From NCBI RefSeq assembly GCF_000686945.1, contig NZ_JMME01000002.1, positions 62,001 through 126,000 of the forward strand: 64,000 nt of DNA, given 5' to 3'. Both the position numbers and the translations under genes were made by a program. Positions 1 to 64,000 of the stretch are shown piece by piece (position 1 is the stretch's first letter; each line of letters opens with the position of its first letter). Under the pieces are notes generated by a model. It saw only the letters and a list, made by a program, of their open reading frames with translations. It was not told the origin of the DNA and ran no database searches. This DNA comes from Selenomonas sp. AE3005 (GTDB lineage Bacteria; Bacillota; Negativicutes; Selenomonadales; Selenomonadaceae).

Positions 1-2
1 AA

Positions 3-374
3 TACGGCTATAGCTTTACGCCCACCAGCATTAAAGCAGCACATTCTCCCTTACGGGAGGGAGAAGTCTGTTACGGTGTAGATTTCAGTCAGGAAAACGA
101 GCTGAAATTGCGGGCGAAAGGGATGGATCTATCCTATGTGGTGGAGGCATATAAAATCTTCCACAGGCAGGGAGCGGGAGAAAAGTTTTTTATGAAATTT
201 AATTCCAAGAGGTTTGGCAGAGAGATGGTGTATTTTGATTTGCTCATGGGCCAAACCTATGTACGGGAGGCTATTCTGGCCGGAAAGAGTGCCCAGGAAA
301 TCAGTGCTATGTGGCAGGACGATGTAAAGCGTTTCAAGGAACAGCGGCGTCCCTATCTATTGTACGCCGAATAA
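3..374 (+). CDS. DUF1343 / NamZ-like exo-beta-N-acetylmuramidase, C-terminal part (5' end outside window)
   Basis: The reading frame is open from base 3, so the gene starts before the window. The visible 123 residues match the end of the DUF1343 family: a YSFTPTS segment near the start, a V-C-Y-G-V stretch, and a terminal helix of the G-K-S-A-Q-E-I type followed by a closing PYLLY segment. Characterised members (NamZ) remove terminal MurNAc from peptidoglycan fragments, so a cell-wall recycling or scavenging role outside the cytoplasm is likely by family. The signal peptide and catalytic part cannot be seen. The next intact gene starts 253 bases on. The family call is from pattern memory, not from an alignment. 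Confidence 0.75.
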   Translation, partial: YGYSFTPTSIKAAHSPLREGEVCYGVDFSQENELKLRAKGMDLSYVVEAYKIFHRQGAGEKFFMKFNSKRFGREMVYFDLLMGQTYVREAILAGKSAQEISAMWQDDVKRFKEQRRPYLLYAE

Positions 375-384
375 AATCATCCCC

Positions 385-555
385 ACTTTTTTATGTGGTT
401 CGACCTTTATCTTCAACAACACCCAGAAATACAGCCTTTCCAGCCTTCGCTCTGCTGACCAAGCCGGATGGGAAAAAGCAGACGAGGCTTTTTTAGAAGA
501 AGTTGCCCATAAGAGCTGCGAGAAAAATCCTGCTAACATAAAAAGGCAGGATTAA
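385..555 (+). pseudogene. Possible decayed gene tail
   Basis: An open frame of about 56 codons ends in TAA at 553-555. It has protein-like composition (acidic helix with ADQAGWEKADEAFLEE) but no start codon or ribosome binding site at its head. It lies directly after the NamZ-like gene. It may be the remnant of a deleted gene, but I recognise no family, and chance openness is possible. Confidence 0.25.
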
Positions 556-627
556 AGTCATAAATAGCGAAATATACCAACAGGCGATTTATATAACAAG
601 ACGTTAAAAGGCAAGGAGGATATTGGC

Positions 628-1293
628 ATGCAAAAGAAGATTATGATGGCGGCAACTATTGCAGCTTTGGGCTTTAGCTTTGGCTTTGGTGGTATGGCGC
701 AGGCGGAGGTCAGTCAGGCTCCGCAGAGAGCTGTGCAAACAGCGGGACCCGGCGAGGATTCAAGCGAAGATAAAAAGCTGGCTTCGCAGCGTTTTGTCAG
801 CTCAGAACTCATTCAGTCAAAACTTGACTATCAGATTTGCCTGCCGCGCTGGTATGATTCCGGCAAAAGCTATCCGCTGATTATTGTCATCAATGATGTG
901 AATGGGGAAACCGACGGCAAGGCTTTACTGAAACAGCCGGATGGTGTCAGCGCCTGGGTGGATGAACTGGAAAATAAGCAGCAGTATGCTATCGTTCTGA
1001 CGGTTCAATCAACGAAAGACTTTGAGACGCGTGTCGGTCGTCTTTCCAATACTGAGGGCATGAATATTCTGCGCTCATTGCTGCAGGATGTGCGTCAGAA
1101 CTATGCGGTCAACAAGAATGCCATTTATGGCATTGGCGAGAATAGAGGGGCCTGGGCCATACAGCTTATTAGCGAGGAGCTGCCCGGCTATTTTAAGGCA
1201 ACCTATCTCGATGAGAAGACCGCCGACGGGAAGGCAGATAACAAGGCTATTCATGATTGGTTGATGAAAGAAATGGCAGCACAAGCCAAATAA
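628..1293 (+). CDS. Exported esterase-like protein lacking the nucleophile serine
   Basis: 221 residues with a clear signal peptide (MQKKIMMAATIAAL, cleavage after AQA near residue 26). The mature part resembles the alpha/beta hydrolase fold of PHB-depolymerase/feruloyl-esterase proteins: a Y-P-L-I-I-V-I-N strand near residue 82, then an IYGIGENRG turn at about 166-174. Active members have G-x-S-x-G here, while this protein has G-E-N-R-G with Asn172 in place of Ser. The chain also stops before the usual Asp and His of the triad. It is therefore probably a non-catalytic, truncated relative acting in the periplasm or at the surface. The ribosome binding site is AAGGAGG at about 611. A broken copy of this gene lies at 6418-6524. 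Confidence 0.6.
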   Translation: MQKKIMMAATIAALGFSFGFGGMAQAEVSQAPQRAVQTAGPGEDSSEDKKLASQRFVSSELIQSKLDYQICLPRWYDSGKSYPLIIVINDVNGETDGKALLKQPDGVSAWVDELENKQQYAIVLTVQSTKDFETRVGRLSNTEGMNILRSLLQDVRQNYAVNKNAIYGIGENRGAWAIQLISEELPGYFKATYLDEKTADGKADNKAIHDWLMKEMAAQAK

Positions 1294-1298
1294 GCAGA

Positions 1299-1348
1299 TA
1301 AGCCGCTGAATTAACGGGCTGTATGTCCGGTTAGTTCAGCGGTTTTAC
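1299..1348 (+). terminator. Rho-independent terminator after the esterase-like gene
   Basis: CCGCTGAA (1303-1310) pairs with TTCAGCGG (1335-1342), followed by TTTTACTTT. A smaller CGG/CCG helix sits inside the loop. The same element, better conserved, recurs at 6530 and 11034. Confidence 0.7.
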
Positions 1349-1470
1349 TTTGCCATCAGGGGATTTTTCCGGTTTACAAAAGGAAATGTATTAAACATAT
1401 CGAATTTATATAAATATACACTTTTTTATAGTGAACATATTGGGATATTGGGTGAACAGGGAGTAAAAAG

Positions 1471-4400
1471 ATGAAAAGGAAAAATTTCAAGCCAGAGGGG
1501 AAACTGGCATATTATATAGTCGCTGCTTTGCTTACGTCGGTATGCTTGGGGGTAAATGCGCCTGCTTATGCGGCCGAGGCTGATTTTCAGACAGATGAGT
1601 ATAAAGCCAGCAATGGGCTGGAGCTTATCAACGCCGCCACGGTGTACAACAAGGGTTATAGCGGCAAGGGAATTACTCTTGGCGTATGCGATTCACCGAC
1701 AAATTTTGCCCATCCGGAATTTTCTTCGAAAAATCTTGCCCGGATGATTCGGGATTCCTGGATGGTCGGGGGAAAGCCGGGCGTATATGATTGGGACGTC
1801 TTAAGACATGGCACCCATGTAGCGGGCATTGTGGGAGCGAGCAAGAACGGTATTAGCATGCATGGCGTAGCTTATAATGCCGACCTGGTCGGTGTGCCTG
1901 TAGGATATGACCTGACGGAAAGAGGGTCCACAGACTTCAGCGATCCTTTTGCGCCCTTCTACGCAAGAGATAATGTCAAAGTCATCAACAATTCCTGGAC
2001 AGATCCGGTGTATTTTGATGAAGTCCTTAGCGGGAGTGTACCCGAAATGCTAAATAACGCCAACAGTTTAGATGATTTTTCAGAAAAATTCATGGCCTAT
2101 TTAGCGGAGTTTGACACGAGTCATAGTAAGCAGGTAGCGGCTTTGGGGGATGCTACTGCACGTGGCAAGCTGCTCGTTTTTGCCGCGGGCAATGCAGGCC
2201 ATCCCACACCGTCAATTCAGTCAATGTCTGGCTGGTTTTATGATGCTGCGCAAACGAACTTAATCAATGTCACGGCGCTCAACAATAATTTTGACAACTA
2301 TAGTGATGGGATTTTTTACAAAAAAGGCATGACGCGTCATGCTGATGGTACCATAAGCGGCAATTGGCTGATGACCTTTTTCTCTGACGGCGCGAAATAT
2401 GCGGAAGAATATACCTTAGCGGCACCGGGCAGTAATATTTTGTCCACCAATGCCAACTTTGCCGCCGAGCCAGTAAAATACATATATGATTCGGGCACCA
2501 GTATGGCGGCACCCTTTGTAACGGGAACTGCAGGCCTGGTGCAGGAAGCCTTTCCCTACATGAGTGGAAAGGAAATTGCCGATACGCTGCTGTCCACTGC
2601 CAACAATAATATTACGGTGAATAAAGGTTATTTCGTGACGCGTCAGAATGATAACGGTAGGTTAAACTACAATGTATTTTACTTTGACGGCAACCCTCGC
2701 ACCGCCGAACAGATTCAAAGCGATATTAACGCCTATTATGCTGATGACTTGCCCTATGGATATACCCAGCCTGACTATGCGCCGATTGCTTATTACAACG
2801 TGCCGTTACAGGCCTTTATTGGTCAGGGCGTGGTAGATGCAGGCAAAGCGGTAAACGGTCCTGGGGCGCTCAATGCCCGGCGGCTTGCGCCTGCGGATGT
2901 TACGGATGCTTATTCTGCCGACAACAGCCGCACTGTTATGTACCCCATTGATACGAAAGGTTATGATTCCACCTGGTCAAATGACATCAAAGAAATCAAG
3001 GTGGGCAAGATTGCCGCCGACAGCACGGAGGCAGACTTGAGGGAACGGTACAATTACTATAATACCAACTGGAATCTAAGCAATAGCGCCGCCACGGGAG
3101 CCGCGCTGTTAACCCAATTGTATGTGAAAGCGTATAACACCAATGTGGAAAATGGCGGTATGGAGGGACTGAATGTCGGTCTTATTAAAAGCGGCGCGGG
3201 GCGTTTGTCTCTGACCGGGAACAACACTTACGCAGGGGCGAGCGTGGCCAAAGGGGGAATACTTTCCATTGACGGCTCGGTGGCAGGTGATGCTTACAGT
3301 GTAGATAACGGCACCATTGCCGGGCGCGGCACTATCGGCGGCACGCTGTACAACCGTAATATCGCCGTAGCTGGGGACGCTGCGGGCACTGGTAATCTCA
3401 CCATGAAAAATCTCGTCAGCACGGGAACGCTCGTTTCTCATGTGACGGTTGGCGAAAGCCCTCGCTTTATCGTGCAGGAAACGGCAGACATAACGGACAG
3501 CAAGGTGCTGCTAAATAACGTGCTCCCCGGCGAGAGCCGCGAGGTACTGACGGCGGGAACGGTGCAGGGACATGCTGCAAACTCGGCTGATAAACCGCAG
3601 GCAACTACGGGGATGCTTAGTACTTACGCCCAAACGGTGGGCAACACACTGACGGCAACGGCGATTGCCGCCAATAATCTTGGAAATGTTGACGGACAGC
3701 TGTCAGAAACCTATCAGGCCATGAACCGCATGTATCATAAATTGACTGATGACCGTCGCGAAGAAATGCGCACGCTTTATAATTTAGAGCCTGACAGCGC
3801 TAAAGCGGCCCTGACGGATATCAGTTCATCAAGAGCAGGTGAATCCCTCAGTGTTGTGCAGACGAATACACTGGTTTCTCATGTCATTTCTGACAGGCTG
3901 AACACGGCTTTTTCCATGGAGCCGGTCAACGTGCGTATCAGCAGCAATAACCTTGCTGATGCTGGCAGTGACAATGGCATAGATATACCGGTGAACCTGC
4001 CTGTTGCCGCCGAAAATGGGGCCTGGGTAAAATTCACCAAAAACTGGGGCGGCCTCAAAGGCGGCGCCCATTACCATGGCAGTGCCATCTCCGGCGGTTA
4101 CGACAAAGCCTTTGGGAAAAATACGCGTGGCGGTTTGTTTGTGGCGTACAATACGCTGAATCTGGGCAAAGATACATCAGCTTCAAATATCTACGACACC
4201 CGTATTGGTATTTATGGCGGTTATCACAAGGGAGCAAGAGATGCTTACTGGTATGCTGATTACGGCTGGCAGCGGAACAGCCTGTGCCGTGGACTGTCCC
4301 ATTTGGGAATAGAGACGATGGCCGATTATCGCAGCTATATTGCTGAAATCGGCGGCGAATATAAATATGACCTGCATGCCGAAGATGGCAAAATTTGGCA

Positions 4401-4809
4401 CGTCAGTCCCTACGTCAATATGCAGCTTTCGTATATGCGGCAGGATGGTTACAATGAACAGGGGGCAGGTGTATTCAATCAGCAGGTTGCCTCGAAAAAC
4501 AATACTTATTTTGCCCTGGGGATGGGTGTCGAGTGGAAACGCTATTTGGGCGTGGGCAGTTACGCTATGCGGTTGGGAATAAAACACGCTCTTAGTGGTG
4601 CCGACCCGCATCTGAAATTCAACTACGAAGGCGACAATGGGCACAGCTATACACTTAATAATAGTCAGGATAAGACCCATGTAATTATGGGGATATCTGG
4701 CGAAACCGAATTTACCAAAGGCTGGCAGGCCGGCGGCGATATCATGCTGCAAAAGGGTGCGCATGATAAAGATTTGACCGCCAGCATTATGTTGCGCCGT
4801 GTTTGGTAA
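1471..4809 (+). CDS. Autotransporter S8 (subtilisin-like) serine protease
   Basis: 1112 residues, a full type Va autotransporter. Residues 1-35 are a signal peptide ending AYA-A. The S8 domain holds the catalytic triad Asp74 (GVCDSP), His113 (RHGTHVAG) and Ser344 (DSGTSMAAP), with oxyanion Asn241 (AAGNAG). A PATR-type beta-strand repeat follows near residue 575 (SGAGRLSLTGNNTY, then AKGGILSIDG). About the last 270 residues form the autotransporter beta-barrel, ending in RRVW with the expected terminal aromatic. The passenger should cross the outer membrane through the barrel and act at the cell surface. The ribosome binding site AGGGAG lies 7 bases before ATG. Its presence with Firmicute-type genes points to a diderm Firmicute. 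The substrate is unknown. Confidence 0.95.
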   Translation: MKRKNFKPEGKLAYYIVAALLTSVCLGVNAPAYAAEADFQTDEYKASNGLELINAATVYNKGYSGKGITLGVCDSPTNFAHPEFSSKNLARMIRDSWMVGGKPGVYDWDVLRHGTHVAGIVGASKNGISMHGVAYNADLVGVPVGYDLTERGSTDFSDPFAPFYARDNVKVINNSWTDPVYFDEVLSGSVPEMLNNANSLDDFSEKFMAYLAEFDTSHSKQVAALGDATARGKLLVFAAGNAGHPTPSIQSMSGWFYDAAQTNLINVTALNNNFDNYSDGIFYKKGMTRHADGTISGNWLMTFFSDGAKYAEEYTLAAPGSNILSTNANFAAEPVKYIYDSGTSMAAPFVTGTAGLVQEAFPYMSGKEIADTLLSTANNNITVNKGYFVTRQNDNGRLNYNVFYFDGNPRTAEQIQSDINAYYADDLPYGYTQPDYAPIAYYNVPLQAFIGQGVVDAGKAVNGPGALNARRLAPADVTDAYSADNSRTVMYPIDTKGYDSTWSNDIKEIKVGKIAADSTEADLRERYNYYNTNWNLSNSAATGAALLTQLYVKAYNTNVENGGMEGLNVGLIKSGAGRLSLTGNNTYAGASVAKGGILSIDGSVAGDAYSVDNGTIAGRGTIGGTLYNRNIAVAGDAAGTGNLTMKNLVSTGTLVSHVTVGESPRFIVQETADITDSKVLLNNVLPGESREVLTAGTVQGHAANSADKPQATTGMLSTYAQTVGNTLTATAIAANNLGNVDGQLSETYQAMNRMYHKLTDDRREEMRTLYNLEPDSAKAALTDISSSRAGESLSVVQTNTLVSHVISDRLNTAFSMEPVNVRISSNNLADAGSDNGIDIPVNLPVAAENGAWVKFTKNWGGLKGGAHYHGSAISGGYDKAFGKNTRGGLFVAYNTLNLGKDTSASNIYDTRIGIYGGYHKGARDAYWYADYGWQRNSLCRGLSHLGIETMADYRSYIAEIGGEYKYDLHAEDGKIWHVSPYVNMQLSYMRQDGYNEQGAGVFNQQVASKNNTYFALGMGVEWKRYLGVGSYAMRLGIKHALSGADPHLKFNYEGDNGHSYTLNNSQDKTHVIMGISGETEFTKGWQAGGDIMLQKGAHDKDLTASIMLRRVW

Positions 4810-4873
4810 TCAAATTGGTCATTAGCAGGAGGATGTTTCGACGTGTTTGTAATGTAGTTTGGAGGGAATGAAC

Positions 4874-6400
4874 ATGGAAAAATCATTTTCAATTCCGATT
4901 TCTCGGCGGGCATTTATGAAACTGGTGGGGATGGGAACCGTAGGGATGCTCGCGGAAACAGCCATGCCGAGCGGCAAAGCCGCAGCAGCCCCGGCAGGAG
5001 TGAATGGCGAAGGTCTGCCAACGCTGCTGACCGCTGATGTCTGTGTGGTTGGCGGCGGTGCGGCAGGGACGGCGGCGGCCATCAGTGCCGCACGCGCAGG
5101 CGTAAAGGTTGTACTGGTCGAGCGGGGGATTTCTCTTGGCGGCCTGGCAACCCAAGGGTGCGTTTTTCCTTGTATGCCTACTTATGCATTTGAAAGCGAT
5201 ACTCCTTATATAAAAGAACTTAACAAACGCATAGAGACCAAGGCTGGCTTTGCGCCTGTGCCAAATCTCCCGGAAACGGACACACATTATGGTGAGGGGA
5301 TGGGAGCTTATGTACCGGAATTGCTGACAGAAGTCTATGATGAATGGTGTGAGGAAACGGGAGCGACGATTTTATATGATGCTGCTCTTGTGGGAGCGGT
5401 TGTAGATGCCGGAACCATCACTGCTTGTGTGGTGCAGACCGTAGAGGGGCTGGGGAAAATCCAAGCCAAGACGTTTATTGATGCCACAGGCGATGCCCTG
5501 CTGTCGCGATTTGCCGGAGTCCCCACGGAAAAAGGTTCGGAAAAAAACGGGCGAAACCAGCCCATGAGCCTGCGGTTTGAAATGGGAGGCATAGATGTAC
5601 CGAAAGTTTATCATTTCTTTCATGATAAACTGAAGGACACCTGGTTAGAAGAAAACTGGTCTAAAAAATTTAAGGAAGATGTGAAAAAAGGCCGCGATCC
5701 GTTTTGGGAATTTGCCAAATGGAAGAAAACCGAGAATGTCTTTCGGGAAGGCGTTAAGAAAGGCGAGCTCACGGAAGATGATGTTCTGTATATCCAGGCC
5801 TTTTCCGTACCAGGCAAGCCACATACCATGTCCATGAACTGCCCGGAAATGCCGCCGTTGATGTTTTCGGCCACAGATGCTGTTTCACGCAGCAAGGCAG
5901 TATCTTTTGGGCGGAAGATGATGCGCCGTTTGGCCGTTTACTTCAAGGGCAATATTCCCGGCTTCGAAAAAGCCTATATCAGCCGTGAAGCCAGTATGGT
6001 AGGCGTGCGCGAGTCTTGGCGGATTCGTGGGAAGTACTATATGGAAGCTGATGATTATCTGCAGGCACGTCATTTCCCCGATGCAGTCTGCCGGACGGCA
6101 TACCCCATTGATATTCATGATGTGAAGCTGGATTTTTTTGAAAAGCTGAAAAAGGGGCAGTATTACGAAATCCCCTATCGCGCGCTGGTGACCAATGAGC
6201 TGTCCAACCTGTTGGTGTCAGGACGCTGTGCCAGCGGCAGTTTCGCTGCGCAGGCTTCCTTCCGTATACAGCCCACCTGTATGAGTATGGGAGAGGCAGC
6301 CGGTATTGCGGCAGCTTGGGGACTATCGCGGAACATTCCTGTAAATGAAGTTAAATGGGAGGATATACCTGCTGAAAAACGCAGTTATGTAAGCCAATAA
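4874..6400 (+). CDS. Tat-exported FAD-dependent oxidoreductase
   Basis: 508 residues from ATG 4874, chosen because GGAGGG (4861-4866) is well placed for it. The N-terminus has a twin-arginine motif (SRRAFMKLVG) and an Ala-rich cleavage region. A dinucleotide-binding fold follows: DVCVVGGGAAGTAA at residues 55-68, with E83 at the end of the second strand. The family is FAD_oxidored (PF12831-like), whose members oxidise or reduce small organic substrates. Folded export with bound FAD is expected. It starts 64 bases after the autotransporter with no terminator between, so co-transcription is likely. No haem-binding domain is fused, so the electron partner is unknown. Confidence 0.85.
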   Translation: MEKSFSIPISRRAFMKLVGMGTVGMLAETAMPSGKAAAAPAGVNGEGLPTLLTADVCVVGGGAAGTAAAISAARAGVKVVLVERGISLGGLATQGCVFPCMPTYAFESDTPYIKELNKRIETKAGFAPVPNLPETDTHYGEGMGAYVPELLTEVYDEWCEETGATILYDAALVGAVVDAGTITACVVQTVEGLGKIQAKTFIDATGDALLSRFAGVPTEKGSEKNGRNQPMSLRFEMGGIDVPKVYHFFHDKLKDTWLEENWSKKFKEDVKKGRDPFWEFAKWKKTENVFREGVKKGELTEDDVLYIQAFSVPGKPHTMSMNCPEMPPLMFSATDAVSRSKAVSFGRKMMRRLAVYFKGNIPGFEKAYISREASMVGVRESWRIRGKYYMEADDYLQARHFPDAVCRTAYPIDIHDVKLDFFEKLKKGQYYEIPYRALVTNELSNLLVSGRCASGSFAAQASFRIQPTCMSMGEAAGIAAAWGLSRNIPVNEVKWEDIPAEKRSYVSQ

Positions 6401-6417
6401 ATGTAAAAAGGCGATAT

Positions 6418-6524
6418 CAGTCAAAACTTGACTATCAGATTTGCCTGCCGCGCTGGTATGATTCCGGCAAAAGCTATCCGCTGATGATTGGCTGATGAAG
6501 GAAATGGCAGCACAAGCCAAATAA
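6418..6524 (+). pseudogene. Internally deleted copy of the 628-1293 esterase-like gene
   Basis: Bases 6418-6476 repeat 819-877 almost exactly, then jump to a copy of the last ~39 bases of the same gene, including its stop codon and the following terminator. About 373 bases are missing. The join keeps a short GAT overlap, and the deletion shifts the frame. There is no start codon or ribosome binding site. Confidence 0.85.
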
Positions 6525-6529
6525 GCAAA

Positions 6530-6576
6530 CAAGCCGCTGAATTAACGGGCTATATGCCCGGTTCAGCGGCTTTTCT
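6530..6576. terminator. Bidirectional terminator, repeat copy 2
   Basis: AAGCCGCTGAA pairs with TTCAGCGGCTT, with a nested CGGGC-TATAT-GCCCG helix, followed by TTTTC. It lies between convergent genes. A second hairpin (CTTGTGAACC with GGTTCAC) follows at 6582-6612. Confidence 0.8.
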
Positions 6577-6626
6577 ATGTCCTTGTGAACCTTTTGGTTG
6601 GGGTTCACACAAGAAGATATTAAGTT

Positions 6627-8006
6627 TTATTTGCGAACAAACACATTGCGGCAAATAGCATCGCCCATGGTTTCTTCCCAGATGTAGTTGTTGCTGAATT
6701 TACCAGCGCTGCGTGCATCTTCGTCTTCTTCAATGGCCTCGCCGTTCATGATGTAGACAAAGCCATCTTTGGTGTTCGGACGGATGGCCAGCATGGAGAG
6801 CAGACCGAAAGCCTCACCGGTGTGTCCCACCAGGTCGATTTCCGTATCTTTGCAGAAACGGGCTGTACTCTTGCCGTCCATCTGGTAAATGCCCAAACCG
6901 TAGGAGAGAATCGTGCCGCCATAGTTGTTGCCGTTCTTGGTTTTGTCGTCATAAACCCATTCGCGGCCCAGCATGGTCTTAACCGATGCCGGGGAGAGAA
7001 CCTGTTTGCCCTTGTAGCTACCATCGTTAAGCAGCATGGAAAGCGCATGGGAAAGTTCCTCACAGGAAATCCGCAGGCCGCCTGCTGGGGAAAATACCGT
7101 AGCATTGGTGCCGGGAACATAATCTTTTAGGCTGTAGGTATCCTGGAAGTTTTCGGCATAAGGATTTTGCAGGGCAACAGTATCTTTGGCCGGCTGCCCC
7201 TGTGGATATCCATCCTGTGTAGCGCGCCATGGTCCTTTTTCATTCCAGACGCCGGCGCTATCTTTTTTCTGGTAAACTGCGCCGAGTTTCTTAAATTCCT
7301 TCTGGCTGAAATTGCTGGGCAGATAGTCAGCTTTTATATCCAGCTGTTTTAAGATATGGTTCTTTTGATACTTGTCAAAGCGTTCGCCTGTAACTTTTTC
7401 GATAATGGTTCCTAAAAGGCCATAATTGAGATTGCTGTAGGCAAAGTATTTGCCTGGTTCCTGGCCGGCAGGTGCAAAGTGCGCACCATCTTCGTAGAAC
7501 TTGCCATCTTTGCGGAAGAATTCTTGCAGCCCCATCTGTGGCGGAATGCTGTAAATCTTACCATCACGCAAAGAGGATTGGTGAGAGGCCAACATTCTCA
7601 CGGTAATGGGCGTATTCGGATAATTGGGGTTTCTGAGCGTAAAGCCCAAATATTTGCTCACATCGTCGTCCAGATTAAGTTTTCCTTGTTCGACCAGCTG
7701 CATAATCGTGAACACGGTAAACATCTTTGAAACGGAAGCTACGCGAAAACGGCTTTCGCGGGTAAAGGGGTGATTTTTTTGTGGATTCTGGCTGTCGATA
7801 ATAGCTGAACCTTGAAAGCTGCTGTAAATTTCTTTGCCATCCTTAAAGGCGATTACCCCTAGCCCTGGCACTTTCGTGCCGGTATCCCCAACCATTTGGG
7901 CAAGCTCGTTGTCCAAATCGGCCTTGCTTTCCTTACTCATAGCCAGACAACTGCTCATGAGCAGGCAGAACATCGCCAGTATAATCGCGGTGATTCTTTT
8001 CTTCAT
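6627..8006 (-). CDS. Exported serine hydrolase of the class C beta-lactamase / PBP4* family
   Basis: 459 residues from ATG at 8006, preceded by AAAGGAG; an upstream in-frame TTG is less well placed. A signal peptide occupies residues 1-22. MSSC at 17-20 is a weak lipobox, so lipid attachment is possible but unproven. The three active-site motifs are S91-V-S-K94, Y190-S-N192 and H395-T-G397. The family includes esterases, D-amino-peptidases and beta-lactamase-like enzymes, and no substrate can be assigned from sequence. The gene converges on the oxidoreductase, and its 3' region is duplicated in damaged form at 11131-11309. Confidence 0.9.
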   Translation of the reverse strand: MKKRITAIILAMFCLLMSSCLAMSKESKADLDNELAQMVGDTGTKVPGLGVIAFKDGKEIYSSFQGSAIIDSQNPQKNHPFTRESRFRVASVSKMFTVFTIMQLVEQGKLNLDDDVSKYLGFTLRNPNYPNTPITVRMLASHQSSLRDGKIYSIPPQMGLQEFFRKDGKFYEDGAHFAPAGQEPGKYFAYSNLNYGLLGTIIEKVTGERFDKYQKNHILKQLDIKADYLPSNFSQKEFKKLGAVYQKKDSAGVWNEKGPWRATQDGYPQGQPAKDTVALQNPYAENFQDTYSLKDYVPGTNATVFSPAGGLRISCEELSHALSMLLNDGSYKGKQVLSPASVKTMLGREWVYDDKTKNGNNYGGTILSYGLGIYQMDGKSTARFCKDTEIDLVGHTGEAFGLLSMLAIRPNTKDGFVYIMNGEAIEEDEDARSAGKFSNNYIWEETMGDAICRNVFVRK

Positions 8007-8248
8007 ACAATCCAACTCCTTTTACGATTTTCATGCAAATGGCCTTATGCCTTAACAGGATTCTTTTATAATAGATGTTTTTTTCTGAAAAGTCAATACA
8101 AACTGCGCAGCCACCTAAAGAAGTTTTTACGATGTAATCACGAACAATTTTTCAGTTCACAAAAGGAATGGCAAGGAATAAGGGCAGGATTTTAGCTGAT
8201 TTTATAGAATAGTTAAATGCATATCGACAAAAAACGCAATTTAAGGAT

Positions 8249-8376
8249 TTTTGCAGCGCATCGGCTATCTCATCCTGACCACGGCACTTACGGCCATTGA
8301 TGCGACGCTTAACATGAGTGTGTTTGCCGGTATTATCAGTGGTATCGATGAAATCAAGGGGGAAATAAAAAGATGA
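8249..8376 (+). pseudogene. Decayed gene end, possibly of a membrane protein
   Basis: An open frame without a start codon reads hydrophobic residues (IGYLILTTALTAID, then SVFAGIISGIDEI) and ends in TGA at 8374-8376. It overlaps the ATG of the next gene by ATGA, a normal coupling arrangement. This suggests the downstream gene once followed another gene in an operon. I cannot name the family. Confidence 0.35.
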
Positions 8377-9338
8377 AAGGTCTTTTGTCAGCAAGGAAAA
8401 ATTTGGCCTGGCTCGGTCTATTTATCTGCCTGCTCTTGAATCTTTTGTGTTTGTCCCCGGCTCAAGCGGCAGAAATCCTTAGGGAAACCATCCCTTTGGC
8501 GCGAAATGAAGTGCCGCTGCATTTGGAGCGTTATATAGAGCAGGACGGCAAGACAAAGCGTCCCCTCTTGTTTGTGCACGGCGTGACCTTTTCTTCCCAT
8601 GAATTTGATGTTGATTACAAGGATTACAGTTTGGCGCGATATTTTGCCAAGCACGGATTTGAGGTTTGGCTGCTGGATATTGCAGGCTTTGGAAATTCTG
8701 GCAGCGTCAAGGATGGCTTTATGCCGGATTCGGATTATGCTTCGGAAGATATCGCAGCTGCTGTGAAGCTCATATTGGAACGAAATAATCTTGCGTCCCT
8801 GGATATTTTGGGCTGGAGCTGGGGGACTGTGACCAGTGGTCGCTTTGCCGCCAAGCATCCGGAGATGGTGCATCGCCTTGTGCTTTATGCGCCTATAGTA
8901 GCCGGGCTTGGTGAGCAAGAGGTGAAGGAGCCTTTTAATAAAAATACCTGGGAAGGTGCAGCCTCGGATTTTCAGAGGAAAGCTGACGGAAGCATAGATT
9001 TTGACATCGTGGAAAAGCCTGTGGCAAGCACCTATATTGATAATGTCTGGCACTACGATAAGGATACAAGTCCCAATGGTGGTAGACGGGATTTGCTTGT
9101 CGGTAGGAGTGCGCGACTTATTCCGACAGAGAGCATAAAAGCTCCTGTGCTGATAATAGCCGGGTCCAAAGATCAGTATGTGTCGCCTGACTTATGCGAC
9201 GAAGCGTATAGGACACTTCCCAATAAAAAAGATTCGAAGATTTTGATTGTGGACGGAGCTGCCCACGCAATGCTGATGGAGCGTCCGTATTACAAGCTGT
9301 TTCGGGAAAGGGTATTAAGTTTTTTGAATAAAGGCTGA
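8373..9338 (+). CDS. Exported alpha/beta hydrolase
   Basis: 321 residues. The signal peptide runs to about residue 32 (SPAQAA). The fold shows the HG oxyanion motif (LLFVHGV, residues 65-71), the nucleophile elbow G147-W-S149-W-G151, a late Asp in a GSKDQYV segment and a His in DGAAHAM, so the Ser-Asp-His triad is complete. The family is a generic alpha/beta hydrolase (esterase/lipase or lactonase type). The ribosome binding site AGGGGGA lies 9 bases before ATG. It is probably co-transcribed with the DUF4127 gene 18-93 bases downstream. The enzyme should act outside the inner membrane. Confidence 0.88.
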   Translation: MKGLLSARKNLAWLGLFICLLLNLLCLSPAQAAEILRETIPLARNEVPLHLERYIEQDGKTKRPLLFVHGVTFSSHEFDVDYKDYSLARYFAKHGFEVWLLDIAGFGNSGSVKDGFMPDSDYASEDIAAAVKLILERNNLASLDILGWSWGTVTSGRFAAKHPEMVHRLVLYAPIVAGLGEQEVKEPFNKNTWEGAASDFQRKADGSIDFDIVEKPVASTYIDNVWHYDKDTSPNGGRRDLLVGRSARLIPTESIKAPVLIIAGSKDQYVSPDLCDEAYRTLPNKKDSKILIVDGAAHAMLMERPYYKLFRERVLSFLNKG

Positions 9339-9390
9339 TGTGCGATATGAAAGCAAATGTCAGAAAGCAACAGAATAAGGAGAATGCGAA

Positions 9391-9435
9391 ATGATTATAG
9401 AAAAGTGTATGAAACGGGGTGCGTTGAATTGTTGA
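9391..9435 (+). CDS. Possible 14-residue leader peptide ahead of the DUF4127 gene
   Basis: ATG 9391 has AAGGAG 8-9 bases upstream, the best ribosome binding site in this gap. It encodes 14 residues ending in TGA at 9433-9435. That stop overlaps an in-frame TTG (9432-9434) at the head of a good signal peptide, giving a TTGA overlap suited to coupled translation. The alternative is that the large protein simply starts upstream at ATG 9357 or 9384. Confidence 0.35.
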   Translation: MIIEKCMKRGALNC

Positions 9436-11018
9436 AAATAATATTTATGTTCTTATTGACTGTGCTTTTATTGCCCTGGTGCTCTGCTCAGGCGGGAGGC
9501 AGGATACTGTTTATTCCCCATGATGACAGGCCGATTTCCTATCATCAGACAGTAGAAGTGGTGGAGGCCGCCGGCTATGAGCTGGTGCTGCCTCCTAAGG
9601 AGCTTTTAAGCAATGCGACCAACATGGGGCATCCGCAGGAACTATGGCAGTGGCTGCGGGAAAATGCACCCAAGGCAAAATCGGCTATTATAGCGTCGGA
9701 TTCTATGCTTTATGGGGGACTGATACCTTCGCGAAAGCACGAGGTTAGTCAGGCAGAGATTGCGGAACGCTTGGAAAATTTCAAACGGCTGCGGCAGGAT
9801 AATCCCCGTCTGCATATCTACGTCTTTGATTCCCTGATGCGCACACCGTATCAGGGGTGGGCGGGCAATATCGAGGAGCCTGCCTATTATGAGCAGTATG
9901 GCGCGGATATTTTCCAGTACACCAAACTGTTGGACAAGGGAGAAACAGGTAAGCTTTCCGCTGCAGAAAAACGGGATTTGCAGGCATACGAAAAAGCGAT
10001 TCCGCAGGAGTTCCAGAAGGATTGGTTTGGCAGGCGGGCCAAAAATCTGGCTGCCACCAAAGCGTTGATGGATATGACGGCAACAGGCACCATCGACTAT
10101 CTTATCTTGGGAAGAGATGACAATGCCCCCTTGTGCCAGACACATCGGGAAAACCGGGAAATTTTGGCTTATGCAGAGCAGAAGAATTTGCCCAAGAGCA
10201 AATTTCAATCCATGCCGGGGATTGATGAATTCAACATATTGCTTTTGAATCGGGCCATCAATGATATGACGTGGAATATTCCCTTTGTTTGTGTTCGCTA
10301 CGCTCCGGGCAAAGGCGGGGACACCGTTCCGGATTATTCCGATGAGAAGATTTCCGAATCTGTTGAAGCAGCTTTGAAGATTGCCGGGGGGCTGCAAGTG
10401 AGAACCCCCACGCGGGCAGACCTGCTGCTGCTGGTCAATACGGAGCAAAAAGGCAGGACAATCGAAACCCTAAATGCCATGCCTACGGAAACGGATTTTG
10501 TGCCGGATTTGAAGGCTGATAAAGGTACAAAAGCCTTTGCTAAAATGGTTGAAGAGGCTGTAAATGCCGGCTATCCTGTGGGAGTGGCGGACATAAAGTA
10601 TGCCAATGGCGCAGACAATGCCCTGCTGAATATTTTGGAACAAAAGAACCTGCTGTTCAAGCTTAAGACGTATTCCGGCTGGAATACTGCCACCAATTCA
10701 ACGGGCTTTGCTCTGGGCACGGGGATGCTGACGGGAAAAATGACCAATGCTGCCAAGGATTACCTGCTGGCGGTGCGCTATCTGGATGACTGGGCTTATC
10801 AGGCCAATGTGCGCTCACATGTGGGCACGGAACTGGTGCGGAACTTTGGCAGTTACAAGTATTACTACAATCTGGATGACAAGCTCGCTTTTGCGGAAAA
10901 GCGCAACACGGAGCTTATGCGGGATTTTGCCAGAAAACATATGCCCAATATTTCTACAGATTTTACCGTTAAGAACCCCTGGCTTAGGATGTTCGAATGT
11001 GATGTGGTCTTTCGCTAA
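9432..11018 (+). CDS. Exported DUF4127 family protein
   Basis: The DUF4127 signature is clear at the mature N-terminus (GRILFIPHDDRPISY, then a V-L-P-P segment), and the length (528 residues from TTG 9432) fits the family. The function of DUF4127 is not established. I prefer TTG 9432 because the protein then begins M-K-I-I-F-M-F-L-L, a normal signal peptide cleaved near SAQA. ATG 9357 would place 25 mostly polar residues before it. A GGGGTG lies about 11 bases upstream, and translational coupling to the 14-codon frame is possible. The preceding gene is the alpha/beta hydrolase and both are exported, so a shared extracytoplasmic task is an inference. Confidence 0.85.
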   Translation: MKIIFMFLLTVLLLPWCSAQAGGRILFIPHDDRPISYHQTVEVVEAAGYELVLPPKELLSNATNMGHPQELWQWLRENAPKAKSAIIASDSMLYGGLIPSRKHEVSQAEIAERLENFKRLRQDNPRLHIYVFDSLMRTPYQGWAGNIEEPAYYEQYGADIFQYTKLLDKGETGKLSAAEKRDLQAYEKAIPQEFQKDWFGRRAKNLAATKALMDMTATGTIDYLILGRDDNAPLCQTHRENREILAYAEQKNLPKSKFQSMPGIDEFNILLLNRAINDMTWNIPFVCVRYAPGKGGDTVPDYSDEKISESVEAALKIAGGLQVRTPTRADLLLLVNTEQKGRTIETLNAMPTETDFVPDLKADKGTKAFAKMVEEAVNAGYPVGVADIKYANGADNALLNILEQKNLLFKLKTYSGWNTATNSTGFALGTGMLTGKMTNAAKDYLLAVRYLDDWAYQANVRSHVGTELVRNFGSYKYYYNLDDKLAFAEKRNTELMRDFARKHMPNISTDFTVKNPWLRMFECDVVFR

Positions 11019-11033
11019 AAGCAAATAAATAAA

Positions 11034-11080
11034 AAGCCGCTGAATTGACGGACTGTGTGCCCGGTTCAGCGGCTTTTCTA
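11034..11080. terminator. Bidirectional terminator, repeat copy 3
   Basis: AAGCCGCTGAA and TTCAGCGGCTT flank the loop, followed by TTTTC. It is nearly the same as the element at 6530, including the second hairpin after it (about 11084-11112). Confidence 0.8.
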
Positions 11081-11130
11081 TGTCCTTGTGAACCTTTTGG
11101 TTGGGGTTCACAAAAGCAGATATTAAGTTT

Positions 11131-11309
11131 TATCAGCGGACAAACACATTGCGGCAAATAGCATCGCCCAGGGGTTCTTCCCAGATGTAGTTGTTGCTGA
11201 ATTTTGTCGTCATAAATCCATTCGCGGCCCAGCATGGTCTTAACCTATGCCGGGGAGAGAACCTGCTTGCCCTTGTAGTTACCATCGTTAAGCAACATGG
11301 AAAACGCCT
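11131..11309 (-). pseudogene. Internally deleted copy of the serine hydrolase 3' region
   Basis: The sequence follows 6627-6701 of the serine hydrolase, then jumps to 6944-7045, losing about 242 bases at a short T-run. The loss is not a multiple of three, so the frame is broken. The copy stops where a new hairpin (11303) begins. The C-terminal residues of the parent (NNYIWEE, then AICRNVFVR) are still readable. Confidence 0.85.
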
Positions 11310-11333
11310 GCGATAAGGACGCAGGCGTTCTGT
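11303..11333. terminator. Hairpin at the end of the duplicated segment
   Basis: AACGCCTGCG (11303-11312) pairs perfectly with CGCAGGCGTT (11320-11329) around a 7-base loop. The T-run is poor (TTCTGTC), so termination strength is uncertain. Confidence 0.5.
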
Positions 11334-11467
11334 CATGATTAGCCATCGCAGGCAGGAGGTTCACGATGTTTGTCGAATTTTTTTTAAGGAAATATATAAA
11401 TTTTACATATGCTTTATGTCATTGAGGGAATAAGGCGTATGATTCATGTATAGAGGAGGCAGCTGAT

Positions 11468-11800
11468 ATGGCTAGTGAGGTTGTACAGAAAGAAACAAAG
11501 TTGGCTAATGGCTGGTTGGCTTGGCGTGTCGAGGGTCGGATAGATATTTCTAATGCCGAGTCTATTTATTTAAGTGGCGAAAAAATTGTTGAGCGTGAGG
11601 ATAAGACTGTTCTGGATATGGAGGCTGTGTCGTATATTTCCAGCGCAGGACTCCGTATACTTTTGCGCCTGTATAAGAAAGCCAACAGGGAAGGTAAGGA
11701 GTTTGCGGTAGCAGGGGCTGCTGGTATGGTGAAGAAGATTCTAATCGATAGTAATATGAACTCGTATTTAAACATGCGCTCCTCCCTGGAAGACCTTTGA
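11468..11800 (+). CDS. STAS-domain protein, anti-sigma-factor antagonist type
   Basis: 110 residues, one STAS domain like SpoIIAA/RsbV. The phospho-switch region reads DMEAVSYISSAGLRIL, with Ser59 aligned to the phosphorylated serine of SpoIIAA. In the family, an RsbW/SpoIIAB-type kinase phosphorylates this serine and the unphosphorylated form binds the kinase. The ribosome binding site is GAGGAGG upstream of ATG 11468. The next gene, 41 bases on, carries a degenerate HATPase domain fused to a transporter, which makes it the natural candidate partner. No sigma factor gene is nearby. Confidence 0.85.
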   Translation: MASEVVQKETKLANGWLAWRVEGRIDISNAESIYLSGEKIVEREDKTVLDMEAVSYISSAGLRILLRLYKKANREGKEFAVAGAAGMVKKILIDSNMNSYLNMRSSLEDL

Positions 11801-11841
11801 GTTTCGCAGACTGGGGGTGAGGGGATAAAGGGGGTGGAGTG

Positions 11842-13446
11842 ATGTCAGTCAGCAAACGTCTGAGCTTTAGTAATGATGATTTGGAAATAACAATTGAGGA
11901 TGTTCGCGAGGTTTTTGAAAAATCCCCGGTTTCGGAAGATGATTGCATAAAGATATGTCTTCTGCTGGAAGAGGCGCTGCTGCGTTGCCAGCAGCATTTT
12001 GGTCAGGATTATCAATTTAGCCTGCAGATTCAAAAGTGGTTTGGGGTACCAAAAGTCATCATTCGCATCAAAGGTGAGGCCTATAACCCGCTTAGTGATG
12101 GTGACTTTGATGATGATGATATATTGCCGGCACAAGTTTTAAAAGGACTTTTGAATTACGAGCAGGCCGAGACAGTTTATACCTATAAGAATGGCTATAA
12201 TGAGATTAGTACCTATGCCAGAAAAGCCTGGAAACCTATAAAAATACCTGGCGGTTCGATTACTATAGCGGCACTGCTGGCGGTAGTGTGTGCTTGTGCC
12301 AGTGATATGCTGCCCCCGGAATTACATGAGGCGGTCATACACGATGTGGCAGAGCCTCTTTTAAAGACGTTGATGGGACTCATCGTTGCGGTTACCGGGC
12401 CGTTTGTTTTTATCTCCATCGTTAATGGGATTTGTCTTATGGAGGATGTAGCCACTTTTAGTAATGTGGGGCTTAGGGTGATACGCCGCTTTTTTATCGT
12501 CATGCTGTGCATGTCACTGTTTGCGGCGGGAGTATGTCAGTTCTTTTTTCCTGTGGTGGTTATAAATGGGGAAAGCAAGCTAGCACTGTCTGAATTGTTC
12601 CAATTATTTTTGGGCATTTTCCCCCGTAATTTTTTTGCCCCCTTTGTCGAGGGGAATATCCTGCAGATAGTCTTCATTGCGATACTGACAGGTATCAGTA
12701 TTTTAACCTTGACAAATGTGATTCCTAACCTGAAGGTCATTGTGGGTGAGTTGAATAAGCTGGTTGTCAAGATGATGGACATTGTTTCCAAAGTTATATA
12801 TGCGGCGATATTTCTGAATGTTTTCAAGTCGATTGCTGGTAACAGTATGGAAACAATTTTGGCTGTATGGCGGATTGTGGCCTCCAATTATGCATTTTGC
12901 ATCGGTTTTGGGATGCTTATGCTCATGCATATTGTTTATAAGTACCGGATAAATGTGGCGGATTTCCTGCGTCAGGGGGCGAAGGTGTTTCTGGTATCTT
13001 TTTCAACTGCAAGCAATACGGCAGCTATGTCGATAAATATGGCCTTTGCCAAAGAGCGTTTAAAAATCGAAGGTAAATTCTGTGATTTTTGGCTGCCATT
13101 ATCCCATGCCATGTTTTCCCCATCCGCAGCCGCGGCGCTGGTGGCAGGTGTTTTTTATACGGCTTATGAGGCACAGCTGCCGTTATCTTTATTTTCGCTG
13201 TTTGTAACCATTATTTTGGCCTTGCAGCTTAGTATTGCGACACCGCCGGTTCCCGGCGGTATCATGGCTATTTATGCCATTATATTTAAGCAGCTGGGAC
13301 TGCCTTTTGATTCCATTGGTATGCTGATGGTCTCAGCCGTTTTTGTGTTGAATGTATCCTCGGTTATGTCGATGTTAATCAGGGATTGTGAACTCATGGA
13401 CATTGCTAGCGAGATAGGAAAACGCGGGGCGTCGTTAAAGGAGTAG
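11842..13446 (+). CDS. Fusion of an anti-sigma-type HATPase domain with an SDF-family (DAACS-like) symporter domain
   Basis: 534 residues from ATG 11842 (AAGGGGG 7 bases upstream). Residues ~1-115 resemble HATPase_c_2/RsbW: an LLLEEALLR helix at the N-box and an I-K-G-x-x-Y-N-P-L turn like the G1 motif. The N-box Asn and G1 Asp are not visible, so ATP binding is doubtful. From about residue 135 there are many hydrophobic helices with SDF-family pattern: a serine-rich S-T-A-S-N-T hairpin and a pro-rich TPPVPGG hairpin. The NMDGT motif of glutamate/dicarboxylate carriers is replaced by a FSPSA segment, so the usual substrate set may not apply. It follows a STAS gene, suggesting a transporter gated by a partner-switch module (inference). 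Confidence 0.75.
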   Translation: MSVSKRLSFSNDDLEITIEDVREVFEKSPVSEDDCIKICLLLEEALLRCQQHFGQDYQFSLQIQKWFGVPKVIIRIKGEAYNPLSDGDFDDDDILPAQVLKGLLNYEQAETVYTYKNGYNEISTYARKAWKPIKIPGGSITIAALLAVVCACASDMLPPELHEAVIHDVAEPLLKTLMGLIVAVTGPFVFISIVNGICLMEDVATFSNVGLRVIRRFFIVMLCMSLFAAGVCQFFFPVVVINGESKLALSELFQLFLGIFPRNFFAPFVEGNILQIVFIAILTGISILTLTNVIPNLKVIVGELNKLVVKMMDIVSKVIYAAIFLNVFKSIAGNSMETILAVWRIVASNYAFCIGFGMLMLMHIVYKYRINVADFLRQGAKVFLVSFSTASNTAAMSINMAFAKERLKIEGKFCDFWLPLSHAMFSPSAAAALVAGVFYTAYEAQLPLSLFSLFVTIILALQLSIATPPVPGGIMAIYAIIFKQLGLPFDSIGMLMVSAVFVLNVSSVMSMLIRDCELMDIASEIGKRGASLKE

Positions 13447-13484
13447 TTCATGACTTTGGTAATAGCCTTTTGGGGATGTGTGAT

Positions 13485-13513
13485 TTGACTTTTTGTCATT
13501 TATGTCGTATACT
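13485..13513 (+). promoter_or_regulatory. Sigma-A promoter of htpG
   Basis: TTGACT (13485-13490) and TATACT (13508-13513) are separated by 17 bases. The expected start of transcription is near 13520, just before the CIRCE element. Confidence 0.8.
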
Positions 13514-13525
13514 AGGCAATGGATG

Positions 13526-13552
13526 TTAGCACTCAGCCTTATGGAGTGCTAA
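13526..13552 (+). promoter_or_regulatory. CIRCE operator (HrcA binding site)
   Basis: TTAGCACTC - 9 bases - GAGTGCTAA is a perfect match to the CIRCE inverted repeat. It sits in the htpG 5' untranslated region, 46 bases before the start codon. HrcA repression of htpG follows from established knowledge of CIRCE. Confidence 0.95.
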
Positions 13553-13597
13553 ATAAATGGCTAATAAGCAAATCATATACAGAGAGGCAGCGATACA

Positions 13598-15562
13598 ATG
13601 GCTAAAGAAACCCATGAATTTCAAGCGGAAACCAAACAACTGTTGGATTTGATGATTCATTCCATCTACACGAATCACGAGATTTTCCTGCGTGAGCTCA
13701 TTTCCAATGCGTCTGACGCAATTGACAAGGTACATTTTGCCAGTCTGACCAACCGTGATATTCTCGAAGGTGACGACAGCTACGAAATCTTCCTCGAACC
13801 CGATAAGGACAACCATACCCTGACTATCCGTGATAACGGTATCGGTATGAGCCGTCAGGAAGTTATCGAGAACATTGGTACTATCGCCAAGTCCGGCACC
13901 AAGGCTTTTATGGAGCAGCTCAAAAAAGCCAAAGAGGCCAGCGAAGGCGGCGAGGGCAATACGGATAAGGAACTCATCGGCCAGTTCGGTGTTGGTTTCT
14001 ATTCTGCCTTCATGGTAGCCGAAAAAGTGGTTATCGAAACCCGTAAGGCCGGCGAGACGGAAGGCACGCGCTGGGAATCCACGGGCGATGGCTCTTACAG
14101 CATTGAAGAATGTGACCGTGACAAGCGTGGCACGAGCATTACGATTACGCTGGGCAAGGAATTCTTCGGCGACGACGCCGAAAGCGACTTCACGGAAAAC
14201 TACACGCTCGAACGTCTGGTCAAGAAGTACAGCGACTATGTGCGTTACCCCATCAAGATGAACTTCGAGCATGAAGAAACGCCGAAGGACGATGAAGGCA
14301 AGGAAATCGAAGGTGCTGAGAAGGTTAAGACCATCGAATGCCGCACGCTGAACTCCATGCAACCGCTGTGGACGAAGAACAAGTCTGATATCAAAGACGA
14401 AGAATACGACGAGTTCTTTAAGAATCAGTTCCATGAATGGGAAAAGCCGATGGAAGTGTTCCATACCAAGGCTGAGGGTTCTGTAGAATACACGGCCCTG
14501 CTCGCCATTCCTTCCCGCGCACCGTTCAACCTCTATCATACAGACTATGAACCGGGCGTACAGCTTTATTCCCGTCATGTATTTATCATGGACAAGTGCA
14601 AGGACCTGCTGCCGGATTACCTGCGCTTTATGAAGGGGCTCGTTGATTCGCCTGACCTGTCACTCAATATCTCCCGTGAACTTCTCCAGCAGAGCCGTGA
14701 ACTTAAAGTAATCGGTAAGGCACTGGAAAAGAATATCTTGAAATCCCTGGCACGCAAGCTGAAGAACAAACGTGAGGATTACGAGAAATTTTGGAATGAA
14801 TTCGGCAAATCCCTCAAAATCGGTGTTTACAACAGCATGTATGCCGGCAGCGACACCATCGATAAGCTCAAAGACCTGCTGCTCTTTATGAGCTCCAAAG
14901 AAGGCAAGCTGGTGACGCTGAAGGAATATGTAGAACGCATGCCGGAAAGCCAGAAGAAAATCTACTATGCTACGGCTAAAGATAAGGAAACCATTGAGCA
15001 GCTGCCGCAGATGGAAACGCTGCGCGACAAGGGCCTCGAAGTGCTTTACCTGCTCGACCCGGTAGATGAATTCTGCATTGAAACCCTGCGCGAATACGAG
15101 GGTAAGAGTTTCCATTCCATCAGCCGCGGCGACCTCGACCTCGATGACGCCGAAAGCCAGGAAGTCAAGAAGGAAACGGAAGACATTCAGAAGAAGAATG
15201 ATGACCTGTTGAAGGATATCAAAGAGGCGCTGGGTGAGAAGGTAGCCGATGTAAAGGTTTCTGCCCGCTTAAAATCCAGTGCTGTCTGCCTGGTGGCTGA
15301 TGAGGCCGGTCCGTCCCTGTCCATGGAACAGACTTTTGCCGAAATGAACAATCCGATGTTCAAGGCTAAGCGTATCCTCGAAATCAATCCGCACCATGAC
15401 CTCTTTACGCGCCTGCAGGGCCTCCATGAGGCCGGCAAGGATAGTGCCGACTTCAAGGATTACTGCGACCTGCTCTACACGCAGGCCCTCCTTATCGAAG
15501 GCATTCTGCCGGAGAACCCCGTAGAGTTTGCCAACAAAGTGGCTAAGCTCATGGCTAAATAA
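13598..15562 (+). CDS. htpG: Molecular chaperone HtpG (Hsp90)
   Basis: 654 residues, somewhat longer than the 620-640 usual for bacterial HtpG. The GHKL ATP-binding domain shows the E-L-I-S-N-A-S-D-A helix, DNGIGM and the GQFGVGFYS lid region. The middle domain carries the catalytic-loop segment SRELLQQSRELK. The C-terminal dimerisation domain follows and the protein lacks MEEVD, as expected in bacteria. It is an ATP-driven cytosolic chaperone for stress-damaged clients. The gene has its own promoter, the CIRCE operator and a strong terminator, so it forms a single-gene unit of the HrcA regulon. An acidic insertion near residue 110 (KEASEGGEGNTDKE) accounts for part of the extra length. Confidence 0.98.
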   Translation: MAKETHEFQAETKQLLDLMIHSIYTNHEIFLRELISNASDAIDKVHFASLTNRDILEGDDSYEIFLEPDKDNHTLTIRDNGIGMSRQEVIENIGTIAKSGTKAFMEQLKKAKEASEGGEGNTDKELIGQFGVGFYSAFMVAEKVVIETRKAGETEGTRWESTGDGSYSIEECDRDKRGTSITITLGKEFFGDDAESDFTENYTLERLVKKYSDYVRYPIKMNFEHEETPKDDEGKEIEGAEKVKTIECRTLNSMQPLWTKNKSDIKDEEYDEFFKNQFHEWEKPMEVFHTKAEGSVEYTALLAIPSRAPFNLYHTDYEPGVQLYSRHVFIMDKCKDLLPDYLRFMKGLVDSPDLSLNISRELLQQSRELKVIGKALEKNILKSLARKLKNKREDYEKFWNEFGKSLKIGVYNSMYAGSDTIDKLKDLLLFMSSKEGKLVTLKEYVERMPESQKKIYYATAKDKETIEQLPQMETLRDKGLEVLYLLDPVDEFCIETLREYEGKSFHSISRGDLDLDDAESQEVKKETEDIQKKNDDLLKDIKEALGEKVADVKVSARLKSSAVCLVADEAGPSLSMEQTFAEMNNPMFKAKRILEINPHHDLFTRLQGLHEAGKDSADFKDYCDLLYTQALLIEGILPENPVEFANKVAKLMAK

Positions 15563-15576
15563 GTCATATAAAGATA

Positions 15577-15630
15577 ACGCCCCTATATTGTCATGACAAA
15601 CTGACAGTATAGGGGCGTGCATTTTTTTAA
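15577..15630. terminator. Terminator after htpG
   Basis: ACGCCCCTATA pairs with TATAGGGGCGT, with an inner GTCA/TGAC helix, followed by a T-run at about 15622-15628. Confidence 0.85.
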
Positions 15631-15689
15631 CAAAGGCAGGATAACGAAATGAGATGGAGAAATTATATCTGTAATAAGTAGGAGCTTAA

Positions 15690-15821
15690 ATGAGGGAATT
15701 AAAATCTAAAAATTATATTACACTTGTCGATAAGGTTCAAAAGACATATAAAACAAAGAAAACTATTGGTGAAATATCATTGAATGGGTTCGGTAGAAAA
15801 TGTGGTGGCTGTCATAAATAA
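15690..15821 (+). CDS. 43-residue peptide ending in a CGGC motif; possible modified-peptide precursor
   Basis: ATG 15690 follows AGGAG by 5 bases. The product is short and Lys-rich (10 of 43), and it ends G-R-K-C-G-G-C-H-K. It has no signal peptide and no family I recognise. It is the first gene of an AT-rich cluster containing an FtsZ-like protein and a radical SAM enzyme. Small leader-like peptides with a Cys/Gly-rich tail next to a radical SAM enzyme are typical of ribosomally made, modified peptides, so a precursor role is a hypothesis. Equally, it could be a stand-alone small protein or a chance frame. The Shine-Dalgarno and the contrast of a plain N-terminal part with a compact tail are the main support. 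Confidence 0.45.
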   Translation: MRELKSKNYITLVDKVQKTYKTKKTIGEISLNGFGRKCGGCHK

Positions 15822-15998
15822 TATATTATATATGGAATTATATACTAGGAAAAACTGTAGAGGATATTTAATAAGAAATAAGTAAAAGTGATGAGGCTTT
15901 ACAAGCAACATAGCCAAGATGTAAATACAGTGTTTGAAACAGAGTCGATTGAAGTTCATTTTATGAACGGTAAGTATATACTAACGAGGAATAATATT

Positions 15999-17108
15999 AT
16001 GAATCCGTTATCTAGTAAGCCTAAAATAGTGGTATTTGGTTTAGGCCAGCATGGGGTTGATACTATTAACGAACTAGTGGAGAATAATTATGTAGGCTTG
16101 AATTATGTTGTTATTGATTCTAATGGTTGTACGCTAGGAAAATCTAAAGTTTTGGTTCGCATTAGCTTGGAGAATCATTTACCTAAAGGGTTAGGAGTTA
16201 ATACTACTCCTGAAAACTGTCGCAAGGCGGTAAGGGCTGAACAAAAAATAATACAAAAACAGTTGAAAAATGCCGATGCTGCAATCATAATTGCAGGACT
16301 TGGCGGCAATACTGGGGCAGGGATAGCACCGGTACTCTCGTCGCTTTGTATAAATCTGTGCCCAATAACTATATTCGTTGGTGTGCTGCCTTTTGAATCT
16401 GAAGGTATAAAACGTCGTAAAAAAGCTAGCGATAGCCTAAATGAAATAAGAGAATATGCGGATAATATAATAATGTTAAATTCTGATGAAATTTATACGG
16501 ACGTGAATAAAAAGCTACCGACAAAACAAGCTTTTAGCCTAATTGATAAAATTTTATGCAAAACAGTCTGTCATATTTATGAAAAATTAAAAGAAGAATA
16601 TTCCAGGTGTTATCATTTTGAAACAATCACAGGAATACTTCCGCGTGAAGGCTTAATCTCTGTAGATACTGATAACAATAAGGCCGCGTCTGTTTCTATA
16701 AAAGAGAAAGATAGGATAGAGTGTTATTCTGAAGATAGATTCATGTTTGATAAAGCAGGTTTACCTAATTATGGTGAAATTCCTGATATAAACAGTGGCG
16801 GTGTAGATCATGGTATGGATTTTATAGACATACCTAAGTGGATGAAAAAGCCGCTATATCAATCTCTTGAACCTCGGCCTGACGGTAAGGTTATATGTCA
16901 AAAGTTACGTACTATGCGCGTAGAATTAGCCAGAGTAAACAATATACCGTTTCTAAGTGAAGAATGTACTTATGATGGGCCATGTGCAGGGACATGCGAG
17001 AAATGCGAACAAGAATCAGCATACTTACGTGAAAAGTTAAATGAACTCTCTGAGCATGAGCGCATATACCCCCATCATATTATAGGCAAGGTGGATGATG
17101 TTCTATGA
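15999..17108 (+). CDS. Divergent FtsZ/tubulin-like GTPase with a C-terminal four-cysteine domain
   Basis: 369 residues from ATG 15999, chosen for CGAGGA 9 bases upstream; the frame stays open back to 15891 but without a ribosome binding site. The N-terminus has the Rossmann strand IVVFGLGQHGVDTIN. The tubulin signature reads GLGGNTGAGIAPVL, close to the FtsZ G-G-G-T-G-T-G loop. The C-terminal third is not FtsZ-like: it has a helix RTMRVELARVNN, then four cysteines in the pattern C-x5-C-x3-C-x2-C (CTYDGPCAGTCEKC) that could bind zinc or an iron-sulphur cluster. No FtsZ C-terminal tail peptide is seen. It is unlikely to be the division FtsZ. Its stop overlaps the radical SAM start by ATGA, implying coupled expression and a joint function. 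Confidence 0.7.
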   Translation: MNPLSSKPKIVVFGLGQHGVDTINELVENNYVGLNYVVIDSNGCTLGKSKVLVRISLENHLPKGLGVNTTPENCRKAVRAEQKIIQKQLKNADAAIIIAGLGGNTGAGIAPVLSSLCINLCPITIFVGVLPFESEGIKRRKKASDSLNEIREYADNIIMLNSDEIYTDVNKKLPTKQAFSLIDKILCKTVCHIYEKLKEEYSRCYHFETITGILPREGLISVDTDNNKAASVSIKEKDRIECYSEDRFMFDKAGLPNYGEIPDINSGGVDHGMDFIDIPKWMKKPLYQSLEPRPDGKVICQKLRTMRVELARVNNIPFLSEECTYDGPCAGTCEKCEQESAYLREKLNELSEHERIYPHHIIGKVDDVL

Positions 17109-17710
17109 AGGGGGATATAGTAAGATTGCATAGGCATAGAATGGGAATAGATGGCTCGGGCATATCTACTTTAATTTTGTTCTATGGTTGCCCTTTACGC
17201 TGCAAATATTGTGCTAACTGGTACTGCTACCAGGAAAGCACTTACAGAGAATCCTATACGTCTAAAGAACTTGCTGAACTACTTAGTTGCGATGATATTT
17301 ACTTTAAGATGACAGGTGGGGGGATAGTCTTTGGCGGTGGAGAGCCATTACTACAGGCTGAGTTCATTTTTGAAGTATGTCAGATTACCGATTGTCTATG
17401 GAAAAAGCGTGTCGAAACATCATTATATGCAAGTTGGGAGAAGATAGAATTCTTACTAGGTTTTATTGATGAATGGATTATTGATATCAAAGATGTCAAT
17501 CCGTTAATCTATAAGAATTATACGAAAAAAGAAAACGACATTGTTCTTTCAAATTTAAGACGTTTACTTTATTATGTTCCAAGAGATAAGGTTTTGATTC
17601 GAATACCATCAATCTTTGGATATAATACATCTAATGATGTAAAGAAATCGTTACAAACTATCAAAGAAATGGGATATACAAGAATAAATACGTTTGATTA
17701 TATATTATAA
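17105..17710 (+). CDS. Radical SAM protein of the pyruvate formate-lyase activase / NrdG type
   Basis: 201 residues. The cluster-binding motif is C-P-L-R-C-K-Y-C (C-x3-C-x2-C) near residue 29. The segment GGGIVFGGGEP matches the G-G-E-P SAM-binding motif of PflA-like activases. It is shorter than PflA (about 245 residues) and has no extra ferredoxin-type insert. Activases of this class generate a 5'-deoxyadenosyl radical to abstract hydrogen from a protein glycine, or modify peptides. No glycyl radical enzyme is in the window. It overlaps the FtsZ-like gene by 4 bases, so that protein or the CGGC peptide is the likeliest partner or substrate (inference). Confidence 0.85.
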   Translation: MKGDIVRLHRHRMGIDGSGISTLILFYGCPLRCKYCANWYCYQESTYRESYTSKELAELLSCDDIYFKMTGGGIVFGGGEPLLQAEFIFEVCQITDCLWKKRVETSLYASWEKIEFLLGFIDEWIIDIKDVNPLIYKNYTKKENDIVLSNLRRLLYYVPRDKVLIRIPSIFGYNTSNDVKKSLQTIKEMGYTRINTFDYIL

Positions 17711-17728
17711 TGAACGGGAGTGGGAGTT

Positions 17729-17923
17729 ATGTCAATATATTTCACCGAAGAGGAAAGCCAGTTAATAAAAGAAGGAAAGAAATTGTTTCCTGGTGAAGGC
17801 GTTGGTTTTAACTACGATGAGTGGAATAGTGTTATAGAATGGAAAAAATGGCTTATTGATAAAATCACAAAAGAAAAGGAAAGACAATCAAAGGCACAGA
17901 TTTTAAATACCATTGACAAGTGA
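17729..17923 (+). CDS. Small charged hypothetical protein in the FtsZ-like/radical SAM cluster
   Basis: 64 residues from ATG 17729 (GGGAG 6 bases upstream; an in-frame GTG at 17720 is less likely). It is rich in Lys and Glu, with a predicted helix at each end (FTEEESQLIKEGKK and an EWKKWLIDKITKEKER segment). It has no signal peptide or membrane segment, and I recognise no family. It lies 18 bases after the radical SAM gene and shares its AT-rich composition, so it is probably in the same transcript. Confidence 0.55.
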   Translation: MSIYFTEEESQLIKEGKKLFPGEGVGFNYDEWNSVIEWKKWLIDKITKEKERQSKAQILNTIDK

Positions 17924-17969
17924 AAGCACGATTAGGTTTATAATTATAGAATAGTCGAGGCGGGAAGTT

Positions 17970-18704
17970 ATGTTCAATGTAGATTATGATTTTACAATGG
18001 ATTCTCCAGGTTACTGGGATGGCTTTTGGACACGAAACGATGGCCTCGGAGCAGGTGCATGTGACCCTGATGCTTGTAGTCCTACTCTACAAAAATATCA
18101 TCAGCTAATTTGGAGTAAGCCCTTGCCAAACGGAGAATTGTTTGATTTATCTCTTGGGACTAGCGGGACATATTTGAGCTGGCGTAATATGCGTTTTGGT
18201 AGTGACTCTATATTAGCTAGTTTTCGTTACAGAGATAATAGAGATGTGATTGATGCTGTAAAGCATCATATGTCTGATTACAAATCATTCATGGAGAATT
18301 TCTTGCATAAAGCGTATACTATCGGAGGAATGATAATCTTCCCTAAGCATGCTAATAGCATGAATCAACGCAGAGGGACGGACAAGCAAATTCGTGACAG
18401 ATGGGATTTGACACTAGAATGTATCCGAAGATATTACAATGGAGAGCCAAGCCCGTTGTCAGATGTTATGTATGAAGACCGCGACTTTTATGCTTTATTT
18501 AACGATTTTAAGGGATATGTGGATTTCTTCTATCTTCAAGATTGTGTGACCAAAGATTATAAGCAAGTTTATTTTTGGTTGGGGGATGGTACCTTTACCA
18601 CCACTCCGTTACCGCGTACTGTTGATGAATATTTGGGATGGATAGCAGCGGAACTGGATTTCCTTGATAAACGCAACGCCAGAATAAAGGCAGCGCTATC
18701 TTAA
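17970..18704 (+). CDS. DUF6994-like hypothetical protein
   Basis: 244 residues. The start follows GGCGGGAAG by about 6 bases. The N-terminus (FNVDYDF) and the segments CSPTLQKYHQLIWSKPLPNG and RWDLTLECIRRYY fit what I remember as the DUF6994 family, which occurs singly in gut bacteria and has no known function. It has no signal peptide or membrane helix. It may share a transcript with the upstream cluster (46-base gap), but members of this family are found in varied contexts, so linkage to the FtsZ-like/radical SAM genes may be accidental. Confidence 0.6.
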   Translation: MFNVDYDFTMDSPGYWDGFWTRNDGLGAGACDPDACSPTLQKYHQLIWSKPLPNGELFDLSLGTSGTYLSWRNMRFGSDSILASFRYRDNRDVIDAVKHHMSDYKSFMENFLHKAYTIGGMIIFPKHANSMNQRRGTDKQIRDRWDLTLECIRRYYNGEPSPLSDVMYEDRDFYALFNDFKGYVDFFYLQDCVTKDYKQVYFWLGDGTFTTTPLPRTVDEYLGWIAAELDFLDKRNARIKAALS

Positions 18705-18904
18705 AATATGAAAAAAGTATATTCTAACTTTAGGCGTGTAATATATGAGAATGTTTTATTCTGTTTATTATAAAAATGCAATAGTACCATGAAAACTCAT
18801 TTTTAGCTAAGGTTGACATGTCAAACTTAAGTGGTCATGGAGTATAGCTGTGAAGATGGCCTAATCCAATAAGTGTTCTTTGAGCCCATCTTGGATAAAA
18901 TGTT
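18705..18904. other. AT-rich spacer without a gene
   Basis: I see no supported gene. It contains the palindrome TTGACATGTCAA (18813-18824) and a weak AAGATGG/CCATCTT pairing. It forms the 3' edge of the AT-rich island. Confidence 0.5.
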
Positions 18905-18965
18905 AAAGGCAACGGCCGTAGCGCATAAAGAAAGGTTATGTGCTACGGCCGTTGCCTTTATTATT
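18905..18965. terminator. Strong bidirectional terminator
   Basis: An 18-base perfect stem: AAAGGCAACGGCCGTAGC (18905-18922) pairs with 18942-18959, with flanking A and T runs. It separates the DUF6994-like gene from the convergent AI-2E transporter gene. Confidence 0.9.
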
Positions 18966-18996
18966 ATTGTTATTACCCTTGTGTATAACAATTAGT

Positions 18997-20049
18997 TTAT
19001 ATACGTTCTTCTTTTTTGGCCAGCCAGCGTGAGTCTAGTTCCTTTTTCTTGGTCAGTATCCTGTCCTGATAGATATCTTCAATCACCAGTTTGCAGATGA
19101 CGATGAAGGGGACGGCGAGGAACATGCCGGCGGCGTCGAGTAGTTCACCGCCCAGGATAATGCCCAGGATTATCGCGATGGGGTGCAGGTGCAGGGATTT
19201 GCCAATCAGGGTTGGATAGACAAAATTGTGATTTATCTGGGTGAGAATCAGATAAAAGCCTGCTGTCTGCAAGGCCATAAGGGGATTAACCGTGGCGGTC
19301 AGCAGTGTACCGAAAGCCGAGGCTACCGTAGGCCCCAGTACGGGAATAAATTCGCAAATGCCGGATACTACGGCAAACACCGAGGCGTAAGGCAGGTCGC
19401 GTATTGTAAAATACAGAAAGACAACGACTGCGGTGATACAGCATATTACGAGCTGGCTGCAAACGTAAATCCTCAGGGAGCTGAGAATCAAATTGAAAAG
19501 GTTAAGCACCCGGCGGTTATCGCGCTTAGGAAAAAGTCCGGCCAGATAGCGCTTGATTTCTTCGCCATCTTTTAGCAGGTAGAAGGTGACGAAGATGATG
19601 ATAACCAGGTCGATGACTTTGCTGAATAAGGAAATAAGCAAAGTCAGGGAGGATTTCAGCGCTGCCATGCTGGCGGTTTTCATTTCTGCCCAGATGTTGT
19701 CGATTTCTCCCTGCAGGAAGTCAGAATCCTGTAATAACGGGATGTTTTGGATTTGTTCCGTTATTTGGGGGAAGTCTGTGACAAAGCGGCTGAAAGTTGG
19801 GATAAAGCTCTTGGACACGAGGGCCAGGAGCAGGAGCGTCAGGCTGATGAATAACAGTAAAACAAGACCGGCCGCCAAGGCCCGGGGGATTTTGGCGGCG
19901 AGTCTGTCAACCAGGGGGAGCAGGAGCAGCTGGAGGAGCAGGGAGATAAAGATAATAAAAGCCAGCTGCGGCATGGACCAAAAGGTTGACAGCAGGATGG
20001 TAAAGGTCAGGCCAAGAAGAATGGAGGTACGGTATTTTTTTAAAACCAT
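18997..20049 (-). CDS. AI-2E family transporter (UPF0118 membrane protein)
   Basis: 350 residues with the family layout: paired N-terminal helices, a central soluble stretch (about 95-150), then a block of helices containing the conserved PVLGPTVASAFG and GxxLDAAGMFLAVP segments. Family members have been linked to autoinducer-2 export, Na+/H+ exchange and other small-molecule efflux, so the substrate is open. AAGGAG precedes the start. It lies 9 bases downstream of the M48 protease gene and shares its transcript. Confidence 0.9.
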   Translation of the reverse strand: MVLKKYRTSILLGLTFTILLSTFWSMPQLAFIIFISLLLQLLLLPLVDRLAAKIPRALAAGLVLLLFISLTLLLLALVSKSFIPTFSRFVTDFPQITEQIQNIPLLQDSDFLQGEIDNIWAEMKTASMAALKSSLTLLISLFSKVIDLVIIIFVTFYLLKDGEEIKRYLAGLFPKRDNRRVLNLFNLILSSLRIYVCSQLVICCITAVVVFLYFTIRDLPYASVFAVVSGICEFIPVLGPTVASAFGTLLTATVNPLMALQTAGFYLILTQINHNFVYPTLIGKSLHLHPIAIILGIILGGELLDAAGMFLAVPFIVICKLVIEDIYQDRILTKKKELDSRWLAKKEERI

Positions 20050-20058
20050 AACTGCTCC

Positions 20059-21132
20059 TTACTTGATTTTGTTGAGGCGTTCGGCCAGAACACTGGCGCT
20101 TTCATCATTGTTGTTGCAGGTGATGATAGGCTGCTGGCCGAGCATTACAGTGTTGCCATCGGCATAGGCGTCAGCTTTGTTGTGGCCGTTATGGTAAGCG
20201 GCAGCCAGATTGCCCATGACGAAGTAGGCCCGTTCCTTGGCACTCATATCACCGTGAGCGGCCGGGGTGCAGAAGTCCTTGGTGTTGACTTTGATAAGGC
20301 CGTCCTTGTTGGTGACATGACCGCCGCTGTACTGGTTCAGTAGTTTGGCGTAGGCATCACGGCGGTCATCGTTGGCCGGATGGTCGGACAGGAACTGCTG
20401 GAAATCGGAGGGACGGCTTTTGGACTTGTCCATAACGCGCTGCCAAACGGCGGCACAGGCCCCCGGATTGTAATTGGTGTGGGTAATGTAGCTGAAGGCC
20501 AGTTTGTCGGCTTCGCGTTCCATGGGCTTAGTGATGTGGCGGTTGTTGACGACATTGGCCATGATGACGCCGAGCTGGGAACCGGTAGCGGCACCGAGAA
20601 TCTGCATATTCAGCGACTGACGGGCACCTTTGGCCGGGTGGTCTTTCTGGCCGTGGCCCATTTCGTGGCCCAGCACCACGGCGATTTCGTCTTCATTGGT
20701 CAGCATTTTGTAAAGGCCGGTATTGACGCTGAGGTTGTGCCCCAGGGTGCAGAATGCGTTGAAGCTGCCCTGATTGTTGATGAAGTAGTTGTACGGTTTA
20801 TCGTAAATGGAGGGGTCCACAGCACCAATGGCGGAGGTCAGGTTGGACATGATTCTGTCGAGCTGTTCATTCAGATAGGCGTCGTTGTTGACACCGTACT
20901 CGGCCTGCATCTGCTGGAACAGCTGCTGACGTCCCTGTGGGTCGTTGTTGTATCTTTTGATGGTGCTGTCCAGCTGGGAGTGGGCGGCAGCCCCGGAGAT
21001 GATAGCGCCGATAATGCTGGCGGTACTGGCCTCGGCAGTCGGAGCTGCGCTGGGAATATAAGCCAGCGGTAGTGACAGGCAGACCGCGGTAAGACCAGTG
21101 ATGACTTTGCGAGTGAGTTTTTTACTATCCAT
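20059..21132 (-). CDS. Exported M48-family zinc metalloprotease
   Basis: 357 residues with a signal peptide cleaved near residue 36 (TAEAS). The zinc motif H156-E-M-G-H160 sits in GHEMGHGQKDH, and the downstream EREADKLAF segment (printed as MEREADKLAF) provides the third ligand Glu. This matches the LoiP/BepA-like periplasmic M48 proteases that act in envelope protein quality control. The C-terminal ~100 residues are family-specific. AGGAGG precedes ATG, and a TATAAT lies about 45 bases upstream on the minus strand. It is first in an operon with the AI-2E transporter. Confidence 0.92.
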   Translation of the reverse strand: MDSKKLTRKVITGLTAVCLSLPLAYIPSAAPTAEASTASIIGAIISGAAAHSQLDSTIKRYNNDPQGRQQLFQQMQAEYGVNNDAYLNEQLDRIMSNLTSAIGAVDPSIYDKPYNYFINNQGSFNAFCTLGHNLSVNTGLYKMLTNEDEIAVVLGHEMGHGQKDHPAKGARQSLNMQILGAATGSQLGVIMANVVNNRHITKPMEREADKLAFSYITHTNYNPGACAAVWQRVMDKSKSRPSDFQQFLSDHPANDDRRDAYAKLLNQYSGGHVTNKDGLIKVNTKDFCTPAAHGDMSAKERAYFVMGNLAAAYHNGHNKADAYADGNTVMLGQQPIITCNNNDESASVLAERLNKIK

Positions 21133-21273
21133 GATAACGATTCCTCCTGTGTTGTGAATATTTTCTATAAATATTATAGCGAAAAAAAGCAGAAATGTGG
21201 TGATTTTTTCTTAACTTTAATGAGATTTTAATCGATGTACTAAGAGGGACGTGAATAGCAAGGAGGCATGACG

Positions 21274-22296
21274 ATGAAGGAAAAAGTATGGCGTACCTGC
21301 CGGCTGATGATAAATGGCCTGGCGCATAAGGTACAATTCAATCAGGCAACGATAGACAATCTGTTTATTCCTTTTTTGCGGCGGATGAGCAAGACACAGA
21401 AAAAGCTGGGGCGGCGCATGATAATATTTATGGCGGCACCGCCGGGCGTAGGCAAGTCAACTCTCGCGCTGTTTTTGGAAAGGCTGTCCAATACCGATGA
21501 GGAAATCGTACCGGTGCAGGCCTTGGGACTGGACGGGTTTCACTATCCCAACAGTTATCTGACCACGCATAGCCTTAACCGCGACGGGAAAAATATTCCG
21601 CTGAGTTCCATTAAAGGCAGTCCCGAAACGTTTGCGGTGGATAAACTTATCGGCAAGCTGACGGATGTACGGCAGGGCGATATCCGCTGGCCGGTTTATG
21701 ACAGGACCATTCATGATGTCATAGATAATATGGTGACGGTGAGACGTCCTATTGTTATACTGGAGGGGAAATGGCTGCTCTTAGGGGAGGAGCAATGGCA
21801 AAATGTCCGCAGTTTTGCCGATTACACCTTATTTGTGACGGCTGACCCTGTTGACCTGAAAAATAGGCTGATACAGCGGAAAATAGCCGGCGGCAGCACG
21901 CTGGAGGCAGCAAAACGATTTTATCAGCAGACTGATAAGATAAATGTGGAGCGCTGCCTGAAAAAATCCTGGCCGGCCGAGGAAACATGGCAGATGCTGG
22001 CAGATGGTGATTACCAGCTGAAAAATAAGGTAATGCCCACCAGGATAGTGGACAGGGAGGCCCTCTGGCAAAAGCCGGATGTACGGGTGAAAAATCCCAT
22101 TTTGGGCGGCCTCAATCAGCGCAATGGTGAAGGCGGTGTCGTCCAGCCCCTGTATGATGAGGGCTATTCCCATGGCCTGTCGATGGCCCGTAAAGCCATT
22201 CTGAGAAAACTTTACGAGAGTGGGACGATGAGCAGCAAGGCGATATTGGATACATTCCAGTTAAGTGCCGAAGAGTTTCGGGAGATAATGAAATAA
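21274..22296 (+). CDS. P-loop nucleoside/sugar kinase-like protein (uridine kinase superfamily)
   Basis: 340 residues from ATG 21274, preferred over ATG 21268 because AAGGAGG ends only 1 base before the latter. The Walker A motif is PPGVGKST (56-63), and a LGLDGFHYPN segment resembles the substrate-binding region of the PRK09270/FrcK-type kinases related to uridine and pantothenate kinases. The substrate is not determinable here. It is divergent from the M48 protease gene and followed by a terminator, so it forms a single unit. The extra C-terminal ~90 residues, past the kinase core, look helical and may be regulatory. Confidence 0.75.
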   Translation: MKEKVWRTCRLMINGLAHKVQFNQATIDNLFIPFLRRMSKTQKKLGRRMIIFMAAPPGVGKSTLALFLERLSNTDEEIVPVQALGLDGFHYPNSYLTTHSLNRDGKNIPLSSIKGSPETFAVDKLIGKLTDVRQGDIRWPVYDRTIHDVIDNMVTVRRPIVILEGKWLLLGEEQWQNVRSFADYTLFVTADPVDLKNRLIQRKIAGGSTLEAAKRFYQQTDKINVERCLKKSWPAEETWQMLADGDYQLKNKVMPTRIVDREALWQKPDVRVKNPILGGLNQRNGEGGVVQPLYDEGYSHGLSMARKAILRKLYESGTMSSKAILDTFQLSAEEFREIMK

Positions 22297-22346
22297 AAAA
22301 CAGGCAGGAGCCGTGATGCAGCGGCACCTGCCTGTAGTGTTTTTAC
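22297..22346. terminator. Bidirectional terminator
   Basis: CAGGCAGG (22301-22308) pairs with CCTGCCTG (22327-22334), with an inner CCG/CGG helix, then GTTTTTAC. Convergent genes flank it. Confidence 0.8.
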
Positions 22347-22633
22347 TTAACTTTGCTGGAGAAGAGATAGACTAAAATCGTCAGTACGATACCGCCAATA
22401 CCCCATTCAACACCTTTTTCCATAAAGGCATAGCCGGTCGCGGCAAGGCAGAACAGCACGGCCCAGAAGGTCTGCTTGGCATTTTCTTTGCGGAAGGCGA
22501 AGGTTTTGTAGTCCACGCCGGTGAGCTTTTGAAAGCATTCGGGGCAGATAATCCGCTGGCCGCCATCTTCCGTTTTATTTACGAGTGCCTCTTTCTCCGG
22601 CAAATCACGCTGGCACTCAGAGCATTTTAACAT
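22343..22633 (-). CDS. Small zinc-ribbon membrane protein
   Basis: 96 residues. The N-terminal half has two C-x2-C pairs (MLKCSEC and IICPEC) that should bind zinc. The C-terminal half has two hydrophobic helices (FWAVLFCLAATGYAF and GIGGIVLTILVYLF). The start has GGGGGT 7-8 bases upstream. The family is unknown to me. It converges on the kinase gene and is divergent from rny. The layout suggests a membrane-anchored cytoplasmic metal-binding knuckle, with no assignable role. Confidence 0.7.
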   Translation of the reverse strand: MLKCSECQRDLPEKEALVNKTEDGGQRIICPECFQKLTGVDYKTFAFRKENAKQTFWAVLFCLAATGYAFMEKGVEWGIGGIVLTILVYLFSSKVK

Positions 22634-22711
22634 ATAATTACCCCCAAAATAATGTCCAAAATAAATACCTTATCCATTTTACTTCATTTGGTTGGTTTTG
22701 GCTAGGTTTTC

Positions 22712-22740
22712 TTGACACTCATAGGGAAAAACATTAAAAT
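22712..22740 (+). promoter_or_regulatory. Sigma-A promoter of the rny operon
   Basis: TTGACA (22712-22717), a 17-base spacer and TAAAAT (22735-22740). The leader is about 60 bases long. Confidence 0.8.
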
Positions 22741-22806
22741 AGTAAGGTATAGTTAATGAACTATCAAGGAAAAAATAATGCATAACAGCAAATAAGAAAC
22801 AAGGGG

Positions 22807-24354
22807 GTGAGTATTATCGTTATCGAAATAGTAGTAGCGGTAATAGTTGCAGCAATCATCGGTGCTGGTGTGGGTTACACCATGCGGAAACGCACGGCTG
22901 AAGTACAGATAGGCTCCGCTGAAGAAGAAGCAAAACGCATTGTAGCGGATGCACAAGAAAAAGGCGAGACGAAGAAGAAAGAGGCACTCTTAGAGGCGAA
23001 GGAGGAAATCCATCGTCAGCGTCAGGAAATCGAACGGGAGACGAAGGAGCGCCGCAGCGAACTTCAGCGTCAAGAACGCCGGGTAGTGCAAAAAGAAGAA
23101 AATCTTGACCGCAAGCTGGATTCTCTGGAAAAGAAAGAGGAAAGCCTTTCCCGTAAGGAATCGCGCCTCGATAAGACGCAGCAGGCGATAGATGAGATTC
23201 ACGAGCAGCAGAAAGCCGAGTTAGAACGAATTTCCAGTCTGACGACGGAAGAGGCTCGGACAATGCTCATGGCCGAGGCTGAGGAAGAACTTAAGCACGA
23301 AAAGGCCATGAAAATCAAGGAATACGAGCAGCAGATTAAGGACGAGTCCGACAAAAAGGCCCGGGATATCTTAAGCCAGGCTATTCAGCGCTGCGCAGCT
23401 GACCATGTGGCAGAAACCACGGTTTCTGTAGTGGCTCTGCCCAACGATGAAATGAAGGGCCGTATCATTGGCCGTGAAGGCCGTAATATCCGCACGCTTG
23501 AAACCATGACCGGCATTGACCTCATCATCGATGATACACCAGAGGCAGTTATTCTGTCCGGCTTTGACCCGGTACGCCGGGAAACGGCTAGAATTGCGCT
23601 CGAAAAGCTGATTCAGGACGGCCGTATTCATCCGGCCCGTATTGAGGAAATGGTCGAAAAGGCCAAGCGGGAAGTGGATATGCGTATCAAGGAGGCCGGC
23701 GAACAGGCAACCTTCGATACCGGTGTACATGGTATCCATCCTGAACTGATTAAACTGCTCGGACGTCTGCGTTACCGTACTAGTTACGGACAGAATGTCC
23801 TCAATCATTCCATCGAGGTAGCTCATCTGGCCGGTGTTATGGCATCGGAGCTGGGCTGTGATGTGACTCTGGCCAAGCGCGGAGGTCTGCTCCACGATAT
23901 CGGTAAGTCCATCGACCATGAAGTGGAAGGTTCCCATACCACTATCGGTGCAGATATTGCCCGTAAATTCCGGGAGTCCAAGGACGTTATCAACTGTATT
24001 GCCTCACATCATGGTGATGTGGAAGCAACCAGTGTGGAAGCTGTCCTGGTGGCCGCAGCTGATGCCGTATCGGCAGCCAGACCTGGGGCCCGCCGCGAAA
24101 GCCTGGAATCCTATCTCAAGCGTCTTAAGCGCTTGGAAGAAATCGCCGAGTCCTACGAAGGCGTGGAACGCTGCTTTGCCATTCAGGCAGGCCGTGAAAT
24201 CCGCGTGATGGTTAAACCGGACAAGGTGGACGATGCTGAGGCTGTGGCTTTGGCACATGACATTGTCAAGAAAATCGAGGACGAGCTGGAATATCCCGGT
24301 CAGATTAAGGCCACGGTTATTCGCGAAACCCGCGTCGTCGATTATGCAAAATAA
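22807..24354 (+). CDS. rny: Ribonuclease Y
   Basis: About 515 residues with the standard order: N-terminal membrane helix (residues 1-20), long charged coiled coil (about 30-200), KH domain ([15 protein letters not shown] near 219), HD domain with the HSIEVAHL and LLHDIGK motifs, and a C-terminal domain. RNase Y is the membrane-bound endoribonuclease that starts mRNA decay in many Firmicutes. The start is uncertain: AAGGGGGTGA (22801-22810) is a near-perfect Shine-Dalgarno that overlaps the GTG at 22807, so initiation may be at ATT 22813 or ATC 22816. It heads an operon with an unknown gene and ymdB, as in other Firmicutes. Confidence 0.97.
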
Positions 24355-24430
24355 AGCAATTTACGCATGACAGTTAGGAGGGTGTAGGGCGTGAGCCTTG
24401 CGCCCTCTTAATCTATTGAGAGGAAAAATG

Positions 24431-24976
24431 ATGTTTGGGTTTAAACAAAATGGCAAAGCTGATAATGGCCGTAATCAGGCCAGTATCGGTGTGCAGCTGA
24501 TAGCCTCCCTGCTTGTCTGCTATCCGGAAATATATACGGTGACTTACGAGCCCAAGGATACGGAAATAATACTGGACTTTGTCGTAAAGGGGAGCCCTGC
24601 CAGCCATGAGGAAATGGAAGAATTTGCCAGGCTGCTGGATGAGAGTGTGCAGACCTATCACGCTTTACATGGCGGTGAACCTGTTTGGCTGGCGATTGAT
24701 GCCGACGTACAAGGTCAGCGGATGGTGGTGCATGTCAAGCGGCAGCTGAGCACTATGCTGCGTGGCGAACTTGATTTGCTGACACAGTTGTTCCGCGATA
24801 AGTTCGGGGATAACCTGCAGGCTGATGGGCATAATGTGGACGTGCTGGAGCCGGAGTTTTCCTCCCTGCAGAGCAATCTGCTGGACCAAATGCTGGACAC
24901 AGCGCAGGAACAGCGCATTAAGGAACGCATGATAGGTATGCGTGATAAGGATAAGGTACTGGTTTATAATCGCTGA
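24431..24976 (+). CDS. Conserved hypothetical protein between rny and ymdB
   Basis: 181 residues from ATG 24431, with GAGAGG 7 bases upstream (ATG 24428 is also possible). It is a soluble mixed alpha/beta protein without signal peptide or motif I can name. Its segments alternate short strands (TYEPKDTEIILDFVV and MVVHVK) with helices. It sits 76 bases after rny and 12 bases before ymdB, so it is probably co-transcribed and may take part in RNA turnover or in YmdB signalling (inference from position only). Confidence 0.7.
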   Translation: MFGFKQNGKADNGRNQASIGVQLIASLLVCYPEIYTVTYEPKDTEIILDFVVKGSPASHEEMEEFARLLDESVQTYHALHGGEPVWLAIDADVQGQRMVVHVKRQLSTMLRGELDLLTQLFRDKFGDNLQADGHNVDVLEPEFSSLQSNLLDQMLDTAQEQRIKERMIGMRDKDKVLVYNR

Positions 24977-24988
24977 GAGGAGAACGAT

Positions 24989-25768
24989 ATGCGGATAATG
25001 CTGACTGGTGATGTGGTAGGCAAACCGGGGCGCAAGGCTTTTGCCCAATATACGCCACGGCTGCGCCAGGAAAAAAACATCGACGTGGTCATTGTCAATG
25101 GGGAAAATTCTGCCGGCGGCAAGGGCTATACGCGCAAGTCTTTGGATGGTCTGTATCATGGCGGCGCTGATATCATCACTTCGGGAAATCACGTCTGGGA
25201 TAAGAAGGATGTGCTGGAATTTATCGATAGCGAACCTTTTCTCATTCGTCCGGCCAACTATCCCGAAGGAACGCCGGGGAAGGGCTATTGTATCTATCCC
25301 TTTAAGGCGAAAAACATCGGCGTGATAAATCTTTCCGGCCGGGCTTTTATGCCGGCGCTGGATTGTCCCTTCCAAAAGATTGAGGACATTCTGCACGAGA
25401 TTAAACAGGAATGCGATATTATCTTCCTGGATTTTCATGCAGAAACCACATCGGAAAAAATGGCGATGGGCTGGTATCTTGACGGCCGGGTAAATGGTGT
25501 CGTGGGCACGCATACCCATATTCAGACGGCTGATGAACGTGTTTTGCCGCAGGGTACGGCGTATATCACGGACTTGGGCATGGTCGGCCCGTGGAATTCT
25601 ATTTTGGGCGTCAAGACGGAAATCATTCTGCAGAAATTCACGACAGCTATGCCCTGCCGTTTTGACCTGGAAGAAAGCGGCCCCATGGTCTATTCGGCGC
25701 TGATTGTCGATATTGACGATGCGACGAATCGCACAACGGGTGTGGAACGCATTATGATAACAGAATAA
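24989..25768 (+). CDS. ymdB: YmdB-type metallophosphoesterase (TIGR00282)
   Basis: 259 residues, the usual size. Metal-binding motifs of the calcineurin-like fold are present: GDVVG at the start, NGENSAGG, SGNHVWD, DFHAE and GTHTHIQT. YmdB proteins hydrolyse 2',3'-cyclic nucleotides and influence biofilm and late-stage adaptation in Bacillus. GAGAGGAG precedes ATG. It is third in the rny operon, the conserved Firmicute arrangement. Confidence 0.95.
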   Translation: MRIMLTGDVVGKPGRKAFAQYTPRLRQEKNIDVVIVNGENSAGGKGYTRKSLDGLYHGGADIITSGNHVWDKKDVLEFIDSEPFLIRPANYPEGTPGKGYCIYPFKAKNIGVINLSGRAFMPALDCPFQKIEDILHEIKQECDIIFLDFHAETTSEKMAMGWYLDGRVNGVVGTHTHIQTADERVLPQGTAYITDLGMVGPWNSILGVKTEIILQKFTTAMPCRFDLEESGPMVYSALIVDIDDATNRTTGVERIMITE

Positions 25769-25798
25769 AGCAAATAACCATAAAGATTTTTTCATGAG

Positions 25799-25841
25799 GC
25801 AGGAATTTTTCCTTGTACGCAGAATAATAAGTTAGTATCAA
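25799..25841 (+). promoter_or_regulatory. Overlapping sigma-H-like and sigma-A-like promoters of spoVS
   Basis: GCAGGAATT (25799-25807), 11 bases, GCAGAATAA (25819-25827) fits the Bacillus sigma-H pattern. TTGTAC (25813-25818), 17 bases, TATCAA (25836-25841) is an alternative sigma-A promoter. Which one is used is unknown. Confidence 0.45.
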
Positions 25842-25910
25842 ATAGGTGTTGTTATAGGAAAATCGTAGACAATGTTGCAGTTTTGTTGCAAGAGAGGACG
25901 TGTGCTAATC

Positions 25911-26171
25911 ATGGAAATCTTGAAAGTATCTGCTAAATCTAACCCTAATTCCGTGGCAGGGGCGCTGGCTGGCGTGCTCCGAGAGCATTCCAGTGCGGAA
26001 ATGCAGGCAATTGGTGCCGGAGCGCTCAATCAGGCAGTAAAGGCTGTGGCCATTGCCCGGGGATTTGTGGCTCCGCATGGCATTGACCTTATCTGCATTC
26101 CGGCCTTTACCGATATCAATATCGAAGGGGAGGAACGGACGGCGATTAAATTGATTGTCGAACCGCGCTGA
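25911..26171 (+). CDS. spoVS: SpoVS family protein
   Basis: 86 residues beginning M-E-I-L-K-V-S-A-K-S and highly typical of SpoVS, with the GALNQAVKAVAIARGF helix and the ICIPAFTDI strand. SpoVS is a small Alba-like, probably nucleic-acid-binding protein needed for normal sporulation in Bacillus but also kept in non-spore-formers. GAGAGG lies 13 bases upstream, which is long, and GTG 25902 would be better spaced; ATG is chosen by family length. It has its own promoter region and precedes the PHP gene by 22 bases. Confidence 0.93.
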   Translation: MEILKVSAKSNPNSVAGALAGVLREHSSAEMQAIGAGALNQAVKAVAIARGFVAPHGIDLICIPAFTDINIEGEERTAIKLIVEPR

Positions 26172-26193
26172 GCAGGGTACAGGAGTGACATAA

Positions 26194-27027
26194 ATGGCAA
26201 GTGATTTGCACATGCACACGACGTTTTCCGATGGCAAACTGACACCGGAAGAACTCGTGGCAGCGGCAAAAGCTGCCGGTCTCAAATACATAGCCATCAC
26301 TGACCACGATACCGTGGAAGGTGTCAGTTATCTTTATGAGAACGGAAGTTATCCCACCAAGGGGATACACCTGATACCGGGGATTGAATTCAGTGCTCAT
26401 CATCCGGTGCGGGAAATCCATATTTTGGGATACAACGTGGATATTTATTATCCAGAGCTTATCGATAAATTAAATGATGTGACGGAGGCGCGCTGGACAC
26501 GTTTTAGTGAGATGGTGGAAAAGCTGCAGCAGCTGGGGTATCCCATCACCGAAGGTGAGGTGCTGACACTGGCAGGCAGCAGCAAATCCATCAGCCGCTC
26601 CCATATTGCCCGGGTACTGGTGAGGAAGAAATGCTTTGCCACGGTACGTGAGGCTTTTAGTGCAGTGCTGCAAAAGGGGAAGGCGGCGTATGTGCCGCAT
26701 TACCATCTGGAAGTCGAGGAAATCATCGCCCTTATCAAGGCTGCTGGTGGTACGCCGGTACTCGCCCACCCCAAACTGGTCGGTGATGATGAACTGGTGC
26801 GGGATTTGTGCCAGCGTGGCATTGAAGGTTTGGAAGTATTCTATCCCCAGCACGATGCGGAAGATACGGCGCGCTATTATATGATGGCGAAGGAATTTAA
26901 TCTGCTGCCCTCGGGAGGGTCAGACTACCACGGTTATCCCACCAGATATCCGGCGGAGATTGGCCTGTTTACGCTTGAGGATAAATGGGCAGAGGCTTTT
27001 TATCGTAAGCTGGGAAAATTTAGTTAA
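26194..27027 (+). CDS. PHP-domain phosphoesterase (YciV/RNase AM-like)
   Basis: 277 residues. The PHP motifs are clear: [11 protein letters not shown] at the N-terminus, TDHDTVEG near residue 31, an E in [14 protein letters not shown] and a late SDYHG. Close relatives hydrolyse 3',5'-nucleoside bisphosphates or act as 5'-3' exonucleases on short RNA, which would fit a neighbourhood of RNA-turnover genes (rny, ymdB). AGGAG lies 8 bases before the start. It is likely in one transcript with spoVS and the following P-loop gene (37-base gap). Confidence 0.88.
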
Positions 27028-27064
27028 GATTTAGTAAGTAGGAATTTAGTCAGGAGAGCAGTAT

Positions 27065-27898
27065 ATGGATGTGATAGCTTTAGTCGGGCCCAGCGGCACC
27101 GGCAAAAGTCACCACGCGCTGATTGTGGCGCATCAAAATAAGGCAGATGCTATTATTGATGACGGAATCCTGATTAAGGACGGCAAGATAGTGGGAGGCC
27201 ATTCGGCTAAGAAGGAGCCCAGCAAGATTATGGCTGTGCGCCGGGCTATTTTTGTGCTGCCCGGTCATGCTGAAGAAGTACAGGCCGCCATTAAGGAGGC
27301 TAAACCGCACCGGATTCTCATTCTGGGGACTTCGGAAAACATGGTCTTTAAGATTGCCAAGGCCTTGCATTTGCCTCAGATTGCCAAAATTATTCATATT
27401 GAAGACGTGGCGACCAAGCAGGAAATGGCTATGGCGCAATTTCATCGTCTAAAGGAAGGCAAGCATATCATTCCGGTGCCCACCATTGAATTGAAACCGC
27501 ATTTTTCCGGTTATCTGGTGGACCCCCTGCAGACATTGTTTAAGCGGTCATCAACCAAGCGCCGCCGTTTGGGTGAAAAATCCATTGTGCGGCCGGTATT
27601 CAGTTACTTCGGCAAGCTCAGCATCGATGACATGGCCATAAAATCCATTGTGAAAGCCACAATGAAGAAGATGGAAGTTGTCACCAAAGTGGATGGCCTG
27701 AAAGTGGAACATCTTATGCACGGTGATGAGGACCAGGGCCTGATGATTGTCTGCGATGTGGTGCTGACCTATGGCAACCATATTCCCACTTTGCTGGCCA
27801 AAGCGCAGCAGGAAGTGCGGGAGGCTGTGGAGTATATGACGGGCATGATAGTCCATGAGGTCAATATTCGTGTAAAAACCTTATATGTGAAAGCATAA
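27065..27898 (+). CDS. P-loop ATPase fused to an Asp23/Gls24-like domain
   Basis: 277 residues. Walker A is G-P-S-G-T-G-K-S at residues 7-14. A central Rossmann-like segment has HRILILGTSENM. The last ~85 residues (from about 195) look like Asp23/Gls24: I-V-C-D-V-V-L-T-Y-G-N-H-I-P, then EAVEYMTGMIVHEVNIRV. Asp23 proteins are small cell-envelope-stress proteins, and fusion to a P-loop NTPase is unusual. The protein has no membrane segment. It closes the spoVS-PHP unit and is followed by a terminator. Function is unknown; a nucleotide-controlled envelope or DNA-associated scaffold is only a guess. Confidence 0.7.
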   Translation: MDVIALVGPSGTGKSHHALIVAHQNKADAIIDDGILIKDGKIVGGHSAKKEPSKIMAVRRAIFVLPGHAEEVQAAIKEAKPHRILILGTSENMVFKIAKALHLPQIAKIIHIEDVATKQEMAMAQFHRLKEGKHIIPVPTIELKPHFSGYLVDPLQTLFKRSSTKRRRLGEKSIVRPVFSYFGKLSIDDMAIKSIVKATMKKMEVVTKVDGLKVEHLMHGDEDQGLMIVCDVVLTYGNHIPTLLAKAQQEVREAVEYMTGMIVHEVNIRVKTLYVKA

Positions 27899-27932
27899 AA
27901 ATCCGGTCAACTTTTGTTGACCGGATTTTTTA
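27898..27932. terminator. Bidirectional terminator
   Basis: AATCCGGTCAAC (27900-27911) pairs with GTTGACCGGATT around TTTT, followed by TTTTT. Confidence 0.9.
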
Positions 27933-27937
27933 CGCCC

Positions 27938-29155
27938 TTAACGCAGGGAATTGATGATAATCAGGAGCAGCGTCAGCAGCTGTCCGCACAACGCTCCCCA
28001 AGGGGGCAGGAAAGGAACGCCCAGAGGGAAGAGGAGGCCGGCGGCTGCCGGGATGGTTATAAGCCAGGCCGCAACGGCGATGGTTTTGTTTTGGGAAACG
28101 CGTTTTAAGGTGTTCTGACTGATATCAATCAGGGTATTCAAATCCCATAATTGACCGCTTTTGATAAAGATGGCACCCGGAGTCTGGGGCTCGGGGGGAG
28201 TTTCGGCAGGTGTGTGCTCGTCAGCTGCCGGAGCAAGCTCGATGGCTGTGTCAGCGACAGTCTGCAGTTCGGGGGGGATAATGCCGCGTTCCACAATGGC
28301 TACGCCCGTGCCGCGTGCTTTGAGCAGCTGCAGTTCCCGGACCTTGCCCTCAGGGCTCAGCTGACTGTGTACATCATCTAAGCCGGCCTTGCGCCCCAAA
28401 GCCTCAGCTGTGCGCTTGTTCTCACTGGTCAGCATGATAAGGCGCAAGTGGCGGCGTTTTAACTTGCGCAGGGTGCGCATGGTATCATCGGCAATGCCGT
28501 CATCGATGGCAATAATGCCGCGGCAGTATTGCCCGTTGGCGACAAAGACCGTGATGTGGCCGCGTTGTGCCAGCTGGTCGTTTTTGGTGACCAGGTCCGC
28601 CGGTACGCTGATTTTTTCGTGTTTGAGCCAGGGCAGGCTGCCGACGCGCAGGGAGTTGCGGCCGACGATGGCCTCGACGCCGCAGCCGGGAATTTCGTTG
28701 AAGGTCGTGGCGTCCAAAAGATTTATATTGCGCTGATGGGCTGTCTCATAAATGGCCTGGCCAACAGGATGGACGGCCTGCTTTTCGGCGGAGGCCGCGA
28801 GGGCCAGCAGGGTGTTCTGACTGACGCCGGCCGGGCAGAGTGAGGCGACATAGGGACGTCCTTCCGTGATGACGCCATGCCGGCTCAGTACCAAGGTGTC
28901 AATGGTGCTGGCTGCGAGAAATTGTTTTTGGGAAGGAATGTCGATATCCGCCTGGTCAGCCAGGCGGCGTCCCTTAATAAAGGGGAGATAAGAACTCAGC
29001 AGCCAGGGAATGGGCAGGGCGGCGATAAAGGTAGTGACCGCTATATAAGTGATAATGGGAATGGACTGGCCGTTGCTGAACCAGTAATAGCTCGTGAGAG
29101 CAGCTGTCAGCAGCGGCATAATTATATAAAGAATACAGCTTAGATATTTTTTCAT
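27938..29155 (-). CDS. Catalytically dead P1B-type (heavy-metal) P-type ATPase homologue
   Basis: 405 residues, about two thirds of a normal P1B ATPase. Two N-terminal helices precede a P/N-domain region and two C-terminal helices. All key motifs are altered at the right place: the membrane CPC region reads ALPIP (46-50), the phosphorylation loop DKTGT reads S-R-H-G-V (91-95), TGDN reads T-S-E-N (243-246), and GDGIND reads V-E-R-G-I-I (288-293). The N-domain HP (129-130) and the hinge Lys (SPEGK, 271) remain. It cannot form the phospho-enzyme, yet the frame is intact, so it may be kept as a regulator or scaffold. GAGGG precedes ATG. Confidence 0.8.
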   Translation of the reverse strand: MKKYLSCILYIIMPLLTAALTSYYWFSNGQSIPIITYIAVTTFIAALPIPWLLSSYLPFIKGRRLADQADIDIPSQKQFLAASTIDTLVLSRHGVITEGRPYVASLCPAGVSQNTLLALAASAEKQAVHPVGQAIYETAHQRNINLLDATTFNEIPGCGVEAIVGRNSLRVGSLPWLKHEKISVPADLVTKNDQLAQRGHITVFVANGQYCRGIIAIDDGIADDTMRTLRKLKRRHLRLIMLTSENKRTAEALGRKAGLDDVHSQLSPEGKVRELQLLKARGTGVAIVERGIIPPELQTVADTAIELAPAADEHTPAETPPEPQTPGAIFIKSGQLWDLNTLIDISQNTLKRVSQNKTIAVAAWLITIPAAAGLLFPLGVPFLPPWGALCGQLLTLLLIIINSLR

Positions 29156-29220
29156 ATTTATCCCTCGTTTCTCTTATAGCATATTCGGCATGGAGCAGGC
29201 GTTTCCCTTTTAAAAAATAT

Positions 29221-29249
29221 TTGTATTACCATGGTGATTTATGTATAAT
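29221..29249 (+). promoter_or_regulatory. Sigma-A promoter of the rodZ-like operon
   Basis: TTGTAT (29221-29226), 17 bases, TATAAT (29244-29249), with a TG just before the -10 box. Confidence 0.8.
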
Positions 29250-29307
29250 GAGGTATAGTGATGCTTTAAATAGGAGTATCATGTATAACGGGGAGGTTAT
29301 TTTTAGT

Positions 29308-30141
29308 ATGATTGGTGACAAGTTACGCAACGAACGCGAACGTCAAAAATTAACTATTCAAGATATCGCCAAAGGAACGAGTATTCGTTCCGTGTATATA
29401 GACGCCATTGAAAAAGGTGAATACGATAAACTGCCGGGCAAGGTTTATGCCAAGGGGTTTGTCCGTAATTACGCCTCATTCCTGCGGATGGATGCCGATG
29501 CGGCTGTACATCAGTTTTCCGAGGAGAACCATCCGGAAGATGTAGCAGCTGCCGTCGAAACGGAAGAACGCCTGCAGGCAGCAGAAGAACGTACCCGTAA
29601 CGAAGTGCGGAATAAACTGGCTACGGGCAGCGACTTCCGTGAACACGTATCAGAAAGCAACAACCGTCAGAATGCCTGGCTGATTGCCGTGATTGTTTTA
29701 CTGGTGGCAGGCGGTGCTTATTTCCTGTTCGCCATGGACGATGGCAATACGGCCAGCAAGGCTCCGGCTAAACAGGTAACGCAATCGGCCAAGAAAACTA
29801 CCAGCAGCAAACCGGTGGAAAAGAAACAGGAAGAGCCGGCTGTTAATGTAGACGGCGTAGAGCTGATGGCCAAGTTTACTGACCGCTGCTGGACGCAGGT
29901 CGTAGCTGACGGCAAGACCGTTTACGAAGGCACGATGGAGGCTGGCAAGTCCGAAACCTGGAAGGGCAAAAGCAAGGTCGTTATCACGGCCGGTAATGCC
30001 GGTGCTGTTGAACTGAGTGTCAACGGCAAGTCTATGGGCAAGGCCGGTGATGTAGGCCAGGTTGTGGAAAAGAGCTTTACGCCTGATGGCCAGGCTGATG
30101 CTGCTAGCAGCAAGGCAGACAAAAAGGATAGCAAGAAGTAA
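29308..30141 (+). CDS. RodZ-like helix-turn-helix membrane protein
   Basis: 277 residues from ATG 29308 (GGGGAGG 11 bases upstream). The N-terminal HTH_25 domain (residues 1-70: IGDKLRNERERQKLTIQDI, then YAKGFVRNYASFL) is followed by a linker, one membrane helix (AWLIAVIVLLVAGGAYF near 115-131), a Lys/Ser-rich stretch and a C-terminal DUF4115 domain (WTQVVADGKTVYEG, then GNAGAVELSVNGK). This is the RodZ layout: the cytoplasmic part contacts MreB and the outer part lies in the periplasm, supporting cell elongation. It overlaps ygiQ by one base (TAATG), so translation is probably coupled. Confidence 0.85.
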   Translation: MIGDKLRNERERQKLTIQDIAKGTSIRSVYIDAIEKGEYDKLPGKVYAKGFVRNYASFLRMDADAAVHQFSEENHPEDVAAAVETEERLQAAEERTRNEVRNKLATGSDFREHVSESNNRQNAWLIAVIVLLVAGGAYFLFAMDDGNTASKAPAKQVTQSAKKTTSSKPVEKKQEEPAVNVDGVELMAKFTDRCWTQVVADGKTVYEGTMEAGKSETWKGKSKVVITAGNAGAVELSVNGKSMGKAGDVGQVVEKSFTPDGQADAASSKADKKDSKK

Positions 30142-32006
30142 TGAAAGATTTTTTGCCAATCAGCAAAATAGATATGGCTGACCGGGGCTGGGACGAATTG
30201 GACTTCGTCTTTGTCTCCGGTGATGCCTATGTGGACCACCCCAGCTTTGGCCCGGCTATTCTGTGCCGGCTGCTGGAAAAGCATGGTTATAAGGTAGGGA
30301 TTATTCCCCAGCCGGACTGGCATTCTACCAGGGATTTTAACCGCCTGGGAAAACCACGGCTGGGGTTTCTTGTGTCTGCGGGGAATATGGATTCCCTGCT
30401 CAATAAGTTTACGGCAGCCAAGAAAATGCGTCATCAGGACGCTTATTCACCGGGGGGACGCTCTGGTTATCGCCCCGAACGGGCGACTATTGTCTATTGC
30501 AACCGCCTGCGGGAGCTGTATCCTGATGTGCCCATCATTATCGGCGGCATTGAGGCCAGCCTGCGGCGGCTGGCTCATTATGATTACTGGTCTGATAAGG
30601 TCCGCCGTTCCATGCTTGTGGACAGCGGTGCTGACCTGCTCATATTTGGCATGGGTGAACGGGCTTTACTGCAGGTGGCAGCTGATTTGCAGCAGGGCGT
30701 GGAAATCGGCAATATTCAGGATGTGCCGGGAACCTGTTACAAGGTGCCCAATATGGATTATGTCTGGGATTATCTGCCGCTGCCCTCGTTTGCCGAGGTG
30801 GCGGCGGATAAAATGCAGTTTGCCGCTGCCTTTAAGCTGGAGTATCTGGAACAGGACGCCTTCCGCGGCCGCAAGCTGGCCCAGCAGAATGATGAATGGT
30901 GTGTGGTGCAGAATCCGCCGGCCAAACCATTGTCCGAAACGGAAATGGACGAAATCTATGATTTGCCCTATCAGCGGACCTGGCACCCCATTTATGACAA
31001 GGACGGCGGTGTACCGGCTATTGCGGAGGTACAGTTCAGCCTGCTGAGCCAGCGCGGTTGTTTTGGCGGCTGTAATTTCTGTGCGATAATCTCCCATGAG
31101 GGGCGGATTATTCAACGGCGCAGTCATGCCTCCCTGCTGCGTGAGGCCCGGATACTTACCCGGCAGCCGGGCTTTAAGGGCTATATCCATGATGTGGGCG
31201 GCCCTACGGCAAATTTCCGGCGCACGAGCTGTGACGGACAGCTGGAGCGGGGAACCTGCCGTGGCAAGCCGTGCCTCTCACCGGTGCCCTGTAAGAATCT
31301 GATAGCTGACCATAGCGATTATATAAAGCTGTTACGTGAGCTGCGCGCAATTCCCGGGGTGAAGAAGGTCTTTGTCCGTTCCGGGGTGCGGTTTGACTAC
31401 CTGCTGCTGGCCAAGGACGAATTTCTGGAAGAATTGTGCAAGTATCATATCAGCGGTCAGTTGAAGATAGCGCCCGAACATATCACTGACAGGGTGACGC
31501 GGATGATGGGCAAGAGCAATCGTAAAGTTTATGAGCGCTTTGTCGATAAATTTACGGCGATGAATAAGAAATTGGGCATGAAACAGTATCTGGTGCCCTA
31601 TTTCATGTCCAGCCATCCCGGTTCCAAACTCGAAGATGCCATTGAACTGGCCGAATTTATCCGGGACCGGGGCTATCATCCCCAGCAGGTGCAGGACTTC
31701 ATTCCGACGCCGGGAACCCTGTCCACCTGTATGTGGTATACGGGGATAGACCCGTTGACGGGAGAGGCGGTGTATTCTGCCAAGTCCCATGAAGAAAAAT
31801 TGATGCAAAGAGCTTTGATGCAGTATTGGCTGCCTAAAAATCAGGCTATTGTGCGTAAGGCCCTGACCAAGGCCGGGCGGTTGGATTTAATCGGCTATGA
31901 GAAAAAATGCCTGGTGCGCCCGGAGAGCAAAAATGACAAGTCAAAAATGACAGGTCAAAAAGCTGGCAGGCCCAAAAACAATGTGAAAAAGAAGGTGCGG
32001 CGATGA
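30141..32006 (+). CDS. YgiQ family radical SAM protein (UPF0313)
   Basis: 621 residues. The family N-terminus DFVFVSGDAYVDHPSFG is clear, an IIGGIEASLRR segment marks the B12-binding-like domain, and the radical SAM motif is C-F-G-G-C-N-F-C (C-x3-C-x2-C) near residue 310. A C-terminal basic tail (QKAGRPKNNVKKKVRR) is present. The biochemical role of YgiQ is unknown. It overlaps nrdR by ATGA and the RodZ-like gene by one base, so the three form a tight operon. Confidence 0.93.
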   Translation: MKDFLPISKIDMADRGWDELDFVFVSGDAYVDHPSFGPAILCRLLEKHGYKVGIIPQPDWHSTRDFNRLGKPRLGFLVSAGNMDSLLNKFTAAKKMRHQDAYSPGGRSGYRPERATIVYCNRLRELYPDVPIIIGGIEASLRRLAHYDYWSDKVRRSMLVDSGADLLIFGMGERALLQVAADLQQGVEIGNIQDVPGTCYKVPNMDYVWDYLPLPSFAEVAADKMQFAAAFKLEYLEQDAFRGRKLAQQNDEWCVVQNPPAKPLSETEMDEIYDLPYQRTWHPIYDKDGGVPAIAEVQFSLLSQRGCFGGCNFCAIISHEGRIIQRRSHASLLREARILTRQPGFKGYIHDVGGPTANFRRTSCDGQLERGTCRGKPCLSPVPCKNLIADHSDYIKLLRELRAIPGVKKVFVRSGVRFDYLLLAKDEFLEELCKYHISGQLKIAPEHITDRVTRMMGKSNRKVYERFVDKFTAMNKKLGMKQYLVPYFMSSHPGSKLEDAIELAEFIRDRGYHPQQVQDFIPTPGTLSTCMWYTGIDPLTGEAVYSAKSHEEKLMQRALMQYWLPKNQAIVRKALTKAGRLDLIGYEKKCLVRPESKNDKSKMTGQKAGRPKNNVKKKVRR

Positions 32007-32479
32007 GATGCCCATATTGTAAAAATAATGACAGTCGTGTTATTGATTCCCGGTCGGCAGAAGAAGGGGCAACTATCCGCCGCCGCCGTGAATGTACTGC
32101 CTGCGGACGGCGGTTCACCACTTATGAAGTGGTGGAAAAGCAGCCGCTGATGGTAGTGAAACAGGACGGGCGACGGGAAGTGTTCAAACGGGAAAAAATA
32201 TTAAACGGTATTATCCGTGCCTGTGATAAACGTGATATTTCCCTCGAGAGTATTACCAATCTGACCAACGAAATCGAGCGCGATATCCGCAATACGATGG
32301 AACAGGAAGTGTCCACCAGCGATATCGGCAAATTGGTGATGAACCGTCTGAAGGATTTTGATGAAGTGGCATATATCCGTTTTGCGTCCGTGTATCGGAA
32401 GTTTGCCGATATCAGCAGCTTTATGGAGGAACTGCGTGAGTTGCAGGCCCATAAGACCAGTGGCAATGGTCATGAGTAA
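32003..32479 (+). CDS. nrdR: Transcriptional repressor NrdR
   Basis: 158 residues. The N-terminal zinc ribbon has C3-x2-C6 and C31-x2-C34 (CPYC and CTAC), followed by the ATP-cone domain (VVKQDGRREVFKREK). NrdR senses dATP/ATP and represses ribonucleotide reductase genes by binding NrdR boxes. It overlaps ygiQ by 4 bases. No ribonucleotide reductase gene is in the window, so its targets lie elsewhere. Confidence 0.97.
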   Translation: MRCPYCKNNDSRVIDSRSAEEGATIRRRRECTACGRRFTTYEVVEKQPLMVVKQDGRREVFKREKILNGIIRACDKRDISLESITNLTNEIERDIRNTMEQEVSTSDIGKLVMNRLKDFDEVAYIRFASVYRKFADISSFMEELRELQAHKTSGNGHE

Positions 32480-32505
32480 GGAATGATTGTGGAGGAGTAC
32501 AGCAG

Positions 32506-34227
32506 TTGGCTTGGCAGTTAAAACAGGAGTTAAAGGAAACTTTGGCGGCAGAGGAAGGTTATTACCGCTATCCTTTGGGCACCCGTCTGCCCGTAGCGCT
32601 GGTGTATCCTAATTCATATTTTGTGGGCATGTCTAACCTGGGGCTGCATATAATCTACGAACTGCTGAATAAACGCAGTGATACGGCTTGTGAACGAGTG
32701 TTCCTGCCGGAACGCAAGAGTTTGGAACGCTATGAAAACACCAGAACGCCGCTGATGAGCATTGAAAATCAGCTGCCTTTGCTGCAGTTCCCCTTGCTGG
32801 CGTTTGTGCTGTCCTTTGAAATGGATTACTTCAATGTCGTAAAAATGCTGACGCTGGGCAAGGTAAAGGTACGGGCCGAGGAACGCGGTGATATGGACCC
32901 CGTGGTCATCGCCGGCGGCCCGTGTGCAACTTTTAATCCCGAGCCTTTGGCAGAGGTTATTGACGCTTTCATCATCGGTGAAGGGGAAGTAATTATGCCG
33001 GCTTTTATGGATACGTTCTATAAGGCCCGGCAGGAAGGCGTCAGCCGTCAGCAGCTCCTGCAGCGGCTGGCGCAGGTGCCTGGCGTTTACGTGCCAGCGT
33101 TATATGAACACCGTTATGAAGATGACCGGCTGATGGCGGTAATTCCGCAGGACGGTGCGCCGGCCAGTGTTTCCCGGCAATGGGTACGTAATCTTGACGA
33201 GTATCCGGCCCATACTGTGGTGCGGACGGAAAATACGGAGTTCAACTTCTATCTTATCGAAACCGCCCGGGGCTGCGGCCGCCATTGCCGTTTTTGTATG
33301 GCCGGCTACTGTTTCCGCCGTCCCCGTAACCGTTCCTTGGACGTGGTGACCAGGGAGGTCAAAGAGGCGCTGCAGTATAAAAAGCGCATTGGCCTGATGG
33401 GGGCAGCGATTTCCGATTATCCGGAAATCAATGAACTGTGCAAGGATATTCTGGGTGAAGGTTTATCCATGTCGGTAGCCTCTTTCCGGGCCGATTCTGT
33501 CACCCGGGAATTGGTGGACTCGCTGGCACAAAGCGGTCTGAAAACCCTGACGATGGCGCCGGAGGCTGGCAGCTCCCGTATGCGTGCCATTATCAACAAG
33601 GGCATTGAGGAAGAACATCTCTTCCGGGCCATGGATATGGGACTGCAGGCCGGGATACGTCACTTCCGCCTCTATATTATGGTCGGTCTGCCTTTTGAAA
33701 CCGATGAAGATGTGGACGCCATTGTTGACCTGGCCGGCCGGCTTAAAGACTACATGGAGGAGCAGGGCAGCAAGGGCACGCTTACCCTCAGTGTCAATCC
33801 TTTTATCCCCAAGCCGTTTACGCCGTTCCAATGGCTGCCTATGGCCGATAAGAAATATGTGGAACGGGCCTTTAAAAACTTGACGCAGGGGCTGCGTAAG
33901 CGTAAAAATATTATCGTGGGCGTGGAATCTCCCAAGGAGGCCTACATTCAGGGCGTACTGGCCAGGGGTGACCGCCGGGTAGGGAAGGCGCTGCTGAAGG
34001 CCTGTGAACTGGGAGGCAGCAAAGCCTTTAAACGCGCGTTGAAGGAATGCGGCCTGCAGGCCGCAGATTATCTGTACCGGCGCCGGGAAGAACATGAAGT
34101 GTTCCCCTGGGAGGTGCTGGATATGGGCTTTACCAGGGATTATATTTACCGGGAGCTCGGCAAGGCTGAGGCCCTGCAGCCAACCTTGCAATGCTTTGCG
34201 GGCTGCCATCGTTGCGGTGTATGTTAG
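32506..34227 (+). CDS. B12-binding-domain radical SAM protein (TIGR03960 family)
   Basis: 573 residues starting at TTG 32506, with GGAGG 10 bases upstream. A B12-binding-like N-terminal domain (VALVYPNSYFVGMSNLGL) precedes the radical SAM core with C-G-R-H-C-R-F-C near residue 260 and a TMAPEAGSSRMR segment. The C-terminus ends in C-x2-C-G-x-C (CHRCGVC). The family is widespread in anaerobes and has no settled function; in other genomes it is often followed by a DUF2344 protein, which is absent here. It sits between nrdR and pgeF. Confidence 0.9.
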   Translation: MAWQLKQELKETLAAEEGYYRYPLGTRLPVALVYPNSYFVGMSNLGLHIIYELLNKRSDTACERVFLPERKSLERYENTRTPLMSIENQLPLLQFPLLAFVLSFEMDYFNVVKMLTLGKVKVRAEERGDMDPVVIAGGPCATFNPEPLAEVIDAFIIGEGEVIMPAFMDTFYKARQEGVSRQQLLQRLAQVPGVYVPALYEHRYEDDRLMAVIPQDGAPASVSRQWVRNLDEYPAHTVVRTENTEFNFYLIETARGCGRHCRFCMAGYCFRRPRNRSLDVVTREVKEALQYKKRIGLMGAAISDYPEINELCKDILGEGLSMSVASFRADSVTRELVDSLAQSGLKTLTMAPEAGSSRMRAIINKGIEEEHLFRAMDMGLQAGIRHFRLYIMVGLPFETDEDVDAIVDLAGRLKDYMEEQGSKGTLTLSVNPFIPKPFTPFQWLPMADKKYVERAFKNLTQGLRKRKNIIVGVESPKEAYIQGVLARGDRRVGKALLKACELGGSKAFKRALKECGLQAADYLYRRREEHEVFPWEVLDMGFTRDYIYRELGKAEALQPTLQCFAGCHRCGVC

Positions 34228-34320
34228 TACAGCATATCTATACACTGATTTAGACGTTTTTTTAGTTTATATATGGACGCTGGGTTACACCTGTGTTATT
34301 TTATAATAGTAGGTGATAAT

Positions 34321-35142
34321 GTGAGTTATGTACTGGAACACTTAGGTAATAATCTATGGCGGGGGCGTTTTACGTCCTTTGACGAAAAAATTTGTCAGCA
34401 TGGCTTTGCCGGCAGACTGGGGGGCGTAAGCAGCGAACCTTATAAATCGCTGAACCTCGGACTGCACGTCGGGGATAATCCCGAAGATGTCTGGCAGAAC
34501 AGGCAGATATACTGCCAGTCACTCGGCCTGCCGGCCGCCAGGCTGGTTACGCCGGAGCAGATTCACGGTGACAGGATTGTCCGTGTCACGGAAGAAGATG
34601 CCGGCCGGGGGGCAAAGGAATATGCTGATGCCATCGCCGGTACAGATGCACTTATCACAGATGTGCCGAACCTGCCCTTGTTCCTCTGCTTTGCCGATTG
34701 TACGCCGGTGGTTTTCCTGGACCCGGAAAAGCGGGCTATCGGGATAGCTCATGCCGGCTGGAAGGGGACGGTGGCTGGTATTGCCGCCAAGACTGTGGCG
34801 CGGATGACGGCGGAGTTCGGCTGCAAGCCTGCGGATATAATTGCTGGTATTGGTCCGGCCATCGGACCCTGCTGTTATGAGGTCGGGGCAGAGGTCGCCG
34901 CTAAATTCCGGGAGGCTTTTCCTGAGGACAGTGAGGCTGTTATCAAGTCTGATAATGGCAGGCTGCATGTGAATCTTTGGGAGGCCAATCGCCGCCAGCT
35001 GTTGCAGGCAGGCTTAAAGCGTGATAATATCGAAATGGCTGATACCTGTACGGCCTGTGAACATCAATGGTATTTTTCCTATCGGGCTGACGGCGGCCGG
35101 ACGGGGAGAATGGCCGCCATTATCGCTTTGAAGGGGGACTGA
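34321..35142 (+). CDS. pgeF: Peptidoglycan editing factor PgeF (YfiH / laccase-domain protein)
   Basis: 273 residues from GTG 34321 (AGGTG upstream; the frame is open further back but that part is not family-like). Family motifs: GFAGRLGGVSSEPYKSLNLG, PEQIHGD, FADCTPVVF, IGIAHAGWKGT and IGPAIGPCCYEVG, which supply the His and Cys metal ligands. PgeF-type enzymes remove wrong residues from peptidoglycan precursors, and related proteins show purine nucleoside phosphorylase activity. It is 2 bases ahead of yggS, the usual start of the division cluster. Confidence 0.95.
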   Translation: MSYVLEHLGNNLWRGRFTSFDEKICQHGFAGRLGGVSSEPYKSLNLGLHVGDNPEDVWQNRQIYCQSLGLPAARLVTPEQIHGDRIVRVTEEDAGRGAKEYADAIAGTDALITDVPNLPLFLCFADCTPVVFLDPEKRAIGIAHAGWKGTVAGIAAKTVARMTAEFGCKPADIIAGIGPAIGPCCYEVGAEVAAKFREAFPEDSEAVIKSDNGRLHVNLWEANRRQLLQAGLKRDNIEMADTCTACEHQWYFSYRADGGRTGRMAAIIALKGD

Positions 35143-35144
35143 CC

Positions 35145-35846
35145 ATGAGTCATGATATTGCCAAAGCCTATCAGGATGTGCTGGCGGAAATCGCAGCAGC
35201 CAAGGCCAGGCGTACCGAAGTGCCCCGGGAGGCAGAGGTAACGCTGGTGGCTGTGACCAAAAATCACGATGTTGCGGCTATGCAGACAGCCATTGCTGCC
35301 GGTGCTGTTCACGTGGGGGAAAACCGTGTGCAGGAGGCAGCGAAGAAGTACGCGGAAATCGGTGCTGCTGTCAAGTGGCATATAATCGGCCATTTGCAGA
35401 CAAACAAAGTCCGGCAGGCCGTGAAGTTTGCTGATTTAATCCATTCGGTTGATACCCTGCATTTGGCAGAAACCATCGACAGTGAGGCTGCCCGTATCGG
35501 CAAGGTGCAGGACGTGCTGGTGCAGGTTAATCTGGCTAAGGAAGATAGTAAATCCGGTGTCTACGCCGAAGACCTGGAGGATTTGCTTTTTAAGGTTGAC
35601 AGCCTGCCTAACCTGCGGCTCAGGGGGCTTATGTGCATGGCGCCTCACTATGAGGACGCAGAACTGTGCCGCCCGTTGTTCAAAAATATGTATAAAATTT
35701 ACAAAAAGATACAGGAGTTTGACTATCAAAGGGCGAATATTAACTATTTGTCAATGGGAATGACCAATGATTATCAAATTGCTGTAGAAGAGGGGGCTAA
35801 TATCGTTCGTGTAGGCACAGCGATATTTGGGCCGCGTCAGTATTAA
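35145..35846 (+). CDS. YggS/PLPBP family pyridoxal-phosphate homeostasis protein
   Basis: 233 residues of the PLP-binding TIM-barrel family. The PLP lysine is K39 in VAVTKNHD. Conserved segments HVGENRVQEAAKKY, WHIIGHLQTNK, VNLAKEDSKSG and SMGMTNDYQIAVEEG are all present. The protein has no enzyme activity and buffers cytosolic PLP. It starts 2 bases after pgeF and precedes sepF by 14 bases. Confidence 0.96.
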   Translation: MSHDIAKAYQDVLAEIAAAKARRTEVPREAEVTLVAVTKNHDVAAMQTAIAAGAVHVGENRVQEAAKKYAEIGAAVKWHIIGHLQTNKVRQAVKFADLIHSVDTLHLAETIDSEAARIGKVQDVLVQVNLAKEDSKSGVYAEDLEDLLFKVDSLPNLRLRGLMCMAPHYEDAELCRPLFKNMYKIYKKIQEFDYQRANINYLSMGMTNDYQIAVEEGANIVRVGTAIFGPRQY

Positions 35847-35860
35847 AAAGGGGACGAATC

Positions 35861-36382
35861 ATGAGTATTATCGATAAAGTCTGTGGAAAAATGGGGCTGA
35901 TGGACCCTGTTGATGATAAACTGGATAAGTATGACAAATATGATAAATATGAAGAAGATTTAGGCACAGAAGAATCAGATCTGCGGGAAGAAGAGGAAGA
36001 GAGATTTGATATGAGTCATGAACGCAATGATAGTGCCCGGAATGTGGTAGATTTTCAGTCGGCAGCATCTGCCCGGGAGAACGGAACTGTCACTAATATG
36101 AAGATGAAGGTTATTGTCATCGAGCCCAAGACCTTTGATGATGCCCAGCAGGTAGCCAACAATCTGCGTGAGAAGAAACCTGTTGTCATCAATTTTGAAA
36201 AGACTGAGGCCGAAGACGCCAAGCGCATTATCGACTTTATCAGCGGTACGACCTATGCCTTGAACGGTGAAATCAAGAAGGTAGGGCATAATGTATTCCT
36301 GTGTGCGCCGAGCAATGTCAATGTCAGCTACACGGAAGAAGAACGCAAGGTATCTACGGAAATGCCGTGGCTGAATAAGTAA
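35861..36382 (+). CDS. sepF: Cell division protein SepF
   Basis: 173 residues. An N-terminal amphipathic membrane-targeting helix (MSIIDKVCGKMGLM) is followed by a charged Asp/Glu/Lys linker with tandem DKYDKYDKY repeats. The C-terminal SepF domain contains VIEPKTFDDAQQVANNL, VVINFEKTE, DFISGTTYALNG and VFLCAPSNV. SepF tethers FtsZ to the membrane and shapes the septum. AAGGGG precedes the start. It lies in the conserved pgeF-yggS-sepF-ylmH order. Confidence 0.97.
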   Translation: MSIIDKVCGKMGLMDPVDDKLDKYDKYDKYEEDLGTEESDLREEEEERFDMSHERNDSARNVVDFQSAASARENGTVTNMKMKVIVIEPKTFDDAQQVANNLREKKPVVINFEKTEAEDAKRIIDFISGTTYALNGEIKKVGHNVFLCAPSNVNVSYTEEERKVSTEMPWLNK

Positions 36383-36400
36383 GAGACGGCGGTAATACTC

Positions 36401-37195
36401 ATGGGTAGTGAACAAAAAGAAAAGTTAATCCGGTTTTATAAAGGCACCGAAGGTGAAGAAACCGTAATTAAATTAGTGGACCTAGCTGAAAATGTTCAGC
36501 GTACGCAAAAATTCCGCCTGTCGGGGTTTCTTGACCCCTATGGTCAGGAAATTGCGGAAACCGTAGCTGCCAACTACGGCAATATCCGTGTGGATTTTGC
36601 CGGCGGCTATCAGGGGGCTGAACGCGCCCGGGCTGTATTTATACACGAGGATTTTGGCGGCACGCCGGCTGGCTTTGACATTGACTGTATCAAAGCCCAG
36701 TGGAATGGCCAGTTTGCCCGGCTCAGCCATCGTGATGTCTTAGGGGCTTTGATGGGGCTGGGTATTGAGCGTGACTGTATCGGTGACCTGCTCGTGACCA
36801 ATGACAGTGTACGCATTTTGTGCCAGACGAAGATGGCGGAGTTTCTGCTGCTGAATCTGACGAAAATCGGTGCTGTGGGTGTGGAATGCACCCGGGCGGA
36901 TCTGGCAGAAATCGCCCCCAAGGAAGAACGGTGCAAGGAGATTCGCGCTACCGTGGCCTCCCTGCGCGTCGATTCCATTGCGGCCGCTGGTTTTGGTTCG
37001 TCACGCAGCAAGGCCGCCTCGGATATTGCTGCCGACAAACTCAAAATAAACTGGCAGCCGGTCAAAAGTGCCTCGCAAAACGTCAAAGAGGGGGATATCC
37101 TCTCCATGCGCGGCCGCGGCCGTCTGGAAGTGGCTGAGGTCAGAGGCACGACGAAAAAGGGCCGCACTGTGGTGGTCTTAAAAAGATATTTATGA
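36401..37195 (+). CDS. YlmH-type RNA-binding protein with S4 domain
   Basis: 264 residues. The N-terminal YlmH domain contains a LSGFLDPYGQEIAE segment and a DFAGGYQGAERARAVF segment. The C-terminal S4 domain begins near residue 180 (IRATVASLRVDSIAAAGFGSSR) and ends with the WQPVKSASQNVKEGDILSMRG hairpin typical of S4. In Bacillus, YlmH helps rescue stalled 50S-peptidyl-tRNA complexes; rqcH, which acts in the same pathway, lies at 55590. The ribosome binding site is weak. A terminator follows. Confidence 0.92.
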   Translation: MGSEQKEKLIRFYKGTEGEETVIKLVDLAENVQRTQKFRLSGFLDPYGQEIAETVAANYGNIRVDFAGGYQGAERARAVFIHEDFGGTPAGFDIDCIKAQWNGQFARLSHRDVLGALMGLGIERDCIGDLLVTNDSVRILCQTKMAEFLLLNLTKIGAVGVECTRADLAEIAPKEERCKEIRATVASLRVDSIAAAGFGSSRSKAASDIAADKLKINWQPVKSASQNVKEGDILSMRGRGRLEVAEVRGTTKKGRTVVVLKRYL

Positions 37196-37206
37196 TTACA
37201 TAGAAG

Positions 37207-37243
37207 TTTCCTGCGGAGAATGAGCCGCAGGAAATTTTTTTTG
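37207..37243 (+). terminator. Terminator after ylmH
   Basis: TTTCCTGCGG (37207-37216) pairs with CCGCAGGAAA (37225-37234), followed by eight T. Confidence 0.95.
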
Positions 37244-37264
37244 CGTTTTATTAAAAAATTTGGT

Positions 37265-37293
37265 AAAGGAATTAGCGAAAATAAAGCGAATAG
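37265..37293 (+). promoter_or_regulatory. Sigma-H-like promoter match before the 5'-nucleotidase
   Basis: AAAGGAATT (37265-37273), 11 bases, AGCGAATAG (37285-37293) fits the sigma-H pattern. A sigma-A reading (TTAGCG, 18 bases, CATAAT) overlaps it. The leader is about 60 bases. Confidence 0.35.
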
Positions 37294-37360
37294 TACATAA
37301 TGTGGTTTTGTCATGGCCTTTTTTAAGCGTGGCAGAAAATAGCAGGAGGTATGAGCATTT

Positions 37361-39172
37361 ATGTTAAGCAGAAGAAAATTTTTGCAGCTGTTGATGGCTG
37401 GTGGCGTGACGGTAGCTTTTGATGGGCTGTCCTGTGTGCAGGCCTTTGCGGCAACGGGGGATACGGTAAAGCTGACAATTTTGGGTACAAGCGACGTGCA
37501 TGGCCGGTTTATGCCCTGGGACTATGCTACGGATACGGAGGACCGGTCCGGCAGCCTGGTGCAGCTCTATACAGCTATCAAAGAGATTAGAAAGGAAACC
37601 CCCAACGTTATTCTGGTGGACTGTGGAGATGCCATTCAGGATAACAGTGTGGAGCAGTTTAATACCAAGCCGCAGCAGCCGATGATGGTGGCGATGAATG
37701 AAATGGGTTACGATACCTGGACAATGGGCAACCATGAGTTTAACTTTGGCCTTGATGTGCTGAAACATGTTACGGACCAGTTCAAGGGGCGGTCCCTGTG
37801 CGGCAACGTCTACTGGAGTGACGGCCGCCGTTATCTGCCGGCCAGCACCGTGGTGGAAAAAGCCGGGATAAAGGTGGGCATCATCGGTATCAATACGCCC
37901 ATGATTACCGAATTTGAAAAGGATACTGACCACCTAAAGGGTGTGACGGTTAAAAATCCGACACAGGAAACGCGCAAGGCGATTGCCGAACTTAAGGGCA
38001 AAGCTGATGTGCTGATTGGCGTTATGCACATGGGACTGGAAAATGAAAACAATAATCCCGACACCAGCGTTACGGACGTAGCTAAGGCTAACCCCGAACT
38101 TACAGCTATTGTCGCCGGTCATATGCATAAGAATGTCAGCAGTGCCACTGTAAATGGTGTGCTGATTTCCGAGCCGTACAAATACGGCCAGATGCTCACC
38201 CGTATCGACTTGACCTTAAAACGCAGTGGTGACAGCTGGAGCGTCAGTGAAAAGACCGCCAAAACCATTCCAGTTAAGAACTATGCCAGCGACAAGAAAC
38301 TCGTTAAACTGCTGGCACCGTTCCATGCTGCTGCCAGAAAGACCGCTAATGAAGAAATTGGCGTGGTTAAGGGAATGAATATGGTGCCGCCGGATTCTAT
38401 GCCGGGTATCAGCGAAGTACAGGTAAATGATACACCGCTGACCAATTTCTTCAATGAAGTTCAGCTTTATTACAGTGGCGCTGATGTAACGTCTGTCATC
38501 ATCAGCCGTGATAATGCGCAGATGGCTGTAGGCCCGGTACGGCGCAAGGATATTGCCTTTAACTACCAGTACACCGGCGGGGAAACGACCATCTTTGAAG
38601 TCAGCGGCAAGGACCTGCGCGCTTATATGGAATGGTCGGCAGAGTATTTCAATCAGAAACAGCCGGGCGATATTGCCCCGAGTTATAATCCGGTACGCCG
38701 GGCCTCCAAGTACAGCACCAATGATATCTTTGGCGGCGTGACCTACATCATAGACCTGACCGCTCCGGCCGGCAAACGTATTAAAGACCTGCGGCTGAAA
38801 CGTACGGGCAGGCTTATCGAGGATAACGATACGATAAAACTGGGCATGAATGCCTATCGTATGCACCAGCTTACGGCCAAGAACGGTATTTTTGCCGGCC
38901 GGCAGTTCAAGCAGCTCTGGACAAGTATCGAGGCCATGGGGGAAACAGAAGGTACTATCCGCAATATGTCTATCAGGTACATCCGGGAAGTGAAGAAGGG
39001 TGTCATCGAAGTCAAGCCGGTAAACGACTGGCATATCGAAGGCTTTGACAGGCAGTCGGCCAGCTACAGAAAGGCAGCTGAGCTGCTGCGTGCCGGGAAA
39101 ATCAAACTTCACAACTCTGCCGATGGCAAATACACCAATATTGTTTCCCTTAATGAGAAGGATATAAAATAA
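37361..39172 (+). CDS. Tat-exported bifunctional metallophosphatase / 5'-nucleotidase
   Basis: 603 residues. The N-terminus has a twin-arginine signal (SRRKFLQLLMAGG, cleavage near AFAA). The metallophosphatase domain shows the GTSDVHGRF, VDCGDAIQD, GNHEFNFG and AGHMHKN metal ligands. The 5'-nucleotidase C-terminal domain starts near residue 330, with TGGETTIFEVSGKDL and NDTIKLGMNAYRM. The enzyme should dephosphorylate nucleotides outside the inner membrane for scavenging. AGGAGG lies 11 bases before ATG. It has its own promoter and terminator and interrupts the usual ylmH-divIVA neighbourhood, suggesting a later insertion. Confidence 0.95.
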   Translation: MLSRRKFLQLLMAGGVTVAFDGLSCVQAFAATGDTVKLTILGTSDVHGRFMPWDYATDTEDRSGSLVQLYTAIKEIRKETPNVILVDCGDAIQDNSVEQFNTKPQQPMMVAMNEMGYDTWTMGNHEFNFGLDVLKHVTDQFKGRSLCGNVYWSDGRRYLPASTVVEKAGIKVGIIGINTPMITEFEKDTDHLKGVTVKNPTQETRKAIAELKGKADVLIGVMHMGLENENNNPDTSVTDVAKANPELTAIVAGHMHKNVSSATVNGVLISEPYKYGQMLTRIDLTLKRSGDSWSVSEKTAKTIPVKNYASDKKLVKLLAPFHAAARKTANEEIGVVKGMNMVPPDSMPGISEVQVNDTPLTNFFNEVQLYYSGADVTSVIISRDNAQMAVGPVRRKDIAFNYQYTGGETTIFEVSGKDLRAYMEWSAEYFNQKQPGDIAPSYNPVRRASKYSTNDIFGGVTYIIDLTAPAGKRIKDLRLKRTGRLIEDNDTIKLGMNAYRMHQLTAKNGIFAGRQFKQLWTSIEAMGETEGTIRNMSIRYIREVKKGVIEVKPVNDWHIEGFDRQSASYRKAAELLRAGKIKLHNSADGKYTNIVSLNEKDIK

Positions 39173-39182
39173 TATGATGAAC

Positions 39183-39212
39183 GGTGGCGGCCTTAACTGG
39201 CCGCCATTTGTA
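39183..39212 (+). terminator. Hairpin after the 5'-nucleotidase
   Basis: TGGCGGCC (39185-39192) and GGCCGCCA (39199-39206) form a perfect 8-base stem. The T-tract is short (TTTGTATT). Confidence 0.65.
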
Positions 39213-39301
39213 TTGTGGCGTTTTGGGAAAAAATATGATAAGATAAATGAGATTGGAAAATAAGGCGAGAAATCGCAGCATACAGATAGGGGATAATAAT
39301 T

Positions 39302-39913
39302 TTGCTTACACCAATGGACATACATAACAAGGATTTCAAGCGGAGTTTCCGTGGCTATAACGAGGATGAAATAGATGATTTCCTTGATAAGGTTGTTAAT
39401 GACTATGAAAAACTGTTCCGTGAAAATGACAAGCTGAAGGCTGACCTGGCCCGCTCCCAGAAGGATATCGAGCAGTATCAGCAGCTGGAAAAGAACTTGA
39501 AGGACACGCTGCTGGTGGCACAGAGAACCGCTGAAGAAGTTACGAGCAATGCCCGGAACAACGCGGAAGAAATGCGCGAAAACACCACGAAGGAGTGTCA
39601 GAATAAAATCCAGGAAGCTGAGATGGAGGCTGACCGCATTATCGAGGAGGCCAGAAACAAAGTTCGGGCCATCGTGAGTGAGTATGACAGACTGGTGCGC
39701 GAGAAAAATCATTTCCTGCGCAAAATCAAGATAACCATGGAATCTGAACTGACGATTCTCAATGAAACGCTGGCGGAGATTCCCAATCCTGAACGGGACG
39801 AGCAGCAGACCCGTACGCAGGGAACGCAGGCCGAGGCCTTGCAGAAAGCCTTGGCTGACCATCAGGAACAAGTGCAAAATGACGAAACAGGGGAAGAAAA
39901 AGAGGAGGATTAA
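39302..39913 (+). CDS. divIVA: DivIVA family cell-pole/septum protein
   Basis: 203 residues starting at TTG 39302 (AGGGG about 10 bases upstream), giving the family start M-L-T-P-M-D-I-H-N-K-D-F. The lipid-binding domain with RSFRGYNEDEIDDFLDKV is followed by a long coiled coil to about residue 165 and a Gln/Glu-rich tail. DivIVA senses negative membrane curvature and recruits division or elongation proteins. It is 10 bases ahead of lspA in the divIVA-lspA-rluD-pyrR operon. Confidence 0.95.
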   Translation: MLTPMDIHNKDFKRSFRGYNEDEIDDFLDKVVNDYEKLFRENDKLKADLARSQKDIEQYQQLEKNLKDTLLVAQRTAEEVTSNARNNAEEMRENTTKECQNKIQEAEMEADRIIEEARNKVRAIVSEYDRLVREKNHFLRKIKITMESELTILNETLAEIPNPERDEQQTRTQGTQAEALQKALADHQEQVQNDETGEEKEED

Positions 39914-39923
39914 GGGCGCGTAA

Positions 39924-40367
39924 ATGGCTTTGGGTTTGTTTTTGCTACTGCTGGTAATAGACCAGGCAGTAAAATTTTTTGTAGAGGCAACGATGTTGCC
40001 GGGGGAGAGTATCCCTTTGATTGATGGGATTTTTCACATTACCTATGTGCTGAATCCCGGCGCGGCCTTTGGTATTTTTCCTCACCAGAGTTGGTTCTTT
40101 ATATTGGCCGGCGCAGCAATGATTGCTGCGTTTTTCCATTACTACTCCTGGCTGCAGCGTCAGTGCGGTTATTTTCATTATGGCTGTGTAGCCTTGCTGG
40201 CCGGAGCGGTGGGCAATCTTATCGATCGTATCCGCAACGGACTCGTGATAGACTTTTTTGACTTCCGTATCTGGCCGGTGTTTAATATCGCTGATGTGGC
40301 GATTGTTCTGGGTGTGGCCAGTATGATTTATGCAATACTTTTCAAGATAAAGGAAACGGACGAATAA
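39924..40367 (+). CDS. lspA: Lipoprotein signal peptidase (signal peptidase II)
   Basis: 147 residues, four hydrophobic helices. The catalytic aspartates lie in GNLIDRIRNG and FNIADVAI, and the NPGAAFGIF signature is present. It cleaves signal peptides of diacylglyceryl-modified prolipoproteins in the inner membrane. It overlaps rluD by one base (TAATG), implying coupled translation. Confidence 0.97.
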   Translation: MALGLFLLLLVIDQAVKFFVEATMLPGESIPLIDGIFHITYVLNPGAAFGIFPHQSWFFILAGAAMIAAFFHYYSWLQRQCGYFHYGCVALLAGAVGNLIDRIRNGLVIDFFDFRIWPVFNIADVAIVLGVASMIYAILFKIKETDE

Positions 40368-41296
40368 TGGCTAAAGAGGTTTCATATAAAGCAGAAGAGG
40401 CAGGCAAGCGGCTGGATGTGTTTCTGGTGACATATCAGCCGGAGCTGTCGCGCTCGCATATACAAAAGCTTATTGACCAGGGGGCAGTCCTGGTGGACGG
40501 GCAGGTGCGCAAGGCCAATTATAAGCTGCGCGGCGGTGAAACGGTGAGTCTGGTCATTCCCGAGGCGGAGCCTGTCAGTGTGGAGCCGGAAAATATTCCG
40601 CTGGACGTGCTCTATGAAGATAAAGATATCATCGTTATCAATAAGCCCCGGGGCATGGTGGTACATCCTGCGGCTGGCGTGCATACGGGGACACTGGTCA
40701 ACGCCCTGCTGTATCATTGCCATGACCTTTCGGGGATAAATGGGGAGATTCGTCCCGGGATTGTCCACCGTTTGGACAAGGATACCTCCGGCGTGCTGGT
40801 CTGTGCCAAAAATGACGTGGCCCATCTGGACCTGGCAGAACAAATCAGCACGAAAACTGCCCATCGCATTTACCGGGCCATAGTCCACGGCAACATCAAA
40901 GAGGAGGCCGGGATAATCAAAGGCGATATCGGCCGCCATCCCACAGACAGGAAGAAGATGGCGATTGTCCGGGAAAACGGCAAGCCGGCGGTGACGCATT
41001 TCAAGGTACTGGAGCGTTTTGGGGAGTACACACTGGTGGAATGCCGGCTGGAAACAGGCCGTACCCATCAAATCAGGGTGCATATGACCAGCATTGGCCA
41101 TCCCCTGGTCAATGACCCCAAGTACGGGCCGAAGAAAAGCTCACCTTTTGCCATTAAGGGGCAGGCCCTGCACTCGCTGAGTCTGACACTTAATCATCCT
41201 GTCACGAAAGAGGAAATGACCTTTACGGCGCCGTTGCCGCAGGATATGGAAAAAATCCTGACGGGGCTGCGCAATAAAATGGCCAAGATAAAATAA
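40367..41296 (+). CDS. rluD: RluD-type ribosomal large subunit pseudouridine synthase
   Basis: 309 residues. The N-terminal S4 domain (RSHIQKLIDQGAVLVDG) precedes the RluA/RluD catalytic domain with the H-R-L-D-K-D-T-S-G motif holding the catalytic Asp, and the C-terminal GRTHQIRVHM segment. It converts uridines in 23S rRNA helix 69 or related sites. The exact target (RluD versus RluA-like) cannot be fixed here. Close packing in the lspA-rluD-pyrR order is common in Firmicutes. Confidence 0.93.
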   Translation: MAKEVSYKAEEAGKRLDVFLVTYQPELSRSHIQKLIDQGAVLVDGQVRKANYKLRGGETVSLVIPEAEPVSVEPENIPLDVLYEDKDIIVINKPRGMVVHPAAGVHTGTLVNALLYHCHDLSGINGEIRPGIVHRLDKDTSGVLVCAKNDVAHLDLAEQISTKTAHRIYRAIVHGNIKEEAGIIKGDIGRHPTDRKKMAIVRENGKPAVTHFKVLERFGEYTLVECRLETGRTHQIRVHMTSIGHPLVNDPKYGPKKSSPFAIKGQALHSLSLTLNHPVTKEEMTFTAPLPQDMEKILTGLRNKMAKIK

Positions 41297-41872
<576 letters not shown>

Positions 41873-41875
41873 CAA

Positions 41876-41908
41876 AAAAGCAGTGAGCCATGTGACTCAC
41901 TGCTTTTA
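41876..41908. terminator. Bidirectional terminator
   Basis: AAAAGCAGTGAG pairs with CTCACTGCTTTT. It serves the convergent pyrR and phosphoribosyltransferase genes. Confidence 0.9.
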
Positions 41909-41922
41909 ACTTATGCGGTTAT

Positions 41923-42474
41923 TTATTCTGCGTCAAACAGGGGCAGAGCCTCGAGGAAGATTATGTCCGTGCGCTTAGCGGCATCGCCTTCAGCCAGAAC
42001 ACAGGCCTCACCGATAACCTTGCCGCCGGCTTTTTCCGTCAGCTCGGTGAGAGCTTTCATGGAACCGCCGGTGCTGATAACGTCATCGAGCAGCAGAACA
42101 TTCTTGCCTTTGAGACGGTCTACATCAACACCATCGAGGCACAGTTTCTGCACGCCCTTAGTCGTGATGGAGATATCTTCTACCCACAGGGCATTTTCCA
42201 TGTATGCCTTGACGGATTTACGGGCTACCACATAACGTTCCATACCCAGTTCACGGGCCAGGTCGGCAGCCAGGGGGATACCTTTGGTTTCTGCTGTCAG
42301 GATAACATCAGTATCAGCAGGAATCTTTTTGGCTAATTCCTTAGCACAAGCCAGAGTCAGGTCAGGGTCACCCAGCATGATGAACCCGGCAATTGCCAGC
42401 TTGTCAGTGACGTTTAAAATGGGCAAGGAACGCTTGCAGCCAGCCACTGTTAAATCATAAAATCTATTGGCCAT
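41923..42474 (-). CDS. Purine phosphoribosyltransferase family protein (Apt/Xpt-like)
   Basis: 183 residues from ATG at 42474 (AGAGGTG 5 bases upstream on the minus strand). The PRPP-binding motif is VLLLDDVISTGGSM. Other segments (ILTAETKGIPLAADLARELG and ARKSVKAYM) resemble adenine and xanthine phosphoribosyltransferases. It salvages a purine base with PRPP, but the base cannot be told from sequence. A strong sigma-A promoter precedes it. No purine riboswitch is seen in the short leader. Confidence 0.85.
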   Translation of the reverse strand: MANRFYDLTVAGCKRSLPILNVTDKLAIAGFIMLGDPDLTLACAKELAKKIPADTDVILTAETKGIPLAADLARELGMERYVVARKSVKAYMENALWVEDISITTKGVQKLCLDGVDVDRLKGKNVLLLDDVISTGGSMKALTELTEKAGGKVIGEACVLAEGDAAKRTDIIFLEALPLFDAE

Positions 42475-42504
42475 AGTACACCTCTTCTTCATTTTTACGG
42501 AACT

Positions 42505-42533
42505 ATTATACGCTCTTTTCCGATGGAGTGCAA
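42505..42533 (-). promoter_or_regulatory. Sigma-A promoter of the phosphoribosyltransferase gene
   Basis: On the minus strand TTGCAC (42533-42528), 17 bases, TATAAT (42510-42505). The leader is about 25 bases. Confidence 0.8.
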
Positions 42534-42607
42534 ATTTTATTGTACTATCCTGCCGGAATTGTGTAAAATATAATATTGTGATTTAACGAACAAAGGAGGC
42601 TGTTTGG

Positions 42608-43357
42608 TTGCGTATCTTACTAACTAACGATGATGGCATAAAAGCCCCGGGGATTGAGGCCCTGGTACGGGCTTTGCATAAAGAACATGAAATTATCGTC
42701 GCGGCGCCTATGGTACAGCAAAGCGGCATGAGCAACGCCCTGACTATTGGTCCCCCCATTGAGGTGGCCAGGGATACGGAAATGGAGTCACGTTACGGAA
42801 TTGAGGCCTGGGCCATTGGCGGTACGCCGGCTGATAGTGCCAAACTCTATATAGAGGCGCTGGCCGGGACGGCACCGGATTTGGTCGTATCCGGTATCAA
42901 TCACGGGGCTAATCTGGCCACGGACGTGATTTATTCGGGGACAGTTGGCGCAGCCATGGAAGGTTATTTCCATGATATTCCGTCCTTTGCCTTGTCTTTG
43001 GACGTGCATAGCGAACTCAGTTATGATGACGCGGCAGCGATTTTTGCCCGTGACCTCGAAAAACTGCTGCCAGACACGGATAAGGTGTTTCTCTACAATG
43101 TGAATTATCCTGTATTCCTGAAGGACGGTGAGGCTCAGTATGTCTTTGGCCGTCAGGGCAAGCGTGATTATATCAATGCTTTCAGCCGCGAAGAACGGGA
43201 CGGCCGGGTGTTTTACACCATGGCCGGCGAAGTCTACGACTCGGATAAGGGCAGTGCTACGGATATTTACGCCACGGAGCAGGGCTATATTTCTGTGACG
43301 CCGCTGGTCACTGATTTGACTGACTATGTGGAGCTGGACCGGCGTCTGGAAAAATAG
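42608..43357 (+). CDS. surE: 5'/3'-nucleotidase SurE
   Basis: 249 residues starting at TTG 42608 with AAAGGAGG 7 bases upstream. SurE motifs: RILLTNDDGI, QSGMSNALT, GTPADSAKLY and VVSGINHGANL. It is a divalent-metal phosphatase for nucleoside monophosphates and possibly short polyphosphate. A likely promoter (TTGTAC, 18 bases, TAAAAT) lies at about 42540-42570. It precedes the SAH-recycling genes. Confidence 0.96.
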   Translation: MRILLTNDDGIKAPGIEALVRALHKEHEIIVAAPMVQQSGMSNALTIGPPIEVARDTEMESRYGIEAWAIGGTPADSAKLYIEALAGTAPDLVVSGINHGANLATDVIYSGTVGAAMEGYFHDIPSFALSLDVHSELSYDDAAAIFARDLEKLLPDTDKVFLYNVNYPVFLKDGEAQYVFGRQGKRDYINAFSREERDGRVFYTMAGEVYDSDKGSATDIYATEQGYISVTPLVTDLTDYVELDRRLEK

Positions 43358-43428
43358 GGTGACGGTGAGACTGGTTTCGTGATAGAATAAAGGTTGAAGT
43401 TTTTTTGAAGTGTAGGGAGGATGTTACC

Positions 43429-44670
43429 ATGGAATCCATGATTCGCGATATTAAACTTGCACCGGCCGGACACGATAAAATCGAATGGGTTAAGAACTTT
43501 ATGCCCGTTATGCGTGCCATTGATGAGGAATTTTCCCGGACGAAACCCTTTGCCGGCAAGAAAATGGTTATTACACTGCACTTGGAGGCAAAGACGGCTT
43601 ATATGGCCGAGGTCTTTAAACATGCCGGCGCCGAGGTGGCTATCACGGGCAGCAATCCGTTGTCTACGCAGGACGATGTGGCCGCAGCGCTGGTCGAAGA
43701 TGGCGTGAATGTCTTTGCCTGGCATGACTGCACGGAAGAAGAATATTTTAAGTTCATCGACGAGGCCTTAAAGATTGAACCGGACTTTATCATCGATGAC
43801 GGCGGTGATTTGGTGCATACGCTGCATACGACGCGCCGCGATTTGCTGCCGAAGATTGTGGGCGGTTCCGAGGAAACGACGACAGGTGTACACCGCCTGC
43901 GCGGTCTCGCCCAGGAGGGCAAACTGGAATTTCCGATGATTGCCGCCAACGATGCCTACATGAAGTTCCTGTTTGATAACCGTTATGGTACGGGCCAGTC
44001 CACATGGGACGGCATCATGCGGACCACGAATCTTGTTATTGCCGGCAAGACCGTGGTTATCGCCGGTTATGGCTGGTGCGGCAAGGGCGGTGCTATGCGT
44101 GCCCGCGGCCTCGGTGCCAACGTAGTCATCACGGAAGTTGACCCGATTAAAGCCATTGAGGCTATTTTTGACGGTTTCCGGGTTATGCCCATGGACGAGG
44201 CCGCTAAAATCGGTGATATCTTCCTGACATTGACCGGCGATAAGGACGTTATCGTAAAACGTCACTTCGAATCCATGAAGGACGGTGTTATGCTGGCTAA
44301 CTCCGGCCATTTCGATTGCGAAATCAACATTCCTGAGCTGGAGAGCCTGGCCAAGTCCCGCCGCCGTGTGCGCAATAATATCGAAGAATTCCTGCTGCCG
44401 GACGGCAGAAAGATTTACCTGCTGGCGGAAGGCCGTCTGGTGAACCTGGCTGCTGGTGACGGTCATCCGGCCGAAATCATGGACCTGTCCTTTGGCGTGC
44501 AGTTCTTCTCCATGATGCACCTGCTCGAACATGGTAAGGAGCTGACGAAGGAAGTGCATTTAATGCCGGAAGAAGTCAATGTAAAACTGGCAGAACTCAA
44601 ACTTAAATCATTGGGAGTGGCTATTGACGAGCTTACTCCGGAACAAAAGGCTTATTTGAACCTTAACTAA
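43429..44670 (+). CDS. ahcY: Adenosylhomocysteinase
   Basis: 413 residues from ATG 43429 (GGGAGG 8 bases upstream). Segments typical of SAH hydrolase: HLEAKTAYMAEVFKHAGAEV, TTTGVHRL, the NAD-binding GYGWCGKGGAMRARGLGA, and VMLANSGHFDCEI. It splits S-adenosylhomocysteine to adenosine and homocysteine in the cytosol. The next gene, mtaD, can deaminate SAH or methylthioadenosine, so the pair covers product recycling from SAM-dependent reactions. Confidence 0.97.
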   Translation: MESMIRDIKLAPAGHDKIEWVKNFMPVMRAIDEEFSRTKPFAGKKMVITLHLEAKTAYMAEVFKHAGAEVAITGSNPLSTQDDVAAALVEDGVNVFAWHDCTEEEYFKFIDEALKIEPDFIIDDGGDLVHTLHTTRRDLLPKIVGGSEETTTGVHRLRGLAQEGKLEFPMIAANDAYMKFLFDNRYGTGQSTWDGIMRTTNLVIAGKTVVIAGYGWCGKGGAMRARGLGANVVITEVDPIKAIEAIFDGFRVMPMDEAAKIGDIFLTLTGDKDVIVKRHFESMKDGVMLANSGHFDCEINIPELESLAKSRRRVRNNIEEFLLPDGRKIYLLAEGRLVNLAAGDGHPAEIMDLSFGVQFFSMMHLLEHGKELTKEVHLMPEEVNVKLAELKLKSLGVAIDELTPEQKAYLNLN

Positions 44671-44694
44671 GCAGTAAACAGGGAGTGTAAGAAT

Positions 44695-45978
44695 TTGAAA
44701 ACTTTAATAAAGAATGTTTATGTTGTTATGCCGGATGGCACGACACCGGTTACCAATATCATGCTGGACGGGCAGAACATTGCCGCTATTGGCGATGTTC
44801 CCGATACGTTCCGTCCCGGCAAGGTCATCGACGGTAAGAATCATCTGGCCGTACCCGGCTTTGTCAATGCGCATACACATACATCAATGACGCTGCTGCG
44901 CAGTTATGCTGATGATATGGCGCTGATGGACTGGCTTAACGACATGGTTTGGCCGGCAGAGGCCAAGATGAATGAGGAAGATATTTACTGGGGTGCTATG
45001 CTGGCGCTGGTGGAAATGGTACGCTCCGGTACCACGACCTTTGCCGATATGTATGGCCCGTATATGAACCGGGTAGCTGAGGCCACGCTGGATACTGGTA
45101 TCCGTGGCGTTCTCTCCCGTGGTATCATCGGTGTAGCTCCTGATGGCGATAAAAAGCTGCAGGAAAACGTAGACCTCTACAAAGAATTCCACGGCAGCGG
45201 GGACGGCCGCCTTACGGTAATGTTTGGCCCTCATGCTCCTTATACCTGTCCGCCGGAGTTCCTGCAGCAGGTGGCTAAGACGGCGCAGTCCTTAGGTGCC
45301 GGCATTCACATTCATATGCATGAAACGCGCACGGAAGTCGAGGATTCGCTGAGGCAGTACGGCAAACGTCCTTTCGCCTGGGTAGCGGAAACAGGGCTCT
45401 TTGACTGTGACCATGTTTTGGCTGCACATTGCGTGCATCTTGATGATAATGATATCGCCATTATGAAGAAATACAAGATAAATGCGGCGCATAATCCCGG
45501 CAGCAACATGAAACTGGCCAGCGGCGTATGCCCGGTACCGCGTCTGCTCAAAGAAGGCATTGTAATGGCTCTGGGCACGGACGGCGCATCTTCCAACAAC
45601 AATCTGGATATGCTGGAAGAAGTAAATCTGGCCGCTATGCTCCATAAGGTCAATGAGTATGACCCGCTGGCTGTACCGGCGTTTGAGGCCCTGAAGATGG
45701 GTACGGAATACGGTGCCAAGGCTGTGGGTATCGATAAACTGGGCCGTCTGGAGGCTGGCTGCAAGGCTGATATCACGCTCTTTAACATGAACAGCCCGGC
45801 CTGGTTCCCTCGCAACAATCTGGTGTCCCTGCTCGTTTATGCCGCTAACAGCGGTTCGGTGGATACGGTTATCTGTAATGGTAAGGTCATTATGGAAAAT
45901 AATGAAATCAAGACTGTGGATGAAGAACGTATCTGCTATGAGGCCCAGCGTTGTGCTGAACGCCTGTTAAAGAAATAA
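44695..45978 (+). CDS. mtaD: 5-methylthioadenosine/S-adenosylhomocysteine deaminase
   Basis: 427 residues from TTG 44695 (GGGAG about 9 bases upstream). It belongs to the ATZ/TRZ amidohydrolases: FVNAHTHTSMTLLR gives the first metal His pair, HMHETRTE another ligand region, HCVHLDD follows, and LGTDGASSNNNLDM carries the catalytic Asp. It converts MTA or SAH to the inosyl forms. It is 24 bases downstream of ahcY and 15 bases upstream of ftsK, suggesting a long transcript. Confidence 0.93.
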   Translation: MKTLIKNVYVVMPDGTTPVTNIMLDGQNIAAIGDVPDTFRPGKVIDGKNHLAVPGFVNAHTHTSMTLLRSYADDMALMDWLNDMVWPAEAKMNEEDIYWGAMLALVEMVRSGTTTFADMYGPYMNRVAEATLDTGIRGVLSRGIIGVAPDGDKKLQENVDLYKEFHGSGDGRLTVMFGPHAPYTCPPEFLQQVAKTAQSLGAGIHIHMHETRTEVEDSLRQYGKRPFAWVAETGLFDCDHVLAAHCVHLDDNDIAIMKKYKINAAHNPGSNMKLASGVCPVPRLLKEGIVMALGTDGASSNNNLDMLEEVNLAAMLHKVNEYDPLAVPAFEALKMGTEYGAKAVGIDKLGRLEAGCKADITLFNMNSPAWFPRNNLVSLLVYAANSGSVDTVICNGKVIMENNEIKTVDEERICYEAQRCAERLLKK

Positions 45979-45993
45979 TGTTGAGGTGATACC

Positions 45994-48567
45994 TTGAAAA
46001 AGAAGACAAGCGAGGGGAAAACAACCACCCGGCGCAGCCGCAGGACAGCTGTAAAAAAACGTCCTGAGGCCAGCCGTGCCAATCCCGAGCGGAAATACGA
46101 GCTGCTGGGCTTGTCACTGGCAGCCGTCAGCCTGATTTCCATCTGTGGTTTGTTTGGCCTCAACGTCGGCTTTGTTGGGGTGTATTTTGCCAAGTGCCTG
46201 CATTATATGTTTGGCATTGGCGCCATCGTCATATCCCTGCTGATACTGTTAATCGGTTATCAATATATTGTCAAACACCATGGCCTCGTGTATTCGCCCC
46301 GTTTCTTTGGCCTGGCCCTGCTCTTCTGGTCCACACTGGCCATCTGGCACCACTTTGTGGTGCCGCCCGGCGAGGAGATTCTGCCGGACAGCCTGCCCCG
46401 GGGCGGCGGCCTTCTGGCCGGCGGCCTGCTGCTCATGCTGCGGCGGTTCTTTGGTGTTGACGGTACGATTATCCTGCTCGGAGCCGGTGTAATCGGCTCC
46501 ATTCTGTTGTCCACTACCTGGTCCCTGGCCAATGGTGTCCTGCGCACGCAGCGCACCGCTGTACGGGGGGCCAACGCCACCGGCAAAGCCGTGGCTGTGG
46601 CTTATGAAAAAGTCGCCGACGTCAGTGAACGCGTCGAGGAAAAAGTAGTGGAGAAGGTAAAAAATTCCTTCTACAACCAGGAACAGGATGACCATTTTTC
46701 CGCCCAGCCTTTAGACGATAAGGTGGAGGAGCCGGCAGTGGCTGCGGCCGTGGAAGAAACTGCTCCCGTTGCACCAGTGGTGCAAGAAACACCGGCGGCC
46801 CCGGCAGAACCGGAACCTGAACCATTGCCCAAGTTTACCATTGAGTATGGCCGCAGTGAGGACAGTGAACCGCTCGTCGAGGCGGATATGGACGAACTGC
46901 TGGCTGAGGCCGAGCAGGCGGTGGAAGAACCGGCAGCAGAGCCGGTTATCAACGTGGCTCAGCCGAAACCGGTTGCGCCCTCGAAAAAGCCGCTGAAGGA
47001 AGAGAGCAAGCGGACAGCAATGCCGTCCTATGGGGAAATAGCTCCTATCCGCCCGGCAGCTGCCATTTTAGATGGCTCCGAGCAGACGGTAACGGAAACG
47101 CCGAAACCCGTAAAGCCTTATGAACTGCCCAAGGTTACGGAGATTCTCAGCAAACACAGTAAAAAGCAGAATGTGGCTTTGGAAATGGAAATCGAGGAAA
47201 ATGCCCGGACCTTGCAGCAGACATTGGCGGACTTCAAGGTGAAGGCCACGATTATCAATGCCTGCCACGGCCCGGCTGTAACCCGTTATGAACTTGAACC
47301 GGCACCCGGTGTCAAAGTCAGCAAGATTACCAATCTGGCTGATGATATTGCCCTGCGGCTGGCGGCCAGCTCCGTGCGTATAGAACAGATACCCGGCAAA
47401 TCAGCTATCGGTATTGAAGTTCCCAACAAAGAACTGGAAGGCGTACAGCTCCGCGAAGTGCTGGAAAATCCCAAATTTGATAAAGCCAAATCCAAACTCA
47501 CGGTAGGGCTGGGCATGGATATCGGCGGTCAGGGAATTTTTGCTGACCTCGGCAAAATGCCCCATCTGCTGGTAGCTGGTGCTACAGGCTCCGGTAAATC
47601 CGTGTGTATTAACACTTTGATTACCAGTGTCCTGTTTAAGGCCAAACCTGACGAAGTTAAATTTATCCTGGTGGACCCCAAGATGGTGGAATTGTCCAAT
47701 TACAACGGCATTCCCCATCTGATGGTGCCGGTGGTTACCGACGCCAAGAAAGCAGCCTCCGTGCTGAACTGGTCCGTGCAGGAAATGGAAAAGCGTTATG
47801 CCAAGTTCGCGCAGAACGGCGTCCGCAATATGCAGGGATATAACGACAGTTTCCCTGAGGACAAAATGCCGGCCATCGTCATCATCATCGACGAGCTGGC
47901 TGACCTCATGATGGTAGCTCCCCACGATGTGGAGGACGCGATTTGCCGTCTGGCACAGAAAGCCCGTGCGGCCGGTATTCATATGGTACTGGCAACGCAG
48001 CGCCCCTCGGTGGACGTTATTACCGGTATTATCAAGGCCAATGTGCCTTCCCGTATATCCTTTGCCGTTTCCAGCCAGATTGACTCCCGTACCATTCTGG
48101 ACCGCAGCGGTGCGGAAAAACTGCTGGGACGCGGTGATATGCTCTTCTTCCCCATCGGGGCGTCCAAACCGCGCCGTGTGCAGGGGGCTTTCATCAGCGA
48201 CGAAGAGGTGGAAAAACTGCTGGACTTCATTCGTTCCCAGGGACAGGAAATGGAGCCCAACGAGGAAATAGAGGCCTTTACGGAACGTGAACTGGCGGAA
48301 AATAACGATGAGGAGAGCAGTAAGGGCGGCGGCCGCAAGGCTCCCAAAACAGATGAACTTCTTATGGACGCAGTCAATCTCGTCATGAGTACCGGTCAGG
48401 CCTCGGCCTCCAGTATTCAGCGAAGGTTCCATATCGGTTATACCCGGGCGGCCCGGCTGATTGACACCATGGAGGAGCTGAACATTGTCGGCCCGAACCT
48501 GGGCAGCAAACCCCGGGAAATTTTAATGAGCAGTGAGCAAGCGCTGGATACGCTGGCCAATGTGTAA
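45994..48567 (+). CDS. ftsK: DNA translocase FtsK/SpoIIIE
   Basis: 857 residues from TTG 45994 (GAGGTGAT upstream). A Lys/Arg-rich start is followed by four membrane helices within about residues 30-190, then a Pro/Glu-rich linker (about 200-370), the alpha/beta motor with Walker A GATGSGKS, Walker [12 protein letters not shown] and [12 protein letters not shown], and a C-terminal gamma winged helix ([18 protein letters not shown]). It pumps chromosomal DNA through the closing septum. The gamma domain is expected to read KOPS-like sequences. Confidence 0.97.
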
Positions 48568-48578
48568 GGAGTTTTATT

Positions 48579-49070
48579 TTGCATATCGTACTTATCGAAC
48601 CCGAGATACCCGGCAACACCGGTAATATTGCCCGGTTGTGTGCCGCTACGGGCATAGAGCTGCATTTGGTGCGCCCTTTGGGCTTTTCCACCGATGACAA
48701 GCATTTGAAACGGGCAGGACTTGATTACTGGCATTTAGTCAAAGTGCATTATCATGATAATTTTGACCAGGTGCTGCAAGAGTATCCTGACCATAAGTTT
48801 TACTATTGTTCCACGAAGGCCCCCCACGCCCATACGGAAGTGAACTACGGGCATGATGACATGCTGGTCTTTGGCAAGGAGTCAGCCGGCATTCCCGAGG
48901 AGATTTTAAATGCTCACTGGGAATCATGTGTGCGTATCCCCATGATTGAGGACGCGCGGTCGTTAAACCTCTCCAATGCCGTGGCTGTTGTGGCTTATGA
49001 GGCCCTGCGTCAGCAGAATTTTGCCTCGCTGGCGGAAAAGGGCCCTGGGCTCAGAATGTGGAATAAATGA
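48579..49070 (+). CDS. trmL: tRNA (cytidine(34)-2'-O)-methyltransferase TrmL
   Basis: 163 residues from TTG 48579 (AAGGAG about 8 bases upstream), a single SPOUT domain. Motifs: PEIPGNTGNIARLCAATG, the knot residues FGKESAGIPEEIL, and IPMIEDARSLNLSNAVAVVAYE. It methylates the wobble nucleotide of tRNA-Leu isoacceptors using SAM. It is 11 bases after ftsK and 16 before murB. Confidence 0.95.
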   Translation: MHIVLIEPEIPGNTGNIARLCAATGIELHLVRPLGFSTDDKHLKRAGLDYWHLVKVHYHDNFDQVLQEYPDHKFYYCSTKAPHAHTEVNYGHDDMLVFGKESAGIPEEILNAHWESCVRIPMIEDARSLNLSNAVAVVAYEALRQQNFASLAEKGPGLRMWNK

Positions 49071-49086
49071 GAAAGGGAATCATAAA

Positions 49087-50004
49087 TTGCGGATAAATGA
49101 AAATTTTTTAGCAGCTTGTGGAAAAATCCTGACGCAGGACCAAATATTGCTCGATGCCTCCATGCGTGAGCATACCACATTTAAAATCGGCGGCCCGGCA
49201 GACTGCCTGCTGCTGCCCAAAAGTCTGGAAGAAACCCAGCGCCTGCTGACGCTGGTACAGGAATACGAACTGCCCCTGACCATCATCGGCAATGGTTCTA
49301 ACATGCTGGTGCGGGATAAAGGCATTCGTGGCGTAGTCATTAAATTTGCCCGGAATATGTCTGCTATCCGGGTGGACGGCAGCCGTATGGTAGTGGGGGC
49401 CGGTGCCCTCTTAAAAGATGTATCTGATGCGGCGGCTGACCATAGCCTGGCTGGTCTGGAATATGCCTGTGGCATTCCGGGCAGCATCGGCGGTGCGGTC
49501 TTCATGAACGCCGGCGCTTATGGCGGTGAAATGAAAAACGTGGTGAAAAGCGTTAAAGCTGTCACGCGCAGCGGCGAGGTGAAAACCTATGCCAAGGACG
49601 AACTGGAACTGGGCTACCGTCACAGTATTTTCCAGAGCAATGGTGAGGCCATTGTGGAAGTAGAGCTGGAACTTACCTCTGGTGAGGAATCGGCTATCCG
49701 TGCCGCCATTGCCGATTTTACAGCCCGGCGCGAAAGCAAGCAGCCATTGGAAATGCCCAGTGCTGGCAGCACCTTTAAACGGCCGGAAGGCTATTTTGCC
49801 GGCACGCTTATCGACCAGACCGGTCTCAAGGGCCTGCAGGTGGGCGGTGCCCAGGTGTCAACCAAACATGCCGGTTTCGTGGTCAATGCCGGCGGTGCTA
49901 CTGCCGAAGATGTGCTGAACCTCATAAAGGAAGTGCAGAAACGGGTAAAAGAGGCACATGGTGTTGAACTTCAGCCAGAAGTTCGCATGATTGGTGAAAT
50001 TTAA
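49087..50004 (+). CDS. murB: UDP-N-acetylenolpyruvoylglucosamine reductase MurB
   Basis: 305 residues from TTG 49087, with AAAGGG 9 bases upstream; the frame extends further back but overlaps trmL. FAD-binding motifs TTFKIGGPADCLL, IIGNGSNMLV and GIPGSIGGAVFMNAGAYG are present. The active-site region shows GYRHSIFQ and SAGSTFKRP. It makes UDP-MurNAc for peptidoglycan from the enolpyruvyl precursor with NADPH. It closes the ahcY-mtaD-ftsK-trmL-murB run. Confidence 0.96.
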   Translation: MRINENFLAACGKILTQDQILLDASMREHTTFKIGGPADCLLLPKSLEETQRLLTLVQEYELPLTIIGNGSNMLVRDKGIRGVVIKFARNMSAIRVDGSRMVVGAGALLKDVSDAAADHSLAGLEYACGIPGSIGGAVFMNAGAYGGEMKNVVKSVKAVTRSGEVKTYAKDELELGYRHSIFQSNGEAIVEVELELTSGEESAIRAAIADFTARRESKQPLEMPSAGSTFKRPEGYFAGTLIDQTGLKGLQVGGAQVSTKHAGFVVNAGGATAEDVLNLIKEVQKRVKEAHGVELQPEVRMIGEI

Positions 50005-50019
50005 TAGCAGGAAAAAGAA

Positions 50020-50060
50020 CACTCCTCTCAGAATATTACAAGTAAGATTCCGAGAGGAGT
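50020..50060 (+). promoter_or_regulatory. Hairpin masking the ribosome binding site of the beta-CASP hydrolase
   Basis: CACTCCTCTC-A-GAAT (50020-50034) pairs with ATTC-C-GAGAGGAGTG (50047-50061), about 14 pairs with one mismatch and a 12-base loop. The 3' arm contains GAGAGGAG, the only ribosome binding site for ATG 50068. ATTTTTA follows, so it may also terminate murB transcription. Confidence 0.7.
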
Positions 50061-50067
50061 GATTTTT

Positions 50068-51681
50068 ATGCGGTTGGAATTTTTAGGCGCAGCCCATACG
50101 GTGACGGGCTCCTGCTATCTGCTGGAGGCTCAGGACCATAAGTACCTCATCGACTGTGGTATGTTTCAGGGGGCGCGGCGGATTCGGGAACTGAACTATC
50201 AGCCTTTTCCCTTCAATCCTGCCAGTATCGATGCAGTATTCCTGACGCATGCGCATGTTGACCACTGCGGACTGATTCCCAAATTGGTTAAGGACGGCTT
50301 TAAAGGCAGTATCTATGCTACTCAGGCCACCTGCGACCTGGTGCAGATTATGCTGCCGGATTCAGCGTTTATTCAGCAGTCTGATGCCGAATCCTTCAAC
50401 CGTAAAAATCAACGCCGCGGTGAAGAACCCGTTGAACCCATTTACACCATTGACGATGCTTATGAGGCGCTGAAACACTTTGTCCCTGTGCCCTATGAGC
50501 AGGAATTTACCTTAGGAGAACACCTGGCCATTAAGTATTACGATGCCGGTCATATCATTGGCTCAGCGATTGTGGAGCTGTTGGTTAAGGAAGGTGACAA
50601 GGAGAGTAAAATGGTATTCTCCGGTGACCTGGGCCAGCCGAATCAGCCCATTATCAAAGACCCCACGATACTGAACGGCGCGGACTTTCTGGTGGTCGAG
50701 TCCACTTATGGCGACCGGCAGCACCCGCTTTATGACAAGGAAACCCGGCTGCTCGAGGTCATCAACGATACGATGGACAGGGGCGGCAATGTCATCATTC
50801 CGTCCTTTGCGGTAGGCCGTACCCAGACATTGCTGTATTATTTCTACAATCTTTGGAAACAGGGGCGGCTTGACGGTGACATTCCGATTATTTTGGACAG
50901 TCCGCTGGCCATCAATGCCACTCGTATTTTCCTGAAGAACTTTCAGGACTTTGATGAAGAGGCCATTAAAATGTTCGGGGATAATGAGAAACTGGTCGAA
51001 TTCCCCCAGCTGCGTATCTGTAAGACGCCGGAGGAATCACGGGCGCTCAACAGCTCGGAAGGTTCGGCTATCATCATTTCCGCATCAGGCATGGCTGACG
51101 CCGGGCGTATCCTCCATCATCTGAAACATAACCTTTGGCGTCCGGAGTCCACGATTCTCTTTGTGGGTTACCAGGCTGAAGGCAGCCTGGGGCGCCGGCT
51201 GGTCGAAGGTATCAAACGCGTCCGGATAATGGGCGAGGAAGTGGCGGTCAAAGCGCAGATTCAGGTACTCAATGGCTTTTCCGCTCATGCCGACACCAAT
51301 CAGCTGATGGAATGGATTAGCAATTTCCAAAATCCCAAACCGGCGAAAGTTTTCATCGTACATGGTGAGGCCCAAGGGCAGGAATTCCTGAAGAGCAGGA
51401 TTCAAAAGGAATACAAGGGCGAGGTCTATATCCCGTTCCGCGGCGATGCCGTGGTCATTCATGGCCGGGCCTGTGAGGTACAGCCGTCCAATATTCCCGA
51501 AGTATCGGTGGAAATGGAGATGGAAGAACAGCTGCGTATCTTCGACGCGGAATACCGCAATTTGCGGCATAAAATCATGCAGCTTGTGGTACGCCAGCCC
51601 AAGACGATGGAACCGCTGCTTAAAGCGATTACCAAAGGTTTTAACTATCTAAAGAAACTTTGTGCCCCGTTTAATATTTAA
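50068..51681 (+). CDS. Metallo-beta-lactamase / beta-CASP RNA-specificity hydrolase
   Basis: 537 residues from ATG 50068. The MBL core shows the H-x-H-x-D-H motif in LTHAHVDHCG, a DAGHIIGSA segment and GDLGQ. The beta-CASP insert and RMMBL domain follow (ESTYGDRQHP, SFAVGRTQTLL, ISASGMADAGRI, GFSAHADTNQL). These are the hallmarks of CPSF73/YSH1-like nucleases, in bacteria often of unknown RNA target. It differs from RNase J in lacking the RNase J C-terminal domain. The last ~60 residues form a separate helical tail. Translation may be limited by the upstream hairpin. Confidence 0.92.
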   Translation: MRLEFLGAAHTVTGSCYLLEAQDHKYLIDCGMFQGARRIRELNYQPFPFNPASIDAVFLTHAHVDHCGLIPKLVKDGFKGSIYATQATCDLVQIMLPDSAFIQQSDAESFNRKNQRRGEEPVEPIYTIDDAYEALKHFVPVPYEQEFTLGEHLAIKYYDAGHIIGSAIVELLVKEGDKESKMVFSGDLGQPNQPIIKDPTILNGADFLVVESTYGDRQHPLYDKETRLLEVINDTMDRGGNVIIPSFAVGRTQTLLYYFYNLWKQGRLDGDIPIILDSPLAINATRIFLKNFQDFDEEAIKMFGDNEKLVEFPQLRICKTPEESRALNSSEGSAIIISASGMADAGRILHHLKHNLWRPESTILFVGYQAEGSLGRRLVEGIKRVRIMGEEVAVKAQIQVLNGFSAHADTNQLMEWISNFQNPKPAKVFIVHGEAQGQEFLKSRIQKEYKGEVYIPFRGDAVVIHGRACEVQPSNIPEVSVEMEMEEQLRIFDAEYRNLRHKIMQLVVRQPKTMEPLLKAITKGFNYLKKLCAPFNI

Positions 51682-51696
51682 GGATAACGCATAATA

Positions 51697-51774
51697 AAAG
51701 CCCTCCTCTGTGAATAACAGCTAAACTTGACGCCGGCAGCGGCAAGGGTTATTTACAGGGGAGGGCAGTTTTTA
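51697..51774. terminator. Long imperfect terminator hairpin
   Basis: GCCCTCC-CTGT-AATAAC pairs with GTTAT-ACAG-GGAGGGC around a 31-base loop with an inner GCCG/CGGC element, followed by TTTTTA. Convergent genes flank it. Confidence 0.75.
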
Positions 51775-51784
51775 CTAGGGATGT

Positions 51785-51985
51785 TTACTGACGGGGGGAC
51801 TGATTGTTATCCCAGCAATAGCCACCATGACCATGCGGGCCACGGCCACGGCAGTGCCAGCCGTCAGTTGACTGGTCAGATTCCTGCCAGCAATATCCGG
51901 GACGGTCAGGATTAGCGGCAGCCATTACGGGAACGGCACTGGCAAGAATGAGTCCGGCGGCACAGGCAGCAAATATTTTTTTCAT
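51785..51985 (-). CDS. Small exported His/Gly/Trp-rich protein
   Basis: 66 residues from ATG at 51985 (AGGAGG upstream). A signal peptide (MKKIFAACAAGLILASAVP, cleavage near VMA-A) leaves a mature chain of about 40 residues with a repeated G-Y-C-W motif, a DGWHCRGRG piece and GPHGHGG. It has three cysteines and three histidines, which suggests metal binding in the periplasm. It is transcribed divergently from a two-component system whose sensor also has a His/Gly loop, so it is a likely target of that system (inference). Confidence 0.7.
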   Translation of the reverse strand: MKKIFAACAAGLILASAVPVMAAANPDRPGYCWQESDQSTDGWHCRGRGPHGHGGYCWDNNQSPRQ

Positions 51986-52043
51986 GGTAATACCTCCTAA
52001 ATGCAAAATAGATTGTTTGATGTTATTATTATTACAGGTATAT

Positions 52044-52073
52044 GTGACGAAAGTGTTACGATTGGTGACGAAA
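52044..52073. promoter_or_regulatory. Direct repeat, possible response-regulator site
   Basis: GTGACGAAA occurs at 52044 and 52065, a 21-base period (two helical turns), between the divergent exported-protein gene and the response regulator gene. OmpR-type regulators often bind such direct repeats. Confidence 0.55.
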
Positions 52074-52118
52074 ATAAAATTTTCTTTATGACTGGCTATA
52101 TTTTAAGGAGGATTTATG

Positions 52119-52808
52119 ATGGCAAAGCTGCTAATCGCTGATGATAATGCGGCCATACGGGAGATTTTGCAAATTGCCGCTGACGCTGCCGGTTTTACTG
52201 CCTTGCTGGCCAGTGATGGGGAGGAGGCCTGGCAGATATTTACAGAGGGCGGCATTGATTTGCTTTTGCTCGACGTGATGATGCCCGGACTTGATGGTTT
52301 TGCCCTCTGCCAGCGGATTCGCAGGGAGTCAGATGTGCCGATAATCATGATAACAGCCCGGGGAGATGATTATGACCGCATTATGGGCCTTGATATAGGG
52401 GCCGATGATTATGTGGTAAAGCCGTTTTCCACGGCCGAGGTAATGGCCAGGGTTAAGGCTGTGCTCAGACGCTGGCAGAAAAATGAACAAAGTGCAGGGG
52501 CTCTGGCCTGTGGCAATCTGCGTATACTGGAAGGGACAGGCCGGGTGGAAGTGGCAGGAAACGCACTGCCCCTTACGCATAAGGAATATGACCTGCTCTA
52601 TTTATTTATCAGCCATAAACAGCAGATTTTTTCCCGGGAGCAATTACTGGACTTACTCTGGGGCTATGATTACAGTGGTGATACACGCACGGTTGATACG
52701 CATATCCGCCGGCTGCGTGCCAAACTGGAAAAAGCCGGGTGTCAGGGCGGCGTTATTGCTACCGTATGGGGACGTGGGTATCGCTGGGATTGTGAGGAAG
52801 GGCAATGA
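52119..52808 (+). CDS. OmpR/PhoB-type response regulator
   Basis: 229 residues from ATG 52119 (AAGGAGG 7 bases upstream; ATG 52116 is less well spaced). Receiver domain: acidic pair D8-D9, phospho-acceptor D52 in LLLLDVMMPG, a T in MITARG and K in VVKPFS. The winged-helix output domain ends with DTHIRRLRAKL and a GRGYRWD segment. It overlaps the sensor kinase by ATGA. It probably controls itself and the divergent small exported protein through the direct repeat at 52044. Confidence 0.94.
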   Translation: MAKLLIADDNAAIREILQIAADAAGFTALLASDGEEAWQIFTEGGIDLLLLDVMMPGLDGFALCQRIRRESDVPIIMITARGDDYDRIMGLDIGADDYVVKPFSTAEVMARVKAVLRRWQKNEQSAGALACGNLRILEGTGRVEVAGNALPLTHKEYDLLYLFISHKQQIFSREQLLDLLWGYDYSGDTRTVDTHIRRLRAKLEKAGCQGGVIATVWGRGYRWDCEEGQ

Positions 52809-54328
52809 GGAATATGTCATTATGGCAGCGCATGCTGTTGTACTTTTCCGTCGTACTGGTCTTATTTTCGCTGCTGATGGGCATAGCCTTTACGGTGTTA
52901 TTTGCCCGGCATAGTCAGGTAATCCATCAGGAGGAAATGCAAAAAAGAGCGGTGGCGCTGGCTGCCGTGATTCCGGCCATGCGCGAGGCCGGTGAATGGC
53001 TGCAGGCAAATGACGGTATGGCGGAACCAATGATGCGTCACGGCCATGGTCATGGCCGGCACGGCATGATGAATAATGGCGGCTGGTGCCGGCGGCAAAT
53101 CAGCGGTGACAGTTCCTTCTTTCATCAGCTCAATGAGCTGGGGGACGGCGATGTTTGGCTCGTAGCTGCTGACAGTCAAATGATTTGCTCCTATGGCAGT
53201 CAAAATGGTGATACCATGACAGAACTGCCACGGGAGGCCGAGAACCTCATCACCGCGGCTATGCGTGGTGAACGTGTGCAGAGTCAGGCCTTTTCTTCGC
53301 TGCTGGGGACGCCTGCCCTGACAACTGCTGCGCCCATATACTTTGATGGCAGGATAAAAGGCGTGGTACTCTTGCACCATTCCTTAAAAAATATGGAGCA
53401 GAACCTGTGGCAGGGGCTGCGGACGCTGGGATTGTCCTTGCTGCTCGCCCTGGTGCTTACGGGAATAATCGCCTTTGTCCTGACCAGAAGGTTTTTACGG
53501 CCATTGCTGCAAATGCAAAAAACAGCCCGGGCCTATGCTGCCGGCGACTTTACGGCCAGGACGGGCATAGTACAGCAGGACGAGCTGGGACTGCTGGCTG
53601 CGGACATTGACGCGCTGGGCGCAGAATTGGAACAGGCCAGACACGAGCGCCAGGCCATGCAGCAGCAGCGGCAGGAATTCCTGGCAGAAATATCCCATGA
53701 ACTGCGCACGCCTTTGACAATTCTGCGCGGTACACTGGAAGTACTCTGGCAGGGAATGGTAAAAACGCCGGAACAAACAGCCAGTTGTCAGCAGCAGGCT
53801 ATGTCGAGCCTGGCAGGCATGGAAGTGTTGGTGCGTGATTTACTGGAATTGACGCGCCTGCAAAATCCCGGCTTTAAACTGACAGAGGAACAGCTGGACG
53901 TGACAGAGGCTTTTCGTGAGGCCGTACAGCAGGCGCAGGTGCTGGCAGACAGGAAAGGCATTGAATTAAGGGCTGAGTTTACAGAACCACTCGTGGTGAC
54001 AGGCGACTACGGTCGCTGCCGTCAGCTATTGCTGATTTTACTGGACAATGCGGTGAAGTTCTCCCCGGCAGGTGAGACGGTGACAGTCAGCCAATTGCGG
54101 CAGGGAAAAGGCTGGAAATTTGTGGTGGCAGACCATGGCTGTGGTATTGCGCCAGCCGAGATAGAACATATATTTACGAAATTTCATCGCAGTCATGACG
54201 GGAATAATAAGCAGGGAACGGGCCTGGGGCTGGCCATTGCCTGGGAAATTGCCCAGCGTCATGGCTGGCGTCTGTCCTGTGTAAGCCAGCTGGGAAAAGG
54301 CAGTAAATTTATAATTTCGCAGTCATAA
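52805..54328 (+). CDS. Sensor histidine kinase with a His/Met-rich extracytoplasmic loop
   Basis: 507 residues. Two membrane helices (about 10-33 and 207-227) enclose a periplasmic domain of about 170 residues. That domain holds a metal-binding-like stretch at 72-89 (MAEPMMRHGHGHGRHGMM). HAMP follows, then HisKA with the phospho-acceptor H298 in EISHELRTPL, and HATPase_c with LLDNAVKFS, DHGCGIAP and GTGLGLAI. The loop suggests sensing of a metal such as copper, nickel or zinc, or of the envelope damage it causes; the ligand is not proven. It is translationally coupled to the regulator. Confidence 0.93.
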   Translation: MRNMSLWQRMLLYFSVVLVLFSLLMGIAFTVLFARHSQVIHQEEMQKRAVALAAVIPAMREAGEWLQANDGMAEPMMRHGHGHGRHGMMNNGGWCRRQISGDSSFFHQLNELGDGDVWLVAADSQMICSYGSQNGDTMTELPREAENLITAAMRGERVQSQAFSSLLGTPALTTAAPIYFDGRIKGVVLLHHSLKNMEQNLWQGLRTLGLSLLLALVLTGIIAFVLTRRFLRPLLQMQKTARAYAAGDFTARTGIVQQDELGLLAADIDALGAELEQARHERQAMQQQRQEFLAEISHELRTPLTILRGTLEVLWQGMVKTPEQTASCQQQAMSSLAGMEVLVRDLLELTRLQNPGFKLTEEQLDVTEAFREAVQQAQVLADRKGIELRAEFTEPLVVTGDYGRCRQLLLILLDNAVKFSPAGETVTVSQLRQGKGWKFVVADHGCGIAPAEIEHIFTKFHRSHDGNNKQGTGLGLAIAWEIAQRHGWRLSCVSQLGKGSKFIISQS

Positions 54329-54356
54329 AGGTAAGAAGATAGCCCTGCCTTTTGTC

Positions 54357-54403
54357 ATAAAAAAACCGAAGGAACTGTATGGCAGTATCCTTCGGGTTTT
54401 TAT
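54357..54403. terminator. Bidirectional terminator
   Basis: AAAAACCGAAGGA-ACTG pairs with CAGT-TCCTTCGG-GTTTTT around TATGG. Convergent genes lie on both sides. Confidence 0.9.
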
Positions 54404-54404
54404 T

Positions 54405-55571
54405 TTAGGATGTTTTCTTAGGCTCAGGCAGGAGAAAGGTAGCGGCAGCACAGCAGACTGAAATGCCGAGAATGACCAGCATGACCGCCACAATGCCGTA
54501 GCTGTCGGCGTACCAGCCCAGCGAGGGAACGATGATACCGCCAATACTGAACGACAGCCCCAGTGTGACGCCTGAGGCAAAGCCCAGGCTCTTGGCCAGG
54601 TAACTTTGCCCTAAGACCACGAACGCCGCGTAGGGCCCCTGCATGGCAAAACTCATAGGAATCAGCATGGCGTAAACGGCCCAGATATTTTGCGTAAGAA
54701 CAACGATGGCCAGACAGGGCACGAGCAGACAGCAGCCATAGCGCAAAGTGTTTACATAGCCCTGACGGTCAGCCAGCCAGCCGCCGACTAATGTGGCGGC
54801 AACGCCGGTGATGGAAATAATCGACAGTGTGGCACTGCCGACCGCGTGACTGGCACCGAGTACCTGAATACAGAACAGCGGCAGAAAACTGCTGATAGCT
54901 GTAAAGAGAGTGGAACGGAAAACGATGACGAGAAACAAACGGGAAAAGCCGTGCCAGTCGTTTTCCTGTGGTGCTGATTGGGCCTGCTGCTTGCTGGCCG
55001 GGGAGGACAAGAGGCGCTGCGATTCCCGGCGAATGGCCGGCGAGGCCAGGGCAATCATGGCGGCTGTAAAGAGGGAGGCAATGCCATAGAAAGCCGTGCC
55101 ATGCATGCCAAAGGTCGTGACCAGGAAAACGGCTAACAGTGGGCCTAAGCCAAAGCCGCCATTACCGCCAACGCTGAAAATACTCATGCCCTGTCCTTTT
55201 TTGGCGCCGGCAATGGCATTGACATTACGGGCGGCCTCGGGGTGAAAGATGGAGCTGCCAATGCCCATGAGCGTGACAGCGGCAAAGATGCCCCAGTAAT
55301 CGGTGACAAAACCGGTCAAGGCCAGGGAAAGACCGGCCATCAATACGCCGAGTACCATGAACCACTGCCGGGAGCCCTTGTCCGCCAGCCAGCCAAAGAG
55401 GGGCTGGATAATGGAAGAGAGGAAGGACGAGGCAAACATCAGACCGGCGATGGAGGTGTAGTCCATTCCATATTCACTGACGAAGAACGGCAGCAGGGCT
55501 GGCAGGGAACCGCTGTTGATATCGACGCTCAAATGGCCGGCTGACAGCATATAGAGATATTTTTTATTCAT
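54405..55571 (-). CDS. MFS efflux transporter, fosmidomycin-resistance (Fsr) type
   Basis: 388 residues, 12 predicted membrane helices. The N-terminal H-L-S-V-D and FGWLADKGSRQWFMV signature and the GSSIFHPEAARNVN segment are characteristic of the Fsr subgroup of the major facilitator superfamily. It exports drugs or metabolites by proton antiport; the natural substrate is unknown. AAAGGA precedes ATG. It lies 18 bases downstream of rqcH on the same strand, so the two may be co-transcribed. Confidence 0.88.
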   Translation of the reverse strand: MNKKYLYMLSAGHLSVDINSGSLPALLPFFVSEYGMDYTSIAGLMFASSFLSSIIQPLFGWLADKGSRQWFMVLGVLMAGLSLALTGFVTDYWGIFAAVTLMGIGSSIFHPEAARNVNAIAGAKKGQGMSIFSVGGNGGFGLGPLLAVFLVTTFGMHGTAFYGIASLFTAAMIALASPAIRRESQRLLSSPASKQQAQSAPQENDWHGFSRLFLVIVFRSTLFTAISSFLPLFCIQVLGASHAVGSATLSIISITGVAATLVGGWLADRQGYVNTLRYGCCLLVPCLAIVVLTQNIWAVYAMLIPMSFAMQGPYAAFVVLGQSYLAKSLGFASGVTLGLSFSIGGIIVPSLGWYADSYGIVAVMLVILGISVCCAAATFLLPEPKKTS

Positions 55572-55589
55572 GGGGAAGTCCTTTCAGGG

Positions 55590-57350
55590 TTACTGTGGGT
55601 CCTGCGCCAGAATCGGCGCTAATTCCTGCTCGTCAGGCGTGATGTAAAGTGTCTTTTGATTGGTAAAAATGACAAAACCCGGTTTGCTGCCGGAGGGCTT
55701 TTTTACGCAGCGGATTTCCGTGTAATCTACCGGTACTTTGGAGGAACCCTGCGCCTTGCTGAAATGCGCGGCCAGCTGGGCGGCCAGCAGAAGTGTTTCC
55801 TCGCTGATTTCCTCGCCACCGTTGCGCAGAATGACATGCGAGCCGGGAATATTCTGCGTATGAAACCAGGTGTCATTAAAACTGGCTGTTTTGCAGGTCA
55901 GTTTATCGTTTTGGTAGTTGTTTTTGCCTACGAGAATCTGCGTGCCATCGGGGGCAGTAAAGCGGAAGGGATGGGAGGGCTTGTCATTGTTTTTGCGTTT
56001 GAGCTTTTCACGCAGATAGCCGCCTTCCACCAGTTCGTTGTGAATCTCTGCGATTTCCCCGATACTGGCAGAGGCCAGCAGGGAGGCCTCGATACTTTCC
56101 AGATAAGTAATAGAGGCCTCGCATTCCTGACGTTGTACCTGTAACAGCTCCTGCGCCCGTTTCAGCTTGTCGTACTTCTTGTAGCACAGCTGCATATTCT
56201 GAATGATGGTATAACGCTGGTCGAGGGGAATGGTGATTTCCTCGCCGGTCTCACTGTATATATTAACTACGGTGATGGCGGCATCTTCATGGTCATTGTA
56301 CTGATATTGGTAAGTCATCAGATTGTCGCCGCGAATTTTATATTCCTCCGCGTTTTCGGCGGCCGCGATTTCCTCGTCTAACTTCACCAATTTGTTTTCG
56401 GCCCGGTGCAGTTCGTTCTTCACGAGCTTTTTAAACCTGTCCTTATCGGGCAGAACATAGCTGCCGGCCAAAGCGCTGGCCTTTTCCAGCATGGCACTGA
56501 TGTTCGGGAACGAGAGCGTAACAGCGTCACTTAGATAATGCAGGGGAAAGGCAGCCATGGCCAAAACTTTTTGCTGACCGTCGATGAGAATTACCGGCTG
56601 AGGTGTCTCGCCGCTGGCAGCCTCACGGATTTCGGACAGTGCGGCACTTACAGCCTGGAAGTCAACGTCCTCTAAAGCACTAAGGCGAGTGCTGGGCGCA
56701 AAACCGCCGAGAAAACAAACTTCTTTTGCTGATACCGGGCCAAAGCCCATGCAGGTGCCCAGCAGTGCCTTGTCCAGACGTTCCTCCGGTGAGTTTGCCT
56801 GAAGACGCGCCATAACCTCTGTCATAGGTACCGTAAAAAGGTCGAGCTTGTCCTGCCCCGGGGGTAGTTCGTAGGCATCGCCCGGGAGTACGGTGCGGAC
56901 ACGGCTGCTGTTGGTGCCGATTTTACGCAGGGCGTCGATGATAACGCCGTCCTGAATCAGAATGATATTGCTGTACTTGCCCATCAGCTCGAGCACCAGC
57001 GTTTTCGTGACGATTATACCGCCGGCGGCAATGCTGTCCATGTCAATGAGAATAAGACGGTCCAGCCCATGCTGGCGGATGGCAGCAATACGGCTGTTTT
57101 CCAGCTGCTTGCGCAGTACCATACAAAAGACCGGCGGCTCGGGCGGATTCTCTAAGTTTTTCGTCAGCAGATGGGCCGTGGGATTCTGGGAATTTATACT
57201 GATATGCAGCTGATGATTCTGCCCTGGCTGTCTGATGGACAAAACGATGGACTGCTTATTAGGCTGGGTTATCTTATCTATGCGCCCCCCGGCGAGAGCG
57301 TCATTCAATTCACGCACCAACGGGCGCATGGAAAAGCCGTCAAGACTCAT
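55590..57350 (-). CDS. rqcH: Rqc2/RqcH homologue, NFACT-domain ribosome quality-control protein
   Basis: 586 residues. NFACT-N (MSLDGFSMRPLVRELNDAL, then GGRIDKITQPNKQSIVL) is followed by helix-hairpin-helix and a coiled coil (about 290-440). The NFACT-R domain follows (APDGTQILVGKNNYQND, then TWFHTQNIPGSHVIL). RqcH binds 50S-peptidyl-tRNA and adds C-terminal alanine tails that mark stalled products for degradation. Older names are FbpA/YloA. ylmH at 36401 belongs to the same rescue pathway. AAGGAG precedes the start. Confidence 0.95.
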   Translation of the reverse strand: MSLDGFSMRPLVRELNDALAGGRIDKITQPNKQSIVLSIRQPGQNHQLHISINSQNPTAHLLTKNLENPPEPPVFCMVLRKQLENSRIAAIRQHGLDRLILIDMDSIAAGGIIVTKTLVLELMGKYSNIILIQDGVIIDALRKIGTNSSRVRTVLPGDAYELPPGQDKLDLFTVPMTEVMARLQANSPEERLDKALLGTCMGFGPVSAKEVCFLGGFAPSTRLSALEDVDFQAVSAALSEIREAASGETPQPVILIDGQQKVLAMAAFPLHYLSDAVTLSFPNISAMLEKASALAGSYVLPDKDRFKKLVKNELHRAENKLVKLDEEIAAAENAEEYKIRGDNLMTYQYQYNDHEDAAITVVNIYSETGEEITIPLDQRYTIIQNMQLCYKKYDKLKRAQELLQVQRQECEASITYLESIEASLLASASIGEIAEIHNELVEGGYLREKLKRKNNDKPSHPFRFTAPDGTQILVGKNNYQNDKLTCKTASFNDTWFHTQNIPGSHVILRNGGEEISEETLLLAAQLAAHFSKAQGSSKVPVDYTEIRCVKKPSGSKPGFVIFTNQKTLYITPDEQELAPILAQDPQ

Positions 57351-57407
57351 GATGTATCTCCTTAATTTCCGAATAATAGACTATCCTCAATTATACCCCA
57401 CACGGAG

Positions 57408-57455
57408 TTGACCGGTCAAATTGACATGTCAGTGATGGTCGATTCATGATATAAT
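57408..57455 (+). promoter_or_regulatory. Promoter with two tandem palindromes before the MNT-HEPN gene
   Basis: An extended -10 (TG-A-TATAAT, 57447-57455) has no good -35. Upstream lie TTGACCGGTCAA (57408-57419) and TTGACATGTCA (57421-57431), two 12-base palindromes one base apart, suitable for a dimeric repressor. Confidence 0.5.
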
Positions 57456-57490
57456 GGCAGTAAGTATAGTAAAGATAAGAGGAACGATGA

Positions 57491-58204
57491 ATGTATACTA
57501 TTGAATTTAATCATTGGCGAAAAATAATCGAGGTGATTTCTCGATATTCAGATAAAGTAGAATGGGTAAAACTGTTTGGTTCCAGGGCCAGGGGCGATGC
57601 TAAGGTGACATCGGATATTGATTTAGCCGTTTCTGCTAGCTCAGATGTGATAACAAAATTATCTTTAGCCTATGAAGAAAGCTTATTGCCTTATACTTTT
57701 GACATTATTGACTACAAGCGTCAAACAAATGATAAGTTGAGACAGGCAATAGATAATGATGGGGTATTTATTTTTAGCAGCTCAGGAGGCGAAACAATTA
57801 TGACAAGAATGAAGATAGAAATGAAACATGATGATTATCACCATGCTTTGGAACGGTTACAGTCAGCGTTAGGAAAAGAACCTGATGCTGATGATATGTA
57901 TTTGGATGCTACAATTCAGCGATTTGAGTTTTGTTTTGAGCTCGCATGGAAACTGATGAAGGTTGTGTTGGAATATGAAGGGATTACAGTCAGCAGTCCT
58001 CGTTCCAGTATCCGTGAAGGATGGAAACAGGGGATGATAGCAGATGCTGAAGGTTGGCTGGATATGCAGGAAAAGCGTAATTTATCAGCACATACCTACA
58101 ATGAGTCAACGGCTTTGGAGGTTTACCGTCTTATAAAAGAAAAGTACGCAGACCTGCTGCTGGCATGGGATGAGGAAGTTTTAAGGCGCTTGCAGGAAAT
58201 TTAA
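57491..58204 (+). CDS. Single-chain MNT nucleotidyltransferase-HEPN protein (fused toxin-antitoxin type)
   Basis: 237 residues. Residues 1-100 are a minimal nucleotidyltransferase: G30-S31-x10-D42-x-D44 and a third acid in FDIIDYK. Residues 104-237 are a HI0074-type HEPN domain with the R-x4-H RNase motif R196-N-L-S-A-H201. In most genomes these are two adjacent genes, where MNT adenylylates and silences the HEPN RNase. Here they are one frame. An internal AGGAGG (57784-57789) lies 10 bases before the in-frame ATG 57800 (M104), so free HEPN may also be made. Composition is AT-rich, and tandem palindromes precede the gene, as for an autoregulated mobile module. Confidence 0.85.
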   Translation: MYTIEFNHWRKIIEVISRYSDKVEWVKLFGSRARGDAKVTSDIDLAVSASSDVITKLSLAYEESLLPYTFDIIDYKRQTNDKLRQAIDNDGVFIFSSSGGETIMTRMKIEMKHDDYHHALERLQSALGKEPDADDMYLDATIQRFEFCFELAWKLMKVVLEYEGITVSSPRSSIREGWKQGMIADAEGWLDMQEKRNLSAHTYNESTALEVYRLIKEKYADLLLAWDEEVLRRLQEI

Positions 58205-58233
58205 GCAAATGGATAGGGATTGACTTGTCAATG

Positions 58234-58275
58234 AGGGGGCTGATATGTCATTTTGACTGTCAGCCCTTTTTGGCG
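58234..58275 (+). terminator. Terminator of the TGAC-repeat family, copy 1
   Basis: GGGCTGA (58237-58243) pairs with TCAGCCC (58260-58266), with an inner GTCA-TTT-TGAC helix, followed by TTTTT. Related elements lie at 58618, 61016 and 62360. Confidence 0.85.
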
Positions 58276-58294
58276 TTCTTATTGATGGTCAGAA

Positions 58295-58480
58295 TCATAT
58301 AGAACTGTAACGCGAAATTAATTCGTGAGGGTAGTGCAGGGGGAGTGACACACCTAAAGCACTCAGGCATTCCGCCCCACAGACCGCCGCCCAGCACAGC
58401 CGGTCACAAGTTCGCGTGTCCGTTGCTTTGGGTAGACAGCAAGCTGTCCACGTCAGCACCGACACGGGGAAATTTATTTA
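58295..58480. other. Unexplained GC-rich patch within the AT-rich island
   Basis: About 185 bases with much higher GC than their surroundings. No plus-strand gene is visible. The minus strand has an open frame of about 60 codons, rich in Cys and Leu, with no ATG or ribosome binding site. Short self-complementary pieces occur (for example GACAGC-AA-GCTGTC). It may be a structured RNA or a fragment of a lost element. Confidence 0.3.
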
Positions 58481-58604
58481 TTGCTGTTTATGCTCCATTG
58501 TGCTAAAATGAGATAAACAGAATGATATGAAAGTGCTCCATTACGGACAGCACCGAACAAAAAAGCCCCGGCAAGTGTAGGAACCTGCTTAGGGCTTTTG
58601 TTGT
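58481..58604 (+). ncRNA. Candidate small RNA with own promoter and terminator
   Basis: TTGCTG (58481-58486), 17 bases, TG-C-TAAAAT (58504-58509) is a good promoter. The transcript would start near 58516, fold GTGCT/AGCAC (58533-58553) and end at the AAAAGCCC/GGGCTTTT terminator (58561-58600), about 87 bases. A 17-codon frame within it lacks a ribosome binding site. I know no family with this sequence. Confidence 0.4.
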
Positions 58605-58617
58605 TTTCAGATAAAAA

Positions 58618-58657
58618 TGGCGGCTGACAAGTCAAAAGTTAGTCGCCTGTTTTTTCG
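58618..58657 (+). terminator. Terminator-like hairpin of the TGAC-repeat family, copy 2
   Basis: GGCG-CTGAC pairs with GTTAG-CGCC, followed by TGTTTTTTC. It lies about 18 bases after the preceding terminator. Confidence 0.6.
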
Positions 58658-58739
58658 TTTGCTGAAGGATTATACTGAATAATGTAAAATAATATAGGTG
58701 ATGATGAAGAACACTATAATAATTAGGAGGAGTATAATC

Positions 58740-59258
58740 ATGCGAACATTGATTTACATGGCTATGTTGCTAATTACATTTATGTCCGTATGTTTTGTAA
58801 GTAACGCCAGAGCAGAGGGATACCCGGATTATTTATGGGGAAATAAGAACTTTATCTTGTGTGGCGCGCACAGGGGATATGCTTGCTATGTTGATAAAAG
58901 CTCATTAGTTGTAGAAGAGTATAATCCGCCAGTGTATAAACTTGCGGTCAGAGTGGTGAATGTTCCTGATGCTGACCGGGGGAATGTAACGCCGTCTGAT
59001 ACGTATGTATGCCATATGTTCTACGATTGGAACGAACGAAAAATGTATGAGCTAGGCCACGATGGGAAATGGAGATATATTTATCCGGTAGGGCCTATGG
59101 CGAAAACTGGTCATTACTTTGTGGGTGAAATGGCTTTTTATATAGCGTATAAAATGAAATTCTATGGTGGTAGAGAGTGGTACGACGAGGAGACTGGTCG
59201 CTTGCAGTATCCTAATTGGAGCGATTCATTGTATACGTTGGTGGATAAGGCAAGATAG
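58740..59258 (+). CDS. Exported hypothetical protein, paralogue A
   Basis: 172 residues from ATG 58740 (AGGAGG upstream). The signal peptide MRTLIYMAMLLITFMSVCF is cleaved near ARA-E. The mature chain begins YPDYLWGNKNFILCGAHRG and is rich in aromatic residues. It shares this start pattern (Y-L-x-x-x-K-N-F-x-x-C-G, then a Y-x-D-x-x-S/C-x pair) with the next gene, so the two are paralogues. The family is not known to me. It acts in the periplasm or outside the cell. Codon use is AT-rich. Confidence 0.6.
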   Translation: MRTLIYMAMLLITFMSVCFVSNARAEGYPDYLWGNKNFILCGAHRGYACYVDKSSLVVEEYNPPVYKLAVRVVNVPDADRGNVTPSDTYVCHMFYDWNERKMYELGHDGKWRYIYPVGPMAKTGHYFVGEMAFYIAYKMKFYGGREWYDEETGRLQYPNWSDSLYTLVDKAR

Positions 59259-59381
59259 TAAATCCTAGCACAAAATCGGAACTGCTTGAGCGAGTAAAAA
59301 ATAGAGCAGTGCTGATTCTGCATCCGGCCACTTAGTTAAATTATGAAATGTAAAATTCATAATAAAAGGGGAGAAAATATC

Positions 59382-59912
59382 ATGCGTAAAGTAATTTCTC
59401 TAGTATTATTTGTGATAATTATTGGTATGCCTATGGTTTTTGCGAATGGAATAGCAGATGGTATAGATATTACCAATAAAAAAGAGGACATACATAATAT
59501 GTGGGGAATAGTACCTTCTTATCCGATGAAAGATAGGCGGGAACGAGATAATTATTTATATGCTGATAAAAATTTCCCAGTATGTGGTGTAGATACTGCT
59601 ACGGTATATTTTATGGATGTAAAAAGTTGTACTTACTATATTGACAATGGGGTGGCCTATTTGAGCTGTATTGTTTATGCTGGTGGCGGTGGTGCAGATA
59701 AGAATGGAAATCCTGCCAAGGTAAGTCCTAATACCTATAGATTTTCTACATATAAGACGTCTAATGGACGAGTTATTCGTTTTTTAAGTTGTGTCGTTGG
59801 TAGAACAGGGGAGAATATTTCAGCTAAAGAATATAAATATGACAATGGATTCCTTTTGGGGCTTTTTTGGAGAATTGCCGGTGTAACGGAACTCAGTAAA
59901 TACCTTGATTAA
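59382..59912 (+). CDS. Exported hypothetical protein, paralogue B
   Basis: 176 residues from ATG 59382 (AGGGGAG 8 bases upstream). The signal peptide MRKVISLVLFVIIIGMPMVF is cleaved near FAN-G. The mature part has YLYADKNFPVCGVDTATVYFMD, aligned with paralogue A, then a glycine-rich turn (YAGGGGADKNGNPAK). It has no known domain that I can name. The 120-base gap after paralogue A holds no clear terminator, so they may be co-transcribed. Confidence 0.6.
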   Translation: MRKVISLVLFVIIIGMPMVFANGIADGIDITNKKEDIHNMWGIVPSYPMKDRRERDNYLYADKNFPVCGVDTATVYFMDVKSCTYYIDNGVAYLSCIVYAGGGGADKNGNPAKVSPNTYRFSTYKTSNGRVIRFLSCVVGRTGENISAKEYKYDNGFLLGLFWRIAGVTELSKYLD

Positions 59913-60285
59913 AATGCTGCAAAAGATGCTATTGATACAGATAGTGCCTTTGAGTAAATAGGTGGCGAATCTATTCTAACTTATTGGCCAAGAGAAAATT
60001 CTTGAATATACTAGCAAAGGAATAATAATATTTGAGGCACTACCGCGTGAAAAATAAGAAGCATTAGGGAACAATGAGCAATTCCATATGCCAGATGAGC
60101 TTCCAGCGGTTTAAAGATATGTGGAATTTAGATAATGGCCTTGCTTTTGACATGTCAACTCGGTAATATAAGAACTGTAAGGAGCTTTCCCATAATAATC
60201 CCTAACTGAATACGTCTCGGAAATGACAATTTTGTTTTGGTATCTACGCAGCCATGCGTTAGATATATATTTGGGTTGTCATTCC
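59913..60285. other. Gene-free AT-rich stretch
   Basis: No supported gene. Short open pieces look like decayed coding sequence. One isolated TTGACATGTCAA palindrome lies at 60147-60158. Confidence 0.4.
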
Positions 60286-60332
60286 GCAAAAAGGCCGCAG
60301 GGTGACAATCCGGCGGCCTTTTTGCTTTTTCT
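60272..60332 (+). terminator. Terminator or attenuator in the DUF1659 leader
   Basis: AAAAAGGCCGC pairs with GCGGCCTTTTT (about 60287-60324), followed by GCTTTTT. An earlier TTGTCA (60277) can pair with TGACAA (60303), which would disrupt the terminator. It ends 20-25 bases before the DUF1659 start. Confidence 0.6.
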
Positions 60333-60350
60333 AGACAGGAGGGAAATATC

Positions 60351-60563
60351 ATGCGTATTAACGAAAAGACCACCTTGAAACTCTCTCGGGTGCTGTCCAC
60401 CAACGCCTCCGGCCATGAGGTGCTGAATTACGTGAACATCACGAGCGTGAAACCGGAAGTCGCGGACGCCGACATGCTGGCTATCGGCCAGGCTTTAGGT
60501 GATTTGCAGAGCCTGCCCCTGCACGCTGTAGGGCGCATTGACAGCAGTGACCTGGCAGAGTAA
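60351..60563 (+). CDS. DUF1659 domain protein
   Basis: 70 residues; AGGAGGG lies about 8 bases before ATG. The protein starts M-R-I-N-E-K-T-T-L and has the family segments NASGHEVLNYVNITSVKP and DMLAIGQALGDLQSLPLHAV. DUF1659 proteins are small cytosolic proteins of unknown function, usually followed by DUF2922 and YvrJ genes exactly as here. Confidence 0.8.
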   Translation: MRINEKTTLKLSRVLSTNASGHEVLNYVNITSVKPEVADADMLAIGQALGDLQSLPLHAVGRIDSSDLAE

Positions 60564-60577
60564 GGAGGAGGTAAATC

Positions 60578-60790
60578 ATGAAAACCACACTGATTATGAA
60601 TTTCAAGCTGACCAACGGCAAGGCTACGACTCTTTCTCTGACTTATCCCCGTGAGGATTTGACGGAGGCGGAAGTCAAGAAGGTAGCTGACACGATGATT
60701 GCCAAGAATTTCCTGACAATCGGTGAAAGCAGCCTGGCCTCACTCGATAAGGTCTTTGTCCGCAAGGTCGAAGAAACGAAACTTCCGTAA
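60578..60790 (+). CDS. DUF2922 domain protein
   Basis: 70 residues; AAGGAGGAGG precedes ATG. The DUF2922 pattern is clear: MNFKLTNGKATTLSLTYPRE, then EVKKVADTMIAKNFL and a final DKVFVRKVEE strand. The function is unknown. It is 14 bases after the DUF1659 gene and 61 before the YvrJ gene. Its GC content and codon use differ from the AT-rich flanking genes and look like core genome. Confidence 0.82.
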   Translation: MKTTLIMNFKLTNGKATTLSLTYPREDLTEAEVKKVADTMIAKNFLTIGESSLASLDKVFVRKVEETKLP

Positions 60791-60851
60791 GGGGCAGTTT
60801 ACTGCAGAGCCCCGGCGTAAGCTGGGGCTTTTACACTATAAGGAGCGTCAT

Positions 60852-61001
60852 ATGGAACAGATGATTTTTAACGCAGTTTGTGCTGTGGGCTTCCCTATAG
60901 TGGTGACATTATATCTGCTGACCAGCTTCAAGGAGTCCATGGATAAATTCACTGACAAGTTGGGAGAATTTATCCAGGAGTTAAATCGGTGTGAAAAGTA
61001 G
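60852..61001 (+). CDS. YvrJ family small membrane protein
   Basis: 49 residues from ATG 60852 with AAGGAG 6 bases upstream. One membrane helix (IFNAVCAVGFPIVVTLYLL) is followed by a charged helix (SFKESMDKFTDKLGEFIQEL). This is the YvrJ pattern, the third member of the DUF1659-DUF2922-YvrJ trio of Firmicutes. Role unknown. Confidence 0.85.
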   Translation: MEQMIFNAVCAVGFPIVVTLYLLTSFKESMDKFTDKLGEFIQELNRCEK

Positions 61002-61015
61002 AAGCAGCGGACGCC

Positions 61016-61046
61016 ACTGACATGTCATTTTGACTGTCAGCCCCTT
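61016..61046 (+). terminator. Terminator of the TGAC-repeat family, copy 3 (decayed)
   Basis: ACTGACA and TGTCAGC form the outer stem, with an inner GTCA/TGAC helix, but the left arm has changed and the T-tract is lost (CCCCTTGTGG). It matches the copy at 62360. Confidence 0.5.
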
Positions 61047-61052
61047 GTGGTT

Positions 61053-61410
61053 TGGCTATTGTATTGCCGTATACAGGTGTTGTGTCAGCATTACGCCGTA
61101 GGTCATATAGAAATGGTAGTAGAGCAGCAGCAGTATCAGCACGGCGAGGTTGCTGGCGGTGAAGGTCAGCAGGTAGGCTTTGAAGGAAATCACGCTGGCC
61201 ATGGAGGCGATTATGGTGCCGAGACCGCCGATAAAATTCAGTAGTAGTAGAACAATTTTTTCATGCAGGGTTGTGTCTGACTGTTGTGGCATGGTTACAT
61301 CACTTTCGGGGGGCTTAAGGTTGCTAGATAAATGGCGGCCGCTTACGAGCATAGCGGGAGCGGTGATAGCGAGATACTCTAGGGGGCGTAGTTAGAATTG
61401 ATGAACAAAT
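61053..61410 (-). pseudogene. Internally deleted duplicate of the 62400-63551 transporter gene
   Basis: On the minus strand it repeats the transporter's last ~70 codons (GGLGTIIASMASVISFKAYL, then LTFTASNLAVLILLLLYYH and LTQHLYTAI), a short central piece (DVTMPQQ) and, at 61320-61410, part of the upstream helix region. Large internal segments are missing. The preceding terminator repeat is duplicated too. A frame remains open for 98 codons, but the product lacks most membrane helices. Confidence 0.85.
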
Positions 61411-61552
61411 AATCTATTGTATGAAATAGAAGATGGGACTATGAAATAAAAAATGTGCCACAGTCATTGTTATTAAGAGCTTGTCTTGCTTATTAGTTGT
61501 GTTGGTGATAAAATCGTAATAAAGAATCAGTTGTGTGAGGAAGGTGAGATGA

Positions 61553-61795
61553 ATGGCTAATAAAGTAAAACAAATAGGTAAAATGTCTGTTAAAATTATT
61601 TCTAATAGTGATTTAACTCTTCATGATGGGCTTATAAGCACCAACGATGCTGAAATGGATAAGCGTGCTGTGGCTGCTGTGCGTTCTGCCATTCATAAAG
61701 CCCAAATATGTAATAAACCTATAGCTCGTTATGATATTAAGACTCAGAAAGCTTTTTTAGAATATGCTGACGGGAGCATACAATATGTCAATTAG
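61553..61795 (+). CDS. Putative antitoxin partner of the zeta-type toxin
   Basis: 80 residues; AAGGTGAG precedes ATG. The protein is basic at the start (MANKVKQIGKMSVKII), helical in the middle (DAEMDKRAVAAVRSAIHKA) and ends in a short strand pair (KAFLEYADGSIQYVN). I recognise no family by name. It overlaps the P-loop zeta-like gene by 11 bases, the usual antitoxin-first order. The antitoxin role rests on this context alone. A longer spacer with a possible promoter lies upstream (61411-61552). Confidence 0.6.
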   Translation: MANKVKQIGKMSVKIISNSDLTLHDGLISTNDAEMDKRAVAAVRSAIHKAQICNKPIARYDIKTQKAFLEYADGSIQYVN

Positions 61796-62339
61796 GAAAC
61801 CGATGATATTGGTAATAGCTGGACCTAATGGTTCAGGAAAAAGCACTTTTACACAATATTTTGAAAAAATCGGGGAATATACCAATGCGGATGATGTTGT
61901 AGCAGCTACGGGGATGGATAATGGAGAAGCTGCCCGTTTGGTTGACCAAAAAAGATATGATGCTATTGCCGCTAGAAGGGATTTTACCTTTGAAACGGTG
62001 TTGTCATCAGAATATAAATTGAATATATTGAGAAAAGCTAAAGCTGAAGGATATTTTATAAAATGTATTTTTGTGTTGACAGTAAACCCTTATATCAATG
62101 TTGCAAGAGTAAAGACTAGAGTGGCTCAAGGCGGACATGATGTCGAGAAAGACAAGATTGTGACAAGATATAAGAAGTCTTTGGCTAATATAAAAAAGTT
62201 ATTGGAAATATGTGACATCATGCATGTTTATGATAATACCGAAGAGCCTTGCAGAATAATTAGGAAGCATAAGGATGATGTTTCGATATTTGCTAATGCT
62301 TTATGGAGCGAAGATCAGATATTAGACTTAATGGAATAA
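61785..62339 (+). CDS. Zeta-toxin family P-loop kinase
   Basis: 184 residues from ATG 61785 (GGGAG upstream, inside the previous gene). Walker A is A-G-P-N-G-S-G-K-S-T at residues 12-21, followed by a YTNADDVVAA segment and FTFETVLSS, as in zeta/AAA-type kinases. A typical zeta toxin phosphorylates UDP-GlcNAc and blocks wall synthesis; some relatives act on other targets, and short ones like this are common on chromosomes. It is coupled to the 80-residue partner. Codon use is AT-rich. Confidence 0.8.
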   Translation: MSIRKPMILVIAGPNGSGKSTFTQYFEKIGEYTNADDVVAATGMDNGEAARLVDQKRYDAIAARRDFTFETVLSSEYKLNILRKAKAEGYFIKCIFVLTVNPYINVARVKTRVAQGGHDVEKDKIVTRYKKSLANIKKLLEICDIMHVYDNTEEPCRIIRKHKDDVSIFANALWSEDQILDLME

Positions 62340-62357
62340 AGTAGATAGGGAAAACGA

Positions 62358-62397
62358 AGGGCTGACATGTCAATTTGACTGTCAGCCACTTTTTGTT
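62358..62397. terminator. Terminator of the TGAC-repeat family, copy 4
   Basis: GGCTGACA pairs with TGTCAGCC, with an inner GTCAA/TTGAC element, followed by ACTTTTTG. It serves the zeta toxin gene and possibly the convergent transporter. Confidence 0.8.
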
Positions 62398-62399
62398 TG

Positions 62400-63551
62400 C
62401 TATGGAATTGCCGTATACAGGTGTTGTGTCAGTATTCCGCCGTAGGTCATATAGAAATGATAGTAGAGCAGCAGCAGTATCAGTACGGCGAGGTTGCTGG
62501 CGGTGAAGGTCAGCAGGTAGTAGCCGGGTTTGCTGAAACGTGTTTGCAGGTAGGCTTTGAAGGAAATGACACTGGCCATGGAGGCGATGATGGTGCCGAG
62601 GCCGCCGATGTTTACGCCGAGCAATAGCGGCGTGTAAGCGGTGGTGTAGTTGGCCAGCAGGACGGTGGCCGGTACGTTGCTGAGCAGCTGGCTTAAAAGA
62701 AGTGATACCCAAAACTCGTGGCCGCTGAGCATTTTTGCCGGCCAGCTTTGGAAAAACTCGATGTGGCTGAGATTGCCGACGCCGATGAACAGCAGGGCAA
62801 AGAGCAGCAGTAGTTTATAGTCGGCCTCCTTGTATAAACGGTGGTTAAGCAGGGCAATGGCTGGAATTACGATAATGGCCAGCAGGGTGAAGTCAAGGAG
62901 ATGTACCACATGAAGAAGGCAGAGGCCAAAGAGCAGCAGCAAAGGGAGGATTTTTCTCCATGGCAGGGTGGTGCCTGGCTGCTGTGGCAGGGTGACATCG
63001 CAATCGGGGAGGCTGAAGGCAGCCAGATAAATGGCAGCACCGCTTATAAGCACAATGGGGGCGGTGATGGCAAGAAATTCTGATGGTTCAAGGCCGTAGT
63101 GGGAATAGATGAACAGGTTTTGCGGATTGCCGATGGGAGTCAGCATACTGCCGAGGTTGGCCGCGATAGTCTGCCAGCAGACAGTGGGGACGATGAGGCG
63201 TATTCGCCGGGCCTCGGTAAAGACCATAATGGCCAGGGGGACAAAGATAATCAGGGCGACGTCATTGGTGATGAACATGGAGCTGAAATAGCAGCTGAAG
63301 ATAAAAAATCTTCCCAAGGGACGGCCGGAGGCGCTGCCATGAAACACCTGCTGAAAGATGGCAGCAAAAAAGCCGCTGAGTCTGAGGCCGGCCACAATGC
63401 ACATAAGAAAGAGCAGTAGGCCCAGCAGGGGCAGGTTGATGCGCGGTATGATTTCATTTAAGCCGGGAGGCGCGATTAGGCTCGTGACCATCGCCAGTAA
63501 CAAGGCTGCGGTCAGGTCAGGATTCTGGCGCAGCTTTTGGTATATATACAT
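62400..63551 (-). CDS. SLC13/ArsB-type ion transporter
   Basis: 383 residues, about ten membrane helices. The family-typical segments are the entry hairpin NDVALIIFVPLAI, the GSMLTPIGNPQNLFIY motif and a second NVPATVLLANYT hairpin. This is the ion-transporter superfamily layout of ArsB/CitM/NadC-like carriers. Transport of arsenite, a dicarboxylate or another anion cannot be told from sequence. AAAGGAG lies 7 bases before ATG. A broken duplicate lies beyond the toxin pair at 61053. Confidence 0.85.
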   Translation of the reverse strand: MYIYQKLRQNPDLTAALLLAMVTSLIAPPGLNEIIPRINLPLLGLLLFLMCIVAGLRLSGFFAAIFQQVFHGSASGRPLGRFFIFSCYFSSMFITNDVALIIFVPLAIMVFTEARRIRLIVPTVCWQTIAANLGSMLTPIGNPQNLFIYSHYGLEPSEFLAITAPIVLISGAAIYLAAFSLPDCDVTLPQQPGTTLPWRKILPLLLLFGLCLLHVVHLLDFTLLAIIVIPAIALLNHRLYKEADYKLLLLFALLFIGVGNLSHIEFFQSWPAKMLSGHEFWVSLLLSQLLSNVPATVLLANYTTAYTPLLLGVNIGGLGTIIASMASVISFKAYLQTRFSKPGYYLLTFTASNLAVLILLLLYYHFYMTYGGILTQHLYTAIP

Positions 63552-63673
63552 AGGTAAACTCCTTTGTCGTTTCTAATCAAAGACAAAGTATAACATAATT
63601 GGTTGCGTATTCACAGGGGGAATGCTAGAATTTATATATCTTGAAAGACTTAATGAATGGTGGTTAAAAATAC

Positions 63674-64000
63674 ATGCTGACAGCCAGCGTCTTTGTTAAT
63701 ATTCCCGTAAAAAGCATAGCCAAGGCTTATACCTACAGCGTGCCAGCCGAGCTTTCCTATTTGGAGGCAGGCTGGCGTGTTTTTGTGCCTTTTGGCGGGC
63801 GCAAGGTCGAAGGCTTTATTGTGGCGGTGGCGGAAAAATCGCCAGAGGAACTGGGGGATATTAAGTTAAAGCCCATCGAGGCGGCAGTGGACGAAGAGGC
63901 CTGGTTTTCGCCCTTGATGCTGCAGGCGGCCAAATGGCTGGCAGATTTTTACCTGTGTTCGTTTGCGGAAATGATGCGGCTGTTTATGCCGGGGAAAAGC
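63674..64000 (+). CDS. priA: Primosomal protein N' (PriA), N-terminal part (3' end outside window)
   Basis: 109 codons from ATG 63674 to the window end. The N-terminal 3'-DNA-binding domain of PriA is clear: V-N-I-P-V-K-S-I-A-K-A-Y-T-Y-S-V-P, then GWRVFVPFGGRKVEGFIVAV and LMLQAAKWLADFYLC. PriA is the helicase that restarts stalled replication forks. The ribosome binding site is weak. The gene is divergent from the transporter and starts a return to core-genome composition. Confidence 0.93.
   Translation, partial: MLTASVFVNIPVKSIAKAYTYSVPAELSYLEAGWRVFVPFGGRKVEGFIVAVAEKSPEELGDIKLKPIEAAVDEEAWFSPLMLQAAKWLADFYLCSFAEMMRLFMPGKS

Follow-up and report, generated by a model that had tools for sequence, protein, structure and literature searches.

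Radical SAM (rSAM) activases of the PflA type abstract an alpha-hydrogen from a glycine of a partner glycyl radical enzyme, and glycyl radical sites, as in PFL, are cut by oxygen. In leader-guided rSAM maturation of RiPPs, a conserved N-terminal recognition part precedes a variable remainder with a short core motif. To our knowledge, glycyl-radical modification of proteins by means of a portable tag has no described counterpart. As for the tubulin-like GTPases, the C-terminal peptide of FtsZ is a divisome-binding part of the protein. Proteins of this family named FtsZl1 and FtsZl2 have also been described (PMC2875224).

The window considered here is the whole stretch of 64,000 nucleotides from Selenomonas sp. 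AE3005 (contig NZ_JMME01000002.1, positions 62,001 to 126,000), in which an AT-rich block between htpG and an AI-2E transporter gene recalls each of these systems (table 1). With a probability of about 0.55, we propose that the block is one case of a modular system, in which a Cys domain docks cargo on a PflA-class rSAM enzyme that acts on a motif glycine.

Table 1. Features of the block between htpG and the AI-2E transporter gene, in window coordinates.
Feature	Position	Strand	Basis
AT-rich insert between htpG and AI-2E transporter gene	15567..19004	.	comparison with G149, GC profile, Cys-domain search of the order
intrinsic terminator-like stem, 17 pairs, 3' of htpG	15577..15618	+	terminator scan
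43-aa ORF, end KCGGCHK, not conserved	15690..15821	+	ORF list, motif score, homologue search
FtsZ-derived GTPase half, disordered linker and C-terminal Cys domain	15999..17108	+	start by inspection; Pfam, model
NYGEIP in the linker, candidate glycine motif	16767..16784	+	motif score, p 0.045, uncorrected
DFIDIPKWMKK, resembling the C-terminal peptide DFIDIPVWMQRK of the genome's own FtsZ	16818..16850	+	sequence comparison
Cys domain (tag) with C-x5-C-x3-C-x2-C and one more conserved Cys ahead of it	16887..17042	+	alignment A7 (29 rows), profile searches
PflA-like rSAM enzyme, 201 aa	17105..17710	+	Pfam, NCBIfam; CX3CX2C at 17189-17212
charged 67-aa protein (64 aa from internal ATG), no family found	17720..17923	+	Pfam, NCBIfam
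DUF6994 protein	17970..18704	+	family match 3e-77; family also 3' of the pair in L023
strong terminator-like stem, closes the block	18909..18955	+	terminator scan

A sequence-only reading had described this block as an AT-rich, terminator-bounded cluster of four closely spaced genes, pairing an FtsZ-like GTPase with a PflA-like rSAM enzyme. The four open reading frames are found where it placed them, the FtsZ-like and rSAM genes overlap by ATGA, the C-x5-C-x3-C-x2-C string is present in the FtsZ-like protein, and the GC content is 0.30-0.41 in windows of the block versus 0.42-0.58 in the flanks shown. The charged product of the fourth gene, for which no homologue was found in the other fetched loci, has 67 residues and reaches the 64 given earlier only from an internal ATG. 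Likewise, the left terminator stands, but none was reported at 17923, and the strong right stem sits beyond a fifth gene (DUF6994), so that the unit is longer than had been stated. In the congener G149 (L183) only 44 bp separate htpG from the AI-2E gene (window position 19005) and, therefore, some 3.4 kb (~15567-19004) are absent there. Two further congeners (L187, L188) carry a different small gene between the same two neighbours, and the site may thus be an insertion hotspot. In the search of the whole order, the window's genome was the only one of its genus to be matched by the Cys-domain profile.

The small CGGC-tailed peptide that opens the block had been taken as a possible modified substrate. 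Its good ribosome-binding site, the TIGEIS string and two Cys would suit a RiPP cluster with the 43-aa peptide as precursor, a reading that we nevertheless reject for non-conservation and hold to be highly improbable: 160 other family genomes gave no convincing homologue (three marginal matches, E 0.014, 0.036 and 0.064), no match was found near the other FtsZ-rSAM pairs in the stretches fetched (for L020, whose contig stops within the FtsZ gene, this covers the downstream side only), and TIGEIS scores like shuffles (p 0.46). A conserved small peptide with a Cys/Gly tail was thus not found, and the ORF is probably incidental. The suggestion of a defence module found no support either, as PADLOC gave no match for the FtsZ-like, 67-aa and DUF6994 genes; a known anti-phage defence system was rejected on the negative result for the FtsZ-like gene. 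The rSAM enzyme matches the viperin models of PADLOC weakly (9.5e-7, 26.6 bits). Among the three roles offered earlier (modified peptide, protein modification, defence), protein modification is the one that survives best, and it is the one that our docking proposal develops.

In the ORF list the FtsZ-like frame runs from a GTG at 15888 to 17108; the ATG at 15999, with GAGGA 7 nt upstream, appears the likelier start and would give 369 residues. The family assignment made earlier is borne out by the GTPase domain, which matches Pfam Tubulin (9.7e-24, 85.1 bits, cut-off 33), and Foldseek matches the predicted structure to FtsZ; against the FtsZ model TIGR00065 the protein stays below threshold (145.5 bits, cut-off 295.2). 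The C-terminal FtsZ domain is gone (no Pfam match to FtsZ_C), and the T7 stretch reads CYHFET versus NLDFAD in the genome's own FtsZ, so that, judging from these residues, normal GTP-driven filament turnover is unlikely. Erosion is graded among relatives, L021 keeping FtsZ_C and NVEFSE. The AlphaFold model (mean pLDDT 66.5, alignment of 6 rows) predicts a fair GTPase half (~residues 22-216, numbering from 15963), disorder that begins after helix H7 and extends through the linker, and a helical Cys domain; within the linker, DFIDIPKWMKK resembles the C-terminal end (DFIDIPVWMQRK) of the genome's own FtsZ.

The source genome encodes two further FtsZ proteins (L002 and L003), of which that at L003 955-2112 is a second full-length FtsZ-type protein in addition to the usual FtsZ and lacks the Cys tag. 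An ordinary second ftsZ was rejected as an explanation of the gene in the block, since the genome already has both of these and the Cys-domain profile matches solely at the window place. FtsZl1 and FtsZl2 (PMC2875224) are like the window protein in their GTPase core, T4-like glycine loop and occurrence as an extra copy beside normal FtsZ, whereas the window protein has lost the C-terminal FtsZ domain, has an eroded T7 and has gained a Cys tag; identity with them was rejected, the context being different, and the text of that paper mentions neither 'radical SAM' nor 'Selenomonas'.

The Cys domain spans about 50 residues arranged as helix, Cys loop and helix, and neither Pfam nor NCBIfam yielded a model for it. 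In alignment A7 (29 rows), G35, C37 and C40 are invariant and C27, C33 and T36 nearly so. Profile A5 of the domain matches 5/189 genomes of the window's order and 9/295 Bacteroidales genomes, while the larger profile A7 matches 31/261 genomes of one Bacteroidales family and 1/259 of the window's phylum, namely the window's own. Co-occurrence of the FtsZ-like C-terminal domain with the rSAM enzyme, proposed earlier as a check, was found: profile A8 of the enzyme, whose co-occurrence test is partly circular since it was built from paired loci, recovers the identical nine of 295 Bacteroidales genomes with one rSAM each (E 1e-87 or better; cut at 1e-55) and six of the 189 genomes from the window's order, the Cys domain being present in five of them. 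The sixth, G002, has a broken, shortened rSAM copy with an apparent FtsZ remnant and a transposase-like ORF nearby; its locus (L086 4653-5283), with the FtsZ-like remnant upstream of the shortened gene, looks like a decayed module in a different genus of the family.

Both partners are present in 49 loci, a set that includes near-copies (e.g. L007/L009 and L081/L141). They are same-strand neighbours in 45, within 60 nt in 43 of these, with the client first in 24 and the rSAM gene first in 21; three are natural fusions (L064, L065 and L145) and one locus is divergent (L116). Within the Bacteroidales family, the fetched stretch contains the rSAM gene for 29/31 genomes, whereas G662 and G493 have Cys-domain proteins with no rSAM within the ~47 and ~48 kb fetched. 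Distances between Cys domains correlate with those between their rSAM partners (r 0.77; permutations ≤0.19), also when the window's family is left out (r 0.74; permutations ≤0.23), and the five rSAMs of that family form one supported clade. The FtsZ-Cys protein occurs with the rSAM enzyme in four genomes of the order (window, L020, L021 and L023), so that the coupling noticed in the window recurs, with overlapping reading frames, in every genome found to have such a protein. In a fifth (L022) the Cys domain follows an N-terminus without Pfam match, again with an rSAM gene, and in L005 (Bacteroidales) it adjoins an enzyme of this kind with no FtsZ part attached. Thus, the earlier pairing of GTPase with activase is right as to adjacency, but the constant pair is the Cys domain and this rSAM subfamily, the tubulin part being one cargo among many.

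That the enzyme is PflA-like, as had been claimed, is confirmed by its matches to Pfam Radical_SAM (1.8e-13) and, best among NCBIfam models, to TIGR02494 (glycyl-radical enzyme activating protein; 6.1e-37, 127.5 bits, cut-off 174.35), with 84.7 bits against TIGR02493 (cut-off 231.75); none of the 25 NCBIfam matches listed reaches its cut-off, and the best are glycyl-radical activases. Regular expressions find CX3CX2C in 49/49, a GGE-like string (GGGEP) in 49/49 and DIK/DVK in 48/49 of the rSAMs, features which we take to be activase signatures. The model of the L064 fusion (alignment of 36 rows; pLDDT 92, pTM 0.89) includes the Cys domain in the fold, which among solved structures comes closest to that of PflA bound to its peptide substrate. 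Activation of a classical glycyl radical enzyme was rejected, as the clients scanned came without such a partner: no glycyl radical enzyme model was found among the client proteins scanned, and the pattern RV.G[YFW] in 0/85 client ORFs.

The three fusions, which put the Cys domain in the enzyme, would also be expected if the domain served the rSAM as a separable subunit for an auxiliary cluster, its five Cys possibly holding that cluster, the target being a small molecule or something else and the cargo merely placing the enzyme; the CX5CX3C string resembles part of the SPASM pattern. However, no SPASM or twitch domain was matched by Pfam in the window rSAM, the L064 fusion or the other proteins scanned, a single rSAM serves nine Cys-domain proteins in G189, and the clients have a cargo motif in common, so that we regard this reading as quite doubtful. 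Docking of cargo by the Cys domain is preferred, and the cargo itself then comes into focus.

Pfam recognizes TonB_C, CarbopepD, OmpA, HIRAN, serpin and FtsZ domains in the cargo, to which short lipoprotein-like tails add a further type; among ten short clients scanned, nine were unmatched and one matched weakly. Four of the nine Cys-domain proteins of G189 are tandem clients of more than 1,000 residues. At L051 6354-19500 of this genome, the first of the four tandem tagged ORFs has a CarbopepD match (Pfam) and looks SusC-like by eye, and the last runs off the stretch; in our reading, the 1,100-aa clients are SusC-like beyond their CarbopepD domain. In L119, L122 and L123, four or five tagged clients, all intact, stand in tandem with one rSAM gene at the array end, the one client scanned being of the CarbopepD type. 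Judged by a plain rule on hydropathy and lipobox rather than by a trained predictor, a hydrophobic segment follows the tag in 48/56 N-terminally tagged non-redundant clients, with a lipobox-like end in 30; since the segment comes after the tag, the latter would stay inside and be lost on export.

A plasmid of Segatella copri and viral contigs also carry copies of the module. Near-identical pairs of rSAM and HIRAN client lie on viral contigs at L007 4225-8901 and L009 5666-8745, and the genes 3' of the clients differ (ResIII-type in L007, AAA_21 and RloB in L009), as if this were a variable cargo site. HsdM adjoins L021; at L022 5063-6950 (G117), genes for a weak vWA and a clear Macro domain precede the tagged protein; at L023 5666-8142 (G167), Exo_endo_phos, DUF6994 and ADP-ribosylglycohydrolase genes lie 3' of the FtsZ-rSAM pair, DUF6994 being common to the window. 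ORFs of ~1,150-1,190 aa, with Sel1-like repeats by eye, stand directly upstream of pairs of rSAM and stand-alone Cys protein at L063 5424-8999 and L146 4947-8417.

Common to this varied cargo is a short motif, [LVI]xG[DEM][VI]. From 85 Cys-domain regions, 76 were usable and 63 non-redundant, giving then 55 plus 5. Unsupervised EM on 55 cargo tails, with the signal segment and the TonB domain taken out beforehand, returned [LVI]x[LVI]xG[DEM][VI] at a log-likelihood of 220 vs 118-130 in eight shuffled sets, with unequal restarts (120 for the real and 30 for the shuffled tails). Look-alikes of the motif are native to CarbopepD, OmpA and HIRAN domains; after removal of such carriers by regular expressions, the motif remains in the 40 tails left (185 vs 108-119 in 10 shuffles; 100 and 40 restarts, respectively). 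The strict form [LIVM]xG[DE][IV] is present in 13/19 short tails, vs a mean of 0.51 and a maximum of 6 in 500 shuffles, and is absent from the short clients L063 and L146. Furthermore, a Gly stands beside the FPGG region in 13/22 tagged TonB matches vs 0/17 untagged TonB proteins of client-bearing genomes; these counts were made by eye, with L147 added and two rows of L162 left out for not being TonB frames (12/22 vs 1/19 by the script rule), on rows that are partly dependent (L136 and L139 are near-copies).

What is perhaps most telling is the swap at L064 and L065, where the enzyme itself carries the Cys domain and a separate small protein (71 or 76 aa), encoded by the next gene, contains motif-like repeats (p 0.03 and 0.009). 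This arrangement, read from gene order and motif scores, is our best single argument that the motif carrier would be the substrate and the tag the docking element; in the fusion L145, no motif protein was seen beside the enzyme. The FtsZ clients score weakly, with p 0.045 (uncorrected) for NYGEIP of the window and for L022, and 0.33, 0.66 and 0.99 for L023, L021 and L020, respectively. Such weakness would be natural if the Cys domain itself were the substrate, its G-T-C/Cys loop being modified by the rSAM (thioether, glycyl radical or cluster assembly) and the finished domain regulating the cargo, e.g. as a redox or oxygen sensor. The domain is the sole element common to all clients, and its invariant and nearly invariant Gly, Thr and Cys positions point the same way, but the cargo motif, the Gly of the tagged TonB proteins and the separate motif proteins beside the L064 and L065 fusions would be left unexplained. 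We consider modification of the Cys domain unlikely and return to docking and attack on the cargo glycine.

Built on the Cys domain, its pairing with the rSAM enzyme, the fusions, the motif with its enriched glycine and the PflA-like fold, the mechanism that we favour may be drawn as follows. The ~50-residue domain, fused to cargo, would dock it on the dedicated PflA-class enzyme encoded next door, which would act on the glycine of the cargo motif. Given the activase-like signatures and the motif glycine, this step would most likely be alpha-hydrogen abstraction, by analogy with PflA-type activases, and its outcome could be a stable radical, a cross-link or cleavage. In most Bacteroidales clients, where the tag precedes the signal or lipobox-like segment, it would remain cytoplasmic and be lost on export, much as a leader. 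In the window, the putative cargo is the degenerate FtsZ-derived GTPase, with NYGEIP in its disordered linker as the candidate site. That a modified FtsZ decoy would interfere with division, perhaps as a means of defence, is no more than conjecture, PADLOC being negative for the FtsZ-like gene, although HsdM lies near L021 and genes for ResIII, or for AAA_21 and RloB, come after the viral HIRAN clients. More speculative still in its chemistry, and in our view a long shot, is that a portable folded tag lets one PflA-class enzyme plant a glycyl radical in the linkers of many full-length proteins; because oxygen cuts such sites, the mark would serve as an oxygen-triggered scission or release switch, placed here on an FtsZ decoy that keeps the divisome-binding peptide.

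No published description of the Cys domain/rSAM pair was found in the open-licence literature, including the available parts of PMC8939145, PMC2875224 and PMC10352776, the last of which, on RiPP clusters in Bacteroidales, does not mention 'TonB' in those parts. The same literature gave no papers for FtsZ-like or TonB proteins with rSAM, and, among the papers listed, only off-topic ones, judged by title or listing, for rSAM with HIRAN and for tubulin-like proteins with rSAM in defence. The Cys domain, the rSAM subfamily and the target motif together provide a sequence definition for what seems to be a general way of tagging proteins for radical modification in gut anaerobes; it extends to proteins bearing export signals, to cargo on phages and plasmids and to a GTPase of the tubulin family. 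With clients as short as ~130-145 aa, the system can be tested directly, and structural studies could use the three fusions as single-chain enzymes.

Compared with the PflA, TIGR02493 and TIGR02494 activases, the enzymes of this system are alike in fold (PflA best), in CX3CX2C, GGGEP and DIK, in the single cluster and in the likely glycine target. They differ in that the window-type rSAM has only ~200 residues with a shorter C-terminus and scores under the family cut-offs, and in that its partner is a Cys-domain protein rather than a glycyl radical enzyme. With leader-guided rSAM maturation of RiPPs, the system shares the conserved N-terminal recognition part, the variable rest and the short core motif, as well as an adjacent dedicated rSAM, one enzyme serving several clients; the precursor layout of conserved leader, variable remainder and core motif is indeed recognizable, weakly so for the FtsZ clients. 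Unlike in that pathway, no SPASM was found, the tag is a Cys domain that may be C-terminal or fused to the enzyme, and complete folded proteins (serpin, HIRAN, TonB and FtsZ) are among the cargo. The Cys-tag system may be viewed as a form of leader-guided modification by radical SAM enzymes, and its chemistry might set it apart as a separate class.
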